DNA of 64,000 nucleotides, taken from positions 255,550 to 319,549 of the forward strand of contig JANINW010000014.1 in assembly GCA_024508935.1 (NCBI GenBank). Reading direction: 5' to 3'. The translations under genes were made by a program, and so were the position numbers. The notes under the pieces are model-generated. The model saw only the letters and a program-made list of their open reading frames with translations, did not search any database and was not told where the DNA came from. This stretch comes from Flavipsychrobacter sp. Lineage in GTDB: Bacteria > Bacteroidota > Bacteroidia > Chitinophagales > Chitinophagaceae. Shown one piece after another: positions 1 to 64,000 of this stretch (the stretch's first letter is position 1; every line of letters begins with the position of its first letter).

Positions 1-549
1 AAATACCGCACCCCGGCCCGTAACAACTTCCTTTTCATGCTGTTCGTAAGCGTTTTCGCAGCTTTTGTTCCTGCAAACGTAGTGGGTGAAATGACCAGCA
101 TCGGTACTTTATTTGCATTTATACTGGTATGTATAGGCGTGATAGTGATGCGCAATAAGATGCCTGAAGCACCACGTGCATTCCGCACTCCTCTTGTGCC
201 GCTGATACCTATTTTAGGGGTAGCTACCTGCCTGTTCATGATGGTATTCCTGCCTTTAGACACCTGGATACGCCTGGTGGTATGGATGATGATAGGCTTT
301 GATGTGTACCTGTTCTATGGTATGCAACGCAGCAAACAAAACAGTGGTGTATTTGACAATAAGAGTTATAAGACAGTGTCTTTTACCGGCATAGGTATGG
401 TTATATTGCTGGTTATGGTGGCCATGCTACACCACGCCAGCCCAACAGCCGACGATACCATATTATATTATTTCTCATTAGGTTTTGCGGTGCTGCATCT
501 GTTCATTTACCTGGCTGCTATGAAAAAAGGCACCAAGGTTATTCAATAA
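1..549 (+). CDS. APC-family amino acid permease, C-terminal fragment
   Basis: The open frame runs in from the left edge with no stop (the first codons read KYRTPARNNFLF, a loop typical of amino acid/polyamine/organocation permeases), so the gene is truncated by the window. About 182 residues are visible. They hold roughly five hydrophobic segments separated by a basic loop with the MPEAPRAFRTP motif, which in cationic and neutral amino acid transporters of this superfamily follows a late transmembrane helix. The protein should be an inner-membrane amino acid importer or exchanger. The substrate cannot be told from this part. An internal ATG at 37 is not the true start. A strong terminator follows the stop codon. 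Confidence 0.8.
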   Translation, partial: KYRTPARNNFLFMLFVSVFAAFVPANVVGEMTSIGTLFAFILVCIGVIVMRNKMPEAPRAFRTPLVPLIPILGVATCLFMMVFLPLDTWIRLVVWMMIGFDVYLFYGMQRSKQNSGVFDNKSYKTVSFTGIGMVILLVMVAMLHHASPTADDTILYYFSLGFAVLHLFIYLAAMKKGTKVIQ

Positions 550-571
550 CAGTATATCGATCCTATTATAT

Positions 572-597
572 AAGCCGGCTTAATGCCGGCTTTTTTA
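572..597 (+). terminator. Rho-independent terminator after the permease
   Basis: An 8-bp perfect stem (AAGCCGGC / GCCGGCTT) with a 5-nt loop is followed by a run of T. It lies 22 bases after the permease stop and before the lpdA promoter. Confidence 0.85.
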
Positions 598-654
598 TTC
601 TTATACTCTATGATGCCTTATGCAAAACCGCTACTATCTATCCGATAATTTGGC

Positions 655-662
655 TACATTTG
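655..662 (+). promoter_or_regulatory. Putative -7 promoter element of lpdA
   Basis: TACATTTG matches the Bacteroidota -7 consensus TAnnTTTG and lies about 41 bases before the preferred lpdA start at 704. No convincing -33 TTTG was seen. It also argues against the longer reading frame starting at 620, which would begin upstream of the promoter. Confidence 0.5.
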
Positions 663-703
663 TCCGGTTTTCTAACATTTATAAACAAAATTATTCCTTC
701 TTT

Positions 704-2110
704 ATGGCATACGATGTGATCGTAGTAGGAAGCGGCCCCGGCGGATACGTGGCAGCCATCCGTGCATCTCAATTAGGTTTTAAAACAGCCATCGTAGAAC
801 GCGAAAGCCTGGGCGGTATCTGCCTCAACTGGGGTTGCATACCTACCAAAGCTTTGCTGAAATCTGCACAGGTATTAGAATATCTCCATCATGCGCAGGA
901 TTACGGCATTATTGCAGGTGAATCTAAAGCCGATTTCCCCGCTGTTATCAAACGCAGCCGTGGCGTAGCTGATAAAATGAGCAAAGGCATACAGTTCCTG
1001 ATGAGAAAGAACAAGATAGATGTGCTGATGGGAATGGGTAAGCTGAATGCTAAGAAAGAAGTAGAGGTTACAGGTACAGATGGTAAAGTAACTGCACACC
1101 CGGCTAAGCACGTAATATTGGCTACCGGTGCCCGTTCGCGCCAGTTACCTAACCTGCCTATAGATGGTAAAAAGATCATAGGCTACCGCGAGGCTATGAA
1201 CCTGCCTGCACAACCAAAATCGATGATAGTTGTGGGCTCCGGCGCAATTGGCGTAGAGTTTGCCTATTTCTACCATGCTATGGGCACTAAAGTGACTATA
1301 GTGGAATTTATGCCGCGCATTGTGCCGGTTGAAGATGAAGATATTTCTAAAGAACTGGAAAAGATATACAAGAAGAAAGGCCTGGAGATCATGACCAACG
1401 CTTCTGTAGAAAAAGTAGAAGCCAAGGGTAATGGTGTAGTAGCCACAGTAAAAACAGCTACGGGCAACATTTCACTCGAGGCAGACATCGTATTGAGCGC
1501 AGTGGGTATATCTGCCAATATCGAGAACATAGGCCTTGAAGCATTAGGTATAAAAACTGAAAAAGACAAAGTAACAGTAGATAAATACTACAAGACCAAT
1601 GTAGAAGGCATCTATGCTATAGGTGATATCGTTCCCGGCCAGGCGCTGGCGCACGTAGCCATGAAAGAAGCTGTGATATGTGTAGAAGCCATAGGCCAGA
1701 AAGAAGGTAAATACCATCATACGCCGGAGCCACTGGATTATGGCAATGTACCGGGTTGTACTTATTGCTCACCTGAAATTGCATCTGTTGGTATGACGGA
1801 AAAGCAAGCCAAGGAAGCTGGCTATGAAGTAAAAGTGGGCAAATTCCCATTCTCAGCTTCGGGTAAAGCAAGTGCTGCAGGTGCTAATGAAGGTTTTGTA
1901 AAGGTGATATTTGACGCTAAATACGGCGAATGGCTGGGTACACACATGATAGGTGCCAATGTTACCGAGATCATTGCAGAGACAGTAACCGCCCGTAAAC
2001 TGGAAACTACATGGCAGGAGCAACTGGATACTATCTTCCCGCACCCGACAATGAGCGAGGCGGTAAAAGATGCTATAGAAGTAGCCCTGGGCGAAGCTAT
2101 CCACATCTAA
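704..2110 (+). CDS. lpdA: Dihydrolipoyl dehydrogenase (E3)
   Basis: This cytoplasmic FAD flavoprotein reoxidises dihydrolipoamide with NAD+ in the 2-oxoacid dehydrogenase and glycine cleavage complexes. From the ATG at 704 it has 468 residues, the usual family length. The N-terminus carries the FAD dinucleotide-binding motif GSGPGG, then the redox-active disulfide motif CLNWGC. A second Rossmann motif (GSGAIG) for NAD lies mid-protein, followed by the FAD-contacting AIGDI motif. The C-terminal dimerisation domain has the catalytic base motif HPTMSE. The open frame extends upstream to 620, but family alignment (MAYDVIVVGSG) and a -7 element at 655 support 704. It is flanked by terminators and appears monocistronic. 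No other complex subunits are nearby. Confidence 0.95.
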   Translation: MAYDVIVVGSGPGGYVAAIRASQLGFKTAIVERESLGGICLNWGCIPTKALLKSAQVLEYLHHAQDYGIIAGESKADFPAVIKRSRGVADKMSKGIQFLMRKNKIDVLMGMGKLNAKKEVEVTGTDGKVTAHPAKHVILATGARSRQLPNLPIDGKKIIGYREAMNLPAQPKSMIVVGSGAIGVEFAYFYHAMGTKVTIVEFMPRIVPVEDEDISKELEKIYKKKGLEIMTNASVEKVEAKGNGVVATVKTATGNISLEADIVLSAVGISANIENIGLEALGIKTEKDKVTVDKYYKTNVEGIYAIGDIVPGQALAHVAMKEAVICVEAIGQKEGKYHHTPEPLDYGNVPGCTYCSPEIASVGMTEKQAKEAGYEVKVGKFPFSASGKASAAGANEGFVKVIFDAKYGEWLGTHMIGANVTEIIAETVTARKLETTWQEQLDTIFPHPTMSEAVKDAIEVALGEAIHI

Positions 2111-2130
2111 TATTGTTTAAAATAGAATTT

Positions 2131-2157
2131 AAAAAGGCTGCTACTGGCAGCCTTTTT
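2131..2157 (+). terminator. Rho-independent terminator after lpdA
   Basis: An 11-bp stem with arms AAAAAGGCTGC and GCAGCCTTTTT around a 5-nt loop ends in a T tract, 20 bases after the lpdA stop. Confidence 0.9.
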
Positions 2158-2186
2158 GCTTTTAGTTTCATGAAATTTGTAGCCAG

Positions 2187-2882
2187 ATGAAAACCTTAGC
2201 TGATAGAATAATAGCCTTCAATAAGCAGCTTGAATTTAAAGGAAAGCTGCCTGAAGGCATACGCATCATGAATCCTTTTAAGGAAGAACCTCATGCCCCT
2301 GCTATCTCAGAAGAGTTCTATAAGAAGTATTACAACGATAATAAACCACGTCATTTGATACTGGGTATCAACCCCGGCAGGTTTGGTGCTGCGGTTACGG
2401 GCGTACCATTTACCGATACCAAAAGGTTAAGATCTGAATGCCATATAGCGTATACCGGCAAGGAAACGCATGAGCCCTCTTCGGTTTTCATTTATGATAT
2501 GATACATGCATTTGGCGGGGTAGAAAAATTTTATGGTTCATTCTACATCCATTCCATTTGCCCGCTGGGTTTTACCAAGGCCACGGGTCCCGGTAAAGAA
2601 GTGAACTATAATTACTACGACAGCAAAGAACTCACCGCTGCTGTGTACGATTTTATTATTGATAATATTAAAAAGCAGATAGCCCTGGGTATGGAAACAG
2701 ATACTTGCTTTTGTTTTGGTACAGGTAAGAACGAAGCCTTCCTGCGAAAGCTGAATGAAGAAGAGACGTTTTTCGGTAATATTATAGCATTAGAGCACCC
2801 GCGGTTTATCATGCAGTATAAGGCAAAGACAAAAGAGCAGTATATTGATAAGTATGTAAAAGCTTTCAACAGCGTTATATGA
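2187..2882 (+). CDS. SMUG2-like uracil-DNA glycosylase family protein
   Basis: The 231-residue protein looks like a uracil-DNA glycosylase superfamily member of the SMUG2 type described from Pedobacter. Visible support: the GINPGRFG motif near residue 58 matches the G-M/I-NPG active-site loop of SMUG enzymes, a downstream GVPFTD segment follows, and a late LEHPRF segment matches the HP-containing DNA-intercalating motif. The likely role is excision of uracil or oxidised pyrimidines from DNA in the cytoplasm. It begins a four-gene run and its stop overlaps the next start (ATGA at 2879). The downstream partners are envelope proteins of unclear role, so linkage may only be transcriptional. The family call is inferred from motifs and the exact substrate is unknown. 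Confidence 0.75.
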   Translation: MKTLADRIIAFNKQLEFKGKLPEGIRIMNPFKEEPHAPAISEEFYKKYYNDNKPRHLILGINPGRFGAAVTGVPFTDTKRLRSECHIAYTGKETHEPSSVFIYDMIHAFGGVEKFYGSFYIHSICPLGFTKATGPGKEVNYNYYDSKELTAAVYDFIIDNIKKQIALGMETDTCFCFGTGKNEAFLRKLNEEETFFGNIIALEHPRFIMQYKAKTKEQYIDKYVKAFNSVI

Positions 2883-3343
2883 GACTGCCTGTTTTGATAA
2901 TTGTTGTTGTAACATTTTTAGTAATTGCAGCCATTTGTATAAGGCTTAATTGGCGTTATGAAGAATTCACGCTGCGAGAAAAAAACGTCATAAAACAATA
3001 TCAAAACCGTTTTCCGGGGGCACATGTGTCTTTCATTGAAGACATGATGGCTGAGTCTGGTAAATACGGGCAGCATTATGGTCATGGGGTATATAAAGTG
3101 CTTTATGAGGCGGATTCTGCTGTGATCGATTTCAGACAGCTGCCGGAAAAGGAATTGAAAGACCTAAGCGATAATATTTTCCACGATTTTGGAGCGGTAA
3201 TGGAGCACAGGGAACTATATTATAGTTTTAAAGTGGTATATATGACGCAACGGCCTATACAGAAACACCCGGATGGAACTGTGGTAATAGATACTTCAGA
3301 TCATACGCCGGAAAGAAGTTTCGTTTACGAGATAAGGAAGTAA
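2879..3343 (+). CDS. Membrane-anchored protein of unknown function
   Basis: I do not recognise this 154-residue protein. The N-terminus (residues 2-22) is one strongly hydrophobic segment followed by a basic stretch, so a single membrane anchor or uncleaved signal is likely. The rest is soluble, with mixed strands and helices. No catalytic motif was seen. It overlaps the upstream glycosylase gene by four bases (ATGA), which suggests translational coupling, and it lies 48 bases before the transglutaminase-like gene. Confidence 0.6.
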   Translation: MRLPVLIIVVVTFLVIAAICIRLNWRYEEFTLREKNVIKQYQNRFPGAHVSFIEDMMAESGKYGQHYGHGVYKVLYEADSAVIDFRQLPEKELKDLSDNIFHDFGAVMEHRELYYSFKVVYMTQRPIQKHPDGTVVIDTSDHTPERSFVYEIRK

Positions 3344-3391
3344 AAAAGTGTATACTATGCATAGAAGAAAATATTTATTATTTTAACTTCT

Positions 3392-5344
3392 ATGAAATCC
3401 ATTACATCGTTCCTTTTATTTTTTCTTACTGCTGCTACTGCTTACGCCGGCAAGGCGGATACACTCATCGGGCTGAAAGCCGAGCCTGCAAAAGATTACC
3501 GGCAGCTTACTTACAATATATGTAAAACGGCAAAAACAGATAAAGAGAAGGCCAATGCTATATACAACTGGGTAACGCACAATATAGCCCTGGATATTGA
3601 AGCCAATATGGACCCTGACCGCGACCCGCCTGAGATAAGTAAGATACTTAAAACAGGTATGGCCGCCAACGATGGCTACACACTGCTATATTCGAGCATG
3701 TGCCAGGAAATGGGCCTTGATGTGGTGGTGGTAAGAGGCTATGCCAAGGACTGGATATTTGATAACAGGGATGAATTTCTTTTGCCACGCCATAGCTGGT
3801 GTGCGGTGCTTATAGATGATAAATGGGAACTGGTAGACCCTTTATACGGAGCGGGGTATATTGAAAAATATAAAACCTGGTTTCAATCGCAGGTAGATAA
3901 ACTGTCAAAGCCTAAGCTGGAATACGGTACTAAGGAGCGTTTTAAAATGCAATATAATCCTGCCTACTTTATGTATGACCCGCTGGCATTCCGGCATACC
4001 CATTTGCCTGCAGACCCTGTGTGGCAGCTAGCGCAAACACCTATGTCGCTCAATGTTTTTGAGCTGGGTGATAGCGCTATACTGGCATTCAACGAAACTC
4101 ACAGGGATGTGCAGCAGGATAATGCGGGATTGTTACACATAGCCCGTCTCGACGAAAGAGAAAAGATACTGGATTATGCAAAAAGAGTATACGATTGTAA
4201 TAAACGGTTTAAAACAGTGCTGTATGAAAAAGAATTTATAGAAGCAGATAGGGGATTGCAGCAAATTAATAATAAGAAGAAAAACCGCGAAACTATAGCA
4301 GTGCTGCAGGAGAGCCGCGATAAACTAAAAAGATCAGACAGTTATCTGAAAGAACAGAAAAAAGCATTCCCCCCGCATTATGCTGAGCTGCAGAAAAAGA
4401 ATGCGGCTAAAAATATAAAAGCTAAAGAATATATACGTACCATAAAAACAGATGATAAACTGCTGATAGCTAAATGCAAACGCTATACAAATAGTGTTGA
4501 CAAAGAAATAGATGATCTGCGCAAAACTTATGAGGAAGTACAGAAACGAAAAGAAGGTTTGCATCCTGAGAAGCTGGCGGCGATAGCTACTTCAAGAAAG
4601 CCAAAGCCGAATGATGCCGCTGCCCTAGCACAACTTACCGATTCTATTAGTAAAAGGAATGAACTAATAGGCCCGCTTACTGATAGCATTACTGCTTTGC
4701 AGGGACATATATCCATGTATGTGATGAACAGCCAGGTGTACTGGGAAGAATTATTCAGCGCTTTGAACGATGCAGATAGTTTTATTACTTCAGAGGCAAA
4801 TCACCGGATCATGTTGAGAGATGATTATGATGATGAAGTAATAGCCTGCAATAAAAATTATCGTATAGCTAAATTCAGTAAGGCCGATACCCTGCAGGTC
4901 AATTATATGTCTAATTATGATTCCATCACCGCTTTACAGGATAGGGTAAACAGGCTGCATCTTGCTATCCTCGATATTTACAAAAACAATATCAGGGATA
5001 TAGAGCGCTATAAAAAGATAGACAGCACTGCAACGGGTATCCTGGGAGACTATAGTAAATTGGTGCTCGATTATAATTTTGGTATAGGCCGTTTTAGCGA
5101 AGTGCTTTCAGATAATATAGAATACCAGCAGGCCAACTATAAAATATTTGAACATATTTCATCCGTCTACAAAAGGGAAACAGAGATCGTTGATAAAATG
5201 GAAATTGCCGAAGAAGAGCGTAAGAAAGAAGAAGCGAGGACGATCAACCAGCAAAAATCGTTTGATGAACGGGATAATGCACGATTACAGCGCAATGTAG
5301 AAACAGCTTTGAAAGAAGTAGAAAAGAGCCTGCAAAGCCTATAA
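3392..5344 (+). CDS. Exported transglutaminase-like protein with coiled-coil C-terminus, catalytic Cys lost
   Basis: The 650-residue protein has a clear signal peptide (hydrophobic core about residues 4-18, cut near AYAG). Residues 45-155 match the transglutaminase/protease core: a helix with the NWV motif, a region aligning to the catalytic helix, His134 in RHSW and Asp149 in ELVDP. The residue aligning with the catalytic Cys (usually G-x-C-x-G-Y) is Asn93 (codon AAC at 3668-3670), so it is probably not a cysteine peptidase. From about residue 240 it is charged and helical, with long Lys/Glu-rich coiled-coil stretches up to the end. It may be a structural or binding protein of the periplasm. 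It sits in a run with a CPBP-like protein three bases downstream. Confidence 0.7.
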   Translation: MKSITSFLLFFLTAATAYAGKADTLIGLKAEPAKDYRQLTYNICKTAKTDKEKANAIYNWVTHNIALDIEANMDPDRDPPEISKILKTGMAANDGYTLLYSSMCQEMGLDVVVVRGYAKDWIFDNRDEFLLPRHSWCAVLIDDKWELVDPLYGAGYIEKYKTWFQSQVDKLSKPKLEYGTKERFKMQYNPAYFMYDPLAFRHTHLPADPVWQLAQTPMSLNVFELGDSAILAFNETHRDVQQDNAGLLHIARLDEREKILDYAKRVYDCNKRFKTVLYEKEFIEADRGLQQINNKKKNRETIAVLQESRDKLKRSDSYLKEQKKAFPPHYAELQKKNAAKNIKAKEYIRTIKTDDKLLIAKCKRYTNSVDKEIDDLRKTYEEVQKRKEGLHPEKLAAIATSRKPKPNDAAALAQLTDSISKRNELIGPLTDSITALQGHISMYVMNSQVYWEELFSALNDADSFITSEANHRIMLRDDYDDEVIACNKNYRIAKFSKADTLQVNYMSNYDSITALQDRVNRLHLAILDIYKNNIRDIERYKKIDSTATGILGDYSKLVLDYNFGIGRFSEVLSDNIEYQQANYKIFEHISSVYKRETEIVDKMEIAEEERKKEEARTINQQKSFDERDNARLQRNVETALKEVEKSLQSL

Positions 5345-5346
5345 AT

Positions 5347-5844
5347 ATGCTCACTCTATCTATTAAAGCATTAAATGAGTTTGTTTCAAATAAACCATAT
5401 CCTTTGCAGGTATTCTTGTTCTACTGCTTGTCCTTGGGGGTAATCATTTTTATGCTGCCTGTGATTCCATTTATTCCTGATGATATAGGTGGACCGGATA
5501 TCAAAATAAATAGGCCGGGAGACATTGTAAAGGTAGTTGCCCTGGCCCCTATAATAGAAACATTTATATTTCAATACCTGGTATTTAGGGTATTGAGGAT
5601 GATAAGGCTTTTTGAAAATAATCCGCTGTTGATTGTAGGTATATCGGCTATAGGGTTTGGCCTTAACCACAGCTATAGTTTCGCGTATATGTATTTTGCG
5701 CTTTTAGAGGGCTTGGTTCTGGCGTACATACTCTATTTCTACAAGTATAATTATTCAAAAGCCTTCTGGACAACTGTATTGGTTCATGCATTAAGAAATA
5801 GTACCGCCTTATTGTGCCGATATTTATTTGCGGACATTATTTAG
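5347..5844 (+). CDS. CPBP-like intramembrane protein (CAAX-protease/bacteriocin-processing family), variant motif
   Basis: The 165-residue protein is mostly transmembrane (about four helices). It carries remnants of the CPBP/Abi glutamic intramembrane endopeptidase motifs: Glu71 in IIETFIFQ, where the consensus is EExxxR, His108 in FGLNH (FxxxH) and His147/Asn151 in HALRN (HxxxN). The second Glu and the Arg of motif 1 are replaced by Thr72 and Gln76. Such E-T variants may be active or may have lost activity. It starts two bases after the transglutaminase-like gene and so is probably co-transcribed. Its 3' end overlaps the convergent msrB by eight bases. Confidence 0.65.
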   Translation: MLTLSIKALNEFVSNKPYPLQVFLFYCLSLGVIIFMLPVIPFIPDDIGGPDIKINRPGDIVKVVALAPIIETFIFQYLVFRVLRMIRLFENNPLLIVGISAIGFGLNHSYSFAYMYFALLEGLVLAYILYFYKYNYSKAFWTTVLVHALRNSTALLCRYLFADII

Positions 5845-6349
5845 TTTTTACAAAATCCAGTACGGCAGAATTCATGCAGTATCGTAAGCCTGTGGGCTTT
5901 GGCCCGTCTGTAAATACATGGCCCAGATGGGCTCCGCAGCGTTTACATTCAACTTCGGTTCTTTGCCCGTCAGGGTCAGTTTTTTCCTTTACACTGTTGG
6001 ACGAGGCAGGTTTGTAAAAGCTGGGCCAGCCTGTTTGGCTGTCAAATTTGGTGGCTGAAGTGAACAAAAGGTTGCCGCATGCTACGCAATAATAGACCCC
6101 GTTCTTATGGTTATCCCAGTATTCACCGGTATAGGCCCTTTCAGTAGCGGCTTCTCTTGCCACTTGGTATTCACCGGCAGATAAATACTTTCTCCATTCG
6201 GCATTGCTGATGTTTACAGAGCTGTGGTTGGTATGCGAGTAATAGGGATTTTTCTTTTGTTTTTCCTTAAGATCAGGGTCTGCCTGCGCATAGCCGGCAT
6301 ATGCGGTTAGAACAGTTACTAATGCTAATAAGATTTTAACAAGTTTCAT
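5837..6349 (-). CDS. msrB: Exported peptide-methionine (R)-S-oxide reductase
   Basis: MsrB reduces methionine-R-sulfoxide in proteins. From the ATG at 6349 the protein has 170 residues and starts with a signal peptide (hydrophobic core LVKILLALVTVLTAYAG, cut after YAQA), so it should repair oxidised proteins in the periplasm. The family landmarks are present: two zinc Cys pairs (CVAC and CKRC), the GWPSF substrate loop, the HLGHVF motif and the catalytic Cys in RYCMNSA. An upstream in-frame ATG at 6466 would put 39 polar residues before the signal peptide and is unlikely. It is divergent from the OmpA-like gene, with 122 bases between. Confidence 0.93.
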   Translation of the reverse strand: MKLVKILLALVTVLTAYAGYAQADPDLKEKQKKNPYYSHTNHSSVNISNAEWRKYLSAGEYQVAREAATERAYTGEYWDNHKNGVYYCVACGNLLFTSATKFDSQTGWPSFYKPASSNSVKEKTDPDGQRTEVECKRCGAHLGHVFTDGPKPTGLRYCMNSAVLDFVKTK

Positions 6350-6471
6350 AAGTCTTTGTATTTGTGTGTACTGGTATATAAACGAAGTATATGGGTTTTT
6401 GGTTTTCCCGTTTGTTTTGATGTTATGGGTATGGTTTTTATTAACAGGTTTAAGAACCAAGATCAAATACT

Positions 6472-7278
6472 ATGAGAAAGTTATTACTATTAGCTACTGC
6501 ATTAACGATGGGCACGATCATCTTCCCATCTTGCGTAGCTAAAAAGAAGTACCTGGCGGCTCAATCGGCGAATGCAGACCTTTCAAGACGGAACCAGGGA
6601 TTGACACAAGACCTTTCAGCAGCAAAGGACAGCATTTCCCGCCTGCGGGGAAATGTAAGCGTGCTTAATGACGTGTACAATTCTACCAATGCAGAATTGA
6701 ACATGAGCAAAGAGCAGATTGCTGAACAACAAAAGCGCCTTATGCAATTGCAGGAGCTTATAGGCCAGCAGCAGCGTAATACAGAGGCTTTGCGTAAGAA
6801 AATAGCGGATGCCCTGGTAGGGTTCAATACAAATGAACTAAGCGTTAGCATGAAGAATGGCAAGGTGTATGTAAGTATGCAGGAAAGCCTGTTGTTCCCA
6901 TCGGGTAGTGCTGTAGTGAATAAGAAAGGTAAAGATGCCCTGGCTAAGGTAGCAGGTGTATTGAACACCAACCCCGATATAAATGTAGAAGTGGAAGGAC
7001 ATACTGATAGCATCCCTATTAAAACAACATTATATCCTGATAACTGGGCGTTGAGTGTAGCGCGTGCCACATCTATCAGCCGGGTGTTGATAAACGACTA
7101 TTCTGTACCTGCTACGCGCATCAAAGCCAGTGGCCGCAGCCAATACGACCCTGTAGCATCGAACGATAATGAGGCCGGCCGTGCCCAAAACCGCCGTACC
7201 GAAATAATACTGGAACCTAAACTGGACGAACTGATGTACCTGATAAGGGGTGTGCCGGTTGTGCAGACCAAAAAATAA
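6472..7278 (+). CDS. OmpA-family peptidoglycan-binding lipoprotein
   Basis: The 268-residue protein has a lipoprotein signal (lipobox FPSC, Cys21), then a coiled-coil region (about 30-115) rich in Gln, Glu and Lys, then an OmpA/MotB-like C-terminal domain (about 130-250). That domain shows VEVEGHTDS, a conserved Asp/Arg pair around NWALSVARA, and the final QNRRTEI motif of the meso-diaminopimelate binding site. It should anchor the outer membrane to peptidoglycan. Its stop lies five bases from that of the convergent TonB-dependent receptor. Confidence 0.88.
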   Translation: MRKLLLLATALTMGTIIFPSCVAKKKYLAAQSANADLSRRNQGLTQDLSAAKDSISRLRGNVSVLNDVYNSTNAELNMSKEQIAEQQKRLMQLQELIGQQQRNTEALRKKIADALVGFNTNELSVSMKNGKVYVSMQESLLFPSGSAVVNKKGKDALAKVAGVLNTNPDINVEVEGHTDSIPIKTTLYPDNWALSVARATSISRVLINDYSVPATRIKASGRSQYDPVASNDNEAGRAQNRRTEIILEPKLDELMYLIRGVPVVQTKK

Positions 7279-7283
7279 TGATG

Positions 7284-9659
7284 TTATCTGTGAAATTCAA
7301 TTCTATAACTGAAAGCCGGTATTAAGCCGGCTTCTTTTATATACCTGGTAGAACCGCTGCGTACATCAAAATAATTATAGGAATAATTGCGGCGGTTGGT
7401 AACATTCTGTATGTCTAGCGATAGGGTATGTGTGGCCTTCCTGTTGTTGCGTTTATAGTAAAGACTGCCGTCTATACGTAAGTAATATGGGTCTTGAAAT
7501 GTATAATAAGCGTTTGCTACATAAACCGTTTTACGCGCAGCAATGGATTGGGGAAGATCTATAGGCGTTTCCCGCTGGCCGCCAGTGTACATGAGCTTGC
7601 CATTTAATCCTATAAGACTGCGTTTGCTGTTCGAAAAATAGAATTCTTTTCCTGTCACAAGGTTTAGCTGGTACCCACGGTTGAAATGACCATCGTAACT
7701 GATGCCTCCGAAAGTTGTGTACGTGGAGCGGTAAAGAGAACCTGTAAGCAGAAAATAGTAATTGTCTGCAAAAGGCCGCTCAAACGTAATATCAATGCCA
7801 TAATTCTCTCCTTTGCCTTTGCTGGCTAAAGGTTTTGTGCCTGCTAATGCAAAAACACTTTCGCTATTGATGATAGAAAAGCCGCTGTTGCTGTCTGCCT
7901 CTACCGGCAGGTGATAAAGGTATTGGTAGTACAATTCGGCCTTAAGGTGCATTTTATATGGCAGGAAAACTTCGTAGCCCAGTACCGTATGTACGGCGCG
8001 CTGCAGATCAAGATATTGATTAGGGTATATACCGGTGCCGGTATATACATTGGACCTGTATAAGTAAGTGGAGATATGGTCTGGCTTGCTATGCATGCCG
8101 GCAGCAAGGCTTAGCTTATGGTTCTTAAAACTATAGCTCATAGCTGCACGGGGCTCTATACTGTATTGTTGACTCAATTCATAGTACGAGCCGTGCAGGC
8201 CGCCTGTCAGGGTTATGTGTTCAGATACCCTGTTCTTCCATTGTACATAGGCCTGGTAAAATTGAGTGCTGCCGCTACCGTCCAGCAGGTTAGTCCATTG
8301 CCTGGCGCCAAAATCGTAGTAATTCTGTTGCAGGTTATAACCCAGTTGCTGGAATATAATGCCGGTGCGTATCGTATTACGGTTATCCAGTTTGCTGTTT
8401 AGTAAAACCGATGCCCGGAAGGCAATGTTTTCAGGTCTGCCATTGTCTACTTCTACCGGGTTATAATTATCGGTAGTATTCAGCGTGTCTGACCGGCGGG
8501 TACTTTTATCGTATGAACCGGATAGAATGGTTTTGATATAGGTACGTGTATTGATAAAATATTGGTGTGTAACGCCCCCGAAAGTCATCATACTGTGATT
8601 GTTCAATTTCAGGTTAGGGTCATCATCCGTCCATTCGGTACTGTCTTTTGCAGGCGCTGTAAGTAATTTATTAGCTCCGGCTATTCCCCAAACAGAAAAA
8701 GTGCCCGCCTTAGCAGTGGGGAAATTGAGCTTTAGCGATACATCCTGGTAATCGGGAATGAGGCCATTGAGTTTTACATAGTCCTGTATAAGCGCCAGGG
8801 TAGAGTAGCGATAGTCAATGAGATAAGATGCCTTGCCGCCTTTTTTAAACGGGCCTTCCGTAGCTATTTCTGTACCAAGCAGGCCAATTTGAAATATATG
8901 CTCATAATTATCTTTATTGCCATTACGCAGGTTCAGGTCGAAAACACCGGATAAAGCATTGCCATATTCGGGAGGGAATGCTCCTGTATAAAAATCAGAA
9001 GTGCCGAGTGTATTGGCGTTAAGCATACTGATGCCGCCGCCACTGCTGCCCAGTTCACTAAAGTGGTTGGGATTAGGTATTTCTATACCCTCCAGCCGCC
9101 ACAAAACACCGCGTGGCGAATTACCGTGTACCACTATATCGTTATCAAGATCGCCATTGTTGGCCACACCGGCAAAGTTCATAGCCATACGTGCCGGGTC
9201 GGATATGGAAGCGGCATAACGGCGGGTTTCTTCAACCGAAAATGAACGGGCGCTGACCGTGGCAAATTCATTGAGCGCCTGTGTTTTGTTGCGGCGCACA
9301 CTTACGGTCACTTCATCCAGTTTATGTAGGCTTTCAGTTAAGGATATATTCAGTTCTGTGGCCTTGCCCGATGTTACCAGTATTTCAACTACCGTTTTGG
9401 GTTGGTAGCCTACGAGACTGAACTGGAAACCCTGCCTGCCCAGGGGTACATTGTCTAAAATAAAGTACCCGGTACTGTCTGTATAAATACTTAACTGCTG
9501 GTTAGATAGCAGTACTACAGTTACCATTTCCAGCGGCTTATTAGATTCCGCATCCAGTACATAACCTCTTACCCGCTGCACCAGGCTGTCCTGTGCGTAG
9601 CCAGTTAGAGAAAATGTAAAACATACTATATATCCAATAAGCTTCAGAAACGGTCTCAT
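7284..9659 (-). CDS. TonB-dependent outer-membrane receptor with CarboxypepD regulatory-like domain
   Basis: The 791-residue protein starts with a signal peptide cut near GYAQ. Residues 28-112 form a carboxypeptidase regulatory-like beta-sandwich (VRGYVLDAESNKPLEMV... GYFILDNVPLG... SLVGYQPK), the N-terminal extension common in Bacteroidota. A plug domain follows (about 125-240, with DNDIVVHGN and RLEGIEIPNPNHF), then a 22-strand-type barrel rich in alternating aromatic and polar residues to the end. It should import a ligand such as a siderophore, cofactor or oligomer using TonB energy. No SusD partner is adjacent, so it is not a typical SusC. The substrate is unknown. Confidence 0.85.
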   Translation of the reverse strand: MRPFLKLIGYIVCFTFSLTGYAQDSLVQRVRGYVLDAESNKPLEMVTVVLLSNQQLSIYTDSTGYFILDNVPLGRQGFQFSLVGYQPKTVVEILVTSGKATELNISLTESLHKLDEVTVSVRRNKTQALNEFATVSARSFSVEETRRYAASISDPARMAMNFAGVANNGDLDNDIVVHGNSPRGVLWRLEGIEIPNPNHFSELGSSGGGISMLNANTLGTSDFYTGAFPPEYGNALSGVFDLNLRNGNKDNYEHIFQIGLLGTEIATEGPFKKGGKASYLIDYRYSTLALIQDYVKLNGLIPDYQDVSLKLNFPTAKAGTFSVWGIAGANKLLTAPAKDSTEWTDDDPNLKLNNHSMMTFGGVTHQYFINTRTYIKTILSGSYDKSTRRSDTLNTTDNYNPVEVDNGRPENIAFRASVLLNSKLDNRNTIRTGIIFQQLGYNLQQNYYDFGARQWTNLLDGSGSTQFYQAYVQWKNRVSEHITLTGGLHGSYYELSQQYSIEPRAAMSYSFKNHKLSLAAGMHSKPDHISTYLYRSNVYTGTGIYPNQYLDLQRAVHTVLGYEVFLPYKMHLKAELYYQYLYHLPVEADSNSGFSIINSESVFALAGTKPLASKGKGENYGIDITFERPFADNYYFLLTGSLYRSTYTTFGGISYDGHFNRGYQLNLVTGKEFYFSNSKRSLIGLNGKLMYTGGQRETPIDLPQSIAARKTVYVANAYYTFQDPYYLRIDGSLYYKRNNRKATHTLSLDIQNVTNRRNYSYNYFDVRSGSTRYIKEAGLIPAFSYRIEFHR
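7313..7333 (+). terminator. Possible terminator of the OmpA-like gene, inside the convergent receptor gene
   Basis: Arms AAGCCGG and CCGGCTT enclose a 7-nt loop and are followed on the plus strand by CTTTTA. The hairpin lies 35 bases after the OmpA-like stop but inside the last codons of the convergent receptor. The T tract is short, so the call is tentative. Confidence 0.45.
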
Positions 9660-9776
9660 CTACAATTAAGACATTATTAAAACCTGAAAGTTTATACTTC
9701 AAAATATTTGCCAAAGCACACAATCCTTATCAGAACTTTATCGTTATATTTATCATTAGTAGAAACCATCCTTGAT

Positions 9777-10715
9777 ATGAGAGTGAAGCTAAGGCCTTTT
9801 CTGTATTTTTTTTCCGGTGCCGCTGTAGCAGGTGCTACATTCTTTGGCGTGGCATTTCGTGAGCCTGTAAAAGGCGAGGCTATGGTAGAAGTAAAAGAAG
9901 AAGGACGGCTGCAGTATAAATGGTACCCGGTGGAGATGCCGCGCAACCTCAGCTTTGCAGGTGAAAGGGTGCCGTTGAATAAATGGGAAGTGAAAGAAAG
10001 AATGGACCGTGAACTGCTGGTAAATTATTACCTGCACGGCAGTACCTTATATATACTTAAACTCAGTACAAGATATTTTCCGCTTATTGAAGAGCGTTTG
10101 AAGGCAAATGGTGTTCCGGACGATTTTAAATATTTATGCGTGGCAGAAAGCTCTTTGCAGCATCTTACCTCACCTGCAGGCGCTGCAAGTTTCTGGCAAT
10201 TCCTGAAGGGCACGGCGCCAAGATATGGTCTTGAAGTAAACGATGAAGTAGATGAACGGTATAATGTGAAGAAAGCTACCGATGCTGCTTGCGTTTATTT
10301 CAAGGAAGCGTATGCCAAGTTTGGTTCCTGGACAGCTGCTGCCGCATCTTTTAATTGCGGCCTTGCCGGGTATGAGGATTTTGCTTCCTTCCAGGGCTCA
10401 TACAATTATTATGATATAGCCCTGCCGGAAGAAACAGCAAGGTATATTTTTAGGATTATAGCGTTGAAAACATTGATAAGCGAAGCCAGCAGGTACGGTT
10501 ATATCATGCCTTCCAATGAGAGTTACAAGCCGTATGCCGGCAGGACATTAATAGTTGATACCACGATCAAAAACCTGTCAGACTTTGCAAAAACAAATAA
10601 TTCGAATTACAAAATATTAAAGCTATATAACCCGTGGCTCAGAGCGCGTAAGCTCACAGTAAAGCCGGGCAAAGCGTACGAGATAGAATTACCACCTGTT
10701 ATGACACAGGAATAG
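9777..10715 (+). CDS. Membrane-anchored lytic transglycosylase (MltD/SLT type)
   Basis: The product cleaves the MurNAc-GlcNAc bond of peptidoglycan. From the ATG at 9777 it has 312 residues; the frame is open upstream to 9708 but the residues after Met at 9777 form the natural signal anchor (about 7-25). The SLT goose-lysozyme-like domain spans about 105-245 with catalytic Glu124 in the CVAESSLQ motif, then ASFWQFL and the SFNCGLAGY motif. The C-terminus (about 265-312) resembles a LysM-like or peptidoglycan-binding tail (ILKLYNPWL) but is short. It is followed 50 bases later by a penicillin-acylase-family gene on the same strand. Confidence 0.88.
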   Translation: MRVKLRPFLYFFSGAAVAGATFFGVAFREPVKGEAMVEVKEEGRLQYKWYPVEMPRNLSFAGERVPLNKWEVKERMDRELLVNYYLHGSTLYILKLSTRYFPLIEERLKANGVPDDFKYLCVAESSLQHLTSPAGAASFWQFLKGTAPRYGLEVNDEVDERYNVKKATDAACVYFKEAYAKFGSWTAAAASFNCGLAGYEDFASFQGSYNYYDIALPEETARYIFRIIALKTLISEASRYGYIMPSNESYKPYAGRTLIVDTTIKNLSDFAKTNNSNYKILKLYNPWLRARKLTVKPGKAYEIELPPVMTQE

Positions 10716-10765
10716 GCTATAGTATTTGTCAGCTGCAATCTGTAGCTTTAAGTAAACAATGATGC

Positions 10766-13141
10766 ATGCGTAAGCTTGTGGCCATATTACCACTGGTACT
10801 TACTACCATATTCGTTTATTTGCTGGATAAGCCATTAGGCAAGCTGCCTGCTATAGGCCGGCTGCTTGATCCTGTTAATGGCTGCTGGGCCAGTGCTGAC
10901 CCCGTCAATAAATCTTTTGATCTGCAGCTTCAATTACCGGGTTTAAAACAAGCCGCAGAGGTAAGATTTGATGACAGGCTGGTGCCGCATATCAAAGCCG
11001 CAACCGAACACGATATCTATTACGTGCAGGGTTATATTCACGCTTATTTCAGGCTATGGCAAATGGATATGCAAACGCGTGCTGCTGCAGGTAGGATATG
11101 TGAAGTAGCAGGAGAGAAGGCTTTAAAATTTGATCGTGGCCAACGCAGGAAAGGCATGGTGTATGGCGCAGAGCAGTCATTAAAGGCAATGGAAGCGGAT
11201 CCGCGCAGCAAAGACATGCTGGATGCCTATAGCGCAGGTATTAATTATTACATCAGCCAGCTCAACTACCGTGCGTATCCCCTCGAGTATAAATTAATGG
11301 GCTTTAAGCCGGAGGCATGGACCAATATCAAAACAGCATTGTTGTTGAAATACATGGCGGATGACCTGACCGGCTATACAGAGGATATAGCAATGACGGT
11401 GCTCAGGGATATGTTATCTCCTGCTGAATTTGACCTGCTGTATCCATCACGAATGGAAGGCAGTGCTACGGTAATACCATCTGATACCGTTATTCAGCAT
11501 CCATCTTTAAAGACGTTGGCAGCACCGCCCGATAGTATAGCCTGGACGCATTTACAAACAACAGATTTCATACAGGATGAAACAGATGGCAAAGGCAGCA
11601 ATAACTGGGCGTTGAGCGGAAGCCGTACTTTAAGCCGTGCACCCATATTGTGCAACGACCCTCACCTGGGTCTCAACCTGCCTTCACTATGGTACGAGGT
11701 GCAGCTGCAAACGCCATCTATGAATGTGTATGGTGTATCACTACCCGGGGCACCCGGTGTGGTCATTGGTTTTAATGATAGTATAAGCTGGGGCTTTACA
11801 AATAATTACCGCGATGTAAAAGACTTTTATGCTATAGAGCCTATGTCTGCAAATACCTATCGCTTCAGCGGTAAGGAATTGAGATATAATGACAGGGTAG
11901 AAGTGATAAAGATCAAAGGCCGCCCCGATTTTAAAGACACTGTGCACTACACCATACATGGCCCGGTTATATACGACCAAAGTTTTCATGGCCCGGGAGG
12001 TTTGATAAAGCCATTGGCCGTCACCTGGATGGCACATAAGCCTTCCAATGAGATACTGTCTTTATATCTTTTAAACCATAGCAATAACTATGTTCAATTC
12101 GTAGACGCTATACATCACTTTAATTGTCCCGGTCAGAATATGCTCTATGCCGATAGGGCAGGGAATATTGCTTTATGGGGACAGGGCCAGTTCATCAACA
12201 AATGGAAAGACCAGGGTAAATATGTAATGAATGGTGCCGACAGCAGCACACTTTGGAAAGAGTTGATACCGGTGGCAGAGAACCCGCATGCTTTCAACCC
12301 GGCACAAGGTTACCTTGCTTCAGCCAACCAAACAGTTACCGATAGTACTTATCCTTATTGGTACAATGGCTATTTCAATGAGTTCCGTTCATGGCGTATC
12401 AACCAGGTATTGCGTTCGCTGCATAGTGCTACTGTAGAAGATATGTTCAAACTGCAAAATGATGTGTATTCCATATTGGCATCAAAAGTATTGCCGGTTA
12501 TGCTGCAGCATATTAATGTAGATGTGCTGAAACTGAAGGAGAGAAAATATCTCGATTTCCTGGGTGGTTGGGACTACCGGCTTACGCCTGATAGTAAAGC
12601 AGCCACAGTCTTCCAGGTATGGTGGACAGAACTATACGAGGTAATATGGAAAAACCGTTTTTCTAAAGTACCAGATAAAATATATCCATCACCGGAGCGT
12701 ACCATGCAGTTGATGATTGACAATAACCCGGCTATCGGAAACCTCAACGACCTTGCGGTATATAGTTTGAGAAACGCTACTGATAGCCTGGCAAAACTGG
12801 AGAAAGCTGGAAAATTGGAATGGAGTAAAGCTAAAAATACATCTGTCAACCACCTGACCAAATTACCTGCGTTTAGTTACCCCGATTTGAAAATAGGCGG
12901 ATGGGGTAATACCGTTAACGCAGCTAAAAGTGTACATGGTCCGTCCTGGAGGATGGTGGTACAGATGGGCAGGCAGATAGAGGCTTACGGTGTGTACCCC
13001 GGTGGACAGTCGGGCAACCCCGGCAGTAAATATTATGCAACTTTCCTGGATAAATGGGTGAAAGGTGAATATAATAAACTCAGCTTTGTGCCCAGGTCTG
13101 GCAAGGCTACGTCAAGATTCACCTGGAATATTCAACCTTAA
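10766..13141 (+). CDS. Penicillin acylase-family N-terminal nucleophile hydrolase
   Basis: The 791-residue protein belongs to the Ntn-hydrolase family that includes penicillin G acylase and N-acyl-homoserine-lactone acylases, which cleave amide bonds of acylated substrates. An N-terminal hydrophobic segment (about 4-20) exports or anchors it. An alpha-chain region follows, then a linker and the autocleavage site DGKGSNNWALSG, with Ser278 as the predicted new beta-chain N-terminal nucleophile. Downstream beta-chain motifs include NDPHLGLNLPSLWYEVQL and PGAPGVVIGFNDSISWGFTNN. The length is normal for a full precursor. Substrate is unknown; neighbours (lytic transglycosylase, metal transporter) do not settle it. 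A quorum-signal acylase is possible but only inferred. Confidence 0.88.
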   Translation: MRKLVAILPLVLTTIFVYLLDKPLGKLPAIGRLLDPVNGCWASADPVNKSFDLQLQLPGLKQAAEVRFDDRLVPHIKAATEHDIYYVQGYIHAYFRLWQMDMQTRAAAGRICEVAGEKALKFDRGQRRKGMVYGAEQSLKAMEADPRSKDMLDAYSAGINYYISQLNYRAYPLEYKLMGFKPEAWTNIKTALLLKYMADDLTGYTEDIAMTVLRDMLSPAEFDLLYPSRMEGSATVIPSDTVIQHPSLKTLAAPPDSIAWTHLQTTDFIQDETDGKGSNNWALSGSRTLSRAPILCNDPHLGLNLPSLWYEVQLQTPSMNVYGVSLPGAPGVVIGFNDSISWGFTNNYRDVKDFYAIEPMSANTYRFSGKELRYNDRVEVIKIKGRPDFKDTVHYTIHGPVIYDQSFHGPGGLIKPLAVTWMAHKPSNEILSLYLLNHSNNYVQFVDAIHHFNCPGQNMLYADRAGNIALWGQGQFINKWKDQGKYVMNGADSSTLWKELIPVAENPHAFNPAQGYLASANQTVTDSTYPYWYNGYFNEFRSWRINQVLRSLHSATVEDMFKLQNDVYSILASKVLPVMLQHINVDVLKLKERKYLDFLGGWDYRLTPDSKAATVFQVWWTELYEVIWKNRFSKVPDKIYPSPERTMQLMIDNNPAIGNLNDLAVYSLRNATDSLAKLEKAGKLEWSKAKNTSVNHLTKLPAFSYPDLKIGGWGNTVNAAKSVHGPSWRMVVQMGRQIEAYGVYPGGQSGNPGSKYYATFLDKWVKGEYNKLSFVPRSGKATSRFTWNIQP

Positions 13142-13147
13142 TAGACT

Positions 13148-13495
13148 ATGCGTTCCTTAATTACCATATTATTTATTGCGATACTTTCCGGTATTACCAC
13201 CTTTTTTCTGCCGTGGTGGATGGTAGCTGTATGTACTTTCCTGGTAGTGGTAACCATGCGGCAGAGACCGGGACAAGGGTTTCGTGCAGGTTTTGCGGGT
13301 ATAGCATTATTATGGCTCATCGTTATTTTGTGCAGGGACCTGCCCAATGAACATATTCTTTCTGCGAGGATGGCAAAAGTTTTCGGCTTGCCTAATTCGG
13401 GTTTATTCATTCTTGTAAATATTTTGTTAGGCGGTCTTGTGGGCGGCCTGGCAGGCTGGAGCGGGGGAGTGATGTTCAAATACTTCCGGAAGTAA
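13148..13495 (+). CDS. Small multi-spanning membrane protein of unknown function
   Basis: This 115-residue protein has three or four hydrophobic helices (about 3-22, 23-38, 48-65 and 84-110), with Arg/Lys loops and a glycine-rich last helix (LLGGLVGGLAGWSGG). No family is recognised beyond similar small hypothetical membrane proteins expected in this phylum. It starts six bases after the acylase stop, so it is probably translated from the same transcript. Confidence 0.65.
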   Translation: MRSLITILFIAILSGITTFFLPWWMVAVCTFLVVVTMRQRPGQGFRAGFAGIALLWLIVILCRDLPNEHILSARMAKVFGLPNSGLFILVNILLGGLVGGLAGWSGGVMFKYFRK

Positions 13496-13511
13496 CAATG
13501 GCATTTTATTG

Positions 13512-13519
13512 TATTTTTG
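13512..13519 (+). promoter_or_regulatory. Putative -7 promoter element of the CDF transporter gene
   Basis: TATTTTTG matches TAnnTTTG. Only seven bases separate it from the preferred ATG at 13527, so a transcript started here would have almost no leader. The region is AT-rich, so a chance match is possible. Confidence 0.4.
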
Positions 13520-13526
13520 CTGCTGC

Positions 13527-14498
13527 ATGCCAATCCGTTTACAGCGTTATATAGCCATATTATCCGTCATTCTGTTTATTGGGAAATTATGGGCATGGTA
13601 CCTTACACATTCCGTTACAATACTTACCGATGCACTGGAAAGCACTGCCAACGTTATAGCCGGCTTTATTGGTTTGTATAGTGTGATACTTGCTGCCAAA
13701 CCGCGGGACCTGAACCATCCTTACGGGCATGGTAAAGCAGAGTTTGTTTCCTCAGCAGTAGAAGGTGCGTTGATATTTATTGCCGGCCTCATGATCATAT
13801 ATGAGGCTGTCAACCAGTTGCTGGAGCCGCGCCCTTTACATAAGCTGGACGTTGGTATATACATAACAGTAATAACCGGCATACTGAATTTGTTTGTAGG
13901 CTTATATGCAATAAAGACAGGTAAAAAGCACCGTTCGCTGATAGTGGAATCTGCAGGCAGGCACTTGATGACCGATGCCTATTCAACTTTTGCTATTGTA
14001 GTAGGTCTTATCTTACTGCTGTTTACCGGCTGGCAGTGGCTGGATAGTGTGGTGGCGCTGCTCTTTGCGGTATTCATTATTGTTACGGGGTATAAAGTCA
14101 TCAGGCGCTCCCTGGCAGGTATCATGGACGAGGCAGATGAAAAACTATTGAAGGAAGTAATAACTGTGATGCAGCAAAACCGGAAGCCTCAATGGATAGA
14201 CCTGCATAATTTACGTGTTATACAATATGGCGATGTACTGCATATAGATGCGCACATGACGCTGCCCTGGTATTACGAGGTGCGCGATGCTGAAATGGAG
14301 ATACATGCCGTGGAAGACCTTATAAAGGTTCATTTTGGTGATAAGGTGGAACTGTTCATCCATATCGACGCATGCATGCCTTACCAATGCAAACTTTGCG
14401 CACTGATAAAATGCCCTGTACGGCAGGAAGATTTCAAAGCGCAGCAGCAGTGGACTTTAGAGAATGTATGGAGCGATGCCAAGCATGGCAAACAGTAA
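13527..14498 (+). CDS. Cation diffusion facilitator (CDF) metal/proton antiporter
   Basis: CDF proteins export Zn2+, Fe2+, Co2+ or similar ions from the cytoplasm. From the ATG at 13527 (323 residues) six helices are visible, with metal-site motifs in helix 2 (HSVTILTDALES), the HPYGHGK motif in the following loop, and HLMTDAYS in helix 5. A cytoplasmic ferredoxin-like C-terminal domain follows, ending in an unusual Cys cluster at residues 283, 288, 291 and 296 (C-x4-C-x2-C-x4-C) after HIDA. The frame is also open to a TTG at 13509, which is less likely. It is convergent with rnhA, with 11 bases between stops. Confidence 0.9.
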   Translation: MPIRLQRYIAILSVILFIGKLWAWYLTHSVTILTDALESTANVIAGFIGLYSVILAAKPRDLNHPYGHGKAEFVSSAVEGALIFIAGLMIIYEAVNQLLEPRPLHKLDVGIYITVITGILNLFVGLYAIKTGKKHRSLIVESAGRHLMTDAYSTFAIVVGLILLLFTGWQWLDSVVALLFAVFIIVTGYKVIRRSLAGIMDEADEKLLKEVITVMQQNRKPQWIDLHNLRVIQYGDVLHIDAHMTLPWYYEVRDAEMEIHAVEDLIKVHFGDKVELFIHIDACMPYQCKLCALIKCPVRQEDFKAQQQWTLENVWSDAKHGKQ

Positions 14499-14509
14499 CC
14501 ATGCACCGG

Positions 14510-14983
14510 CTATTTGAAATGCCCTGTTGTGTTTTCGTAAGCATGGTCTATGAGCCATTTGCCGCTATCGGCAGCAGCTGTGGCTAATGCATCACAACGG
14601 TTATTCATAGGGTTATCAGCATGGCCTTTTACCCATACAAATTTGATGCGGTGCTTCTTGTGCTGGTCAAGATATTGCATCCAAAGGTCGGCATTCTTTT
14701 TGTCTTTAAAGCCCGTTTTTACCCAGCCAAATACCCATTTCTTTTCAACAGAGTTGACCACGTAAGAAGAATCGGTAAATATGGTTACGTCAAGCCCGTC
14801 TCTTGTCAGCGATTGCAGGGCTACAATTACAGCCATCAATTCCATGCGGTTGTTAGTCGTCATCCTGAATCCCTGCGATAGTTCTTTTACCGTATTACCC
14901 CATTGCATTATGATGCCATAACCTCCCGGTCCCGGGTTGCCGCGGGCTGCACCATCCGTATAAATAATTAATTGTTTCGACAT
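14510..14983 (-). CDS. rnhA: Ribonuclease HI
   Basis: RNase HI cleaves the RNA strand of RNA-DNA hybrids (R-loops, Okazaki primers) in the cytoplasm. The 157-residue length equals that of the classical enzyme. The four carboxylates are visible: Asp10 in IYTDGAARGNPGPGG, Glu48 in NNRMELMA, Asp71 in FTDSSYV and Asp131 in NRCDALA, plus His121 in VKGHADNP and the basic handle around KKWVFGWVKTGFK. It is divergent from mqnA, and the two promoters appear to interlock in the 44-base gap. Confidence 0.95.
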   Translation of the reverse strand: MSKQLIIYTDGAARGNPGPGGYGIIMQWGNTVKELSQGFRMTTNNRMELMAVIVALQSLTRDGLDVTIFTDSSYVVNSVEKKWVFGWVKTGFKDKKNADLWMQYLDQHKKHRIKFVWVKGHADNPMNNRCDALATAAADSGKWLIDHAYENTTGHFK

Positions 14984-15002
14984 GAATTGCTGGCCTTAAC
15001 CG

Positions 15003-15010
15003 TATCTTTG
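15003..15010 (+). promoter_or_regulatory. Putative -7 promoter element of mqnA
   Basis: TATCTTTG matches TAnnTTTG exactly. It lies 17 bases before the TTG start of mqnA and four bases from the minus-strand element assigned to rnhA. Confidence 0.55.
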
Positions 15011-15014
15011 CGCC

Positions 15015-15022
15015 CAAAAATA
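15015..15022 (-). promoter_or_regulatory. Putative -7 promoter element of rnhA
   Basis: On the minus strand this reads TATTTTTG, a TAnnTTTG match 31 bases upstream of the rnhA start. It faces the mqnA element head on: each start site would fall in or beside the other element. Confidence 0.45.
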
Positions 15023-15027
15023 GAGCC

Positions 15028-15765
15028 TTGAGGGTCAAAATAAAAGTTGCAGGTGTAAGTTATTTGAATACTAAGCCATTATTGTATGGAATAGAACGCA
15101 GCCTGGTACTAAATGAAATGGAACTGTTGCTGGACTACCCATCTAACCTGGCACAAAGCCTGCAAAAAGGGGATATAGATATGGCCTTGATGCCTGTAGC
15201 TGCTATGCCCGGTATACCAGGTGCGCGTATAGTAAGTGATTATGGCATTGCTGCCGATGGAGATGTTGCTTCAGTTTGTATTTTCAGCCAGGTGCCTATG
15301 GAAGAGATAGAAACTGTTTATCTCGATTATCAGTCCCGCACCTCTGTAAGGCTGGCCCAGCTGTTGCTGGAGCAGTACTGGAAAAAAAATGTGGTATTCA
15401 AACCAGCACCTGAAAACTATATTGAATATATAAATGGCACTACAGCAGGGGTAATTATAGGAGACAGGGCACTAAAGCAACTGGCCAATTTTGAATATGT
15501 CTACGATCTGGCCGCTGAATGGAAAGCATTTACAGGGTTACCATTTGTATTTGCAGCCTGGATAGCCAATAAAGACTTGCCACAAGATTTTTTGAAAGCA
15601 TTTAATGATGCAAATGCAGAAGGCTTGAAACATATTGACGAAGTAGTGGCTGAAAACCCGTTTCCTTACTACGATTTGCATACCTACTACACAAAAAATA
15701 TTCATTACCTGCTAACGGAAGAAAAGAAGGCAGGATTGAACAAGTTCCTGGAATTGATAAAATAG
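15028..15765 (+). CDS. mqnA: Chorismate dehydratase (menaquinone futalosine pathway)
   Basis: MqnA converts chorismate to 3-enolpyruvylbenzoate, the first step of the futalosine route to menaquinone. The 245-residue protein has the periplasmic-binding-protein-like fold of the family and its signature opening VAGVSYLNTKPL, then DIDMALMPVAA and an SRTSVRLAQ motif. No ATG exists at the expected N-terminus; the family start aligns with TTG at 15028, which is 17 bases after a good -7 element. No other mqn gene is seen here, as is common because the pathway genes are often dispersed. Confidence 0.88.
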   Translation: MRVKIKVAGVSYLNTKPLLYGIERSLVLNEMELLLDYPSNLAQSLQKGDIDMALMPVAAMPGIPGARIVSDYGIAADGDVASVCIFSQVPMEEIETVYLDYQSRTSVRLAQLLLEQYWKKNVVFKPAPENYIEYINGTTAGVIIGDRALKQLANFEYVYDLAAEWKAFTGLPFVFAAWIANKDLPQDFLKAFNDANAEGLKHIDEVVAENPFPYYDLHTYYTKNIHYLLTEEKKAGLNKFLELIK

Positions 15766-15825
15766 TATCAGGGGCTTATATAGCCTCATAGCCGTCGCTG
15801 ATAATAGTATTTCAACAAGTCGTAA

Positions 15826-15833
15826 TATCTTTG
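15826..15833 (+). promoter_or_regulatory. Putative -7 promoter element of the HMG-CoA lyase gene
   Basis: TATCTTTG ends nine bases before the ATG at 15843. With Bacteroidota spacing the transcript would start about three to six bases before the start codon. Confidence 0.5.
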
Positions 15834-15842
15834 CGTTATCTT

Positions 15843-16700
15843 ATGGAAAAAGGCATAACTCTGGTAGAATGTCCGCGCGATGCGATGCAGGGCTGGAAAC
15901 ATTTTATACCTACAGAAAAGAAAGTGGCTTATCTCAATTCACTTTTGAAGGTGGGGTTTGATGTACTGGACTTTGGTTCTTTCGTATCTGCAAAAGCCAT
16001 TCCGCAACTGGCCGATACTAAAGAAGTTATTGCACAGTTAGACCTTAGCAATACCAACACGAAATTGCTGGCCATTATAGCTAATACGCGTGGTGCCGAA
16101 GAGGCAGTAGTGTATGATGAGATAAAATATCTTGGCTTTCCTTTTTCCATATCCGAAACGTTCCAGCTGAGGAATACGAATAAAACCATTGCACAATCGC
16201 TTGTACAGGTTGAAGAGATACAAAAGCTGTGTGTACAGCATGGTAAGGAGTTGGTAGTATATATATCCATGGGGTTTGGAAACCCGTATGGCGATGAGTA
16301 TAACGCTGAAATAGCCATCAACTGGGTGGGGCAGCTTGCTAAATTGGGTATAAGCACTATTGCTATGTCTGATACAGTAGGTGTGGCGAAACCGGATACC
16401 ATATCTTACATCTTCAAACACCTGGTGCCGGAATTTAAGGATGTGCATATTGGGGCACACTTCCATTCTACAGCTACAACATGGGAAGAAAAGATACGGG
16501 CTGCTTATGACAACGGTTGCCTGCGTTTTGACAGCGCTATGAAAGGTATTGGCGGCTGCCCGATGGCCGATGACGACCTGGTAGGTAATATTGCAACAGA
16601 GAATATAGTAGGCTGGGCTATGCGGAAAAATATACCACTGCGTATAGACCAGGATGCTTTCTTCCAATCGCTGAACATAGCTGCGGAGATATTCATATAG
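15843..16700 (+). CDS. Hydroxymethylglutaryl-CoA lyase
   Basis: The enzyme splits HMG-CoA into acetyl-CoA and acetoacetate at the end of leucine breakdown. From the ATG at 15843 it has 285 residues, a TIM-barrel of the DRE-TIM superfamily. Catalytic landmarks: Arg12-Asp13 in CPRDAMQG (PRDGLQ in most homologues), the metal ligands in GAHFHST, and the mobile Cys loop GIGGCPMADD. The nearby leucine-dehydrogenase-family gene (39.6 kb) and 3-hydroxyacyl-CoA dehydrogenase (30.8 kb) fit amino acid catabolism but are not linked. A promoter element just upstream suggests separate transcription from mqnA. Confidence 0.9.
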   Translation: MEKGITLVECPRDAMQGWKHFIPTEKKVAYLNSLLKVGFDVLDFGSFVSAKAIPQLADTKEVIAQLDLSNTNTKLLAIIANTRGAEEAVVYDEIKYLGFPFSISETFQLRNTNKTIAQSLVQVEEIQKLCVQHGKELVVYISMGFGNPYGDEYNAEIAINWVGQLAKLGISTIAMSDTVGVAKPDTISYIFKHLVPEFKDVHIGAHFHSTATTWEEKIRAAYDNGCLRFDSAMKGIGGCPMADDDLVGNIATENIVGWAMRKNIPLRIDQDAFFQSLNIAAEIFI

Positions 16701-16721
16701 TACCTATCCGGTTAAGAGACC

Positions 16722-16729
16722 TATCTTTG
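16722..16729 (+). promoter_or_regulatory. Putative -7 promoter element of panB
   Basis: TATCTTTG, an exact TAnnTTTG match, lies 27 bases upstream of the panB ATG at 16757 and 21 bases after the upstream stop. Confidence 0.5.
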
Positions 16730-16756
16730 AACGGTATTACATTCTAAAATACGCTT

Positions 16757-17572
16757 ATGTCTACTCATAAAGAAATAACCAAGGTAACCACCAATACACT
16801 GCAACGCATGAAGCAGCAAGGTGAGAAAATATCTATGCTTACAGCGTATGATTTTTCTATGGCCCGCATATTAGACGATGCAGGTATTGATGTATTACTC
16901 GTAGGCGATTCTGCGTCGAACGTGATGGCGGGACATGAAACTACCTTGCCAATTACCCTCGACCAGATGATATACCATGCGCAAAGCGTAGTAAGGGCTG
17001 TAGACCGCTGCCTGGTAGTAGTAGATCTGCCATTCGGCAGTTACCAGGGAAATAGTAAGGAAGCACTTAACTCTGCTATTCGTGTAATGAAGGAATCGGG
17101 TGCTCATGCTATAAAGCTGGAAGGCGGTGCAGAAGTAGTGGAGTCTATTAAACGTATCATCAGTGCCGGCGTACCGGTTATGGGGCACCTGGGCCTTACA
17201 CCTCAGTCTATTTATAAATTCGGTACTTATGCGGTTCGTGCCAAAGAAGATGAAGAAGCAGAATTGCTGGTAAGCAATGCACATGCTTTGCAGGAAGCAG
17301 GCTGCTTTGCTATAGTGCTGGAAAAAATACCTGCTGCATTGGGCAGGCGCGTATCTGAAGAACTGAAAATACCCATCATTGGTATAGGGGCAGGTATGCA
17401 TGTGGATGGACAGGTATTGGTAATGCATGATATGCTGGGCATTAATAAAGATTTCTCTCCGCGTTTCCTGCGCCGTTACCTGAATATGTACGACCAGGTA
17501 AAAGAAGCTACCCAACGCTATATAAGCGATGTAAAGAGTAAAGATTTCCCTAACGAACAGGAGCAATATTAA
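16757..17572 (+). CDS. panB: 3-methyl-2-oxobutanoate hydroxymethyltransferase (ketopantoate hydroxymethyltransferase)
   Basis: PanB transfers a hydroxymethyl group from methylene-tetrahydrofolate to 2-oxoisovalerate, the first committed step of pantothenate and CoA synthesis. The 271-residue cytoplasmic TIM-barrel has the family motifs: [10 protein letters not shown], the metal-binding [15 protein letters not shown] and [11 protein letters not shown], the IKLEGG segment, [11 protein letters not shown], and the catalytic region EKIPAALG followed by IGIGAG. The yggS gene starts one base after its stop, so the two are probably one transcript. Confidence 0.95.
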
Positions 17573-17573
17573 T

Positions 17574-18257
17574 ATGGTGAATGCCGAAGTGTGGAAGGCG
17601 CTGCGCACTGAACTGGATAAAAAGCAGGTAACACTGGTAGCCGTTTCTAAAACAAAGCCGGCCGGTGATATACAAGAGCTGTACGACCTTGGCCAGCGCC
17701 AGTTTGGTGAGAATTACGTGCAGGAACTGGTTGAGAAACAAGCTGTATTGCCTGCCGATATAGAATGGCACTATATAGGCCACCTGCAAAGCAATAAAGT
17801 GAAATTCATTGCCCCTTTTGTACATCTTATACATGCAGTGGATAGTTTTAAACTGCTGCAGGAAATAAACAAACAGGCAGCAAAGAATAACCGTGTTATT
17901 AAGGTACTGCTGCAAATGCATATAGCCGATGAAGCAACCAAATTCGGCATGGATGAAAATGAACTGACTACCTTGTTGGAGTATTATACGGCACAAAAAG
18001 ATACCCTGCAGCATATACAGATATGCGGCCTAATGGGTATGGCCAGTTTTAGTGATGATAAAGAAAAAGTGAGAGCAGAATTTGCAAGGCTGCATAATGT
18101 ATTTAAGTTCCTGAAAGATTCTTATTTCCTATACGAACCATATTTTAATACCTGCTCTATGGGCATGAGTGGTGATTACCAGATTGCAATAGAAGAGGGT
18201 AGTACAATGGTGCGTATTGGCAGTATGCTTTTTGGTGAACGGAACTATGCCAAATGA
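17574..18257 (+). CDS. yggS: YggS/PLPBP-family pyridoxal phosphate homeostasis protein
   Basis: Members bind PLP on a TIM-barrel without known catalysis and keep free PLP and amino/keto-acid pools balanced. The 227-residue protein has the PLP lysine in VAVSKTKP, then FGENYVQE, WHYIGHLQSNK, the GLMGMAS loop and the C-terminal phosphate-binding SMGMSGDYQIAIEEGSTMVRIGS. The start is one base after panB, which fits the known effect of yggS loss on CoA and branched-chain acid pools. Its 3' end overlaps the convergent MFS gene by 13 bases. Confidence 0.92.
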   Translation: MVNAEVWKALRTELDKKQVTLVAVSKTKPAGDIQELYDLGQRQFGENYVQELVEKQAVLPADIEWHYIGHLQSNKVKFIAPFVHLIHAVDSFKLLQEINKQAAKNNRVIKVLLQMHIADEATKFGMDENELTTLLEYYTAQKDTLQHIQICGLMGMASFSDDKEKVRAEFARLHNVFKFLKDSYFLYEPYFNTCSMGMSGDYQIAIEEGSTMVRIGSMLFGERNYAK

Positions 18258-19465
18258 TCTTGCGCCGATTGAATGCGTAAATGCAATTGCCTGAAGCCTA
18301 AAGACGCTACGATACAAAGCCCACCCATAAACCACCAAAGTGTATCAAACCCGAAATGCTGCACAATTTGTCCGCCGGTGGCAGGGCCCAGCACTTGCGC
18401 GGTAGACCAGCAGATGGTATAAAGTCCCGCATACTGTCCACGGTTGCTTTCTGTACTGCGGCTTATCCAGAAGGAGTTCATAAAAGGCATTGACAGCATT
18501 TCGCCGAAAGTAACGATGAGCATTGCTAAAACTGCCAGCCAGAAACCACCCGGAATTATATTGAATACCATAAAGGATGCTGCTACCATTATCACACCAA
18601 CAACCACATATTGCAAATTGCTCCTTTTGCCTTCCAGTTGGTGAACGATCACCATTTCTATCAATGCTATTAAAATGCCATTCATAGCCATTACTATGCC
18701 TATGTCCTGCTCCGACATGCTCAGCTGCTCGCGGTAATATACAGGCAGCGTAGTGAACAACTGGAAGAAGCAATAAAAGAAGAGGATAGATAAAACTACA
18801 AAAGCCAGGTAAGGTTTATCCCGGTAGGCAGATAAAGCACCAACGGTCTTATCTGCCGGTCTTTTCAGCGTAGCGGCATTTTTTGATGGTGCCAGTACCA
18901 GCCAAAGCAGGCATGCTGCGCTGATATTGGTCAGGCCGTCTATCCAGAACAGCAGTGTATAGTTTTTCGAAGCAATGAAACCGCCCAGTGCACCACCTGC
19001 AGCCCATCCCAGGTTTATAGCAAGCCTGTTGAGCGAGTAGGAGCGGGTGCGGTTTTCTTCTTTGCTGTAATGTGCTATTGCCGCAGAATTGGCCGGCCTG
19101 AAAGATTCATTAACCAGTGCCAGGAAAAAAGTACAAATACAAATCGCCGGGTAGCTTGTCATTTGCCCTAAGAGTATGAACAAAATACCTCCGCCCAGCA
19201 GGGCAAACATTTGCAGGTAATAGAAACCTATTTTATCCGTAATTCGTCCGCCGATAAGGCCGCCGCAAATAGACCCCGCGCCGAAAAGGCTCATTACCAA
19301 TCCGGCTTTGGCAATGCTCACACCCATGCTTTGGGTAAGATACAGTGTCATAAAAGGCACCACCATAGTGCCGCTGCGGTTAATAAGCATAACCAGCGAC
19401 AGCCACCAGGTAGATGGCGTTAATCCTCCGTAGGCATTCTTGTATAAGGTGATGAATTTGTGCAC
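18245..19465 (-). CDS. MFS drug/metabolite transporter
   Basis: The 406-residue protein has about 12 hydrophobic helices and a central charged loop near residues 195-215. The cytoplasmic loop between helices 2 and 3 carries the MFS motif as GGRITDKIGF. It should be a proton-coupled exporter in the inner membrane. Substrate is unknown; the sequence resembles DHA1-type multidrug efflux proteins only in a general way. No regulator is adjacent. It lies 71 bases from the start of the previous minus-strand unit and probably has its own promoter. Confidence 0.8.
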   Translation of the reverse strand: MHKFITLYKNAYGGLTPSTWWLSLVMLINRSGTMVVPFMTLYLTQSMGVSIAKAGLVMSLFGAGSICGGLIGGRITDKIGFYYLQMFALLGGGILFILLGQMTSYPAICICTFFLALVNESFRPANSAAIAHYSKEENRTRSYSLNRLAINLGWAAGGALGGFIASKNYTLLFWIDGLTNISAACLLWLVLAPSKNAATLKRPADKTVGALSAYRDKPYLAFVVLSILFFYCFFQLFTTLPVYYREQLSMSEQDIGIVMAMNGILIALIEMVIVHQLEGKRSNLQYVVVGVIMVAASFMVFNIIPGGFWLAVLAMLIVTFGEMLSMPFMNSFWISRSTESNRGQYAGLYTICWSTAQVLGPATGGQIVQHFGFDTLWWFMGGLCIVASLGFRQLHLRIQSAQDHLA

Positions 19466-19536
19466 AGGTGTGCAACAAAAATAAGGTATAACCGACGGAT
19501 GCTGAAAATGAAATAATTAGATAGAAAAATATCCGA

Positions 19537-20154
19537 CTATTTATAATCTTCTATAACCAATTGCTCACGGCAGAAATAATATTCACGTACATCGTTGGAG
19601 GCAACAATAACCAGGCGGTCTTTGCCGTAGGTCTCAATCCATTCTTTGTATTGGTCTACACCTTGCTGGTCAAGGTTGGAACAAGGTTCATCCAGCAGCA
19701 GTATAGGTGTATCGGCAAATATTGCCTGGGCCAGTTTTACCCGTTGTTTCATACCCGATGAATAGTCGCCGATAAGTTTATCGGCTGCTTTTTGCAAACC
19801 GGTGATCTCAATAATGCGTTGAATATCCAGGTTGCCCACCGGCTTCTTGAAGGTGAAATGAAATTCAAGAAATTCCCGCATGGTCAATTCTTCTACAATT
19901 TCCTGCCCGGGTGCGCAGTAGCTTATATAAGGGTAAATAGTAGTGGCTGCCAGTGATTTGCCGGGCAGTTCATAATTTACTTTTCCTTTGCTGGGCGATT
20001 GCATGCCGGCTATAACCCGCAGCAGGGTAGATTTTCCACTGCCGTTAGGCCCCAGTATAGCATAGGCACCGGGAGTGCTGAAGGAAGTAGTTACATCCTT
20101 AAATATCCAATGGCGTTGAAAGCGTTTGCTTATTTGATCAAGGGATATCTTCAT
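19537..20154 (-). CDS. ABC transporter ATP-binding protein linked to the lpx genes
   Basis: The 205-residue protein is a single small ABC ATPase. Walker A is GPNGSGKST, the Q-loop region reads YISYCAPGQE, the signature is YSSGMKQR, Walker B is ILLLDEPCSN and the switch His position falls in VIVASND (Asn/Asp instead of the usual His). No permease gene adjoins it, so the partner is unknown. It overlaps the 3' end of lpxA by 17 bases, indicating co-expression with lipid A synthesis. It could energise a lipid or lipoprotein exporter encoded elsewhere. Confidence 0.85.
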   Translation of the reverse strand: MKISLDQISKRFQRHWIFKDVTTSFSTPGAYAILGPNGSGKSTLLRVIAGMQSPSKGKVNYELPGKSLAATTIYPYISYCAPGQEIVEELTMREFLEFHFTFKKPVGNLDIQRIIEITGLQKAADKLIGDYSSGMKQRVKLAQAIFADTPILLLDEPCSNLDQQGVDQYKEWIETYGKDRLVIVASNDVREYYFCREQLVIEDYK

Positions 20155-20938
20155 TGTGCCTGCGGATATAGCCCTTCATGATGCCGCGACCTGTATCGCG
20201 CACAAAGCTGATGATCTCATCTCGTTCATCAGAAACCGGTATCTCGGTCTCTATGATGCTAAGCGCCTTAGATACATTATAGCCACGTACAAACAGTATA
20301 CGGTATATATCCAGTATATGGTTGATCTTTTCGATGCTGTAACCGCGGCGTTTCAGGCCTACAGAGTTTACACCCACATAAGAAAGGGGCTCACGGGCAG
20401 CTTTTACATAAGGCGGCACATCTTTACGCACCAGCGAACCGCCGGTAACGAAAGCATGGGAACCGATACGTACAAACTGCTGTACCGCAGTAAGGCCGGC
20501 CAGTACTACGTGGTCGCCTACTATGATGTGGCCGGCGAGGGTAGTATTGTTAGAGAATATACAGTAGTTACCTATTTCGCAATCGTGTGCAATGTGCGAA
20601 TAAGCCATGATAAGGCAGTTGTTGCCTATCTTGGTCGCATTCCTGTCTGAAGTACCCCTGTTGATAGTAACACATTCGCGGATAGTTGTATTATCACCTA
20701 TCATGGTGAGGGTATCTTCTCCACGGTATTTCAGGTCCTGGGGGATAGCTGAGATAACCGAGCTTGGGAATATGCGGCAGTTTTTACCAATGCGCGCACC
20801 TTCCATAATGGTAACATTTGAACCGATCCATGTACCTTCTCCTATCTCTACATTCTTATGAATAGTAGTGAAAGGATCTATTTTCACATTCGGCCCTATT
20901 TTAGCATCCGGGTGGATGTAGGTAAGCGGGTGGATCAT
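20138..20938 (-). CDS. lpxA: UDP-N-acetylglucosamine O-acyltransferase
   Basis: LpxA attaches a 3-hydroxyacyl chain from ACP to UDP-GlcNAc, the first step of lipid A synthesis. The 266-residue protein begins with a left-handed beta-helix of hexapeptide repeats (IHPDAKIGPNVKIDPF...), has the catalytic His in AYSHIAHDC and ends in the helical C-terminal domain (SLVRKDVPPYVKAAREPLSYVG and onward). Its ATG overlaps the lpxC-fabZ stop by four bases, and it overlaps the following ABC ATPase gene, so all three are one translation-coupled unit. Confidence 0.96.
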   Translation of the reverse strand: MIHPLTYIHPDAKIGPNVKIDPFTTIHKNVEIGEGTWIGSNVTIMEGARIGKNCRIFPSSVISAIPQDLKYRGEDTLTMIGDNTTIRECVTINRGTSDRNATKIGNNCLIMAYSHIAHDCEIGNYCIFSNNTTLAGHIIVGDHVVLAGLTAVQQFVRIGSHAFVTGGSLVRKDVPPYVKAAREPLSYVGVNSVGLKRRGYSIEKINHILDIYRILFVRGYNVSKALSIIETEIPVSDERDEIISFVRDTGRGIMKGYIRRHNEDIP

Positions 20939-22398
20939 TTTTTGTCTTTTCTTATTATTTGTGCTACCAGTTCGGCCTCCGTCACCAGTTTATTACCTAC
21001 ATAAACAGTGCCCCTCATTTCGCAGATGCCGCGACGTATAGGGTTCAGCAACTCTAGTTTTAGTATCAGTGTATCTCCCGGCAGTACGCGGTTCTTAAAA
21101 CGTACCTTATCTATTTTCAGGAAATAAGTATCATAATTCTCCGGGTCGCTGTAATTGTTCAGCGCCAGTATGCCTCCGGTTTGTGCCAGTGCTTCTATTT
21201 GCAATACGCCCGGCATAACAGGGTTGCCCGGGAAGTGGCCCTGGAAAAAATGTTCGTTATAAGTAGCATTTTTGATGCCTACCACATGGTTATCGCTCAG
21301 CTCAATGATCTTGTCCACGAGCAGGAATGGGAATTTATGCGGCAGTGCTTTTTCTATCTGTGTAATGTCATAGATAGCCTGTTGGTTAGGATCGTAATGC
21401 GGGATGTCTGAAAGATGCTTGTTCTTTTTAATGAACTGTTTGATCTTCTTGGCAAACTCTACATTCGAAGCATGGCCTGGACGGCTGGCTATGATGTGTG
21501 CACGGATGGGATGGCCCACCAGTGCCAGGTCGCCCACAACGTCCAGCAGTTTGTGCCTGGCCGGTTCGTTGGGGAAGTGCATTTGTATATTGTTCAGGAT
21601 GCCTTCCTGCTTAACTTCTATATTCGCTTTGTTAAATACTTTGGCCAGTCTGTCCAGCTCTCCCTGGCTTACTACCTTATCTACCACCACTATGGCATTG
21701 CTCAGGTCACCGCCTTTTATAAGGTTGTTATCCAGCAGGTACTCCAGCTCATGCAAAAAGCAGAAAGTACGGCATGGCCCTACTTCGTCTTTAAACTCGG
21801 TAATATGCTTCAGCGTAGCGTGCTGCGTACCTAATACGGGAGAATTGAAATCTATCAGCGTAGTTATTTGGTATTCATTAGAAGGCACAGCCAGCATATC
21901 CACATTCTTTACAGGGTCGTAAAAATGGATATTGGTATCAATGGCATATACTATGCGTTTAGCTTCCTGTTCCAGTACGCCTACACTTTCAATAGCCTCT
22001 ATCACCTCGCGGGCACTGCCGTCCAGTATAGGTACTTCAGGGCCGTCCAGTTCTATCAGCACATTGTCTACACCCATACCTACCAGGGCAGCCAGGGTAT
22101 GTTCTACGGTACTTACACGGGCACCATTATGCTCCAGTGTTGTACCGCGCGATGTATCTACAACATAGTCTACATCGGCTTTTACTATCGGTTTTTCCGG
22201 AAGGTCTATACGTTGAAAACGAATGCCGTAACCCGGGTTGGCCGGTTTAAGGGTCATATTTACCTGTTCGCCGGTATGTAATCCTACACCCGGTAAGGTT
22301 ACTGAACCCTTCAATGTATGCTGGTATTGGGAGGAGATTGTATCCTGCACTTTATCTGTTTTTTTTCTGGCCTCTTTAATTAATGACTCTGCACTCAC
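20935..22398 (-). CDS. lpxC: Bifunctional UDP-3-O-acyl-GlcNAc deacetylase / 3-hydroxyacyl-ACP dehydratase (LpxC-FabZ fusion)
   Basis: This 487-residue protein is the LpxC-FabZ fusion characteristic of Bacteroidota. Residues about 27-300 are LpxC, a zinc deacetylase for the committed lipid A step, with [11 protein letters not shown], the zinc site [12 protein letters not shown] and the catalytic His in SRPGHASN. Residues about 335-485 are FabZ, which makes trans-2-enoyl-ACP, with [10 protein letters not shown] and the active-site stretch [17 protein letters not shown]. The start codon is GTG at 22398, three bases after lpxD; no ATG is available before the conserved [17 protein letters not shown]. 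It is essential in relatives. Confidence 0.95.
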
Positions 22399-22401
22399 TA
22401 C

Positions 22402-23463
22402 TTACCGGATTTGATGATTCAATAACGATTTCAATTCCTCCACCATTTCTTCTAATTTAAGGAGGCGTTGTTGTAATTCGGGCAAATTTCTAAAAATTGC
22501 CTGACTTTTTAAGGAACTTTTATAATCATAGGCCGGAGAGCCTGTTAACGCTGTATTCGGATCGGCTACAGACTTTGACAAACCGCTTTGCGCATTGATG
22601 CGCGTACCGTCTGCTACCTGTATATGGCCTACCATACCTACCTGCCCACCCACAATTACATTTTTGCCCACCTTGGTACTGCCCGATATCCCGCTTTGCG
22701 CGGCTATTACAGTGTTTTCTCCAATTTCTACATTGTGGGCTATTTGTATCAGGTTATCCAGTTTTACACCTTTTTTAATAATGGTAGAGCCCATAGTAGC
22801 ACGGTCAAGCGTGGTATTGGCGCCCACTTCTACATCATCTTCAATAATGACATTGCCTATTTGCGGCACTTTGCGGTAGCTGCCGTCGCTTTGCGGGGCG
22901 AAGCCGAAACCATCGCCACCCACAATAGTACCTGAATGTATGATCACCTGGTTGCCCAGCACACAATCGTCATATATTTTCACTCCGGCAAACAGCTTGG
23001 TGTTATTGCCTATCACCACATTGTCTCCTATATAGCAGCCGGGGTATATCTTCACATTGTCACCAATCTTAGCATTTTCGCCAATATAGCTGAACGCACC
23101 TATATACGCATCCTTGCCAATGTTGGCTGTTTTAGCTATGTAAGAGGGTTCTTCTATACCTTTTTTGCCTGTTTGAGATATCATCTCATTATATTTTTCC
23201 AGCAGGTAGGCAAAACCGCTGTAGGCATCGGGCACACGTATAATAGTAGGGGTAATGGGCTGGGTAATTTCCAGGTTATCGTTTACAATTATAATGGAAG
23301 CATGTGTTGTATATAAGTATTCTTCGTATTTGGGATTAGCTACAAAGCTCAGGGAGCCTTCGCCGGCCTCTTCTATTTTGGCCACACGGCTCACCTTTGC
23401 ATCAGGATTCCCTTCTATCTTACCCTTTATAAGCGTAGCTACTTGTTGTGCTGTAAACTGCAT
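22402..23463 (-). CDS. lpxD: UDP-3-O-(3-hydroxyacyl)glucosamine N-acyltransferase
   Basis: LpxD adds the second 3-hydroxyacyl chain to UDP-3-O-acyl-glucosamine. The 353-residue protein has the N-terminal uridine-binding domain (to about residue 100), a hexapeptide beta-helix (about 105-310; [20 protein letters not shown] and onward), the catalytic His in [13 protein letters not shown], and a C-terminal helix ([19 protein letters not shown]). It is the first lpx gene of the run, 68 bases after the HD-hydrolase gene. Confidence 0.95.
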
Positions 23464-23531
23464 TCTGGTTTCTCTATTGGGGTGCTAAGTTACATTAACA
23501 ATAATAACAAGGTTTTATTGCTCTAATTATT

Positions 23532-24758
23532 TTATTTTCCACTATGTATATAACAAATATAGTTTTTATGCACCTGTGTAGCAAGGGCTTTATTAACTAT
23601 AGGGTTATCAATTTCCGATATGTCTTTAACCGTACCGTTTTTCATAGCTATCTGTATGCGCTCGTCGGCTATATTATAGGTATAGTTGGAGGTTGTACCG
23701 GTAGAAACAAAATAATGCAGCAGGTCATCATCTATTTCCAGCAATGACTTTGCCAGTTTTCTCTTTTCTGCTACGAGGTAGTCAACCGGTTCGGAACTCA
23801 TAATAACCTTGAACAGCTTTCTTTCCAGCAGCATTTGGCATAAAAGGGATAAAACAGGGTCTTCATGACGCTGCCATACTTTTACCGATGCCATAATATC
23901 TGTATCGTCGAGCTGGCAAAACAGCTCAAAGGTTTCGGGGTCCAGTTCAAAATCGGCAGATGCTACCTGCCGGGTAAGGAAATAGCCCAGGGCAGGGGTG
24001 GCAAAAAGCGCTACACCTGTCAAAGAAAGTTCTTTAGCACGGGTAAGTATATTTATAAGTAATACTTCTGATGATAGCACCGTTTTATGCAGGTAAACCT
24101 GCCAGTACATAAGCCTGCGGGCAATGATAAATTTCTCTACAGAGTGTACCCCTTTTTCTTCTACCATCAGGTCATCGTTCTGTACGGTGAGCATTTGTAG
24201 TATACGATCGTAGCCGATAACACCTTCTGAAACACCGGTATAGAAACTATCCCGGTTCAGGTAATCCATGCGATCGGCATCCAGCTGGCTGGATACCAAC
24301 TGGTGCAGGAATTTTTTAGGGTATGTACCGGAGAATATTTCTATAGCCATATCCAGCATACCATCAAATTCCCTATTCAGCCTTTGCATGATGAGTTTTG
24401 AGACGGTCTCATGCGAAAGGCCGTCTACCAATGTATGCTCCAGTGCATGAGAAAACGGGCCATGACCTATATCGTGCAGCAGGATCGCTATCCTGGCGGC
24501 CAGGCATTCTTCTTTAGTAATGGCTATGCCTTTTGCCTTAAGCTCGTCCAGTGCCATGCCCATAAGATGGCAGGCACCCAGCGAATGGTGCAGCCGTGTA
24601 TGTGTAGCGCCGGGATATACCAGTTGCGCCGTGCCCATCTGTTTGATATGACGTAGCCGTTGAAACCAGGGGTGATCTATAAGCTGTATCAGTTCGGGCT
24701 CGGGGAAACGGAGGAAGCCGTATACCGGGTCATTGATGATCTTGCCTTTAACATTCAT
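23532..24758 (-). CDS. HD-domain phosphohydrolase (dNTPase/SAMHD1-like)
   Basis: The 408-residue protein has an N-terminal HD domain with FQRLRHIKQMG, YPGATHTRLHHSLG, the metal motif LLHDIGHGPFSHALEH and a late Asp in SSQLDADRMDYL, the arrangement of dGTPase/SAMHD1-like hydrolases. The C-terminal half is helical and unassigned. The likely reaction is removal of phosphate groups from a nucleotide; the substrate is not known. This gene commonly precedes lpxD in Bacteroidota. Here its start is seven bases after the stop of the PBP1A gene, so the two are co-transcribed. Confidence 0.85.
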   Translation of the reverse strand: MNVKGKIINDPVYGFLRFPEPELIQLIDHPWFQRLRHIKQMGTAQLVYPGATHTRLHHSLGACHLMGMALDELKAKGIAITKEECLAARIAILLHDIGHGPFSHALEHTLVDGLSHETVSKLIMQRLNREFDGMLDMAIEIFSGTYPKKFLHQLVSSQLDADRMDYLNRDSFYTGVSEGVIGYDRILQMLTVQNDDLMVEEKGVHSVEKFIIARRLMYWQVYLHKTVLSSEVLLINILTRAKELSLTGVALFATPALGYFLTRQVASADFELDPETFELFCQLDDTDIMASVKVWQRHEDPVLSLLCQMLLERKLFKVIMSSEPVDYLVAEKRKLAKSLLEIDDDLLHYFVSTGTTSNYTYNIADERIQIAMKNGTVKDISEIDNPIVNKALATQVHKNYICYIHSGK

Positions 24759-24765
24759 AATAATC

Positions 24766-27030
24766 TTATTGCCAATCTGTCTGTGGTATCTCTTCTACCG
24801 GGTCCGATGTATCATTGCCCTGCATATAGCCACTGGTACCGTAGGTAGAGCTGCGTTGCAGGCTGGTAGGATCGAAAGAGCCGCAATCATCAAAATTATC
24901 CGGTTCTTTGAATTTTACATCTGTACGTATATCCAGTGATTTATCTGCGTAAACACGTTTCATGAAATTGCCCCATATAGGCAATGCGGCGGCGGCACCT
25001 TGTCCCAGCGCCTCGCTGCCAAAACGCAGGTAGCGGTCATCGCAACCTACCCATGCACCGGCCAGTATCTGCGGGGTATATCCTATAAACCAGGCATCGG
25101 CCTGGCTGTTGGTAGTACCGGTCTTACCGGCAATATCGCTGGTAAAACCGTAACGGTAACGCAGTCTCCGGGCAGTACCCATATCAACTACACCGCGCAT
25201 CAGTTTTACCATTTTATAAGCCGTATTGGCGTTGATTAATTCTTTCTGTGCCGGCACAAAATTCTTTATCAGTGCACCATTCTTATCTTCTATCTTGGTA
25301 ATGAACATGGGCTGCACATTGATACCGCCGTTAGGGAACATGGTATAAGCGCCCAGCATTTCAAACAAGGAAATATCGCCGGCACCCAATGCTATAGCAG
25401 GTACCGCATCTATATTGCTGGTGATGCCGCACTTATGCACAAAGTCTACAAATGCATTTATGCCTACTTGCTTGATAAGGTATAACGCAGCATTGTTCAC
25501 TGATTTGGCAAGGGCCATGGACATAGGCAATTGCCCGTATTGCGAACCGCCTGCATCATAACCCTTCTTGGTAGGAAAATCCTGTGGCATGGTAGAAACG
25601 CTGCCGCAAGGTGAGAAGCCATTATCTATGGCCAGGCAATAGAGTAGCGGCTTGATCGTTGAACCTACCTGGCGTTTGGTGTTGATATTTACGTGGTCGT
25701 ACTGGAAATAAGTATGGTTAATACCGCCTACCCATGCTTTTACTTCGCCGGTATAAGGGTCCATGGCCATAAAGCCTGCCTGCAGGAACATCTTCATGTA
25801 TTTGATGGAATCTATAGGGCTCATGGTTGTATCCACTTCGCGCTTTTTATTCCAGGCAAACACTTTCATTTTTACAGGTTTGGCCAATTCCCGCATGATC
25901 TCTTCATGGCTTTTGCCATCTTCCTTGAGGGCTACATAGCGGTCAGACGACTTGATGGATTCCATCAGGTATTTGGCATATTCATTCCAGATGGTACCAT
26001 CTTTATATTTGCGTTGTGCTACAAACAGTTTTTGTATATCGCTGATATGTTCTTCAACAGCCGCTTCGGCATAGCGTTGCATACGCATGTCTATCGTGCT
26101 GTATATCCTCAGTCCGTCTTTATAGATATTATAAGGTGTACCGTCAGATTTCTTCAGGTCTTTTACCACTCGTTTTACCTCTGCTTCTACTATCTGGCGG
26201 AAATAAGGAGCCACACCATCGTGGTTATCCATTTTATGATAATCGAGCAGTATCGGGTTTTTCTGGTGTTTCTGTGCCTCTTCTTCAGAAATGAAACCAT
26301 ACTTGGCCATCTGGTCTATTACCACGTTGCGGCGTTCCAGTGCGCGTACCGGGTTGCGACGCGGGTTATAGATCGTGTTTCCTTTCAGCATGCCTATCAG
26401 CATGGCGGCCTCTTCTACACTAACACTATCGGGCAGCCTGTTGAAGAACGTAAGGGATGCGTTACGTATGCCATAAACATTATCTCCAAAAGGTACCGTA
26501 TTCAGGTAAAGGGTGATGATCTCATTTTTAGTAAGGTTGCGCTCCAGTTTTACGGCCATCACCCATTCTTTCAGTTTTATGAAAGGCAGCGTCAGCATAT
26601 TCTGGTTCTCACGCGGGAAGAGGTTTTTGGCCAATTGCTGGGTGATTGTGGATGACCCCCTTTTTTTACCGGTTATCACGTAAAAAGGTATGGCTACAGT
26701 GCCTATAGGGTCGATGCCCGAGTGGTCGTAAAAGCGGGAATCTTCAGTTGCCAGCAGGGCATTGAATATATTGGGCGAAATGTCTTCGTATTTGCAGGTG
26801 GAGCGGTCTTGCACATAATAACGGTCCATCAATGTACCGTCAGAGGCATACAATTCAGATGAAAGAGAACTGCTGGGATTTTCCAGTTCTTTCATAGATG
26901 GCATATAACCCAGTATACCCAGGTTCACCATGATGATCAATAGGTTGAACGCGATAATACCTATCCAGAATACACGCCATAAAAGCCGTACTGCCGGACT
27001 GCTGCTATTGTTGTTTTTCTTTTCCTGCAA
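24766..27030 (-). CDS. mrcA: Bifunctional penicillin-binding protein 1A (transglycosylase/transpeptidase)
   Basis: The 754-residue class A PBP polymerises and cross-links peptidoglycan. After an N-terminal membrane anchor (about 15-42) comes the GT51 domain with catalytic Glu96 in ATEDSRFYDH and RGSSTITQQLAKN. The transpeptidase domain has Ser457 in GSTIK, the SVN motif at 510 and KTG at 636. An ODD-like insertion lies near 340-410. The start is TTG at 27030: no Met lies before the anchor, and AAAGGAG sits four bases upstream on the minus strand, one of the few good Shine-Dalgarno sequences here. It heads the run into the HD and lpx genes. Confidence 0.94.
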   Translation of the reverse strand: MQEKKNNNSSSPAVRLLWRVFWIGIIAFNLLIIMVNLGILGYMPSMKELENPSSSLSSELYASDGTLMDRYYVQDRSTCKYEDISPNIFNALLATEDSRFYDHSGIDPIGTVAIPFYVITGKKRGSSTITQQLAKNLFPRENQNMLTLPFIKLKEWVMAVKLERNLTKNEIITLYLNTVPFGDNVYGIRNASLTFFNRLPDSVSVEEAAMLIGMLKGNTIYNPRRNPVRALERRNVVIDQMAKYGFISEEEAQKHQKNPILLDYHKMDNHDGVAPYFRQIVEAEVKRVVKDLKKSDGTPYNIYKDGLRIYSTIDMRMQRYAEAAVEEHISDIQKLFVAQRKYKDGTIWNEYAKYLMESIKSSDRYVALKEDGKSHEEIMRELAKPVKMKVFAWNKKREVDTTMSPIDSIKYMKMFLQAGFMAMDPYTGEVKAWVGGINHTYFQYDHVNINTKRQVGSTIKPLLYCLAIDNGFSPCGSVSTMPQDFPTKKGYDAGGSQYGQLPMSMALAKSVNNAALYLIKQVGINAFVDFVHKCGITSNIDAVPAIALGAGDISLFEMLGAYTMFPNGGINVQPMFITKIEDKNGALIKNFVPAQKELINANTAYKMVKLMRGVVDMGTARRLRYRYGFTSDIAGKTGTTNSQADAWFIGYTPQILAGAWVGCDDRYLRFGSEALGQGAAAALPIWGNFMKRVYADKSLDIRTDVKFKEPDNFDDCGSFDPTSLQRSSTYGTSGYMQGNDTSDPVEEIPQTDWQ

Positions 27031-27112
27031 AACTCTCCTTTAAAATAGTTAGCAAAGCTATAAAATTGGGCTTATTTAGTTAAATAGGATAAATAATATA
27101 ATAAGTCAGCTA

Positions 27113-29725
27113 TCAATCTTCATTTTCCTCATTAATCTGTACAAAGAAGGCCAAAGCACGCGAAGGGTTCAGGAAACCGGCAAGGCGTTTTTTCAGCGGC
27201 GTTCTTTGTTTAACCGTTCCCAGGAATGGTATTAAGAATGTATCTGCTATTTGCTGCTCGGCTGCAGTTAATGGCTGCTTCGCATATTTCTGTTTCAGGT
27301 AAACATTCATAAACCGGGTAAACGAAGTGCCGTAAGCAGGGTCTATTACCTGTGCGGCATATTGCATAGGGGTGCGTGGGCCACGATATAAGCCAATCAT
27401 ATGTAAATAATAATCAGCAGTGCGATAGGCCCAGTACGCTTTGGTTCCCGGTTTAGCATTGGCATGCCTTAGCCGGTAATACAAGTATATAACAGAAGGA
27501 ACCAGCAATAAAATAAGTGCAATGCCGAGTACAATAATGGCGGCTGTCCATATTATTGTTTTTGCAGAAATGGTTTTATCCTGTTTGGCAGCCTGTGGTT
27601 TTTGTTCGGGTTTGGCAACATCTTTATGTTTCAGGTACACTTCATCAACAGGTGCCGGATCGGGGAAACGACTTAATAGTGCCTCTGCTTTTTCCATAGG
27701 ACGTGGTTCCATCCCTTTAAAAGCTTCGGCATAAGACACAGCAGTAGCTTCGTCTCCTTTTCGTACACTGGCTAAAGGCACGCTAATACTGTCTTTATAA
27801 ATAGCCGCAATTTTCATATCCATATTAACTGCGGCAGGCGTGGCGGGGTTATATTCTTTATCATGAAAAATGAAATGGCGCACTTTCATTACCATCGTCT
27901 TTTTCAATGTGTCTACATTCTCAATAATACCATCGGCAGCCAGCCAGGCACGCGGGGGCTGCATAGGCGGTGTGCCATCGGGTTTGGGGCTTTCCTGCGC
28001 ATCGCTGTTGCCCACGGTTGTATCAAAATCGAGCCAGCCATAGCCCGGGAAATATACCTGCACCCATGCATGCGCCTGGTCGGCATAATACCAGTACCAT
28101 CCTTTGTTTTTATCACTGCGGTCCATGGTAAGAAAGCCGACAGTGATACGTGAAGGTATCCCTAAAGAACGGAGCATGAATAATGTGGCACCGGCATAGT
28201 AGGCGCAGTATCCTTTTTTGTTTTCGAAAAGGAAGTAAGTGAGTTTAGAAGCATTTGGTATATCCGGTACGCCAGGGTTATCGGTGTACTTATATATCTG
28301 TTCGCCATTTTCATCCTTAGCAAGAAAATAGTCGCGTATAGCCAATACTTTATCTACAGGTGTAGCAGCATTTGCAGTTATTTTATGTGCCAGGTCCGAG
28401 ATGTTTTTGAACTTTGCATCGGAAGGCATATAGGTATAATACTGCATGAATTTCCGGTCTATGCCTTCATAGCCACCAGCCTTACGCAGCACTTCAAACC
28501 TTTGTTCCTGGAATTTTCTCACACCAGGGTCCGGGGAGTTGTAAACGAAATAAGCACTGTTCAATTCAGAAACATAACCCTTAGCCCGGAATGCTGTTTT
28601 AAATTCATCCCTGAAATCTTTTTCTACCGTTATAGGCTGTACAAAATAACCCACATTGGGTGCTACATAAGTATTGGGAGAAAGCTTTTTACTATAGACT
28701 TCTATCTCTACTGTTTTACGCAATTTAGTCGCCAGGCTGTTCTTTATAACAGAAGTATCAGACTGGATAAAGAACATGGGCAAGGCCGCAGGGTTCGGTT
28801 CAAACAGGTCGTTGTAAGGGATGGTAGAATCTCTTTCAAATGTTTCGGTAAGCGTATCGAATTTGGTATAGTAGAATGCTGTAAGATAAAGTGGATTGGG
28901 TATCTCTGTATTAGGAAAGAAATTGTCTATATGTGCACAGAATAATAATTCGTTACTACGTCCCAGGTTGCTGCGCAGGCGCGAATAATTTTTCAGGTCA
29001 AAGGTGCCATCCTTATTCTGCTTCAGCATGCTGTTCTCTCCTTGTTGTCCGCCGCCGCCATAGTTCGCTACGGTTTCTTTTATCTCGGCGCGCATCAGGT
29101 ATACTACGCTGCCCAGCAACAATGCAGCAAGTGCACCGAAAAACACGAGCCTGCGGGTGAGGAACCACCAGAATTTTTGTGATTTGTCTTTATAACTATA
29201 TATCTGCTCTGCAGTGAAAATGATATACACTGCATAGAGTAGGGCAGGTGCAAAAGCCTGCAGCAATCCGTAAACTGTAGCTGCATTGGCTTTGGCTATA
29301 AGCAATATACAGGCGCATAACAGGGATGCCGCCATAAATACAGACCAATACCTGAGCCGTATAAATCCCCAGCCAATGATCCAACCCGAGGTAAGCAACA
29401 CGGCAAATACCTGGAACCGCACCGATATAAAGAAAGAATCAAACTCGCCAACGGCAAGCCGGTCAAGTCCTTTGAAAATAGTATACAGGCCAAATAACAG
29501 TAATAAGAATGTAGGCAGGAACCTGAAGCGGAAAGCATAGAATAGTGCACCTGCTGCCATGCCACCCGCAAAGTATAATGCCTGCTGCCATGCACTGTTG
29601 TTCAGGATGGTGAAGTACAGGTTAATGTTCTGCAGTACGAAATAGCCAATAAGCGCCGTAGGCAGAATAAGAAATATAAGTTTTGCCAGTAATTCGTTGA
29701 CCGGCGTGGCGCGTTGTATGTTCAT
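27113..29725 (-). CDS. TgpA-like membrane transglutaminase
   Basis: The 870-residue protein resembles TgpA/DUF3488 transglutaminase-like membrane proteins. Residues 12-210 contain about six to eight transmembrane helices, a large periplasmic part follows, and the transglutaminase core is at about 455-575. The complete triad is visible: Cys507 in KKGYCAYYAG, His552 in AHAWV and Asp568 (or 566) in WLDFDTT. A further transmembrane helix (about 725-750) and a cytoplasmic tail follow. Family members are thought to act as cysteine peptidases or transglutaminases at the envelope; the substrate is unknown. It is 82 bases upstream of the PBP1A gene and may share its transcript. Confidence 0.82.
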   Translation of the reverse strand: MNIQRATPVNELLAKLIFLILPTALIGYFVLQNINLYFTILNNSAWQQALYFAGGMAAGALFYAFRFRFLPTFLLLLFGLYTIFKGLDRLAVGEFDSFFISVRFQVFAVLLTSGWIIGWGFIRLRYWSVFMAASLLCACILLIAKANAATVYGLLQAFAPALLYAVYIIFTAEQIYSYKDKSQKFWWFLTRRLVFFGALAALLLGSVVYLMRAEIKETVANYGGGGQQGENSMLKQNKDGTFDLKNYSRLRSNLGRSNELLFCAHIDNFFPNTEIPNPLYLTAFYYTKFDTLTETFERDSTIPYNDLFEPNPAALPMFFIQSDTSVIKNSLATKLRKTVEIEVYSKKLSPNTYVAPNVGYFVQPITVEKDFRDEFKTAFRAKGYVSELNSAYFVYNSPDPGVRKFQEQRFEVLRKAGGYEGIDRKFMQYYTYMPSDAKFKNISDLAHKITANAATPVDKVLAIRDYFLAKDENGEQIYKYTDNPGVPDIPNASKLTYFLFENKKGYCAYYAGATLFMLRSLGIPSRITVGFLTMDRSDKNKGWYWYYADQAHAWVQVYFPGYGWLDFDTTVGNSDAQESPKPDGTPPMQPPRAWLAADGIIENVDTLKKTMVMKVRHFIFHDKEYNPATPAAVNMDMKIAAIYKDSISVPLASVRKGDEATAVSYAEAFKGMEPRPMEKAEALLSRFPDPAPVDEVYLKHKDVAKPEQKPQAAKQDKTISAKTIIWTAAIIVLGIALILLLVPSVIYLYYRLRHANAKPGTKAYWAYRTADYYLHMIGLYRGPRTPMQYAAQVIDPAYGTSFTRFMNVYLKQKYAKQPLTAAEQQIADTFLIPFLGTVKQRTPLKKRLAGFLNPSRALAFFVQINEENED

Positions 29726-29749
29726 AAACTTACAAGCGTAAATTAATTG

Positions 29750-29779
29750 AAAATCTTTAGTGGTATTGTTAAAATGCTA
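29750..29779. repeat. Left copy of a perfect 30-bp direct repeat flanking the vapC cassette
   Basis: This 30-base sequence (starts AAAATCTTTAGTGG, ends TGTTAAAATGCTA) is identical to 30634-30663 and in the same orientation. Its last three bases form the vapC stop codon on the minus strand. The base on either side differs between copies, so the repeat is exactly 30 bases. Confidence 0.97.
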
Positions 29780-30160
29780 TGGTATATGTGGATCTAAAAT
29801 CGTTAAACCCGGAATTGAAATGAAATCTGAAGTATTTCTTGTGATTAGAGTGAGATTGTTGACGATAGCAGTAGATGCGATGATGGCATCTGGAGTTTTT
29901 GTTTTGTATTTCTGTCTAATTTCTGCTGTTTGCTGAACAATTGTATCATCTAATACTTCGTAAACATCCGCATTAGAGATAAATCTTTTTATTTTCTCCA
30001 TATCTGTCGGAGGGATATGGCGACCACTTAATAATTCTATTTTGGTGATAACAGATATAGCTGGACGAATATTATCCATCAATTCTTTTCCTTTTGCAGG
30101 AAGGCATCCTCCTAAATAATCAATTACGGCATTCGTATCAATTAAATGTGTTAATCCCAT
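29777..30160 (-). CDS. vapC: PIN-domain ribonuclease toxin, VapC family
   Basis: VapC toxins are Mg-dependent endoribonucleases that inhibit growth by cutting tRNA or rRNA unless bound by an antitoxin. The 127-residue length is typical. The acidic site is visible: Asp8 in LIDTNAVIDYL, Glu42 in VITKIELLSG, Asp91 in KTPDAIIASTA and Asp112 in RNTSDF. It overlaps the upstream gene by 10 bases, as a toxin usually overlaps its antitoxin. The stop codon lies within the left direct repeat. Base composition is more AT-rich than its neighbours, consistent with recent arrival. Confidence 0.88.
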   Translation of the reverse strand: MGLTHLIDTNAVIDYLGGCLPAKGKELMDNIRPAISVITKIELLSGRHIPPTDMEKIKRFISNADVYEVLDDTIVQQTAEIRQKYKTKTPDAIIASTAIVNNLTLITRNTSDFISIPGLTILDPHIP

Positions 30161-30603
30161 TCATTTCTGCTTTGGTCAACACTTTGATGGAGAAGATCTC
30201 TTGTCTTGTCGGAAATGACGTTCCAATAATCAGTCATTAGATTATTTTTTTTAGATGTAAATGGAAGAAGTATTCCATTAGCCACTTCTTTTAAACCAAA
30301 TTCTTCAAGATTATGATATTCGAATCTTCTATGCTGACTCATATTATGCCATGTATTCGCAAGTATATAAGAGTTACCTAAACGAATTTCAGTGCACTTA
30401 TCAAAAATCGATGGGCTATCAAGTATTTGATATATTCTATTTACACCTTCAAAATCGTCTGTTAGCCAATAAATGCCAAGGTATTTTGCATTTCGCTGAA
30501 TCAGTTGGGGAACCCCTAGATTAATATTGATGTAAACGACTTCGTTATATGTTACATCTAATTTGAAATTTTCAGTTTCAGGCACTACTAATACCTGTGT
30601 CAT
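30151..30603 (-). CDS. Unrecognised 150-residue protein upstream of vapC, possible antitoxin
   Basis: I do not recognise a DNA-binding AbrB, MetJ/Arc or Phd fold in this protein. It has 150 residues, about twice a normal VapB. The first about 100 residues look like a compact mixed alpha/beta domain rich in Tyr, Ile and Asn. The last about 35 (DYWNVISDKTRDLLHQS and onward to NEWD) are amphipathic and acidic, like the C-terminal tails by which some antitoxins wrap PIN toxins. It overlaps vapC by 10 bases and is AT-rich. Its start is 31 bases from the right direct repeat. The antitoxin role is inferred from position only. Confidence 0.6.
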   Translation of the reverse strand: MTQVLVVPETENFKLDVTYNEVVYININLGVPQLIQRNAKYLGIYWLTDDFEGVNRIYQILDSPSIFDKCTEIRLGNSYILANTWHNMSQHRRFEYHNLEEFGLKEVANGILLPFTSKKNNLMTDYWNVISDKTRDLLHQSVDQSRNEWD

Positions 30604-30633
30604 ATTGGATAGTTTATGTATCTAAGTTATAAA

Positions 30634-30663
30634 AAAATCTTTAGTGGTATTGTTAAAATGCTA
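30634..30663. repeat. Right copy of the perfect 30-bp direct repeat
   Basis: Identical to 29750-29779. It lies 31 bases upstream of the start of the 150-residue gene, so it may overlap the cassette promoter. Confidence 0.97.
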
Positions 30664-30758
30664 CATATGCACATGGCGTTAATATCTTCTTGTTTTTTTA
30701 AGATTTTTTATAATTAAGAAAATGTTACCTTGGGCACGTTTAAAAAATATTTATTAAC

Positions 30759-31742
30759 ATGATACAAGAAAAGACGGGCGCGGTAAAGCTAGAACAAGCC
30801 GGGCTTGACGAACACACAAAAGCTATGTTACAGAAACTAAAGATCGTTACCGTAATTGGCTCAGGTACTATGGGCAACGGTATCTGCCATGTTTTCGCTC
30901 AAAGCGGTTTTAATGTACACATGATGGACATCAACCAGGCTGCTATGGATAAGGCGCTGGCAACCATTGGTAAAAACATGGACCGCCAGATAGCAAAGAA
31001 TGCGCTGACTGAAGATGATAAAAGTGCTGCATTAGGACGTATCACTACTTACACTGACATGGCTGCAGCAGTAAAAGATGCAGATATAGTTATTGAAGCT
31101 GCTACTGAAAATATTGATCTGAAGATCAAAATATTCAAGCAACTGGACGAATTATGTCCTGAGCATTGTATACTGGCTACCAATACTTCTTCTATTTCTA
31201 TTACCCGTATTGGTTCGCATACAAAGCGCCCGGGCAAAGTGATCGGCATGCACTTTATGAACCCTGTGCCTGTAATGAAACTGGTAGAGATCATCAACGG
31301 TTATGCTACTGATAAAGAAGTTTCAAATACTGTTTATAGCCTTTCGCAATACCTGGGCAAAGTACCATGTATCGTTAACGACTACCCGGGCTTTATCTCC
31401 AACCGTATCCTGATGCCGCTGATCAATGAAGCTATACTGGCATTGCAGGAAGGTGTGGCTGGTGTGGAAGAAATTGATACGATCATGAAGTTGGGTATGG
31501 CACACCCGATGGGGCCATTGCAACTGGCAGACTTTATTGGCCTGGACACTTGTTATTCTATCATGAACGTGCTGCACATGGGCTTCGGCAACCAGAAATA
31601 TGCACCGGCTACATTGCTGGCAAATATGGTACAGGCAGGTTTCCTGGGTGTGAAGAGCGGTGAAGGTTTTTACAAGTACACAGCCGGCAGTAAAGAACTG
31701 GTTATCAGTGAGCGCTTTAAAGACAAAAGCTGGAAACTGTAA
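30759..31742 (+). CDS. hbd: 3-hydroxybutyryl-CoA dehydrogenase
   Basis: This cytoplasmic enzyme oxidises 3-hydroxyacyl-CoA (or reduces acetoacetyl-CoA) with NAD(P). The 327-residue chain has a Rossmann domain with VIGSGTMGNGICHVFAQSG, IVIEAATENIDLK, the catalytic region TNTSSISITRI and GMHFMNPVPVMKLVEI, and the C-terminal dimerisation domain (GFISNRILMPLINEA, MAHPMGPLQLADFIGLD). An N-terminal extension of about 25 residues precedes the Rossmann fold. A weak -7-like TACCTTGG lies at 30726. It ends at a strong terminator and is probably monocistronic. Roles in butyrate metabolism or fatty/amino acid breakdown cannot be separated here. Confidence 0.9.
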   Translation: MIQEKTGAVKLEQAGLDEHTKAMLQKLKIVTVIGSGTMGNGICHVFAQSGFNVHMMDINQAAMDKALATIGKNMDRQIAKNALTEDDKSAALGRITTYTDMAAAVKDADIVIEAATENIDLKIKIFKQLDELCPEHCILATNTSSISITRIGSHTKRPGKVIGMHFMNPVPVMKLVEIINGYATDKEVSNTVYSLSQYLGKVPCIVNDYPGFISNRILMPLINEAILALQEGVAGVEEIDTIMKLGMAHPMGPLQLADFIGLDTCYSIMNVLHMGFGNQKYAPATLLANMVQAGFLGVKSGEGFYKYTAGSKELVISERFKDKSWKL

Positions 31743-31768
31743 TTACAAGGTTTCTTAAAGTATAATAA

Positions 31769-31793
31769 AACGCCACCCTTGAGTGGCGTTTTT
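31769..31793 (+). terminator. Rho-independent terminator after the hydroxybutyryl-CoA dehydrogenase gene
   Basis: Arms AACGCCAC and GTGGCGTT enclose a 6-nt loop and are followed by T residues. It lies between convergent genes and ends only about nine bases before the next stop codon. Confidence 0.85.
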
Positions 31794-31801
31794 CATTTCT
31801 G

Positions 31802-32260
31802 TTATCTTTTTGAAAATTGCCTGATAAAAGCATCCGGATCATCGGGGGAGATGATAAACTGCTTATGTTCTGTTTTTATCAATACCATTTTATCCGCATC
31901 GCTGCAGTTCATTACCACATAGCCTATTGATTTGTAATTATAAAGCCCATAATAGCTGCCGCTCATTCCAAACAAACGGGTACCTTTTCCTAATTCGTTT
32001 TGCGGGATACGCCTTATTTCAGTGATCGATCTGAAAGGTATGCGCGCAGAGAACATGCCGTTTATATGAAGCATATCGTCCGCTATCTCAAAATAAGGTT
32101 TGGTGCGCCAAAAGAATATTAATGCAGCCGTTGCCAGCAGCGCCATGCCGGCAACAAGCGCTATTTCATTTTTGCCATCAAGGTCCATGCTGATGAGTAT
32201 AGCCGCACCCAGCAGCAAGCCCGGCATCAGTAAGTATTTAACGAGTTTGTTGTTTCTCAT
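31802..32260 (-). CDS. Membrane protein with bacterial PH-like domain
   Basis: The 152-residue protein has two N-terminal transmembrane helices (about 9-26 and 33-51) and then a soluble domain whose pattern (PYFEIADDMLHING... IPFRSITEIRRI... KQFIISPDDPDAFI) resembles bacterial PH domains. Function is unknown; such proteins often serve as membrane adaptors. Its ATG overlaps the stop of the acyltransferase gene by four bases, so the two are translationally coupled. Confidence 0.65.
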   Translation of the reverse strand: MRNNKLVKYLLMPGLLLGAAILISMDLDGKNEIALVAGMALLATAALIFFWRTKPYFEIADDMLHINGMFSARIPFRSITEIRRIPQNELGKGTRLFGMSGSYYGLYNYKSIGYVVMNCSDADKMVLIKTEHKQFIISPDDPDAFIRQFSKR

Positions 32261-33444
32261 TGTTCAGATGCTAATGATAACTGTTTGTTGTTTGCGAGGT
32301 ATTTATCTCTCAGTTTTAAAAAAGGTTTTTCAATAGCGAGATATAATATTAACCCGGCAAAGAAACAGGTCAGCGCGCAAATATAAAACATCATATTGCT
32401 ATCGGGCGCAACAGATGTACCGGAAAGCCATTCCCTGGTAAGGTGTATCATTTGTTTGTGTGTAAGGTATATGGAGTAGGAGAGCATAGCGATAACCCTT
32501 GACACTTTCCAGCTATACTTATATAAGAAACTGCTTGTACATAAAGCAGATAAAACCATCAGGCCGTAGCTTACAGCCACCAAAGGGTAGCCCCAGATAG
32601 CTGTTCTGAAAGACATTAAAGGATAGCAAATGAATACAGCGAAGCCAATGAGTGCAACGGATAAAAGCAAAAGCCGATTGCCATACTGCATAAGCCTGTC
32701 TTTAATCTCAGGTTTGAACAAAAATAAACTTGCAATAGCCACGCCGCACAGCAACGCATCTAACCGGGTATAGGTTGGGTAGTATATCCATTTGAAATAG
32801 GCTATGCCAAAACCTTCCTGTTCCGGGGCATTATAAAATGGCGCTACCAAATATTGCCAGCTAAAATATCTTAATACAAACCCTAACAAAAATATACCGA
32901 GAAATACCCAGATGGTTTTACTTCCCAATTTGAAATACAGCAGCAAGCTAACGATGAGCGGCAGGCATAAATAAAACTGCTCCTCGATGCATAAAGACCA
33001 GGCGTGAGAAAAGGCTCCAAAATCAAGCCCCAGGTTTTGCGTAAATGTGATAAACTTCCACAGGGGCGCCATGCCGTCGCGTTCATGAAAAGCCGGGATG
33101 AATAGGTACAGTAATAAAACAGTGAAGTAGGCTGGGAAAACACGCAGAGAACGCTTAAAATAAAATTCTTTGTACGAAAATGAACCACCCCTGGCTATGG
33201 GTTTTAGTATTTGAGTGCCTATCAGGTAGCCACTCAGTACGAAAAAAAGGTCTACCCCCGTCCAGCCAAACAGGCCTATGGTATCTACCCATGCAGGGCA
33301 ATCTCCCTGCCGGTAGTGCCAGAAAAAAACAATAATGATAGCTAATGCACGCAGGTGGTCTAATCCGGCGTATCGGTTGGTTACATTGTTCCGTAAAGGC
33401 AAGGGAAATAGATTTGATGGTAAAATAAGAATAAGCTTTATCAT
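32257..33444 (-). CDS. Acyltransferase family 3 membrane protein
   Basis: The product is an integral membrane O-acyltransferase of the OafA/NodX/Wzy-linked family, which adds acetyl or similar groups to surface sugars. The N-terminal signature is GLDHLRALAIIIVFFWHY, with the conserved His in the first helix; further landmarks are DLFFVLSGYLIG and the basic loop FYFKRSLRVFPAYF. About ten helices span the rest. From the ATG at 33444 it has 395 residues; the frame is open to another ATG at 33489, which would overlap the divergent HEAT gene. The glycan substrate is unknown; no sugar cluster is nearby. Confidence 0.85.
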   Translation of the reverse strand: MIKLILILPSNLFPLPLRNNVTNRYAGLDHLRALAIIIVFFWHYRQGDCPAWVDTIGLFGWTGVDLFFVLSGYLIGTQILKPIARGGSFSYKEFYFKRSLRVFPAYFTVLLLYLFIPAFHERDGMAPLWKFITFTQNLGLDFGAFSHAWSLCIEEQFYLCLPLIVSLLLYFKLGSKTIWVFLGIFLLGFVLRYFSWQYLVAPFYNAPEQEGFGIAYFKWIYYPTYTRLDALLCGVAIASLFLFKPEIKDRLMQYGNRLLLLSVALIGFAVFICYPLMSFRTAIWGYPLVAVSYGLMVLSALCTSSFLYKYSWKVSRVIAMLSYSIYLTHKQMIHLTREWLSGTSVAPDSNMMFYICALTCFFAGLILYLAIEKPFLKLRDKYLANNKQLSLASEQ

Positions 33445-33449
33445 TGTGG

Positions 33450-34214
33450 ATGGCTTTTTATGATCTGTCAAAGAAAGAGCGGGAAACATTAGTAGCAGAA
33501 ATGCAGGGCATCATATTGGCTGAATTGGAAACCCAGCGGGCCGATAAGACCATTGCGTATTTTGGTGACGCAGATACCTATATCCGAAAGGCTGCTTATA
33601 TCAATGTGGGCAAAATATATTTTGCAGAAAAAGCGCTGCAGAAGGCTGTATTGAAATTGCTGGACCATTTATTCAAGGATGCACACTACCATATACGGCA
33701 AACAGTTGTGAATGCCGCAGGAGAAATAGGCAAAAAGCAATTTGAACCCGTACAGTATTTTCTTGATACAGGTTTGTTTGATAAGCACCATACGGTGCGC
33801 AATGCAGTGATCGGTTCAGTAAAAAAGATGGGCGAGGTGAATCCCGGCCCAGTGCTGGAATGGGCCCGCAAATACCTGCATCATACAGATAAGGAAGTGC
33901 GCCGCGAAATATGCCATGGCATAGAGCTAAGGGGCCGTAAATACCCCGAAGATATTTTGCCCATGCTTAAAGAACTGGAACATGATAAAACAGCCCGGGT
34001 AAGAAACACCCTTGTACACGTGCTGGGACAGATAGCTTACAAAAAAGGCTGCCTGCAAACAGTGGTAACCCATCTTAAAACCTGGGAGAATAAAGACATT
34101 GTAACTGCTGCGCTGGATGAGATAATAGATGTGCATTACCGGTACCGTAATTTTAGCTATATGACACAAGATGAAGCCAGGGAATATATTCGAAAAGAAA
34201 TGAATTTGGCATAG
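33450..34214 (+). CDS. HEAT-repeat protein
   Basis: The 254-residue protein is almost wholly helical, with repeated pairs resembling HEAT repeats (VLKLLDHLFKDAHYHIRQTVVNA, then TVRNAVIGSVKKMGE, then DKEVRREICHGIELRG, then RVRNTLVHVLGQIA). Such proteins are scaffolds for protein or DNA interactions; a DNA-alkylation-repair-like role is possible but not shown. The ATG at 33450 is preferred to a TTG at 33444. Its start is only five bases from the divergent acyltransferase start. Confidence 0.75.
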   Translation: MAFYDLSKKERETLVAEMQGIILAELETQRADKTIAYFGDADTYIRKAAYINVGKIYFAEKALQKAVLKLLDHLFKDAHYHIRQTVVNAAGEIGKKQFEPVQYFLDTGLFDKHHTVRNAVIGSVKKMGEVNPGPVLEWARKYLHHTDKEVRREICHGIELRGRKYPEDILPMLKELEHDKTARVRNTLVHVLGQIAYKKGCLQTVVTHLKTWENKDIVTAALDEIIDVHYRYRNFSYMTQDEAREYIRKEMNLA

Positions 34215-34236
34215 AGTTTGGGGTATTATTAATGCT

Positions 34237-34689
34237 ATGAGACCTGCTATCAACGGCTTATTAATTTTGAGTTTATTATTTGCCGCTTCCTGCAATTGCA
34301 TGTATAAAAAAGATTGTGCAGAACCCTACCTGGTACAGGATGGTACCTATTTTAATAATTTCTCCGGTGAAGAGCTGGATAGCATGCAAATAACCATGTA
34401 TGCAATCAATTCCGGTTTTACAAACCCGTACGATAGTGTAACAATTTTAAAAGAAGAGCTAGATAGCCTGGAAGCTAACCGTTTTAAACTGCGGTATACG
34501 CCATCTCCAAATGCTGACACTAAAATATTTTTACCGCGGCTTTACCGTACCTATAAGATCAATAATTTCAGGTGGAAGGAAGTGACCTGTAAAAAATGCG
34601 CTTTCAAAAAAGAAACAAACCGCGAACCGGATGGCTTTGATATTAATGGCCAGTACCAGGCAGGTTTCTCGGTTAATATCTATAAATAA
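34237..34689 (+). CDS. Small lipoprotein of unknown function
   Basis: The 150-residue protein has a lipoprotein signal peptide with the lipobox AASC (Cys19), followed by a soluble domain with six further Cys, including CNC near the lipobox and a CKKC pair near residue 121. No known family is recognised. The next lipoprotein gene starts 11 bases after its stop, so the two are probably co-transcribed. Confidence 0.6.
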   Translation: MRPAINGLLILSLLFAASCNCMYKKDCAEPYLVQDGTYFNNFSGEELDSMQITMYAINSGFTNPYDSVTILKEELDSLEANRFKLRYTPSPNADTKIFLPRLYRTYKINNFRWKEVTCKKCAFKKETNREPDGFDINGQYQAGFSVNIYK

Positions 34690-34700
34690 AGTAACCTATC

Positions 34701-35216
34701 ATGCAAAAAATCCTTATCACTGTAGCATGTCTTCTTATTTTAATAAGCTGCAAACAACGCTATGCAGAACCCCGGTCATCGGGTTGGTCCACTTCTGCGG
34801 TATTTTATAAAAACTGGGCTGTTGATTCTGTTCATCGGGCTGATGGACGACTTGGTTTCAGTGTACATCCCAACGGTGGCAACACCGTATTTGTGTGGAG
34901 CCGCAATGCCGGAGAGAATGATAATATATGGGACAATGAATATTCCGGTAGTTTGTATATACAGGTTGATTCGGCAGCAAGCTCCTTCTCTTATACTAAC
35001 GAAGAAATGCCGCAGCACTTCACTATTTACCGGGGTGCCGGAGCCTGGGGTGGTTATGGTGATACGCTGGTGACAAAAGGCCGTATTTCCGGTACAAAGC
35101 TGAGTGAAGACCGATGGAATCTTGATATAGATGTAACACTCCCGTCAAAAGATGATATTTCGGGGCTGGAACATATTGTCAATAATTCGGTGTTTACTTA
35201 TAAAGAGATGCCTTAA
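34701..35216 (+). CDS. Small lipoprotein of unknown function
   Basis: The 171-residue protein has a short signal peptide with the lipobox LISC (Cys17), then a domain rich in beta strands, Gly and aromatic residues. No family is recognised. It should sit in the periplasm or outer membrane. It is 61 bases upstream of the large T9SS protein. Confidence 0.6.
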   Translation: MQKILITVACLLILISCKQRYAEPRSSGWSTSAVFYKNWAVDSVHRADGRLGFSVHPNGGNTVFVWSRNAGENDNIWDNEYSGSLYIQVDSAASSFSYTNEEMPQHFTIYRGAGAWGGYGDTLVTKGRISGTKLSEDRWNLDIDVTLPSKDDISGLEHIVNNSVFTYKEMP

Positions 35217-35277
35217 CCGAACCTGTACACTGGCATTTTTTTCTTAATTTCAAGGCTTAATTTAATTTCAGCCCCGG

Positions 35278-38247
35278 ATGACCAGGACCCGTGCTTTCCT
35301 TTTTGTACACCTTATTATTCTATCTGTTATTTTTTTACCGCGGGCAGTTTATGCAAACCATTGTGCAGGGGGAGAGCTTGTGTACCAATGGGTGAGTGAT
35401 TCTACTTACAGGTTTTATTTTAAGTGTTACCGCGATTGCGGGGCAGCAGCTGCGCCTGCAACGCAGGAAATGTGCCTTGTCAATTCCTGTGCCCCATCCC
35501 TGAATTTTAGTATCACTTTATCTAAATCGGCATCGCCGGTGAGCTATGGCAATCCGAATGGTACACCACTTAATAGTGTATGCTCTTCTTATCCCGGCAA
35601 GTGCCAGAATCCATCGTCTGCCATACCGGGCTATGAGGAATGGTGGTATACCGGTCAGGCCACGCTGCCTATACGTTGCACCGGGTGGACGTTTTCTGTA
35701 TTTGTTAGTCCCAGGCTGGCAAGCAATAATATAGGTACCGGAAATTTTTATATCGATGCTACATTTGACAATCTTAATTTCCAGGGCAATTCTTCTCCTG
35801 TTTTCAATACACCGCCTATACCATACACCTGTTTAAATCAAAATATCAATTACAATTTTGGTGCAGCAGATAAAAACCAGGATTCTCTGGTGACGGAACT
35901 TATACAGCCCAGGAGCTCGGCCGGGTGCAGTACTTCTGTGGCTACACTTATGTTTGCCCCCGGCACGCCAGCATACAATATGTTTACCAATCCTATACAA
36001 ACGGGTAATACATTTTCACTTGTCTCCAAGACCGGCAATATGAATTTTACACCCACATTGAGCGGGCCGTCCACTATAGCGTTGCGGGTAAAAGAATACC
36101 GCAATGGCCGTTTTATCGGCACGGTGATGCGCGATGTTCAATTGAATGTGCTGAGTGCCTGTTCCAACATTCCACCAATACTTACCGTTTCGGGTAGCAG
36201 CATTATAGGTGGGGCCTATGCAGCAGGGCAGGTGAGCGGTTGCCCCGAGCAGCCATTGAATTTTTGTTTTGATATTAAATCTTCCAATGCTGCATCGGTT
36301 TTGTTAGCAACAGATAACCATGCAACGGTATTTCCTTTATCGGCGGTAACCTACACTAATGTTGCGCACGATTCTATAAGGGGGTGCTATCAATGGGCGC
36401 CTACCATCAATGATACCGGGTTAAGGACTTTTGTTATTGTTGTCCGTGATTCATCTTGTACCAGTCCCGGTATTATCAATTATTACCACTATACCATACC
36501 TATATATATCTGGCCACCCACACGTGCGTATAAAGATACCAGTATTTGTCCCGGGGCATCTGTGCAGCTTGCTGCGGTTAACGGCGGCAGCTATGTGTGG
36601 TACGCTGTGGCAGGCGGCGCAGGCAACAGCAGTCTCAGTTGCACGGCTTGTCCTAGTCCTGTAGCTACTCCTAATATTACTACTTCTTATGTAGTTGTTT
36701 CAAATGTTAATAGCTATTGTTCTAACAACACAGCTTCCGTTCTCATCACTGTTTTCCCCCCGCCGGCGTTCACACCCCTTAGCACTATAGTGGCTTGCCC
36801 GCGCAGTCCGCGGCAACTGGACCTGCAGCCGGTACCACCCACTGGCAGCACCTATCGTTATAAATGGACACCACCCACTTATCTTTCCAACGATACCATA
36901 TATAACCCTGTAACCACGCCTTATAATGATGTAACCTACATTGCTACCATTACTACTGAGAAGAATTGTAAAGCCTATGATACAATACTGGTAGATATCC
37001 TCAATGGTGCGAATATCCACTCGACAGATACTACTATTTGTTACGGGCAGGTGATAAAGCCAACTGTTACCCACGATTCAAGATATTCTTTTAACTGGAC
37101 AACCAATTCACCATCCAGTACCATAAGTTTTCCAAATTTTGCCAGTCCAAGTATTCAACCGAATGTTTTGGGTAAATATATGTATGTGCTCACGGCCTCT
37201 TTCCCGGGATGCGCAGATACTACCGATACCATAATGATAGAGGCACAGCCCGTGCCCGATGTAAAGGTGAGTGATGACAGGCGCCTGTGTTTTGGAGATA
37301 CCATGCACCTGGTTGATACTGTAACGCCGTCAGGCTATACTTTCAAACTGCGCTGGTCGCCGGGTAAAGGTTTTTCAGACTCTACCGTATTGAACCCTGT
37401 TTATTACGGAGGGCAAACAGGTATATTTAAATTGAAACTTACGGCTTCCACATCGGCAGGTTGTGCAGATTCTAATTTTGTTACCGTAATTGTGGGTAAA
37501 CCTACGCTGGCATTGAACCTTATGTCGAAAGACACTACTATATGCGGCGGAGATACGGTGAGGCTGAATGTGAATCCAAATGGCCTGAGCGGGGTAGTGT
37601 GGCAACCAGCCTTTACAATCAGTGATGATTCTTCCTATACACCGGATGTTTATCCCGGTGCAACCACCAACTATAAGGTAAGGGCTACAGATACAAGCGG
37701 TTGCCTTGATTCCCAGTATGTAAAAATTACGGTGAAACCGGAAGCTATTATAAACCTGCCCGACTCAGTGCATATATACCCCGGGGAATCTTACGAAATG
37801 AGTCCTGAAACCAATTGCTTGTTCTTTACCTGGAGTCCCGGCTTCTGGATCAGCAACAGCGGTATACAGAACCCCGTGGTAACGCCGGAGAAAAGCATAC
37901 GATATACAGTGAATGCCCATACAGAATTTGGCTGTGCGGCATCAGACACTATAGATGTGTTCCTGCTGCCCGAAAGTATTATAGATGTACCCAATGCCTT
38001 TACGCCTACTGAAAAGATAAACCCAGTAATAAGCCCTGTGTACCGGGGGAAAGTGGTGCTCAAAAGTTTTGCCATATACAACCGCTGGGGCAAGAAGGTG
38101 TTTGAGACCAATGACCTGAACAATGGTTGGGACGGCACCTATAATGGCGAAAAGCAACCGACAGAAGTATACATTTACACCTTAGAGGCTATTACTTATA
38201 AGGGTAATAAGATATTTAAACAGGGCAATATAACCCTGCTTAGGTAG
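35278..38247 (+). CDS. Large secreted T9SS type B protein with gliding motility-associated C-terminal domain
   Basis: The 989-residue protein has a signal peptide (cut near VYANHC) and a Cys-rich N-terminal region (about 30-290), then a series of Ig/PKD-like beta-sandwich domains (roughly one per 80-90 residues; pattern C-x-G-D-T-x-x-L and D-T-x-x-V). The last about 90 residues match the CHU_C gliding-associated sorting domain (PNAFTPTEKINP, FAIYNRWGKKVFET, GWDGTYNGEKQPTEVYIY), the T9SS type B signal. It should be exported through the T9SS to the cell surface as an adhesin or surface-layer protein. It appears to be monocistronic. Confidence 0.88.
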   Translation: MTRTRAFLFVHLIILSVIFLPRAVYANHCAGGELVYQWVSDSTYRFYFKCYRDCGAAAAPATQEMCLVNSCAPSLNFSITLSKSASPVSYGNPNGTPLNSVCSSYPGKCQNPSSAIPGYEEWWYTGQATLPIRCTGWTFSVFVSPRLASNNIGTGNFYIDATFDNLNFQGNSSPVFNTPPIPYTCLNQNINYNFGAADKNQDSLVTELIQPRSSAGCSTSVATLMFAPGTPAYNMFTNPIQTGNTFSLVSKTGNMNFTPTLSGPSTIALRVKEYRNGRFIGTVMRDVQLNVLSACSNIPPILTVSGSSIIGGAYAAGQVSGCPEQPLNFCFDIKSSNAASVLLATDNHATVFPLSAVTYTNVAHDSIRGCYQWAPTINDTGLRTFVIVVRDSSCTSPGIINYYHYTIPIYIWPPTRAYKDTSICPGASVQLAAVNGGSYVWYAVAGGAGNSSLSCTACPSPVATPNITTSYVVVSNVNSYCSNNTASVLITVFPPPAFTPLSTIVACPRSPRQLDLQPVPPTGSTYRYKWTPPTYLSNDTIYNPVTTPYNDVTYIATITTEKNCKAYDTILVDILNGANIHSTDTTICYGQVIKPTVTHDSRYSFNWTTNSPSSTISFPNFASPSIQPNVLGKYMYVLTASFPGCADTTDTIMIEAQPVPDVKVSDDRRLCFGDTMHLVDTVTPSGYTFKLRWSPGKGFSDSTVLNPVYYGGQTGIFKLKLTASTSAGCADSNFVTVIVGKPTLALNLMSKDTTICGGDTVRLNVNPNGLSGVVWQPAFTISDDSSYTPDVYPGATTNYKVRATDTSGCLDSQYVKITVKPEAIINLPDSVHIYPGESYEMSPETNCLFFTWSPGFWISNSGIQNPVVTPEKSIRYTVNAHTEFGCAASDTIDVFLLPESIIDVPNAFTPTEKINPVISPVYRGKVVLKSFAIYNRWGKKVFETNDLNNGWDGTYNGEKQPTEVYIYTLEAITYKGNKIFKQGNITLLR

Positions 38248-38349
38248 CTGTATTTTAACCTGTAGTTGAATATTTGCTTTTATTTCACGCGGTTGTTTTT
38301 AACCTTTGCACGCAAATTGGGTTATAGTATAGCTTAATTGTTTGCCGTA

Positions 38350-39540
38350 GTGAAGATCATACCCCTCATATATACTGTTATAATCAGCTTATTGCCGTTT
38401 ATGACATTTGCCCAAACCGATAGCCTAGGTAGAGAAAGAGATATTATAGACTTAGGCAGGCAAATATTTGCCCGTAAACCTGCCCGTACAGGCGATGCAG
38501 TGCAGCAAGACAAATTGAGGCTGTCTGTATTACCCGCTGCAGGTTACACATTGCAGACCGGCTTTGCAGGTGTCCTTTCGGCCAATGCTATTTTCCGTAC
38601 CGGCAGAGATTCGGCTGATAATATTTCTGCGATACTCACCAATATTACTTATTCTGAATACAGGCAGGTTATTTTACCATTGCAAGGCTATATCTGGACC
38701 AGGGATAATAAATACAATATCATTGTAGACTGGCGGTTTATGAAGTACCCTCAATATACTTATGGTTTGGGGGGGTATACAAAAGCAACAGACGGATACC
38801 GGATCGACTATTCTAATATTCATTTGTACCAGACACTGATGCGTTATGTGGCGCCATATATATATGCAGGCCTGGGATATAATTTCGATTATTACTGGAA
38901 TGTGAAAGAATTAAGTCCGCCGGTGGGTAAAGTAACCGATTTTCAATCGTATGGACTGAGTGATAAAGTAGTAGCATCGGGTATTACCCTGAATGGTTTA
39001 TATGATAGCCGTAAAAACCCCATCAATGCAACGCAAGGTAGTTTTGCAAGAGTTACCTACCGGCCCAACTTCACCTGGATGGGCAGTGATGCCAATTGGC
39101 AATCACTGATTTTTGACCTCAGGCATTATTTCAAATTCCCTTCCCGTTCGCACAATGTGCTGGCGATATGGAGTTATGATTGGTTCACCACCGGTGGCAC
39201 CCCTCCTTACCTGATGCTGCCGGGAACAGGATGGGATCCTTACAGTAATACCGGCAGGGGCTATATACAAGGAAGGTACCGGGGGCGCAATATGCTGTAC
39301 CTGGAAGGGGAATACCGTTTCCGCATCACGCGAAATGGTTTGCTGGGCGGTGTGGTGTATGCTAACGGAGAATCGGTAAGCGAACCTGTTACAAATCGTT
39401 TTGAGACCGTAGCACCTGGTTGGGGCGGTGGCCTGCGGATAAGACTGAATAAGTTTTCCAATACCAATATTGCTATTGATTATTCATTTGGCCTGAATGG
39501 TTCGCGCGGATTTTTTGTGAACCTGGGTGAAGTCTTCTAA
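38350..39540 (+). CDS. BamA/TamA-like (Omp85 superfamily) outer-membrane beta-barrel protein
   Basis: The 396-residue protein, read from GTG at 38350, has a signal peptide (KIIPLIYTVIISLLPFMTFAQ) and then an Omp85-like barrel without POTRA domains. The landmark is the loop-6 region GRGYIQGRYRGRNMLYLEGEYRF, which matches the [V/I]RG[F/Y] motif, and the C-terminus shows RLNKFSNTNIAIDYSFG and ends in Phe. The frame is open to a TTG at 38338, but the GTG gives a clean signal peptide. The protein resembles short surface-antigen-type Omp85 members; its partner and client are unknown. Confidence 0.78.
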   Translation: MKIIPLIYTVIISLLPFMTFAQTDSLGRERDIIDLGRQIFARKPARTGDAVQQDKLRLSVLPAAGYTLQTGFAGVLSANAIFRTGRDSADNISAILTNITYSEYRQVILPLQGYIWTRDNKYNIIVDWRFMKYPQYTYGLGGYTKATDGYRIDYSNIHLYQTLMRYVAPYIYAGLGYNFDYYWNVKELSPPVGKVTDFQSYGLSDKVVASGITLNGLYDSRKNPINATQGSFARVTYRPNFTWMGSDANWQSLIFDLRHYFKFPSRSHNVLAIWSYDWFTTGGTPPYLMLPGTGWDPYSNTGRGYIQGRYRGRNMLYLEGEYRFRITRNGLLGGVVYANGESVSEPVTNRFETVAPGWGGGLRIRLNKFSNTNIAIDYSFGLNGSRGFFVNLGEVF

Positions 39541-39590
39541 GTATAAATTCAGCTTTCTTTAATCTGTAAACTACCAATGTGGTTTTTGAT

Positions 39591-39598
39591 TAGTTTTG
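39591..39598 (+). promoter_or_regulatory. Putative -7 promoter element of the leucine-dehydrogenase-family gene
   Basis: TAGTTTTG matches TAnnTTTG and lies 19 bases upstream of the ATG at 39618. It follows the 3' end of the Omp85-like gene by 50 bases, so the gene has its own promoter. Confidence 0.5.
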
Positions 39599-39617
39599 CA
39601 CCCTAATTTTTAACTTC

Positions 39618-40691
39618 ATGCAGCAATCTGTATTTGACCTGATGCAGCAAATGGGGCACGAACAAGTGGTGTTCTGCCACGATCCTCATTCAGGCCTCAA
39701 CGCTATCATAGCTATTCATAACACAACCCTTGGCCCGGCACTGGGTGGTACCCGTTTATGGAATTATAATACCCATGAAGAAGGTATCATTGATGCCTTG
39801 CGTCTTAGCCGTGGCATGACCTATAAAGCAGCCATCAGTGGTCTGAATTTAGGTGGTGGTAAAGCTGTGATCATTGGCGATGCAGCTAAGGTTAAATCGG
39901 AAGCTTTATGGCGTCGTTACGGCAAGTTTGTAGACAGCCTGAACGGCAAGTATATTACTGCTGAGGATGTAAATACATCTGCCCGCGATATGGAGTATAT
40001 AGCACTGGAAACACAGTCTGTAACAGGGGTGCCCGAATATATGGGCGGCAGTGGCGATCCTTCTCCGTTTACAGCCTATGGTGTATTTGTAGGTATGAAA
40101 GCTTCTGCTAAAAAAGTATGGGGCAATGATAGCCTTTCCGGCAAAAAAGTATTGGTACAGGGCGTAGGCCATGTAGGCCAGTACCTGGTAGGCCACCTGA
40201 TAGAGGAAGGTGCTAAAGTGTATATTACCGATATCAACCAGGATAAAATAAAACAGACGGTAGATAAATTCCGCAGTGTAGAAGTGGTAGATGGTGCTAA
40301 GATATTTGATATGGAAATGGATATCTATGCGCCTTGTGCCTTAGGCGCTACCGTAAACAGCGAAAGCATTGCTAAAATGAAATGCCCGATCATTGCCGGC
40401 GCTGCTAATAACCAGCTGGCTGATGAGAATGTGCATGGCCCTATGCTGGTAGAAAAAGGCATTGTTTATGCACCGGATTTCCTGATAAATGCTGGTGGTC
40501 TTATAAATGTAAGCGCTGAACTGGATGGCTACAACCGCGAACGTGTAATGGGTAATGTAGAGAAAATATATGGCCGTACACTGGAAATTTATGACCTGAG
40601 CGAGCAAGAGAACATTCATACCCAGGCTGCAGCTATAAAGCTGGCCGAAAAACGCCTGCAGGATATTGCGAATGTTAAAGCAAGATTGTAA
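39618..40691 (+). CDS. Leu/Phe/Val (Glu/Leu/Phe/Val family) dehydrogenase
   Basis: The enzyme performs reversible NAD-dependent deamination of branched-chain amino acids to 2-oxo acids. The 357-residue length is that of leucine dehydrogenase. Visible features: the substrate loop GGTRLWNYN, the catalytic Lys in GLNLGGGKAVIIGD, the NAD Rossmann motif VQGVGHVGQYL, and AGAANNQLAD with PDFLINAGGLI. The distinction from phenylalanine or valine dehydrogenase is not made here. It supplies branched-chain oxo acids to the catabolic route that ends in HMG-CoA lyase. A strong terminator follows. Confidence 0.9.
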   Translation: MQQSVFDLMQQMGHEQVVFCHDPHSGLNAIIAIHNTTLGPALGGTRLWNYNTHEEGIIDALRLSRGMTYKAAISGLNLGGGKAVIIGDAAKVKSEALWRRYGKFVDSLNGKYITAEDVNTSARDMEYIALETQSVTGVPEYMGGSGDPSPFTAYGVFVGMKASAKKVWGNDSLSGKKVLVQGVGHVGQYLVGHLIEEGAKVYITDINQDKIKQTVDKFRSVEVVDGAKIFDMEMDIYAPCALGATVNSESIAKMKCPIIAGAANNQLADENVHGPMLVEKGIVYAPDFLINAGGLINVSAELDGYNRERVMGNVEKIYGRTLEIYDLSEQENIHTQAAAIKLAEKRLQDIANVKARL

Positions 40692-40710
40692 TACAATATT
40701 TTTATACTGA

Positions 40711-40740
40711 AAAAGCCTCAGCATTTGCTGAGGCTTTTTT
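40711..40740 (+). terminator. Rho-independent terminator after the leucine-dehydrogenase-family gene
   Basis: A perfect 12-bp stem (AAAAGCCTCAGC / GCTGAGGCTTTT) with a 4-nt loop is followed by a run of T. It lies between convergent genes. Confidence 0.92.
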
Positions 40741-40780
40741 TTATTGGTTGGAATATGATAATGAAACGAGATGCTATGCA

Positions 40781-42238
40781 CTATTTGGTTATGGTATTTT
40801 GATAAGCTACCAGGCCGCTCAATATATTGCGACATAGTTGATCAAGCTGTTCATCGTTATCGATACGTGTTATATCGGCAGTATTATCCATATAGCCACA
40901 TTCTATCAGCACCGCAGGCATATCTGCATTGCGCAACACATGTATCCCTTTGTCTAACAAGCGCGATTGTATTTGCATGGTACGTAGTTGGGCAGCAATA
41001 GCAGAACCCAGCACCTTGCTTTGTTCGTAGTGGCTGCTGCGTTTCTCTACCATTATATCGAAACCGTCAAATTTTGATTCAGCATCTTTTGAATTGACAT
41101 GGACAGATACCAGCATATCTGCGGCGTTATTATTGGCCCTGGTCACTCTTTCTTCCGGGTTTAGATCCTGGTCTTGGGAGCGTATGGTTATCACTTTTAC
41201 ATTGTAAGCGGCGCCTAATTGTAAAATACGGTTAGCGATTTTCAATGTAAGGTCCTTTTCTTTTAGTCCTTTTGCGCCCAATGCGCCATCGTCGGCACCT
41301 CCATGGCCTGCGTCGAGCGCCAGTACTATGGTTTTATTGGCACGGGTAACCTTTTCGCTATTTACCTTGAACGAAAACAGCAAAACGCTAGCAGCTATAA
41401 CAGGTAGTACCATTAGCTTGCGCATGGATAGGTAGCCTGTATGTTTTAATTGATTGAGCATAATTAATCTTCTTTTTGTGGATGAATAGAAAAACGGATG
41501 TATGATATCCGGGAATTTATTGCCATAATGCGTCTGCAGCAGCATATGGGCAAAGGCTTCAGTATTGTTATCGGTTATGGCGTTTTCGTCGGCCAGGAAC
41601 TCGTGTACCAGTGACAATTCTTTTTGTATGATCCAGTAGCAGGGATTGAGCCAGCACAAGGCAACGGTAAGCTGCATAAACAGTTTATCCCATGTGTGGC
41701 CTTGCCGTATATGGGCCAGTTCGTGCTGTAAAATGAGCCGGCCGGCATGGCTCTGAATATCTATATCCCCCCGCCAGAAAAGGTTATTGAGAAAGGAGAA
41801 CGGCGCGCGGCTGTTTTGTGTATATACAAAATGGAACCCTTGCATTTTTGTTGTTATACTTTTATGCTTTAGTCGGTACACCCAGGCAACTCTTGCCACT
41901 AATGTACCCAGTATGAACAGGCTCACTAAGGTGTATGCACCAAGCGCTATAAGGTCTTTATATGCCAGCCACGAGCTTGCCTGGGCCACTTCCTGTTCGG
42001 TGCCATTGCCGGGCAATACCTGCAATAATTTAAAAGCAGCAGGTACCTGTTGCGATGGGGCATGCCATTCGAAATGCAGTAAGGGTATCAGTATACTGAG
42101 CACTGTAGCAGCAAGTAAATAGATCCTGTTATATACATGCATCCTGCGGTTGCGCAGGAAAAGCCAGTAATAACCCAGCATCAGGGCGCTGCAAACAAAT
42201 GATTTGAACAAAAAAGCAATAGCCGGTGTTAATAGCAT
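40781..42238 (-). CDS. M56 (BlaR1-type) zinc metalloprotease fused to an N-acetylmuramoyl-L-alanine amidase domain
   Basis: The 485-residue protein starts like BlaR1/MecR1: transmembrane helices at about 5-25, 38-56 and 92-120, a cytoplasmic zinc protease domain with HELAH at 172-176 and an acidic segment HEFLADENA near 212-220, then a further helix (about 274-290). Where BlaR1 carries a penicillin-binding sensor, this one has an Amidase_3 domain (about 303-480) with all expected zinc/catalytic residues: His312 (DAGHGG), Glu327, His380 (VSVHVNS) and Glu446 (VLIECGYMDN). The topology places it in the periplasm. It lies directly downstream of blaI, whose stop and its ATG share one base at 42238. 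Presumed to sense or cut cell-wall fragments and cleave BlaI. Confidence 0.88.
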   Translation of the reverse strand: MLLTPAIAFLFKSFVCSALMLGYYWLFLRNRRMHVYNRIYLLAATVLSILIPLLHFEWHAPSQQVPAAFKLLQVLPGNGTEQEVAQASSWLAYKDLIALGAYTLVSLFILGTLVARVAWVYRLKHKSITTKMQGFHFVYTQNSRAPFSFLNNLFWRGDIDIQSHAGRLILQHELAHIRQGHTWDKLFMQLTVALCWLNPCYWIIQKELSLVHEFLADENAITDNNTEAFAHMLLQTHYGNKFPDIIHPFFYSSTKRRLIMLNQLKHTGYLSMRKLMVLPVIAASVLLFSFKVNSEKVTRANKTIVLALDAGHGGADDGALGAKGLKEKDLTLKIANRILQLGAAYNVKVITIRSQDQDLNPEERVTRANNNAADMLVSVHVNSKDAESKFDGFDIMVEKRSSHYEQSKVLGSAIAAQLRTMQIQSRLLDKGIHVLRNADMPAVLIECGYMDNTADITRIDNDEQLDQLCRNILSGLVAYQNTITK

Positions 42239-42594
42239 TATTTCTTTTTTAGTTGTTTAAGCAATAGTTCAAGGTCTTGTACCGATAGTTTCTTTTCATC
42301 TACCAGGAAAGAGACCACGTTGCTGAACGACCCGTCAAAATAGCCTTTTGCTACATTGGTAAGCGTACTTTTAGAATACATCTCTTTCGATACCAGCGGC
42401 AGGTATTTATGTATACGGCCTATGTTCTCTATGGCTACAAATTCTTTTTCCACTAATATTTTTAAGATAGTGGCTACTGTATTCTTATGCGGAATTGGTT
42501 CCGGCATCTGCTTTACTATTTCCATCAGCAGGCCACCGCCCATTTTCCATAGCACTATCATTACCTGTTCCTCTGCTTTAGTCAGTGTCTTCAT
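42238..42594 (-). CDS. blaI: BlaI/MecI-family transcriptional repressor
   Basis: The 118-residue protein has the BlaI/MecI winged-helix start LTKAEEQVMIVLWKMGGG and the recognition helix region PHKNTVATILKILVEKEFV. The C-terminus (about 80-118) is the dimerisation helix pair with the Asp/Val-rich cleavage area. BlaI dimers bind ACTA-N6-TAGT-type operators, and three such boxes lie immediately upstream. Cleavage by the membrane protease downstream would derepress the operon, as in bla and mec systems. It is co-transcribed with the M56-amidase gene, starting one base earlier. Confidence 0.92.
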   Translation of the reverse strand: MKTLTKAEEQVMIVLWKMGGGLLMEIVKQMPEPIPHKNTVATILKILVEKEFVAIENIGRIHKYLPLVSKEMYSKSTLTNVAKGYFDGSFSNVVSFLVDEKKLSVQDLELLLKQLKKK

Positions 42595-42602
42595 TCTTTA
42601 AA

Positions 42603-42616
42603 ACTAAAATATTAGT
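42603..42616 (-). promoter_or_regulatory. BlaI-type operator box 1
   Basis: ACTA-N6-TAGT palindrome, starting nine bases upstream of the blaI ATG. It covers the predicted transcription start. Confidence 0.7.
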
Positions 42617-42617
42617 C

Positions 42618-42649
42618 CAAACGTAAAACTATTTTTTTAGTCGAACAAA
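42618..42649 (-). promoter_or_regulatory. Predicted blaI promoter (-33 TTTG and -7 TACGTTTG)
   Basis: On the minus strand TTTG (42649-42646) is followed after 20 bases by TACGTTTG (42625-42618). This matches the Bacteroidota promoter consensus in both boxes and spacing, the best match in the window. Operator box 2 sits between the two elements and box 1 just past the -7 element. Confidence 0.65.
42628..42641 (-). promoter_or_regulatory. BlaI-type operator box 2
   Basis: ACTA-N6-TAGT palindrome, 25 bases from box 1, in the spacer between the -33 and -7 elements. Confidence 0.7.
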
Positions 42650-42657
42650 TATTTTAA

Positions 42658-42671
42658 ACTATTTTTTTAGT
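42658..42671 (-). promoter_or_regulatory. BlaI-type operator box 3
   Basis: ACTA-N6-TAGT palindrome, 30 bases from box 2, upstream of the -33 element and also 54 bases from the divergent purC -7 element. Boxes 2 and 3 share the same 16-base sequence AAACTATTTTTTTAGT. Confidence 0.65.
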
Positions 42672-42724
42672 TCGGCGTGGATAAACGGTAAAAGGATTTA
42701 TATCGGGGTTTGGCTTTGACATAA

Positions 42725-42732
42725 TATCTTTG
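42725..42732 (+). promoter_or_regulatory. Putative -7 promoter element of purC
   Basis: TATCTTTG matches TAnnTTTG and lies 36 bases upstream of the purC ATG at 42769. Confidence 0.55.
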
Positions 42733-42768
42733 CACTCCATTCCGAAAAACAGTTATATAATCATAATT

Positions 42769-43695
42769 ATGTCTACACTCCAACTTTCAAATCAGACCAA
42801 TTTCTACAAAGGAAAAGTACGTGATGTTTACACCATTGCAGACAAGTATATGGTGATGCTGGTGAGCGACCGTATCTCTGCATTTGACGTAGTATTACCC
42901 CGTCCTATTCCTTACAAAGGACAAGTGTTGAACCAGATAGCTGCCCAGTTCCTGGAAGCTACTAAAGACATTGTTCCTAACTGGATGATAAGTGTGCCTT
43001 TGCCGAATGTGACCATAGGCCATAAGTGCGAAACTTACCCGGTTGAAATGGTGGTGCGCGGGTACCTGACAGGTCATGCATGGCGTACTTATAAAAGCGG
43101 GAAAAGGGAACTGTGCGGTGTGCCGCTGCCGGAAGGACTGAAGGAAAATGATAAATTCCCAACACCTATCCTTACACCTACCACCAAAGCGCAAGAAGGT
43201 CATGATGAGGACATAAGCCGTGATGAAATAATAAAACAAGGCCTTGTATCGAAAGAAGAATACGAGCAACTGGAAAAATATACCCTCGCTTTGTTTGAAC
43301 GCGGCACGCAGATAGCAAAAGAACGCGGGCTGATACTGGTAGATACTAAATATGAATTCGGTAAAAAAGGTGATACGATCTATTTGATAGATGAGATACA
43401 TACACCGGATTCGTCTCGTTATTTTTATTCAGAAGGCTATGAAGAGCGCCAGGCTAAAGGCGAAGCACAAAAACAACTGTCGAAAGAATTTGTACGCGAA
43501 TGGCTGATGGAAAATGGTTTCCAGGGTAAAGACGGCCAGCAGGTGCCAGAAATGACAGATGACGTGATAAATGGTATCTCTGAGCGTTATATAGAGCTGT
43601 ATGAGCATGTGACCGGTAAGAAATTTGTGAAGGAAGAAGTAAGCCAGGCTGATATGGAAAAACGTATTGAAGCTGAAATAGCTAAACTGGGATAA
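42769..43695 (+). CDS. purC: Phosphoribosylaminoimidazole-succinocarboxamide (SAICAR) synthase
   Basis: PurC joins aspartate to CAIR with ATP in purine synthesis. From the ATG at 42769 it has 308 residues, the longer version seen in this phylum. The ATP-binding entry [10 protein letters not shown]-like motif ([10 protein letters not shown]), [26 protein letters not shown], and the conserved acidic loop LVDTKYEFG with [11 protein letters not shown] are all present. The frame is open to 42730 but the residues there are not family-like and a -7 element overlaps them. hutU follows 41 bases later on the same strand. Confidence 0.95.
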
Positions 43696-43701
43696 ATTTT
43701 T

Positions 43702-43719
43702 AAGCCCCTTCAGGGGTTT
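43702..43719 (+). terminator. Weak hairpin between purC and hutU
   Basis: Arms AAGCCCC and GGGGTTT (one G-T pair) around a 4-nt loop follow the purC stop. There is no long T tract, so it may only attenuate readthrough into hutU. Confidence 0.35.
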
Positions 43720-43736
43720 GGGGTTAAATTATACTT

Positions 43737-45389
43737 ATGTCAACAACACACCGCGTGATACGCGCACCAAGAGGCGCAGAACTGAATTGCAAAAACTGGG
43801 TAACGGAAGCCGCTTACCGCATGATACAGAACAACCTGGACCCTGAAGTGGCCGAGCGCCCTGAAGACCTGGTTGTATATGGTGGTATAGGTAAAGCAGC
43901 GCGTAACTGGGAAAGCTTTGACAAGATACTGGAAGAGCTGCGCAATTTGAACGAGGATGAAACGCTGATGGTGCAATCGGGCAAGCCGGTAGGTGTGCTG
44001 AGGTCTCATAAAAATGTACCTCGTGTGTTGATTGCCAACTCGAACCTGGTGGGCCGCTGGGCTACCTGGGAGCATTTCCGCGAGCTGGAAGCCAAAGGCC
44101 TGATGATGTATGGCCAGATGACAGCCGGTAGCTGGATATATATAGGCTCGCAGGGCATTGTGCAAGGCACTTATGAAACCTATTTGTCTTTGGCCAGCCA
44201 GCATTATAATGGCACGCTGAAAGGCACATTGAACGTTACTGCCGGCCTTGGTGGTATGGGCGGCGCTCAGCCGCTGGCTATTACCATGAATGAAGGCGTA
44301 TGCCTGGCTGCTGAAATGGAAGAATGGCGTATGCAGAAACGCGTGGAAACACGCTACCTGGACAAATACAGTCATAATATAGATGAAGCAATAGACTGGG
44401 CGCTGGAAGCCAAAAAGAATGGTGAAGCTGTGTCTATAGGTGTATGCTGCAATGTGGTAGACCTGCTGCAGCGTTTGATAGACCGTAACATAGTGCCTGA
44501 TACGCTTACAGATCAAACATCGGCACATGATGAACTGGTAGGCTATTTCCCTGAAGGATTGAGTGTAGAAGAAGCGAATGCTTTGCGTACTGCCAACCCA
44601 GAGGAATATATCAGCCGTTCGCTGGATACGATGGCCAGGCATGTCCGCCAAATGCTGGAGCTGCAAAAACGCGGCGCTATTACTTTCGACTATGGCAATA
44701 ACCTGCGTGGACAGGCACACGATAAGCGTGGCGTAACGAATGCTTTTGATTTCCCGGGTTTTGTGCCGGCATATATACGTCCGCTGTTTTGCGAAGGTAA
44801 AGGGCCTTTCCGCTGGGTAGCATTGAGTGGTGACCCCGAAGATATCTATATTACCGATAAGGCCCTTATGGAGCTGTTCCCGGACAATAAAGGCTTGCAT
44901 CGCTGGCTACACATGGCAAAAGACCGTATCGCCTTCCAGGGCCTGCCGGCACGTATTTGCTGGCTGGGCATGGGTGAGCGTGAAAAGGCAGGTTTGTTGT
45001 TTAATGAATTGGTACGCACCGGCAAGGTAAAAGCACCGATAGTGATTGGTCGCGACCACCTGGACTGTGGTTCGGTTGCATCTCCCAACAGGGAAACCGA
45101 AGCAATGAAGGATGGCAGCGATGCCGTAGCTGACTGGCCTATATTGAACGCACTGATAAATACAGCCGGCGGTGCCAGTTGGGTTTCTTTCCATCATGGC
45201 GGTGGGGTAGGTATGGGTTATTCGCTGCATGCAGGCATGGTAATAGTGGCCGATGGTACTGACGATGCTGCAGAGCGCCTGAAACGTGTATTATACAACG
45301 ATCCGGCTATGGGTGTACTGCGCCATGCGGATGCTGGGTATGAAATAGCCGAAGAGAATGCTAAGAAATTCGGCCTGGATATCTGGTAA
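43737..45389 (+). CDS. hutU: Urocanate hydratase
   Basis: HutU adds water to urocanate in histidine breakdown, using bound NAD as an electrophile. The 550-residue length matches the family. Motifs include [37 protein letters not shown], the NAD-binding [30 protein letters not shown], the conserved Cys region [10 protein letters not shown], and the C-terminal [16 protein letters not shown] and [13 protein letters not shown]. No hutH, hutI or hutG is present nearby, so histidine degradation genes are split in this genome or located elsewhere. It ends at a bidirectional terminator facing rpoD. Confidence 0.96.
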
Positions 45390-45412
45390 GGTTAATAGAA
45401 AATGCTATAATA

Positions 45413-45438
45413 AATAACCCCGCAATTGCGGGGTTATT
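45413..45438. terminator. Bidirectional terminator between hutU and rpoD
   Basis: A 26-base perfect palindrome (13-bp arms with CCCCGCAA / TTGCGGGG at the centre) has A/T-rich flanks on both sides. It lies between convergent genes and can serve both. Confidence 0.85.
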
Positions 45439-45461
45439 ATTTTGTGTAATGAGTAGATGTC

Positions 45462-46331
45462 TTAGTTGCCGAGATACGATTTTAATAGCTGGCAACGGCT
45501 GGCAGTGCGGAGTTTGGTAATGGCCTTATCTTTGATCTGGCGTACACGCTCGCGGGTAAGCGAGAATTTTTCGCCTATATCTTCCAGGCTCATCGGGTGT
45601 TCTACACTGATGCCGAAATACAATTTTATCACGTCGCGCTGACGGTCTGTAAGCGTACTCAGGGAGCGCTCAATTTCGCAGCGAAGAGAATCATAATGTT
45701 CCAGTTCAGAGTCTGCTGATTCTGAATTCGGATTTTCCAGTACATCCAGCAAAGTGTTGTCTTCGCTGTCTACAAACGGTGCATCAACAGACACGTGGCG
45801 GGCAGCTACCCCAAGGGTAGTTTCCACTTCTTCCGTACCTATGTCTAGCAATTCGGCCAGTTCTTCAGTACTTGGTTCACGTTCGTATTCCTGTTCCAGT
45901 TGAGAATAGGCTTTGCTTATTTTGTTAGACAAGCCTACTTTGTTGAGCGGCAGGCGCACAATACGGGATTGTTCTGCCAAAGCTTGTAAGATAGATTGAC
46001 GGATCCACCATACGGCGTAAGAGATGAATTTGAAACCTCTTGTTTCATCAAAACGTTGTGCAGCTTTGATAAGGCCAAGATTACCTTCATTGATAAGGTC
46101 GCTCAGCGATAGGCCCTGGTTTTGGTATTGTTTTGCTACGGATACCACGAAACGCAGGTTGGCTTTTGTGAGTTTTTCCAAAGCACGTTGGTCTCCTTGT
46201 TTGATACGGATGGCCAGCTGTACTTCTTCCTCGGGCGTGATCAGATCTACTTTACCGATCTCCTGCAGATATTTTTCAAGAGACTGGCTCTCACGATTGG
46301 TAATGGACTTCGTGATTTTAAGCTGACGCAT
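45462..46331 (-). CDS. rpoD: RNA polymerase primary sigma factor (RpoD/SigA, Bacteroidota type)
   Basis: The short sigma-70 housekeeping factor of Bacteroidota lacks region 1.1 and most of the non-conserved region. From the ATG at 46331 it has 289 residues, starting [18 protein letters not shown]. Region 1.2 is [16 protein letters not shown], region 2 includes [12 protein letters not shown] and the -10 recognition helix [16 protein letters not shown], region 3 follows ([12 protein letters not shown]), and region 4 holds the helix-turn-helix [20 protein letters not shown]. The frame opens five codons earlier (46343), which is less like the family. It recognises the TTTG/TAnnTTTG promoters noted here. 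Confidence 0.95.
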
Positions 46332-46578
46332 AGACATAGGCAAAGCGTTGGTTTGGTTAGAAAATAGAAGAGGTAATCAAGTAATGTTTCCCTTATTGCT
46401 GACATTACTATGGCAAATCTAAGGGTCAACTCAATTCAACCCAAAAAAAATTAAGAAATTCTTAACAGCCTGAAACCAACGTTTTTTAATTGGTTTTCTC
46501 ACAAATTATAAGTAAATTCTTTTTAAAATTTTGATTGTTCAGTCAATTTTTTATTATTGCACTTAGTTAAGACTAAAG
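46332..46578. other. Intergenic region between rpoD and the START-like gene
   Basis: This 247-base divergent spacer is strongly AT-rich, with A/T runs near 46440 and 46495-46560. It must hold the promoters of both genes. No exact TAnnTTTG match was found on either strand at good spacing. No small gene was seen. Confidence 0.5.
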
Positions 46579-46962
46579 ATGAGTAAGAAAAAAGCAATGT
46601 ATAGCCTGGAGTTCCCTGTAAGATGTTCTCCTTCCATATTATACGAATTCCTAAGCACGCCTGTAGGTTTACAGGAGTGGTTTGCAGATAAAGTTGATCA
46701 GCGCGACCATACTTTCTATTTCAGCTGGAATGGTGCAACCGACACTGCAGAGATTGTAGAGCAGGCGGAAAATGAATTTGTGAAATACCGCTGGGATTAT
46801 TACAATCCCGATGAGTTTTTTGAATTCCGTATTGAGCAAAGTCCCATTACCAATGAGACGATCCTTAAGATCACGGATTTTGCAGATAAATTTGATATTA
46901 AAGACCAGGAAAGGCTTTGGAATACGCAGGTAAGCGATCTGAAGCACCGTATAGGTAGTTAA
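46579..46962 (+). CDS. START-like (SRPBCC/AHSA1-type) domain protein
   Basis: The 127-residue protein looks like a single helix-grip START/AHSA1 domain: RCSPSILYEFLSTPVGLQEWFADKV, strands around FYFSWNGATDTAEIVE, and the C-terminal long helix (ERLWNTQVSDLKHRIGS). Such domains bind hydrophobic ligands or act as Hsp90-type activators. The actual ligand is unknown. The gene is conserved beside the primary sigma gene in many Bacteroidota, as far as I recall, but this is not checkable here. Confidence 0.75.
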   Translation: MSKKKAMYSLEFPVRCSPSILYEFLSTPVGLQEWFADKVDQRDHTFYFSWNGATDTAEIVEQAENEFVKYRWDYYNPDEFFEFRIEQSPITNETILKITDFADKFDIKDQERLWNTQVSDLKHRIGS

Positions 46963-46980
46963 ATACCGTCTTCTATATGA

Positions 46981-47014
46981 AAAAGCTTGCTGCCTTTGGG
47001 CGGCAGGCTTTTTT
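46981..47014 (+). terminator. Rho-independent terminator after the START-like gene
   Basis: A 14-bp imperfect stem (two G-T pairs; arms AAAAGCTTGCTGCC and GGCGGCAGGCTTTT region) is followed by T residues. Confidence 0.8.
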
Positions 47015-47073
47015 GTATGTTTAAGCAAGGTTAATGTTGAGCGCTGTAAATAGTAAATAGCGCTTGTTTTATA

Positions 47074-47081
47074 TAGTTTTG
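47074..47081 (+). promoter_or_regulatory. Putative -7 promoter element of the LptF/G-like operon
   Basis: TAGTTTTG matches TAnnTTTG and lies 22 bases before the TTG start at 47104. Two AGCGCT sites (47040-47045 and 47059-47064) lie just upstream. Confidence 0.5.
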
Positions 47082-47103
47082 CACTAAATCAGCCCGGCTA
47101 CAT

Positions 47104-48561
47104 TTGATAAAGAAATTAGACATATTCTTACTCCGCAGTTTTATAGGGCCTTTCATCGTTACTTTCTTCATTACCCTTTTTGTGCTGGTCATGCAGTTCT
47201 TCTGGCTGTATATGGACGAGCTGATAGGTAAAGGGCTAGGTATATGGATGATACTGCAACTGTTATTCTTCATGTCTACCACGATGGTGCCTATGGCTTT
47301 GCCGCTGGGGACCTTGCTGGCCTCGATCATGACGTTTGGTAATATGGGAGAGAACTTTGAGCTGGTAGCCATAAAATCAGCCGGCATCTCCTTGCTGCGC
47401 TTTATGCGTCCCCTGCTTATGTTTATCATATTTGTAGGCGGACTGGCTTTCCTGTTCAATAATAATGTGATACCGTATGCCAACCTGAAGGCATTGTCAC
47501 TGCTGTACGATCTGCGAAATTCCAAACCTGCTTTTAATATCCGCGCCGGCCAATTCAACAAAGGCATTCAGGGCTTTGCTATAAGGGTAGGTGAAAAGGA
47601 CAAGGACGGCCGCACCATCCGTAACGTGATGATATATGACCAGACAGCGGGCCTGGGCAATATGAATGTGGTGATGGCAAAAGAAGGGGAGATGATACCT
47701 TCTGCCGATAAACAGTACATGATATTCCGGCTGAAGGATGGATGGCGCTATGATGAAACGGAGAATGGTACCAATGGTAAAGTGTACCGGCAATCGAGAA
47801 TGTATTTTAAAAGCTGGGACAAGATATTTGACCTTTCATCGCTCAGGCTTACCCGCACAAAGGAGGAATTATTTAAAGATTCTTACCAGATGATGGATAT
47901 TGTGCAACTGAACGAGATGATAGATAGCCTGTCGAGGTATAATAAGCACCTGGCTGCTAATGTCGGGTCTTATATAGGGCCTTACCTAACGGTTATGTCT
48001 GTAAACAAAGAGGATAACAAGGCCTTGCGCAGTAAACTGGCCAATGTCAAAGCACCTGTACATACCTACGATTCTTCTTTCCTGCAGGTGGTGAATGATA
48101 GCTTAAGGTTGCGTGTTATGCAGCTTGCGTCCAGCCAGCTGCGCACTGCCAAAGGTATGCTTGACATTACCGCATTTGATAAAAGTATCAGGCAGGATAA
48201 CTTTCTCAAGTTCACAATAGAATGGCATAGAAAACTAACCTTGTCTTTCGCCTGTATATTATTGTTTTTGGTAGGCGCACCCCTGGGTGCTATTATACGG
48301 AAGGGCGGACTGGGTATGCCGTTGGTTATAGCTATTGCCTTCTTTGTGGTATTCCATATCATGTCGATGACGGGAGAAAAATTGTCAAAGAGCGGCACAA
48401 TAGCACCCTGGATAGGTATGTGGATGGCTACTGCCATGCTACTGCCTATAGCCTTTGTGCTCATTATACAGGCGCGCAACGATTCACAGATATTTAGCAA
48501 GGAATGGTATACACGCTTGTGGAACCATATATCAGGAGCATTCTCAAAATCGGGTAAATAA
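47104..48561 (+). CDS. LptF/LptG-family LPS-export ABC permease (YjgP/YjgQ)
   Basis: LptF and LptG are the inner-membrane permeases that extract LPS for transport to the outer membrane. The 485-residue protein has the family start (KKLDIFLLRSFIGPFIVTFFITLF), two transmembrane helices, a periplasmic beta-jellyroll region (about 100-370), and four C-terminal helices with LVGAPLGAIIRKGGLG. LptF and LptG cannot be told apart here. The start codon is TTG at 47104; no ATG fits. The PAP2 gene begins right after the stop, and a GT39 gene overlaps that, giving an envelope-lipid operon. Confidence 0.9.
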   Translation: MIKKLDIFLLRSFIGPFIVTFFITLFVLVMQFFWLYMDELIGKGLGIWMILQLLFFMSTTMVPMALPLGTLLASIMTFGNMGENFELVAIKSAGISLLRFMRPLLMFIIFVGGLAFLFNNNVIPYANLKALSLLYDLRNSKPAFNIRAGQFNKGIQGFAIRVGEKDKDGRTIRNVMIYDQTAGLGNMNVVMAKEGEMIPSADKQYMIFRLKDGWRYDETENGTNGKVYRQSRMYFKSWDKIFDLSSLRLTRTKEELFKDSYQMMDIVQLNEMIDSLSRYNKHLAANVGSYIGPYLTVMSVNKEDNKALRSKLANVKAPVHTYDSSFLQVVNDSLRLRVMQLASSQLRTAKGMLDITAFDKSIRQDNFLKFTIEWHRKLTLSFACILLFLVGAPLGAIIRKGGLGMPLVIAIAFFVVFHIMSMTGEKLSKSGTIAPWIGMWMATAMLLPIAFVLIIQARNDSQIFSKEWYTRLWNHISGAFSKSGK

Positions 48562-49209
48562 TTGCAGAAACCTTATACCTCATACAATCCGTTTTTCTTC
48601 ATCCCTTTTATTATATGGGTGATAGGCGGGGGCATTGCATTAGCAATGTTCGATAATAAGACACTGTTTGCCGCATTCAATACCCATTATTCCGAGGCGG
48701 GAGATGTTATTATGTTATACACAACATGGCTGGGAGAAGGTATTTTTTCAGCAGTTGTTTTGTTATTGTTGCTCGGTGTTTCTGCACTCCGCAACTGGTG
48801 GTATTTTTTAGCCGCAGTACTTACTAACGGCCTGCCTCCTTTATTCATACAGGCTATAAAAACAAATGTAGGCGCGCCACGCCCGCTCAAGTATTTTAAT
48901 GAGGCAGACTGGATACATATAGTACCCGTATGGCCCAGGCTCATGGAACGCAGTTTCCCTTCAGGGCATACTTGTGCTGCTTTTTGCCTGTTCAGCTTCC
49001 TGGCCATATTGCTGCCGGCAAAACACAGAGTGTGGGGAACAGTTCTTTTTGTGCTGGCTATTTTAGTAGGATATTCGCGTATGTACCTGGCAGCCCATTT
49101 TTTTGCAGATGTATATGCCGGCAGTATTATAGGTACACTGTTTATACTGGTAATAATGGCGATCATGCGTCGTTACCAGGATAGATTTTTTAAAGAGAAA
49201 ACCATATGA
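48562..49209 (+). CDS. PAP2-family membrane phosphatase
   Basis: PAP2 phosphatases remove phosphate from lipids such as undecaprenyl pyrophosphate, phosphatidic acid or lipid A. The 215-residue protein has about five helices and all three motifs: KTNVGAPRP (KxxxxxxRP), FPSGHT (PSGH) and SRMYLAAHFFADV (SRxxxxxHxxxD). The start codon appears to be TTG at 48562, immediately following the LptF/G stop. It overlaps the GT39 gene by four bases (ATGA), so they are translationally coupled. Lipid A dephosphorylation is a reasonable inference from the LPS-export and glycosyltransferase neighbours. Confidence 0.9.
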   Translation: MQKPYTSYNPFFFIPFIIWVIGGGIALAMFDNKTLFAAFNTHYSEAGDVIMLYTTWLGEGIFSAVVLLLLLGVSALRNWWYFLAAVLTNGLPPLFIQAIKTNVGAPRPLKYFNEADWIHIVPVWPRLMERSFPSGHTCAAFCLFSFLAILLPAKHRVWGTVLFVLAILVGYSRMYLAAHFFADVYAGSIIGTLFILVIMAIMRRYQDRFFKEKTI

Positions 49210-50828
49210 GCAATACTGTACGATATAGTATAGTGGCGGTATTCGCTGCTTTGCTTTTCCTGCCTTTTTTAGGCCAGGTACATTTGTTTGATTGGGATGA
49301 AATAAATTTTGCAGAATGTGCGCGTGAGATGATCGTATCGAAAGATTACCTGCGTGTACAGATAGATTTCCAACCGTTCTGGGAAAAGCCACCTTTATTT
49401 ATCTGGATGCAGGTGTTGTCTATGAAACTGTTTGGTATCAACGAATACGCGGCACGTTTCCCCAATGCCTTTATAGGTATTATAACGCTTTTGAGCCTGT
49501 ACTATGCAGGTAAGCGTGTGGTAAATGAGAAGATGGCCTCGTGGTGGGTATTGCTATATGCTGCTACCTGGCTACCACATTTTTATTTCAAGTCGGGCAT
49601 TATAGACCCCACATTCAATTTGTTCATCTTCCTTGCCTTCCTGCAGATATACCTGGTACGTAACGGCGAAAGGAAATGGTTACATAGTGTATTGGCGGGT
49701 ATGTTCCTGGGGCTTGCCGTGCTTACCAAAGGCCCGGTTGCTATATTAGTGGCTTTACTATCGTTCATTGTTTATGTAATAGTGAACAAAGGCCTTTGGG
49801 GTTATAAAATATCCCATATCCTGCTCGTGGCATTCAGTGCATTGGTTACTACTTCTATATGGTTCGGCGTAGAGATCATAGCCCATGGATGGTGGTTCAT
49901 GCAGGAATTCATTACCTACCAGGTGCGCTTGTTCAATACAGAAGATGCTGGCCATGGCGGACCTTTTTTCTATCACTTCATAGTGTTGCTGGCCGGGTGT
50001 TTCCCCGCATCCCTGTTCCTGTTTCAATACAATAGAAAGAGAGTGACAGACAATGAACCTGCCCGCGATTTTACCCGCTGGATGTGGATATTGTTTTGGG
50101 TTGTGCTTTTGCTGTTCTCCATCGTAAAAACCAAGATCGTCCATTATTCTTCGTTATGCTATTTCCCCCTTACTTACCTTGCCGCACTTCAATTATACAG
50201 GCTGAGTACAGAAGATGTAAAAATAAAGGGCTGGGTGAAGGGTGGATTACTGTTCCTGGGGACAGTATTGGCTATAGCTATTACAGCCTTGCCTTTGGTA
50301 GGTTTGAATAAGGACAAGCTTATACCACTGATCGATGACCCATTCGCTGTTGGCAACCTGCAGGCAAATATTACGTGGAGCTATACCGAATGTACATGGG
50401 GGCTGCTATACCTGGTGGGTATATGGGTAAGTGTGCTGATGATGAAGAAACATTTCAGGAAGGGAATGATAGCTTTATGCATTACCCAATTAGTTATTAT
50501 ACAGGTCACAGTACTGCATTTTACACCTAAAATAGAAGCCTTTTCGCAGCGGGCAGCTATTGAATATTTCAAAAGTTTTGAGGGTAAGGATGTGTATGTG
50601 CGTGTATTGGGTTATAAAAGCTATGCCCATTTGTTCTACACTAAAAAGCTGCCGCCTGCTAATAAGAATTATTATAATGAAGAATGGCTGCTTACCGGTG
50701 ACATTGACAAGCCCACCTATTTTATCTGCAAAATAATGGATGCGGATAAATACAGGGCGCTTCCTCAATTAAAAGAAACGGGCAGCAAAAATGGATTTGT
50801 GTTCTTTTCAAGAATGCCTGCACATTAA
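49206..50828 (+). CDS. Glycosyltransferase family 39 (ArnT/PMT-like) membrane protein
   Basis: These enzymes move a sugar from a polyprenyl-phosphate carrier to lipid A or protein at the periplasmic face. The 540-residue protein has the signature DWDEINFAECAREM (GT39 catalytic Asp-Glu loop), EKPPLFIWMQ, and about 12 helices, with a periplasmic C-terminal domain. It overlaps the PAP2 gene by four bases and follows the LptF/G-like gene. The set suggests trimming of a phosphate and addition of a sugar on lipid A or another surface lipid. The donor sugar is unknown. Its stop overlaps that of the convergent gpsA. Confidence 0.88.
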   Translation: MSNTVRYSIVAVFAALLFLPFLGQVHLFDWDEINFAECAREMIVSKDYLRVQIDFQPFWEKPPLFIWMQVLSMKLFGINEYAARFPNAFIGIITLLSLYYAGKRVVNEKMASWWVLLYAATWLPHFYFKSGIIDPTFNLFIFLAFLQIYLVRNGERKWLHSVLAGMFLGLAVLTKGPVAILVALLSFIVYVIVNKGLWGYKISHILLVAFSALVTTSIWFGVEIIAHGWWFMQEFITYQVRLFNTEDAGHGGPFFYHFIVLLAGCFPASLFLFQYNRKRVTDNEPARDFTRWMWILFWVVLLLFSIVKTKIVHYSSLCYFPLTYLAALQLYRLSTEDVKIKGWVKGGLLFLGTVLAIAITALPLVGLNKDKLIPLIDDPFAVGNLQANITWSYTECTWGLLYLVGIWVSVLMMKKHFRKGMIALCITQLVIIQVTVLHFTPKIEAFSQRAAIEYFKSFEGKDVYVRVLGYKSYAHLFYTKKLPPANKNYYNEEWLLTGDIDKPTYFICKIMDADKYRALPQLKETGSKNGFVFFSRMPAH

Positions 50829-51850
50829 GACAGCATGCCTTCAAGTGCTTTAAATGCTTCAGCCGGGGGCAGCTCTTCCCAGAGTACCTGGTATATCTTA
50901 TCAGCAATAGGTATGCTGATGTTATAGGCTTTAGAGATAGACTGCATGCCCCGAGCAGCATAGTAACCTTCTGCCACCATTTTCATTTCGAGAATGGCAT
51001 TTTTTACAGAATAGCCTTTGCCCAGCATGGTGCCAAACAGGCGGTTGCGGCTATGTAATGAATAACCCGTAACAAGCAAGTCGCCCAGGTAAGCACTCGT
51101 ATGAAAATCGGGGCGTTCTTTGGAAGGGTGTACTTTTTCAAAATGCGCCTCAAGAAACCTGTACATTTCGCGATAGCAATTGGTGATATAAACACTCAAA
51201 AAATTATCGCCATAGTCCAGCGCATGTGCCATACCGGCACCAATAGCGTATATATTTTTCAGCACGGCAGCAAACTGGGCGCCCCATATATCGTGATTGC
51301 CGGTGGTATTGATATAAGCATTGTCGCAGGCTTTTGCAACGGCACCAGTCAGTGCATCGTCCAGGCCTGAAAAAGTGAGGTAGGAGAGACGTTCATCAGC
51401 TACTTCTTCGGCATGGCATGGTCCTGTAATAGATACATAATTCTCCAGCCTGAAAGCCGGATGCTGCCGGCTGAGATAATCATTCAACAATAAATTACTA
51501 TCAGGAAGAATACCTTTTATGGCAGAAACGATCTTTTTGCCTCCCCATAGCTTGGCATCAACACTTTCTATCACCCCCTGCGCATAAGCCGATGGAACCG
51601 ATATGATAAGTGTGTCGCATGCCTGCAATACCTGCTGCAGGTTGTCAGTAGGCGTAATAGTTTCAGGCAAAAAGCGTACTGAAGTGAGGTAGTGCGGGTT
51701 GTGATGCCTGCTCTGTAAATAGCTTACAGATTCTCCATTTCTAACCCACCAGTATATATGCCGGCCATTATCTGTAAGTATTTTGGCAAGGGCCGTGCCC
51801 CAGCTGCCATTACCGATAATGCCTATTTGCCCAAGAATATTTTCGTTCAA
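50825..51850 (-). CDS. gpsA: Glycerol-3-phosphate dehydrogenase [NAD(P)+]
   Basis: GpsA reduces dihydroxyacetone phosphate to sn-glycerol 3-phosphate for phospholipid synthesis. The 341-residue protein has the Rossmann motif GIIGNGSWGTALAKIL, DTLIISVPSAYAQGV, the catalytic Lys region SAIKGIL, GPCHAEEVA (SGPSFAEEVA-like), and AVLKNIYAIGAGMAHALDYGDN with DLLVTGYSLHSRNRLFG. The only fitting start is TTG at 51850, six residues before the Rossmann strand. It is on the same strand as the HlyD-type adaptor, 59 bases downstream. Confidence 0.93.
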   Translation of the reverse strand: MNENILGQIGIIGNGSWGTALAKILTDNGRHIYWWVRNGESVSYLQSRHHNPHYLTSVRFLPETITPTDNLQQVLQACDTLIISVPSAYAQGVIESVDAKLWGGKKIVSAIKGILPDSNLLLNDYLSRQHPAFRLENYVSITGPCHAEEVADERLSYLTFSGLDDALTGAVAKACDNAYINTTGNHDIWGAQFAAVLKNIYAIGAGMAHALDYGDNFLSVYITNCYREMYRFLEAHFEKVHPSKERPDFHTSAYLGDLLVTGYSLHSRNRLFGTMLGKGYSVKNAILEMKMVAEGYYAARGMQSISKAYNISIPIADKIYQVLWEELPPAEAFKALEGMLS

Positions 51851-51909
51851 TGTTGTAATGGTTTGAATCGCGACCGTTTGCCTGAACGATCACCATCAAT
51901 CAAAATAGT

Positions 51910-53250
51910 TTAGTCTTCTTTCTTCGCTTCAAACAGCTTTTCCTTGTCGGTAACCGTTACGTGCGATTTATCTTTTAAGGTACGTGCAATTGCACCGTAA
52001 GGGGCTACCACCACTTCTTCACCTTTTTTTAACCCGGCTGTTATTTGTATATACTCGTTGTCCTGTATGCCGGTCTTAACGTCGCGCAGGGCTACCTGTT
52101 TTGTTTTGGCATCATATACAAATACCACCTGCCTGATATCATTATTCTCAAGGCTATTAGAATTGTGGTTCTTATTTTTAACACTATCAGGCCAGTCGCG
52201 CGTTGTTACGGCATTAACCGGTACCGATAAAATATTCCTTTCGCGGCGGGTTTGTATCTCAACACTGGAAGACATGCCTGGTTTGAAAACGAATTTGCCT
52301 CTGGCAAGACTTTCAGCAATATCCTGGTAGCTGGACGGCAATATCAGGATATGAACGGTGTAATTAGTTACCTGGTCTGTAGAAGCGGTAAGCCCGTTGA
52401 CACTAGCCGTGCTCGAAACACCTACTTTAGATACAATGCCGGTGAACTTACGGTTGCGGTAAGCATCAGCCTCAATAACAGTGGTATCACCTATTTTTAC
52501 TTTTGCAATATCTGTCTCGCTTACATCTACACGTACTTCTATGCGCGACATATCTGCAATGGACAGCATTACCGTACCCGCCATTTGTGCCGTTCCCACA
52601 ACACGTTCACCCAATTTTACATTCAGCTGCGATATGATACCTGTAGTAGGTGCCAGTATGGTTGTTTTCTTCAGGTTTTCCCTGGCCTGGTTGAGGCTGG
52701 CTGATGCGCCCTGTACCCCAAACTGCCCGCCTGATACGCTGGCCCTTGATGCTTCATAGGTGGCTTTTGCACTCAGGTAAGTAGCCCTGGCCTGTTCAAA
52801 TTCCATAGCAGAAATGACCTTGTCCTTATAGAGTTTCTGGTTGCGTTCGTAATTAGCCTGGGCCTGGTCGAACTGGGCTTTGGACTGCTGCGCCATTTCA
52901 CGTGAGTTATTGGCACGGGCACGTGATTCTTCTACCGAAGCGGCAGCCTGTGTTACCACTGAACTGTATATAGCAGGATTGATCTTTACAAGCAATTCGC
53001 CCCTATGCACACTGTCGCCTTCTTCTACAGGCAACTCAATGATCTCACCACTTACTTCGGGGCTTATTTTTACTTCTGTTTCAGGGTATATTTTACCGCT
53101 GGCGGTTACCGTTTCGGTAATGGTATGCATTGCCGCTTTTTCTATGGCTACTTTTGTACCCTTGTCTCCGCGCGACTTACCGATAATGATCAAAATTATC
53201 AGTAAAGCTACACCGCCGCCAATGAGCCACCAGAGTCTTTTCTTGTTCAT
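51910..53250 (-). CDS. HlyD/MacA-type periplasmic adaptor protein of an efflux system
   Basis: The 446-residue protein has an N-terminal membrane anchor (about 7-24), a lipoyl/barrel-sandwich hybrid (SGKIYPETEVKISPEVSGEIIELPVEEGDSVHRGEL), a long coiled-coil hairpin (about 95-190; Gln/Ala/Lys-rich), the second half of the lipoyl domain (APTTGIISQLNVKLGERV), then beta-barrel and membrane-proximal domains. It resembles MacA-like adaptors that join an inner-membrane transporter to a TolC channel. No transporter or TolC gene is adjacent. It lies 27 bases after metG and 59 before gpsA, so it may be co-transcribed with housekeeping genes. Confidence 0.85.
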   Translation of the reverse strand: MNKKRLWWLIGGGVALLIILIIIGKSRGDKGTKVAIEKAAMHTITETVTASGKIYPETEVKISPEVSGEIIELPVEEGDSVHRGELLVKINPAIYSSVVTQAAASVEESRARANNSREMAQQSKAQFDQAQANYERNQKLYKDKVISAMEFEQARATYLSAKATYEASRASVSGGQFGVQGASASLNQARENLKKTTILAPTTGIISQLNVKLGERVVGTAQMAGTVMLSIADMSRIEVRVDVSETDIAKVKIGDTTVIEADAYRNRKFTGIVSKVGVSSTASVNGLTASTDQVTNYTVHILILPSSYQDIAESLARGKFVFKPGMSSSVEIQTRRERNILSVPVNAVTTRDWPDSVKNKNHNSNSLENNDIRQVVFVYDAKTKQVALRDVKTGIQDNEYIQITAGLKKGEEVVVAPYGAIARTLKDKSHVTVTDKEKLFEAKKED

Positions 53251-53277
53251 GTGTGCGTATGATTGAATGTGTTTATA

Positions 53278-55395
53278 CTATTTCACTTCGCTTCCGGGTG
53301 CAGTATTATCAGCCGGAGATACAAATACCAGTTTGCCATCGCTATTATCAGCCATCAATATCATGCCTTTGCTTTCAATACCCCTCATCTTACGCGGGGC
53401 AAGATTAGCTACTACCACTACTTGCTTGCCTACAATATCTTCCGGTTTGTAATGCATGGCGATACCTGAAACTACGGTACGTTTTTCAAAGCCAAGATCC
53501 AGTTCCAGTTTCAGCAGTTTGTCTGCTTTCTCTACTTTTTCTGCCTGTAGTATGGTTGCTACACGCAGGTCTACTTTTGCAAAATCGTCGTAAACAATCT
53601 CGTTCTTGTCATTTGCAACCGGTGCCGGTTTTGCATTGGCATCGGCTGCCGGTTTTGCCGCTGCCGGTTTTGCCGCTGCCTGTTCTGCCTGGCTTTTTAC
53701 TAGGTTAGCATGCAGTTTTTCAACCTGAGCTTTTACTTCCTCATCTTCTATTTTCCTGAATAACAATTCAGGGGCGCGTAAAGGATAACCTACATTCAGC
53801 AGGTTTATTTTACCGGCATTTTCCCATTCCAGCATACGGTCTACCACTTTCATCATATGGCACATTTTCCTTGCCGTAAAAGGCAGGAAAGGATTTGCCA
53901 GTATGGCCAGGTTGGCACTAAGCTGCAGGCATAGGTGCAGGCAATTGTCTATCTGCTTCTGTGCTTCCGGGTTTTCTTCCAGGCTTTTGGCCACTATCCA
54001 TGGCTGCTTGTCCTGCATGTATTTGTTACCTTTGCGGGCCAGGTCTATTACTTCAAAAAGGCCATCACGGAACTTATAATTCTCAATATCCGATTCCACT
54101 AAGGTCTTGGCATTCTTAATATCTTCTATCAAAGCTCTGTCAGCATCATCCATAATCCCCTCATGCAGCTTCGGAACCTTACCGTTGCATAGTTTGTGCA
54201 TGAGTACAAATGCACGGTTCACAAAATTGCCGAATATGCTTACCAGTTCACTGTTGGTGCGGTCCTGGAAATCTTTCCAGGTAAAATCGTTATCCTTGGT
54301 CTCGGGTGCATTTGCGCATAGTACATAGCGCAATACATCCTGTTGCTCAGGGAAGTCTTTTATATATTCATGCACCCACACCGCCCAGTTGCGCGATGTA
54401 GATACTTTATCGCCTTCAATATTCAGGAATTCATTGGCAGGAACATTGTCGGGCAATACATAGCCGCCATGTGCTTTCAGCATAGCGGGGAATATGATGC
54501 AATGGAATACGATATTGTCTTTACCAATAAAGTGCACCAGCTTAGTATCTTCTTTTTGCCAGTAATCGGCCCACATCGGGGTCAGTTCTTTGGTAGCGCT
54601 GATATAGCCAATCGGCGCATCAAACCATACGTAGAGTACTTTCCCTTCGGCACCCGGCAAAGGTACAGGTACACCCCAGTTGCTGTCGCGGGTCATTGCG
54701 CGTGGCTGCAGGCCGCTATCCAGCCAGCTTTTACACTGTCCATACACATTGGCCTTCCATTCATCCTTCTTGCCGTCTACTATCCATTCCTTCAGCCATT
54801 GCTCGTACTTGTTTAGCGGGAAATACCAGTGGGTAGTTTTGCGTTTAACAGGTTTGGAATTGCTGAGGGCGCTATGTGGATTTATCAATTGTTCAGGTGA
54901 AAGGCTGGAGCCGCATTTTTCGCATTGGTCTCCGTAAGCATTCTCATTGCCACATACCGGGCAGGTGCCAACTATATAGCGGTCTGCCAGGAATACCTGT
55001 TTTTCTTCATCATAATATTGCTCACTTTCCCGCTCTTCGAACAGGTTATCGTCATATAGCTTTTTAAAGAAAGCCTGTGATGTTTCGTGGTGTACTTTAT
55101 TGCTGGTGCGGGAATATATATCGAAAGATATACCCATAGCTTCGAAGCTTTCTTTTATCAGCGCATGGTATTTATCTACAACCTGCTGCGGGGTAATACC
55201 TTCTTTCATAGCGCGGATAGTGATAGGAACACCATGTTCATCACTGCCGCAAACGAATTTTATATCGCGTTTTTGCGCACGCTGGTAACGTGCGTATATA
55301 TCTGCCGGTAAAAAACAGCCAGCCAGGTGGCCAATATGCACCGGCCCGTTTGCATAGGGCAGGGCAGCTGTTATTAATAACCTGTTATAATCCAT
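53278..55395 (-). CDS. metG: Methionine-tRNA ligase with C-terminal tRNA-binding domain
   Basis: MetG charges tRNA-Met. From the ATG at 55395 it has 705 residues: the catalytic Rossmann domain with [14 protein letters not shown], a zinc knuckle (CPVCG and CEKCG), the KMSKS-equivalent [10 protein letters not shown], an anticodon-binding helical domain (about 390-580), an Ala/Pro/Lys-rich linker (about 590-625) and a C-terminal Trbp111/EMAP-like domain ([18 protein letters not shown] to [11 protein letters not shown]). The frame is open to 55425 but the residues after 55395 ([17 protein letters not shown]) match the family start. Confidence 0.94.
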
Positions 55396-55821
55396 TCTAA
55401 TATATCCTGATATTTCAGGCTGCAAGATAATGAAGGTAGGGGAGATTAAATAAAGATAAAACAGGGTGCGAGGGGTGGTTCAACCCATCAATAACAGGTA
55501 GTTGCTCCGTTTATTAGGTTTTTCCGCCCGTTCATTAGGTTTTTTTGGATTCGCCTTCTATGGGGATGTAGATTGTATAGTTGCGTATACTTTTTGCATT
55601 CCCATATTATTCATCACTAAACTGGAAACTGCCATGATAAAGAGGGGCTTCAAATTATTTTCAAAAGCGACTTAGCATTGATTTCGTATTTGATCGAAGG
55701 CTGAATGTTCGTGCGCTTATAGAGCCGATTTCTATATACTAGTATCCCTTATTGTCTCATCTGCTATAAATAAATCAAGTCTAAATCCCGATATCCATTT
55801 TTTAACCTTAAAACTTATATT
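55396..55821. other. Long intergenic region between metG and the first T9SS paralogue
   Basis: This 426-base spacer separates divergent genes. It contains a tandem near-repeat of CGTTYATTAGGTTTTT at 55508-55523 and 55529-55544 (one mismatch, 21-base period). A metG promoter candidate (TATCTTGC on the minus strand, 55430-55423) is one base off consensus. The last 26 bases before 55822 are shared with the leader of the next gene. No tRNA, small ORF or stable hairpin was recognised. Confidence 0.5.
55796..55814 (+). repeat. Leader repeat, copy 1, of the T9SS paralogue pair
   Basis: CATTTTTTAACCTTAAAAC, seven bases before the ATG at 55822. The same sequence with one T fewer is found at 57614-57631, again seven bases before an ATG. 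Confidence 0.8.
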
Positions 55822-57597
55822 ATGAAATCAAAATTGTTATGGCTGCTTGTGTTGAGCAGTTTATATGGCTTTCAAAATGGCTACGCTCAAATACCTTCCT
55901 TCAACAGAACTTATACTGATGGAGGGGGGAGGAGCGTAGATATAGTAAATGCCTCTAATGCAGGCATCGGTTATTCTTGCGTATTAGGCACAAGTGCTAC
56001 TTATCCAATCATATTGAAAAAGTTGGATTTCAATGGTAACGTGGTATTTGATCATGGCATCACTATGGCTAATACAGTCCACCCATCGGCATTGTTGTAT
56101 ACGCCAAATGATGAATATATAGTGGTGGGGTCTCTTAATACGGGTTCTATAATATATCCATTTGCAGCAAGGTTCAATTCAACAGGCAATATGCTTTGGT
56201 TTAAGTGTTACAATACAATTTCCGGAATTATGGAAAGCAATACCCCAAATATCAAAATATGCCGTGTAGAGGATGATGGCCCGGATGAATCATATATTTT
56301 GGTGTGTACTGCAATAGATCCCTATCGAATCCCCGGGCAATATGGTTCGGGGCTGGATTATTACCCAATGGCCCTGCGTTTTGACGGCGCAACCGGTACC
56401 GCCACATGGAATAAGGTGTATAGCAGAACAGGCGCACCGGCAAATGACTGGGCTTATGATGTAAGAGAACTGACAAGGTCGGTGTGCTTTATCAATGATA
56501 ATAATCCAAGGTATTTTATCGGCGGGTCTACAGAAACCTGGGCGACAACGCCTCTTACCGGTACAGGCAGCTTTTTTATGAGTATTGATAAAAATGGCGG
56601 AATAGTAGATGGGTATAACTATATAGGCACAACAGTGCACTGGTATGAAGATGCATTGTATGATAATGCTACCCAGCAAATAGTACTGTGTTACCTGGCA
56701 GGCAACGTATGTGCGGGAATAACCGTTTCAGCCTCAGCAATAGGTATTTCGAAGTTTAATACTGCAGGCGGACTTACTCATGTACGATCTGATTTTTACG
56801 CTATGAATCCTTGTATAGAAACATACCCAATGGGTATGCAGGAAGATGCTACCCATCGTTATTATGTAGTAGGGGCGGCGGTTTATCCATACAGCTTTAA
56901 TGATGCGAAAGCCTATTGGAATATGGCCAATTTCAGGGTAGACAAAACAAATCCCAATAATGTATCTTTTTTTAACAGGTTCAACATTCAGCGCGAATCT
57001 TACACGGCCAGTATGATAGACCTTGTAGATGGGCCCAGGGAAAACTATGTGATAGCAGGGTCTATTCCTCCCGCTGTAGCAGGCGGAAATGATGCCATGC
57101 GTGTGATAAGCACAGAGGTTGTAAACGGACAAGCGTGTGGTTGGACAGCTGTACCCTGGGTGCATACTAATCCTTCATTTACTGTAACACCTGTAACATA
57201 TTCGATCACAGACCAGTTCGGTGAAACACCCTATACAGGTGTAGATGTATTTTTTCCGGGTAATTATACATTCTGCACCCCTTCAGGAGGTTCTTACCGC
57301 ACAGCACCATCTGATGTAAATGACGTTGCAAACCTTAATAGTCTCCGTGTTTATCCAACCGTATTGTTTGCAGAAAAGCAGGTATCGATTGATTTTAATG
57401 TTGATGTTGCATGCACGCTTGATGCCTGTATACTATCACTGGACGGGAAAGTTATATCCCGGCAGGTATTGCATTCAATTACAGGCGCTAACCATCTTGC
57501 GGTAGACATGAATGAGTTTACTACGGGCACATACCTGCTCCGGCTTTCAACAAGTGACGGCGCAATAAATAAAATATTCAAACTTTCCCGGTTGTAG
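55822..57597 (+). CDS. Secreted T9SS type A protein, predicted beta-propeller-like (paralogue 1)
   Basis: The 591-residue protein has a signal peptide (cut after YAQ) and a C-terminal T9SS type A sorting domain (about 510-591; LRVYPTVLFAEKQVSID, FTTGTYLLRLSTSDGAINKIFKL). The body has loosely repeated units with EYIVVG, AARFNSTGNMLWFK and similar patterns, resembling beta-propeller-type repeats. It has no catalytic motif that I recognise. It should be exported across the outer membrane and attached at the surface or released. The next gene is its tandem paralogue, with 41 bases between them and a near-identical leader. Confidence 0.82.
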   Translation: MKSKLLWLLVLSSLYGFQNGYAQIPSFNRTYTDGGGRSVDIVNASNAGIGYSCVLGTSATYPIILKKLDFNGNVVFDHGITMANTVHPSALLYTPNDEYIVVGSLNTGSIIYPFAARFNSTGNMLWFKCYNTISGIMESNTPNIKICRVEDDGPDESYILVCTAIDPYRIPGQYGSGLDYYPMALRFDGATGTATWNKVYSRTGAPANDWAYDVRELTRSVCFINDNNPRYFIGGSTETWATTPLTGTGSFFMSIDKNGGIVDGYNYIGTTVHWYEDALYDNATQQIVLCYLAGNVCAGITVSASAIGISKFNTAGGLTHVRSDFYAMNPCIETYPMGMQEDATHRYYVVGAAVYPYSFNDAKAYWNMANFRVDKTNPNNVSFFNRFNIQRESYTASMIDLVDGPRENYVIAGSIPPAVAGGNDAMRVISTEVVNGQACGWTAVPWVHTNPSFTVTPVTYSITDQFGETPYTGVDVFFPGNYTFCTPSGGSYRTAPSDVNDVANLNSLRVYPTVLFAEKQVSIDFNVDVACTLDACILSLDGKVISRQVLHSITGANHLAVDMNEFTTGTYLLRLSTSDGAINKIFKLSRL

Positions 57598-57613
57598 TCG
57601 TCTTACATAAGTT

Positions 57614-57631
57614 CATTTTTAACCTTAAAAC
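57614..57631 (+). repeat. Leader repeat, copy 2, of the T9SS paralogue pair
   Basis: CATTTTTAACCTTAAAAC, seven bases before the ATG at 57639. It matches copy 1 at 55796-55814 apart from one T. Confidence 0.8.
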
Positions 57632-57638
57632 ATACTGT

Positions 57639-59405
57639 ATGAAAACGAAATTATTAAAGTTGTTTCTGTTAACAATAACAGGTGCTTGTTATTGCAATAC
57701 GCTTTCAGCGCAATATAATAATACCTATACCGGCGGAGGCGGGGAAAGTGTTGATGTAGTGAATGCAACAAGTGGTGGTACCGCTTATTCTGTTATGTTA
57801 GGGACAAGTTCAACATATCCAATAATCTTAAAAAAAGTAGACTTTTTTGGTAACCCGCCTACCTGGGATTATGGGTATAGTTTCAGTAATAGTCAATTGA
57901 CTATAAGGCCGACCAAACTATTGCGCACATCAAGCGGCGATTTTATAGTAGTGGGAATAGCAAATGATAATTTTACCTATAATCCTTTTGCCGCCAAGTT
58001 TAATAATTTAGGTGTATTTCAATGGATGTACACGTATGCGTCGAATCAAACTGTATTAACACCACCTTTTGATTTGGGTGGCTTAAGCAAGCGGGTAAAT
58101 ATTTGTGAGGTGATGGATGATCCAGGTAGCCCTAATACTTATATGATAACAGCTACAGGTACTAATCCTTTTAGTACCGGAGGCGCATGGGGGTCTGATG
58201 ATTTTATTAACGTTTTAAGGATCAGCAGTTCAGGTGCTGTAATGTGGAATAATAAGTATTATCCGCCTATAGCCTTCAACACGCCTAATGACGATATTAG
58301 GGAAAACCCTGAAACAATAGTTTATGCGAATCCAACAGGAGGAACATCACGTTATTTTATTGCGGGTGTGTCATCTTATTTATTAATGACCGGTACTACT
58401 TACTACGGCTTTTTCATGGGTATAGATAACACGGGTATGATTGTCGATCCATATCAGCGGGTGGCGTTACCTACTCCCCGTAACTGCAACGCCATATTTG
58501 ATAACCCGGACGTGGTATACTCCTTTACCTGCAGCAACGGTTTTACGGGAGGTACTAGTGGTAGTTGTATTGGCTTATCGCGTGTGAATACTGCGAGTGG
58601 TTTGTCTTTGTACCAGTCAGATTTCTATTCAGCCTCATTCGCAAGTGAAACTGATGAACGAGGGCTGGTAGAAGATGCCGCTTCCAGTAAGTATGTTGTG
58701 GCCTGCGATATCTATGATGGAGTACCGTCAAAGCCGAGCTCAATGGGTATTATGGAAATTGATAAAAGCTCCGGCACAGCCACTTATTTCAATGATTATA
58801 ATTATCAGAGGGAGTCTCACGCGAAGGGTATAATAGACTTGGTTTCAGGTGGCACAGAACATTATGTAATGACTGGAACACCTATTAATGCAGGGAGCAC
58901 TTCTGCCGGTATGCGTCTCATCGGCGAAGATAGGCTTCCAGGCAGCGTCTGTGGCCGCCACGCATTGCTGTATGATTATGCAAACTATAATCCTCTAACA
59001 GCTAACTCTACCTATCAAACATACATGCTTACAAACATGAGAACATCTTATAGTACTAGCAGGCAAACATTGTCTGGTATGAATATTTGCACATCGCCGG
59101 CAGATTATTATCGTCCTACTGGTGTGGCAGAACAAGGTTACTCCGAGGACGTGACGGTATATCCAACTTTATTGAATGCCGAAAGGGAGATAAATATGGA
59201 TATTGTTACGAATCATAGCGGTAAAATATACGTTACGCTGGTAGGTATAGATGGAAGATCGTTACTTGGCAGAACGCTTGAAGCATCTAACGGAAAAAAT
59301 CATTTTTCGTTTGATGTTACAAGCCTTATACCCGGTTCCTATCTGTTGGTTGTGACAAATTCAGATAAAACATTAAACAAAACAACTAAACTCACGAAGT
59401 TTTAG
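57639..59405 (+). CDS. Secreted T9SS type A protein, predicted beta-propeller-like (paralogue 2)
   Basis: The 588-residue protein matches paralogue 1 over its whole length: NTYTGGGGESVDVVNATSGG versus TYTDGGGRSVDIVNAS, then GTSSTYPIILKKVDFFGN, DFIVVG, and the region around SDFYSASFASETDERGLVEDA. It has a signal peptide (cut after LSAQ) and the T9SS type A domain (about 505-588; EDVTVYPTLLNAEREINMDI, IPGSYLLVVTNSDKTLNKTTKL). The function is unknown. It ends at a strong bidirectional terminator. Confidence 0.82.
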   Translation: MKTKLLKLFLLTITGACYCNTLSAQYNNTYTGGGGESVDVVNATSGGTAYSVMLGTSSTYPIILKKVDFFGNPPTWDYGYSFSNSQLTIRPTKLLRTSSGDFIVVGIANDNFTYNPFAAKFNNLGVFQWMYTYASNQTVLTPPFDLGGLSKRVNICEVMDDPGSPNTYMITATGTNPFSTGGAWGSDDFINVLRISSSGAVMWNNKYYPPIAFNTPNDDIRENPETIVYANPTGGTSRYFIAGVSSYLLMTGTTYYGFFMGIDNTGMIVDPYQRVALPTPRNCNAIFDNPDVVYSFTCSNGFTGGTSGSCIGLSRVNTASGLSLYQSDFYSASFASETDERGLVEDAASSKYVVACDIYDGVPSKPSSMGIMEIDKSSGTATYFNDYNYQRESHAKGIIDLVSGGTEHYVMTGTPINAGSTSAGMRLIGEDRLPGSVCGRHALLYDYANYNPLTANSTYQTYMLTNMRTSYSTSRQTLSGMNICTSPADYYRPTGVAEQGYSEDVTVYPTLLNAEREINMDIVTNHSGKIYVTLVGIDGRSLLGRTLEASNGKNHFSFDVTSLIPGSYLLVVTNSDKTLNKTTKLTKF

Positions 59406-59413
59406 GTACACAA

Positions 59414-59443
59414 AAAAGCCGCTATCAATTGATAGCGGCTTTT
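59414..59443. terminator. Bidirectional terminator after the T9SS paralogues
   Basis: A 30-base perfect palindrome (15-bp arms around AAAAGCCGCTATCAA) has T/A-rich ends and lies between convergent genes. Confidence 0.92.
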
Positions 59444-59461
59444 CATTCAAACATCTTAAAA

Positions 59462-60196
59462 TTAATGTTTCAGTACAGTAGTACAAGTTTCAGAACTACC
59501 ACCGGTTGTTATAGTATAGTTGATGACAACACTGTCTGTATTATATGTACCTGTACCTGATATTTCCTGGCCGCTGAATTGCAGGATTTGCGTAGGAACA
59601 GTAATAGATGAATTGCTGCAGTCTACAGTAGCACTTACGGCATTGAATACAGGCCACAGATTGTTAATTTGTACTTTGTTTTTAGTACCTGTCATGCTGA
59701 TAAATACGCTGCCGGTCTGGTTGCCTGAAGCAGTACAAAGGCTGGTAGCTGTATAAGTACCTACCACTTCATCAGAACAATCGGTTTTCACTGCCACTTT
59801 CAAGGTAACATTAAAGGTTTTGATAACGCCTTCATCTGTACTTGCAGTAATAGTTATAGGATAGTTGCCTACTGCAACAGCACCGCTTGTAAATATAATT
59901 TTAGAATCGAACGGAGGGTAGCCGGCAGCCGGTTTAATTTCGGCAGTAATGCCTTGAGGAACACCTGTAATGGCCAGCGTAATACGATCTTGTTTGTTTA
60001 CGGGTTTGTTTACGCTTATCATCAGCGAATCCATGCTGTTTCTGTACATGGTAACATCGGTTACGCCATTTACTATGTAAATAGAATCAAGGTCGCTGGC
60101 TTTGTTTGTAGTATAATATTCGGTTGTAGATTTAGTACAGCCATAAATACCAATAGCGGCTGCAAGGGTTGCAATAAAAAGATGCGATTTTTTCAT
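59462..60196 (-). CDS. Lipoprotein of unknown function with Ig-like domain
   Basis: From the ATG at 60196 the protein has 244 residues with a lipoprotein signal peptide (lipobox GIYGC). The middle (about 70-135; TLAITGVPQGITAEIKP, GNYPITITASTDEG) resembles a bacterial Ig-like or cadherin-like beta-sandwich. The C-terminal part has four Cys (ATSLCTASG, ATVDCSNSS and SETCTTVL), suggesting disulfides. No family is known to me. The frame also extends upstream to 60244, but that adds residues before the signal peptide. Confidence 0.65.
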   Translation of the reverse strand: MKKSHLFIATLAAAIGIYGCTKSTTEYYTTNKASDLDSIYIVNGVTDVTMYRNSMDSLMISVNKPVNKQDRITLAITGVPQGITAEIKPAAGYPPFDSKIIFTSGAVAVGNYPITITASTDEGVIKTFNVTLKVAVKTDCSDEVVGTYTATSLCTASGNQTGSVFISMTGTKNKVQINNLWPVFNAVSATVDCSNSSITVPTQILQFSGQEISGTGTYNTDSVVINYTITTGGSSETCTTVLKH

Positions 60197-60365
60197 TTTG
60201 TGAAATTTATGGGCTAAAATAGACTTCTGCAACAAAATAAGCAAGTGAATTGTGTAAAACCATCATCATTATATGCAGGTATTTAACCTGTAGTTGATAA
60301 CTATGTTTTAAATGGAAACTAGTTAAAACTTATTTAAAGTACTATACGGCACTTTTGTTTTGTTT

Positions 60366-60373
60366 TAGTTTTG
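60366..60373 (+). promoter_or_regulatory. Putative -7 promoter element of the Fsr-like MFS gene
   Basis: TAGTTTTG matches TAnnTTTG and ends only five bases before the ATG at 60379. A transcript would be leaderless or nearly so. Confidence 0.5.
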
Positions 60374-60378
60374 TGCAA

Positions 60379-61602
60379 ATGGAGCAAACACCTACCCCCG
60401 AAACACAAGAATCCACTATCGTCATAGATCAAAAAGCAGAGCAGACAATTTTCAACATACTCTTCGCCATCAGCTTCTCCCATATGCTGAATGACACTAT
60501 CCAGTCGCTGATACCGGCTATATATCCCATAATTAAAGATTCTTTCCGCCTGTCATTTGCCCAGATAGGGCTTATTACATTTACCTTCCAGCTTTCGGCT
60601 TCTTTATTACAACCTTTTGTAGGCATTTATACCGATCGTAAGCCGCAACCTTATTCACTGGCTATAGGCATGGGCTTTTCGCTTACAGGGCTGTTACTAT
60701 TGTCTTCAGTAGGCAGTTATCCTATGATACTATTTTCGGTGGCATGCATAGGTATAGGTTCATCTATCTTTCACCCCGAGGCTTCGCGCATGGCGCACCT
60801 TGCTGCCGGGGGACGAAAAGGGCTGGCACAGTCTATTTTCCAGTTGGGGGGCAATGCAGGTAGCTCATTAGGCCCTTTGCTGGCGGCAATTATCCTGGTG
60901 CCGTACGGGCGTAGCAGTGCTGCCTGGTTTTCTATTATTGCCTTAATAGCCATTATGGTGCTATGGCGTATTGGCAACTGGTACAAACCGCACACAAAGA
61001 AGAAAAAAGCAGCAAAAGGTTTAAAGCATAATAAAGCGCTTACGCGGCGCCAAATTGTATTTTCAGTTATAGTTCTATTGGTACTGATATTTTCAAAATA
61101 CTTCTACATGGCCAGTATGACCAATTACTTTACTTTCTACCTGATGGATAAATTCCATTTATCAGTACAGCACGCACAATATTATCTCTTTACGTTTTTA
61201 CTATCCATAGCCGCAGGCACATTACTGGGTGGGCCATTGGGAGATAGGTTTGGCCGTAAATATGTTATCTGGGGCTCTATATTGGGTGTGGCGCCTTTCA
61301 CCATGCTGCTGCCTTATGCCAACCTTTTCTGGACGGGTATATTGATCGTATTTATTGGTGTAATACTAGCATCGGCGTTTTCTGCCATCCTGGTATATGC
61401 ACAAGAGCTTATTCCCGGTAAGGTGGGGGCCGTTTCAGGTTTGTTCTTCGGTTTTGCATTTGGTATTGCAGGCATTGGTTCTGCCGTATTGGGGCGATTG
61501 GCCGATGCTACCAGCATTGAATTCGTATACAAAGTATGTGCCTTCCTGCCGTTAATAGGGTTACTAACCGTTTTTCTGCCCAACCTGGAAAGGAAGAAGT
61601 AA
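60379..61602 (+). CDS. fsr: MFS transporter, fosmidomycin-resistance (Fsr) type
   Basis: The 407-residue protein has about 12 helices and the Fsr-like opening (FAISFSHMLNDTIQSLIPAIYPIIK) with QPFVGIYTDRKPQP and FHPEASRMAHLAAGGRKG, where conserved charged and His residues occur. Central loop with KKKK. Members export fosmidomycin and related small compounds in E. coli, but the physiological substrate here is not known. The frame extends upstream to a TTG at 60355; the ATG at 60379 is preferred and sits five bases from a -7 element. It is convergent with the next gene. Confidence 0.85.
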   Translation: MEQTPTPETQESTIVIDQKAEQTIFNILFAISFSHMLNDTIQSLIPAIYPIIKDSFRLSFAQIGLITFTFQLSASLLQPFVGIYTDRKPQPYSLAIGMGFSLTGLLLLSSVGSYPMILFSVACIGIGSSIFHPEASRMAHLAAGGRKGLAQSIFQLGGNAGSSLGPLLAAIILVPYGRSSAAWFSIIALIAIMVLWRIGNWYKPHTKKKKAAKGLKHNKALTRRQIVFSVIVLLVLIFSKYFYMASMTNYFTFYLMDKFHLSVQHAQYYLFTFLLSIAAGTLLGGPLGDRFGRKYVIWGSILGVAPFTMLLPYANLFWTGILIVFIGVILASAFSAILVYAQELIPGKVGAVSGLFFGFAFGIAGIGSAVLGRLADATSIEFVYKVCAFLPLIGLLTVFLPNLERKK

Positions 61603-61634
61603 TTTAACTGCATTTATCATACTAATGATATTAT

Positions 61635-64000
61635 TTATCGCTCAATGGTAAACCTGATATTGTCTTTGCTATTCAGTCTTAACATGTAGAGGCCGCCTGG
61701 CAGATGTTGTACATCTACTTGTTCAAACAATTCCTTGTTTTTTGTCGCCGTTTTATTCTCGTAAACTAATTGGCCGGAAGCGTTCAATATTTGCAGTGTT
61801 ACCGTTTCATTACTGTTTACACTTCCTTTTATGATAAAGCTGCCATTGTTAGGATTGGGGTATAAAGCAAGGTAGCTTATTCCCTTTACATTTTTAATTC
61901 CCGTTAGCACAGTTACTTTTATTTTATTGCTGCCGGCAGTTTTGGGTTGCGGGCATTTGTAATCGCTGGTAAGCAGCACACTAACGCTGTCGTTGTTAGA
62001 AAGCTGCTGTGTGGCCCATACATTGCTGGTGGCGCCTATTACATCACTGCTGTTACGCTGCCATTGGTATTTAGGATGGTTGCCTGCGTTAACAGGTATG
62101 GCAGTAAAAGTTACCAGCTCGTATGGCGAAAGTGGGGTGGTAGGGTTTGAGCTGATGCTTACAGAAGGAGCCAACAATGGCAATACTGTCATTTTTAACT
62201 CGTTGCTGGTATCGCTGAATGCCGTTCCGCATTTGCCGGGGTCTGTCATCTCGCAGCGGATGATATCATTGTTATTCAATGAGCTGGTAATAAAAGTATT
62301 GTTGGTGCTTAATACTGAAGGACTGCTATTTTTAGTCCATTTATAAGCGGGCGTACCGGTATTGGCAGGCAGTGCCACGAATGTTACGCTGCTACCCTGG
62401 CATATACTGTCAGCAGGATTGGAATAGATAGTAACAAAAGGAGCGGGGTTCACCATCACAGTCGTTGTGCCTGCAACGGAGGTACAGCCATTCAGCGTTG
62501 CCGTTACAGAATACGTTCCTGCATCAGCTAGTACAACATTATTTCGTGTTGGGGTCTGCAAAGCAGAACTAAAACTATTGGGCCCTGTCCAGCTATAGCT
62601 TGCGCCTGCATTAGATGCAGCTGTCAGGTTCAGGCCCATACCCACACAAACAGGTGTATTGCTGCCTGTAAGCGGTATAATAGGTTGCGGGTTCACAATA
62701 ACAGTTGTGGTGTCTTTACCGGTACAGCCGTTAAGCGTTACAGAAATAATATAATCTCCCGATGCATTGGGATTGGCATTGGTGATGGTTGGGTTTTGTG
62801 TGGAAGATGAAAAGCTATTAGGGCCTGCCCATGAAATAGTTCCAGTTGGGGTAGCAGTAGAACTAATATTTAAAGCACTGCCTTCACAGGCAGGTGAATT
62901 ACTTGTTGCGAAGACTACAGGCGTAGGCTTTACCAATACAGTTTCTGTATCTTTTGCAGAGCATCCTGTTGAAGTAAGAGTAACAGTTACAATATAATCA
63001 CCGCTGGCAGCCGTTGTTGTATTGGTTATAGATGGATTTTGCGCGGAAGAGGTAAAGCTATTAGGGCCTGTCCAGTTGTAAGTAACGCCGGTTGTAGAGC
63101 CTGTAAGGTTGAGAGTGGAACCTGAACATATGGGCGTATTGCTGGAAGCCTGGGGTTTAGCTGGTAAAGGATTAACTACCAGAGTTAAAGTGTCTTTTAC
63201 AGAACAACCGTTAAATGACCCTGTAACAACATAATCCCCAGCATTTGCGGTAGTGACATTAGATAGGTTTGTATTGCTTCCCGAAGCCGAAAAGCCAAAT
63301 GGACCTGACCAAGTATAACTAATGCCAGAAGCAGATCCCGATGAAGTCATAACGAAAGTGCCTCCATTACATACGGGATTGTTTCCCGAAGCAGATACCG
63401 TAAAAGACGGTGTTAATATGGAAACTGATACAGTATCTTTTACAAGGCAGTTTAAGTAAGTTGCGTCAACGATATAATCACCTGCAGCAGCAAATGTGGG
63501 GTTGCTGATGGCAGGGTTTTGTAAATTGCTAATAAAATTGTTAGGTCCTATCCATTGGTATACAACTCCAGGATACATTGTTGTAGCAAAGAGTTTCAAA
63601 GTGTCATTTGTGCATGCTGGTGCATTACTGCCTGCAAACGCACCTGAGGGTCCAAGCGCCGAAAGCACAGTCACGTTAATTGTGTCTTTTGATTTGCATC
63701 CATATACACTGGCGGTTATAACATAATCCCCGGTATTAATGCTATTGGCGGAACTTATAACCGGGCTCTGGAGGTTTGAAGAAAACCCTCCGGGCCCGGT
63801 CCATTTCCACCTAAGTGCGGTATTGCCGGTTGTAGTGGTTGCAGCCAGAGTTATATTCGCTCCAGGACATATGGGTGAATTACTTGTTGCATCTGGTTTT
63901 GCAACAGTTGTACCTATTCCAATCGTTTTTGTAATGTTTGAATAGTCAACCGGGCTGCTTGATATAATACGCATTCTGTAATTTCCTCCGGCAGAAATGG
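61635..64000 (-). CDS. Large secreted T9SS type A protein with six Ig-like repeats (N-terminus outside window)
   Basis: No stop lies between residue 1 and the right edge, so the N-terminus (with its signal peptide) is missing; the ATG at 63974 is internal to the open frame (ISAGGNYRMRIISSSP). The visible 787 residues hold six repeats of about 80 residues (pattern PICPG... WTGPNSF... NP.I.N... SGDYIV.. NGC..KDT), two more divergent Ig-like domains (about 512-690), and a T9SS type A sorting domain at the end (LALYPNPNNGSFIIKG, LPGGLYMLRLNSKDNIRFTIER). It should be a surface or secreted adhesin-like protein. Function is not known. Confidence 0.85.
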   Translation of the reverse strand, partial: ISAGGNYRMRIISSSPVDYSNITKTIGIGTTVAKPDATSNSPICPGANITLAATTTTGNTALRWKWTGPGGFSSNLQSPVISSANSINTGDYVITASVYGCKSKDTINVTVLSALGPSGAFAGSNAPACTNDTLKLFATTMYPGVVYQWIGPNNFISNLQNPAISNPTFAAAGDYIVDATYLNCLVKDTVSVSILTPSFTVSASGNNPVCNGGTFVMTSSGSASGISYTWSGPFGFSASGSNTNLSNVTTANAGDYVVTGSFNGCSVKDTLTLVVNPLPAKPQASSNTPICSGSTLNLTGSTTGVTYNWTGPNSFTSSAQNPSITNTTTAASGDYIVTVTLTSTGCSAKDTETVLVKPTPVVFATSNSPACEGSALNISSTATPTGTISWAGPNSFSSSTQNPTITNANPNASGDYIISVTLNGCTGKDTTTVIVNPQPIIPLTGSNTPVCVGMGLNLTAASNAGASYSWTGPNSFSSALQTPTRNNVVLADAGTYSVTATLNGCTSVAGTTTVMVNPAPFVTIYSNPADSICQGSSVTFVALPANTGTPAYKWTKNSSPSVLSTNNTFITSSLNNNDIIRCEMTDPGKCGTAFSDTSNELKMTVLPLLAPSVSISSNPTTPLSPYELVTFTAIPVNAGNHPKYQWQRNSSDVIGATSNVWATQQLSNNDSVSVLLTSDYKCPQPKTAGSNKIKVTVLTGIKNVKGISYLALYPNPNNGSFIIKGSVNSNETVTLQILNASGQLVYENKTATKNKELFEQVDVQHLPGGLYMLRLNSKDNIRFTIER
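62453..63884 (-). repeat. Six tandem Ig-like repeat units in DNA and protein
   Basis: Six units of about 71-81 residues follow one another (residues about 31-104, 117-187, 197-267, 278-349, 358-428 and 438-508 from the ATG at 63974). The last three are the most alike (WTGPNSF or WAGPNSF motifs), which suggests recent duplication of units. Confidence 0.8.

Follow-up and report, generated by a model that had tools for sequence, protein, structure and literature searches.

Within the window, the whole 64,000-nucleotide stretch of Flavipsychrobacter sp. DNA that was analysed, a two-gene unit on the minus strand combines a blaI-type gene with a gene encoding an M56 protease joined to an Amidase_3 domain. 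The features of this locus are as follows:

40781..42238, minus strand: M56-Amidase_3 fusion gene, 485 aa, ATG start (open reading frame, Pfam, alignment)
41351..42238, minus strand: M56 protease part, residues 1-296 (Pfam, profile aligned to BlaR1 8EXP, hydropathy)
41711..41725, minus strand: HELAH zinc motif, residues 172-176 (kept in 90/90 complete fused proteins)
40784..41332, minus strand: predicted periplasmic amidase part, residues 303-485 (Pfam, zinc ligands, structure-profile matches)
42238..42594, minus strand: blaI-type repressor, 118 aa (Penicillinase_R, 96.3 bits; one-base overlap with the fusion gene)
42603..42616, no strand: operator dyad ACTAAAATATTAGT, upstream of blaI
42628..42641, no strand: operator dyad ACTATTTTTTTAGT, upstream of blaI
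42658..42671, no strand: operator dyad ACTATTTTTTTAGT, upstream of blaI

A Pfam scan of the 485-aa protein revealed Peptidase_M56 (PF05569) at residues 165-261 (44.6 bits, cut-off 31) and Amidase_3 at residues 307-476 (138 bits, cut-off 27). No further family was found at E 0.001, and a beta-lactam-binding domain was thus undetected in the fusion protein. The amidase part carries the zinc ligands H312, E327 and H380 and the catalytic residue E446, which, together with H172, E173 and H176 of the protease motif, are invariant in all seven members of an alignment of the window protein with six orthologues. An earlier, sequence-only reading of this DNA had placed both domains in one protein, with the HELAH motif and the four amidase residues at these same positions, and our scan bears this out.

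Hydrophobic peaks of the M56 part lie at about residues 5-20, 44-54, 98-116 and 276-289; a fifth, around 194-196, is weaker. Hydropathy, charge counts and the profile alignment with 8EXP together predict four membrane helices, both termini outside (N-out, C-out) and an external amidase, so that the periplasmic position proposed earlier for this domain agrees with the prediction from hydropathy and charge.

Recurrence and distribution of the fusion

The sequence-only reading had itself named a sequence error joining two adjacent genes among the things that would refute it. Of 39 genomes searched, 7 have matches spanning both halves, the window's own among them; within the family, the number is at least 83 of 294 genomes. 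The latter count takes in matches that run from profile position 7 or lower to position 383 or higher and, with about five candidates scored per genome, is a lower bound. Because both halves recur together in so many genomes, the fusion is not a sequencing-error join. An artefact of assembly or annotation is likewise excluded by these counts, and with 53 aligned relatives sharing 32-49% identity with the window protein we regard it as exceedingly improbable. The fusion is found, for example, in Parafilimonas terrae DSM 28286 and Flavipsychrobacter stenotrophus.

Wider scans yielded few additional cases. Among the matches listed for 395 genomes of the class (E 1e-75), those covering both halves came from four genomes of the family and from G651; a scan of 396 genomes of the order (E 1e-120) gave matches in 31 genomes, all inside the family; and a scan of 345 genomes of the phylum (E 1e-70) added one further fusion outside the family, in G1163. 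Since the thresholds of these three scans favour close relatives of the window protein, rarity of the fusion elsewhere is not established by them. G651 and G1163 hold the two fusions found outside the family. The one in G1163 (L347), from another family of the same class, is a compact M56-amidase protein with an adjoining blaI-like gene that has only one operator-like dyad, located at the gene start; a separate fusion or a transfer is possible in this case.

On the M56 tree (FastTree) the fused label changes 11 times, with at least five changes forced, and on the corresponding amidase tree it changes four times, with at least three forced. A single old fusion followed by many losses is the favoured history, not a proved one.

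Relationship of the protease half to BlaR1

A profile of 17 M56 parts (positions 6-287) aligns with residues 5-322 of S. aureus BlaR1 (8EXP) at E 9.6e-6. The HExxH motif, the second motif E213xxxD217 and R257, which is aligned with BlaR1 Arg294, are invariant in 90/90 complete fused proteins, that of the window included. Phe249 is aligned with BlaR1 Phe284, and phenylalanine is kept at this position in 84 of the 90. According to the sections consulted of the BlaR1 study, Phe284 of BlaR1 occupies P1′ at the point of autocleavage, the receptor has an N-out, C-out topology, and S. aureus BlaI is cleaved between Asn101 and Phe102 (PMC9834060). We read Phe96 of the adjoining BlaI proteins, by eye rather than from a tool alignment, as the counterpart of this last site; it is present in 72 of 89 such proteins and absent in 17. 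The extracellular loop is weakly conserved and uninformative. Judged by its sequence, then, the protease half is a relative of BlaR1.

Amidase type and loss of the catalytic glutamate

The amidase part matches 4RN7, 7RAG (taken as CwlD from its description), CwlV (1JWQ) and LytH (7TJ4), in one uninterrupted profile match each. In the AmiA/AmiB/AmiC subset of Amidase_3 enzymes, an insert sits between the third zinc ligand and the catalytic glutamate. This insert is absent from the window amidase, in which H380 and E446 are 66 residues apart, compared with 109-165 residues in insert-bearing standalone amidases; it is reported to carry an inhibitory loop (PMC8496864, in the sections consulted). 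On the profile matches, the amidase half belongs with the insert-free Amidase_3 enzymes represented by CwlD, CwlV and LytH.

All 93 fused proteins have the His, Glu and His zinc ligands, and 81 of the 90 whose domain end is complete keep the catalytic glutamate (L057, L109 and L207, which lack that end, were left out); the window protein belongs to both sets. In the nine exceptions the place of the glutamate is taken by His (three proteins), Ala (two), Gln (two), Gly (one) or Ile (one), and at least eight changes are needed to explain their distribution, on a full-length tree as well as on that of the M56 part. Because Glu199 of CwlD, the counterpart of this residue, is required for function (PMC8496864, again from the sections consulted), the nine Glu-less domains are probably inactive. 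Amidase dN/dS is 0.094 for the Glu-less pair L101/L102 and 0.134 for L173/L176, the latter at a near-saturated dS of 2.63, and finite values among the 27 pairs listed run from 0.042 to 0.297. By these ratios the Glu-less domains look constrained by purifying selection, as would be expected of a retained binding domain. Since nine of 90 proteins are Glu-less while the measured pairs stay under purifying selection, hydrolysis is probably dispensable in some lineages.

Standalone amidases provided a control (79 rows, of which 78 were usable after removal of one fragment). The catalytic glutamate is kept in all 64 proteins of the long type and in the split protein of L112, and lost in 8 of 13 short ones. 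A comparison of 9/90 fused with 0/63 long-type standalone proteins gives p of about 0.011, for rows that are not independent and a long-type set that a recount puts at 64. The short standalone proteins fall near the fused clade, with two label changes on the amidase tree. Because these short free relatives lose the glutamate too, its loss is not peculiar to receptors, and the idea that it marks receptors only was rejected.

Two further arrangements of Amidase_3 genes were observed. Loci L330, L331, L333 and L334 each hold an adjacent pair of Amidase_3 proteins, ~200 aa long and signal-like at the N terminus; at L330, L331 and L334 one member keeps the catalytic glutamate and its partner has Tyr, and the L333 pair has Ser and Met. 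From their residues, these look like enzyme/pseudoenzyme pairs. At L060:3045-3689, a short lipoprotein-like amidase copy lies just downstream of a fusion gene, its first zinc-binding His replaced by Gln.

Tails, amidase-less relatives and split forms

Beyond the amidase, the complete fused proteins extend by more than 100 residues in 51 of 90 cases, by 41-100 in two and by 40 or fewer in 37, the window protein being among the last. The tails of five longer relatives were scanned and match TonB_C, Plug, GldM_3rd or Por_Secre_tail, some of them under the curated cut-off, and such matches fit a C terminus located in the envelope. A cytoplasmic amidase was rejected on the charge bias together with these envelope-type tails. 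The 998-aa fused protein of L195 bears Por_Secre_tail, a type IX secretion sorting domain, and the 1131-aa protein of L185 bears a GldM third domain, both of which are odd for an inner-membrane receptor.

At two loci (L338 and L339, in genomes G018 and G058), an M56 gene that has no amidase accompanies blaI and operators amid the same gene neighbours, which we take to be purM-like and ribF-like, as those of many fused loci. The M56 parts of these two proteins fall among the fused ones on the M56 tree. Because blaI, operators and M56 are kept there without it, the relay need not have an amidase. At L112, from an uncultured Parafilimonas, a separate anchored amidase gene occurs just before blaI and M56; because its sequence nests within 11 fused amidases (the starred set on the amidase tree), it was probably split off from a fusion. 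The persistence of Glu-less, amidase-less and split forms alongside blaI and M56 identifies the amidase as a detachable module that is kept, altered, detached or lost while the other two components persist.

In L207 (G231), the amidase of the fusion breaks off and runs into other sequence, presumably resembling a LytTR-type DNA-binding end. The junction may have arisen in assembly or reflect a genuine domain swap.

The blaI operator and its targets

Upstream of the window's blaI, at 42603-42671, are three ACTA-N6-TAGT dyads. A survey of fused loci for neighbouring blaI genes, a check suggested along with the sequence-only reading, found a blaI gene no more than 400 bp upstream of the fusion in 89 of 93, the remaining four having none there, and at least one dyad occurs within 170 bp in 86 of the 89. 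The motif is also present at 34 of 59 non-fused loci, which rules out an operator specific to the fusion and marks the dyad as the BlaI operator of the clade.

A scan of ten genomes for tandem dyads gave 20 places (two neighbouring hits in G055 being counted as one), and the reversed pattern, used as a control, gave no hit in nine of the genomes and one site in G160. M56 loci account for 19 of the 20 places, blaI having been read at 16 and three being known by M56-match coordinates alone: nine are the fusion operon and the other ten a different M56 locus (of which seven were read as blaI-M56). The one other place is a repeat array; the ten genomes showed no tandem-operator target besides the M56 loci. 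No beta-lactamase, mecA-like or beta-lactam resistance output was seen at the 20 places, counting the three known by coordinates alone. The chief output of the fusion operon thus seems to be the operon itself. With 19 of the 20 tandem-operator places being M56 loci, the amidase may serve as the sensor and at the same time be the main product; as part of the main operator-bearing output found, it may also act as an effector. Single dyads number 19 in the window's own genome, eight of them at two blaI-M56 promoters, versus 73 hits for the reversed pattern, so that single-dyad targets are inseparable from chance.

Genes downstream of the fusion vary among the loci listed, and inspection of these by eye showed no conserved third gene. 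Divergent genes that share the operator-bearing regions might also be controlled; the one in the window we assume to be SAICAR-synthetase-like. A further blaI-M56 locus bearing these tandem operators occurs in the window's own genome (L253:5654-9321) and at L259, L260 and L264. In these four of the seven loci of this kind that were read, it stands head to head with a transporter gene, presumably of the Nramp type, and a metal transporter may be among the genes controlled by BlaI.

Proposed mechanism and alternatives

We propose, with a probability of roughly 0.5, that the locus encodes a BlaR1-type relay whose receptor domain binds, and usually cuts, peptidoglycan, and which induces itself. 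The architecture, the catalytic residues, the predicted topology and the conserved operator from which this proposal starts are given by the sequence. The conservation of the dyads suggests a two-gene, self-repressed unit in which BlaI would bind the tandem ACTA-N6-TAGT dyads and shut its own operon. Its partner would be a relay with the N terminus outside, an M56 active site that faces the cytoplasm and a periplasmic C-terminal domain, where an insert-free Amidase_3 domain would replace the beta-lactam-binding domain. This domain would bind peptidoglycan stems and, in the window protein, probably cut the MurNAc-L-Ala bond; a change in peptidoglycan binding would shift the membrane helices, M56 would then cleave BlaI before Phe96, and the main induced product would be the receptor-amidase itself. 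Binding, catalysis, BlaI cleavage and the direction of the signal are the steps that we infer. Against the proposal count the amidase-less orthologues, the separate amidase gene of L112, the loss of the glutamate in short free relatives, the 17 of 89 BlaI proteins without Phe96 and the four of 93 fused loci that have no blaI nearby upstream.

The sequence-only reading had envisaged an enzymatic sensor, in which the periplasmic part binds and cuts muropeptides and triggers BlaI cleavage. The sequences bear out those parts of this view that concern the architecture, the predicted topology, the adjoining blaI, the BlaR1-type motifs and the full catalytic set in 81/90 proteins; sensing by the amidase, its activity and a trigger by cutting rather than binding are its hypothetical steps. 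Hydrolysis as a general part of it fares less well, since nine of 90 proteins, with pairs under purifying selection, probably do without it. Orthologues with matching neighbours have no amidase. That reading also left aside the operon itself as the main operator-bearing output. A more far-reaching version, which we hold tentatively and would not expect to be right as it stands, is that a wall hydrolase was turned into its own receptor, binding or turnover leading to BlaI cleavage and so to more of itself, and that several lineages later became Glu-less, pure peptidoglycan receptors. The BlaR1 sensor, a relative of enzymes that has itself become a receptor, offers a parallel to the Glu-less amidases.

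The serious rival to the receptor account casts the amidase as an effector only: the BlaI/M56 relay would set the amount of a wall hydrolase tethered to the membrane, and the signal would be perceived elsewhere, by the extracellular loop, the membrane or another envelope state. It draws on the finding that, other blaI-M56 loci aside, the operon itself is the chief tandem-operator target, on the four catalytic residues in 81/90 proteins, on the shared neighbours of amidase-less M56 relays, and on the split form at L112, where the amidase is a separate gene, as an effector could be. Dose control, however, needs no fusion to a protease, and a purely effector role leaves unexplained why nine Glu-less proteins keep the domain, with measured pairs under purifying selection; we therefore consider this rival unlikely, although it is to be taken seriously.

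Amidase action frees stem peptides, as is familiar for these enzymes, and a minor alternative holds that the amidase makes the signal: the freed peptides would be imported and trimmed to a gamma-D-Glu-mDAP dipeptide that inactivates cytoplasmic BlaI. A dipeptide of this type does dissociate BlaI from its operator in Bacillus licheniformis, but with an affinity in the millimolar range (PMC3305447, in the sections consulted), and Glu-less proteins could hardly produce it, which makes this route improbable. Slightly less probable again is that the amidase locally opens the peptidoglycan mesh, or holds it, to let a TonB-like or Plug-like tail reach the outer membrane. The tails of more than 100 residues in 51/90 proteins and the TonB_C, Plug, GldM_3rd or Por_Secre_tail matches of the five scanned would suit such a role, but 37/90 proteins, that of the window included, have no more than 40 residues past the amidase.

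Comparison with known systems

We found no paper describing the M56-Amidase_3 architecture in a search of openly accessible papers; domain lists in web databases or subscription papers may already show the pairing. M56 is unmentioned in the sections consulted of PMC8051824, and PMC12204202 proved irrelevant in the sections consulted. In LytH-ActH and CwlD-GerS, as here, an Amidase_3 enzyme is tied to a membrane-protein or lipoprotein partner, on which its activity depends; the partners there are separate proteins, and repressor cleavage is undescribed in the sections consulted (PMC8496864). The window amidase shares its one-stretch profile match, zinc ligands and catalytic glutamate with 4RN7, CwlD (7RAG), CwlV (1JWQ) and LytH (7TJ4), and differs from them in being joined to a polytopic M56 protease. 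The M56-TonB_C/Plug proteins that lie beside blaI in Bacteroidota belong to the same M56 clade and have the same operator and, in two cases, the same neighbours, but are without an amidase domain.

A close parallel is the BlaR1/MecR1-BlaI/MecI system (S. aureus BlaR1, 8EXP), with which the fusion shares the M56 gluzincin motifs, the predicted N-out/C-out topology, a phenylalanine at the aligned autocleavage position and an adjoining blaI with conserved dyads. The fusion differs in having Amidase_3 where BlaR1 has a C-terminal penicillin-binding sensor domain, and in the ten genomes scanned its tandem-operator places show no beta-lactamase or mecA-like output. The natural set of complete, Glu-less and split forms, and of forms from which the amidase is absent beside the same neighbours, makes the question of its function testable. 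If the family does sense the cell wall, its complete and Glu-less versions would help to separate binding from cutting, and Bacteroidota would have a direct peptidoglycan-sensing pathway. Drug sensing is the known task of BlaR1-type receptors, and such a pathway would suggest a role for BlaR1-type relays outside drug resistance.
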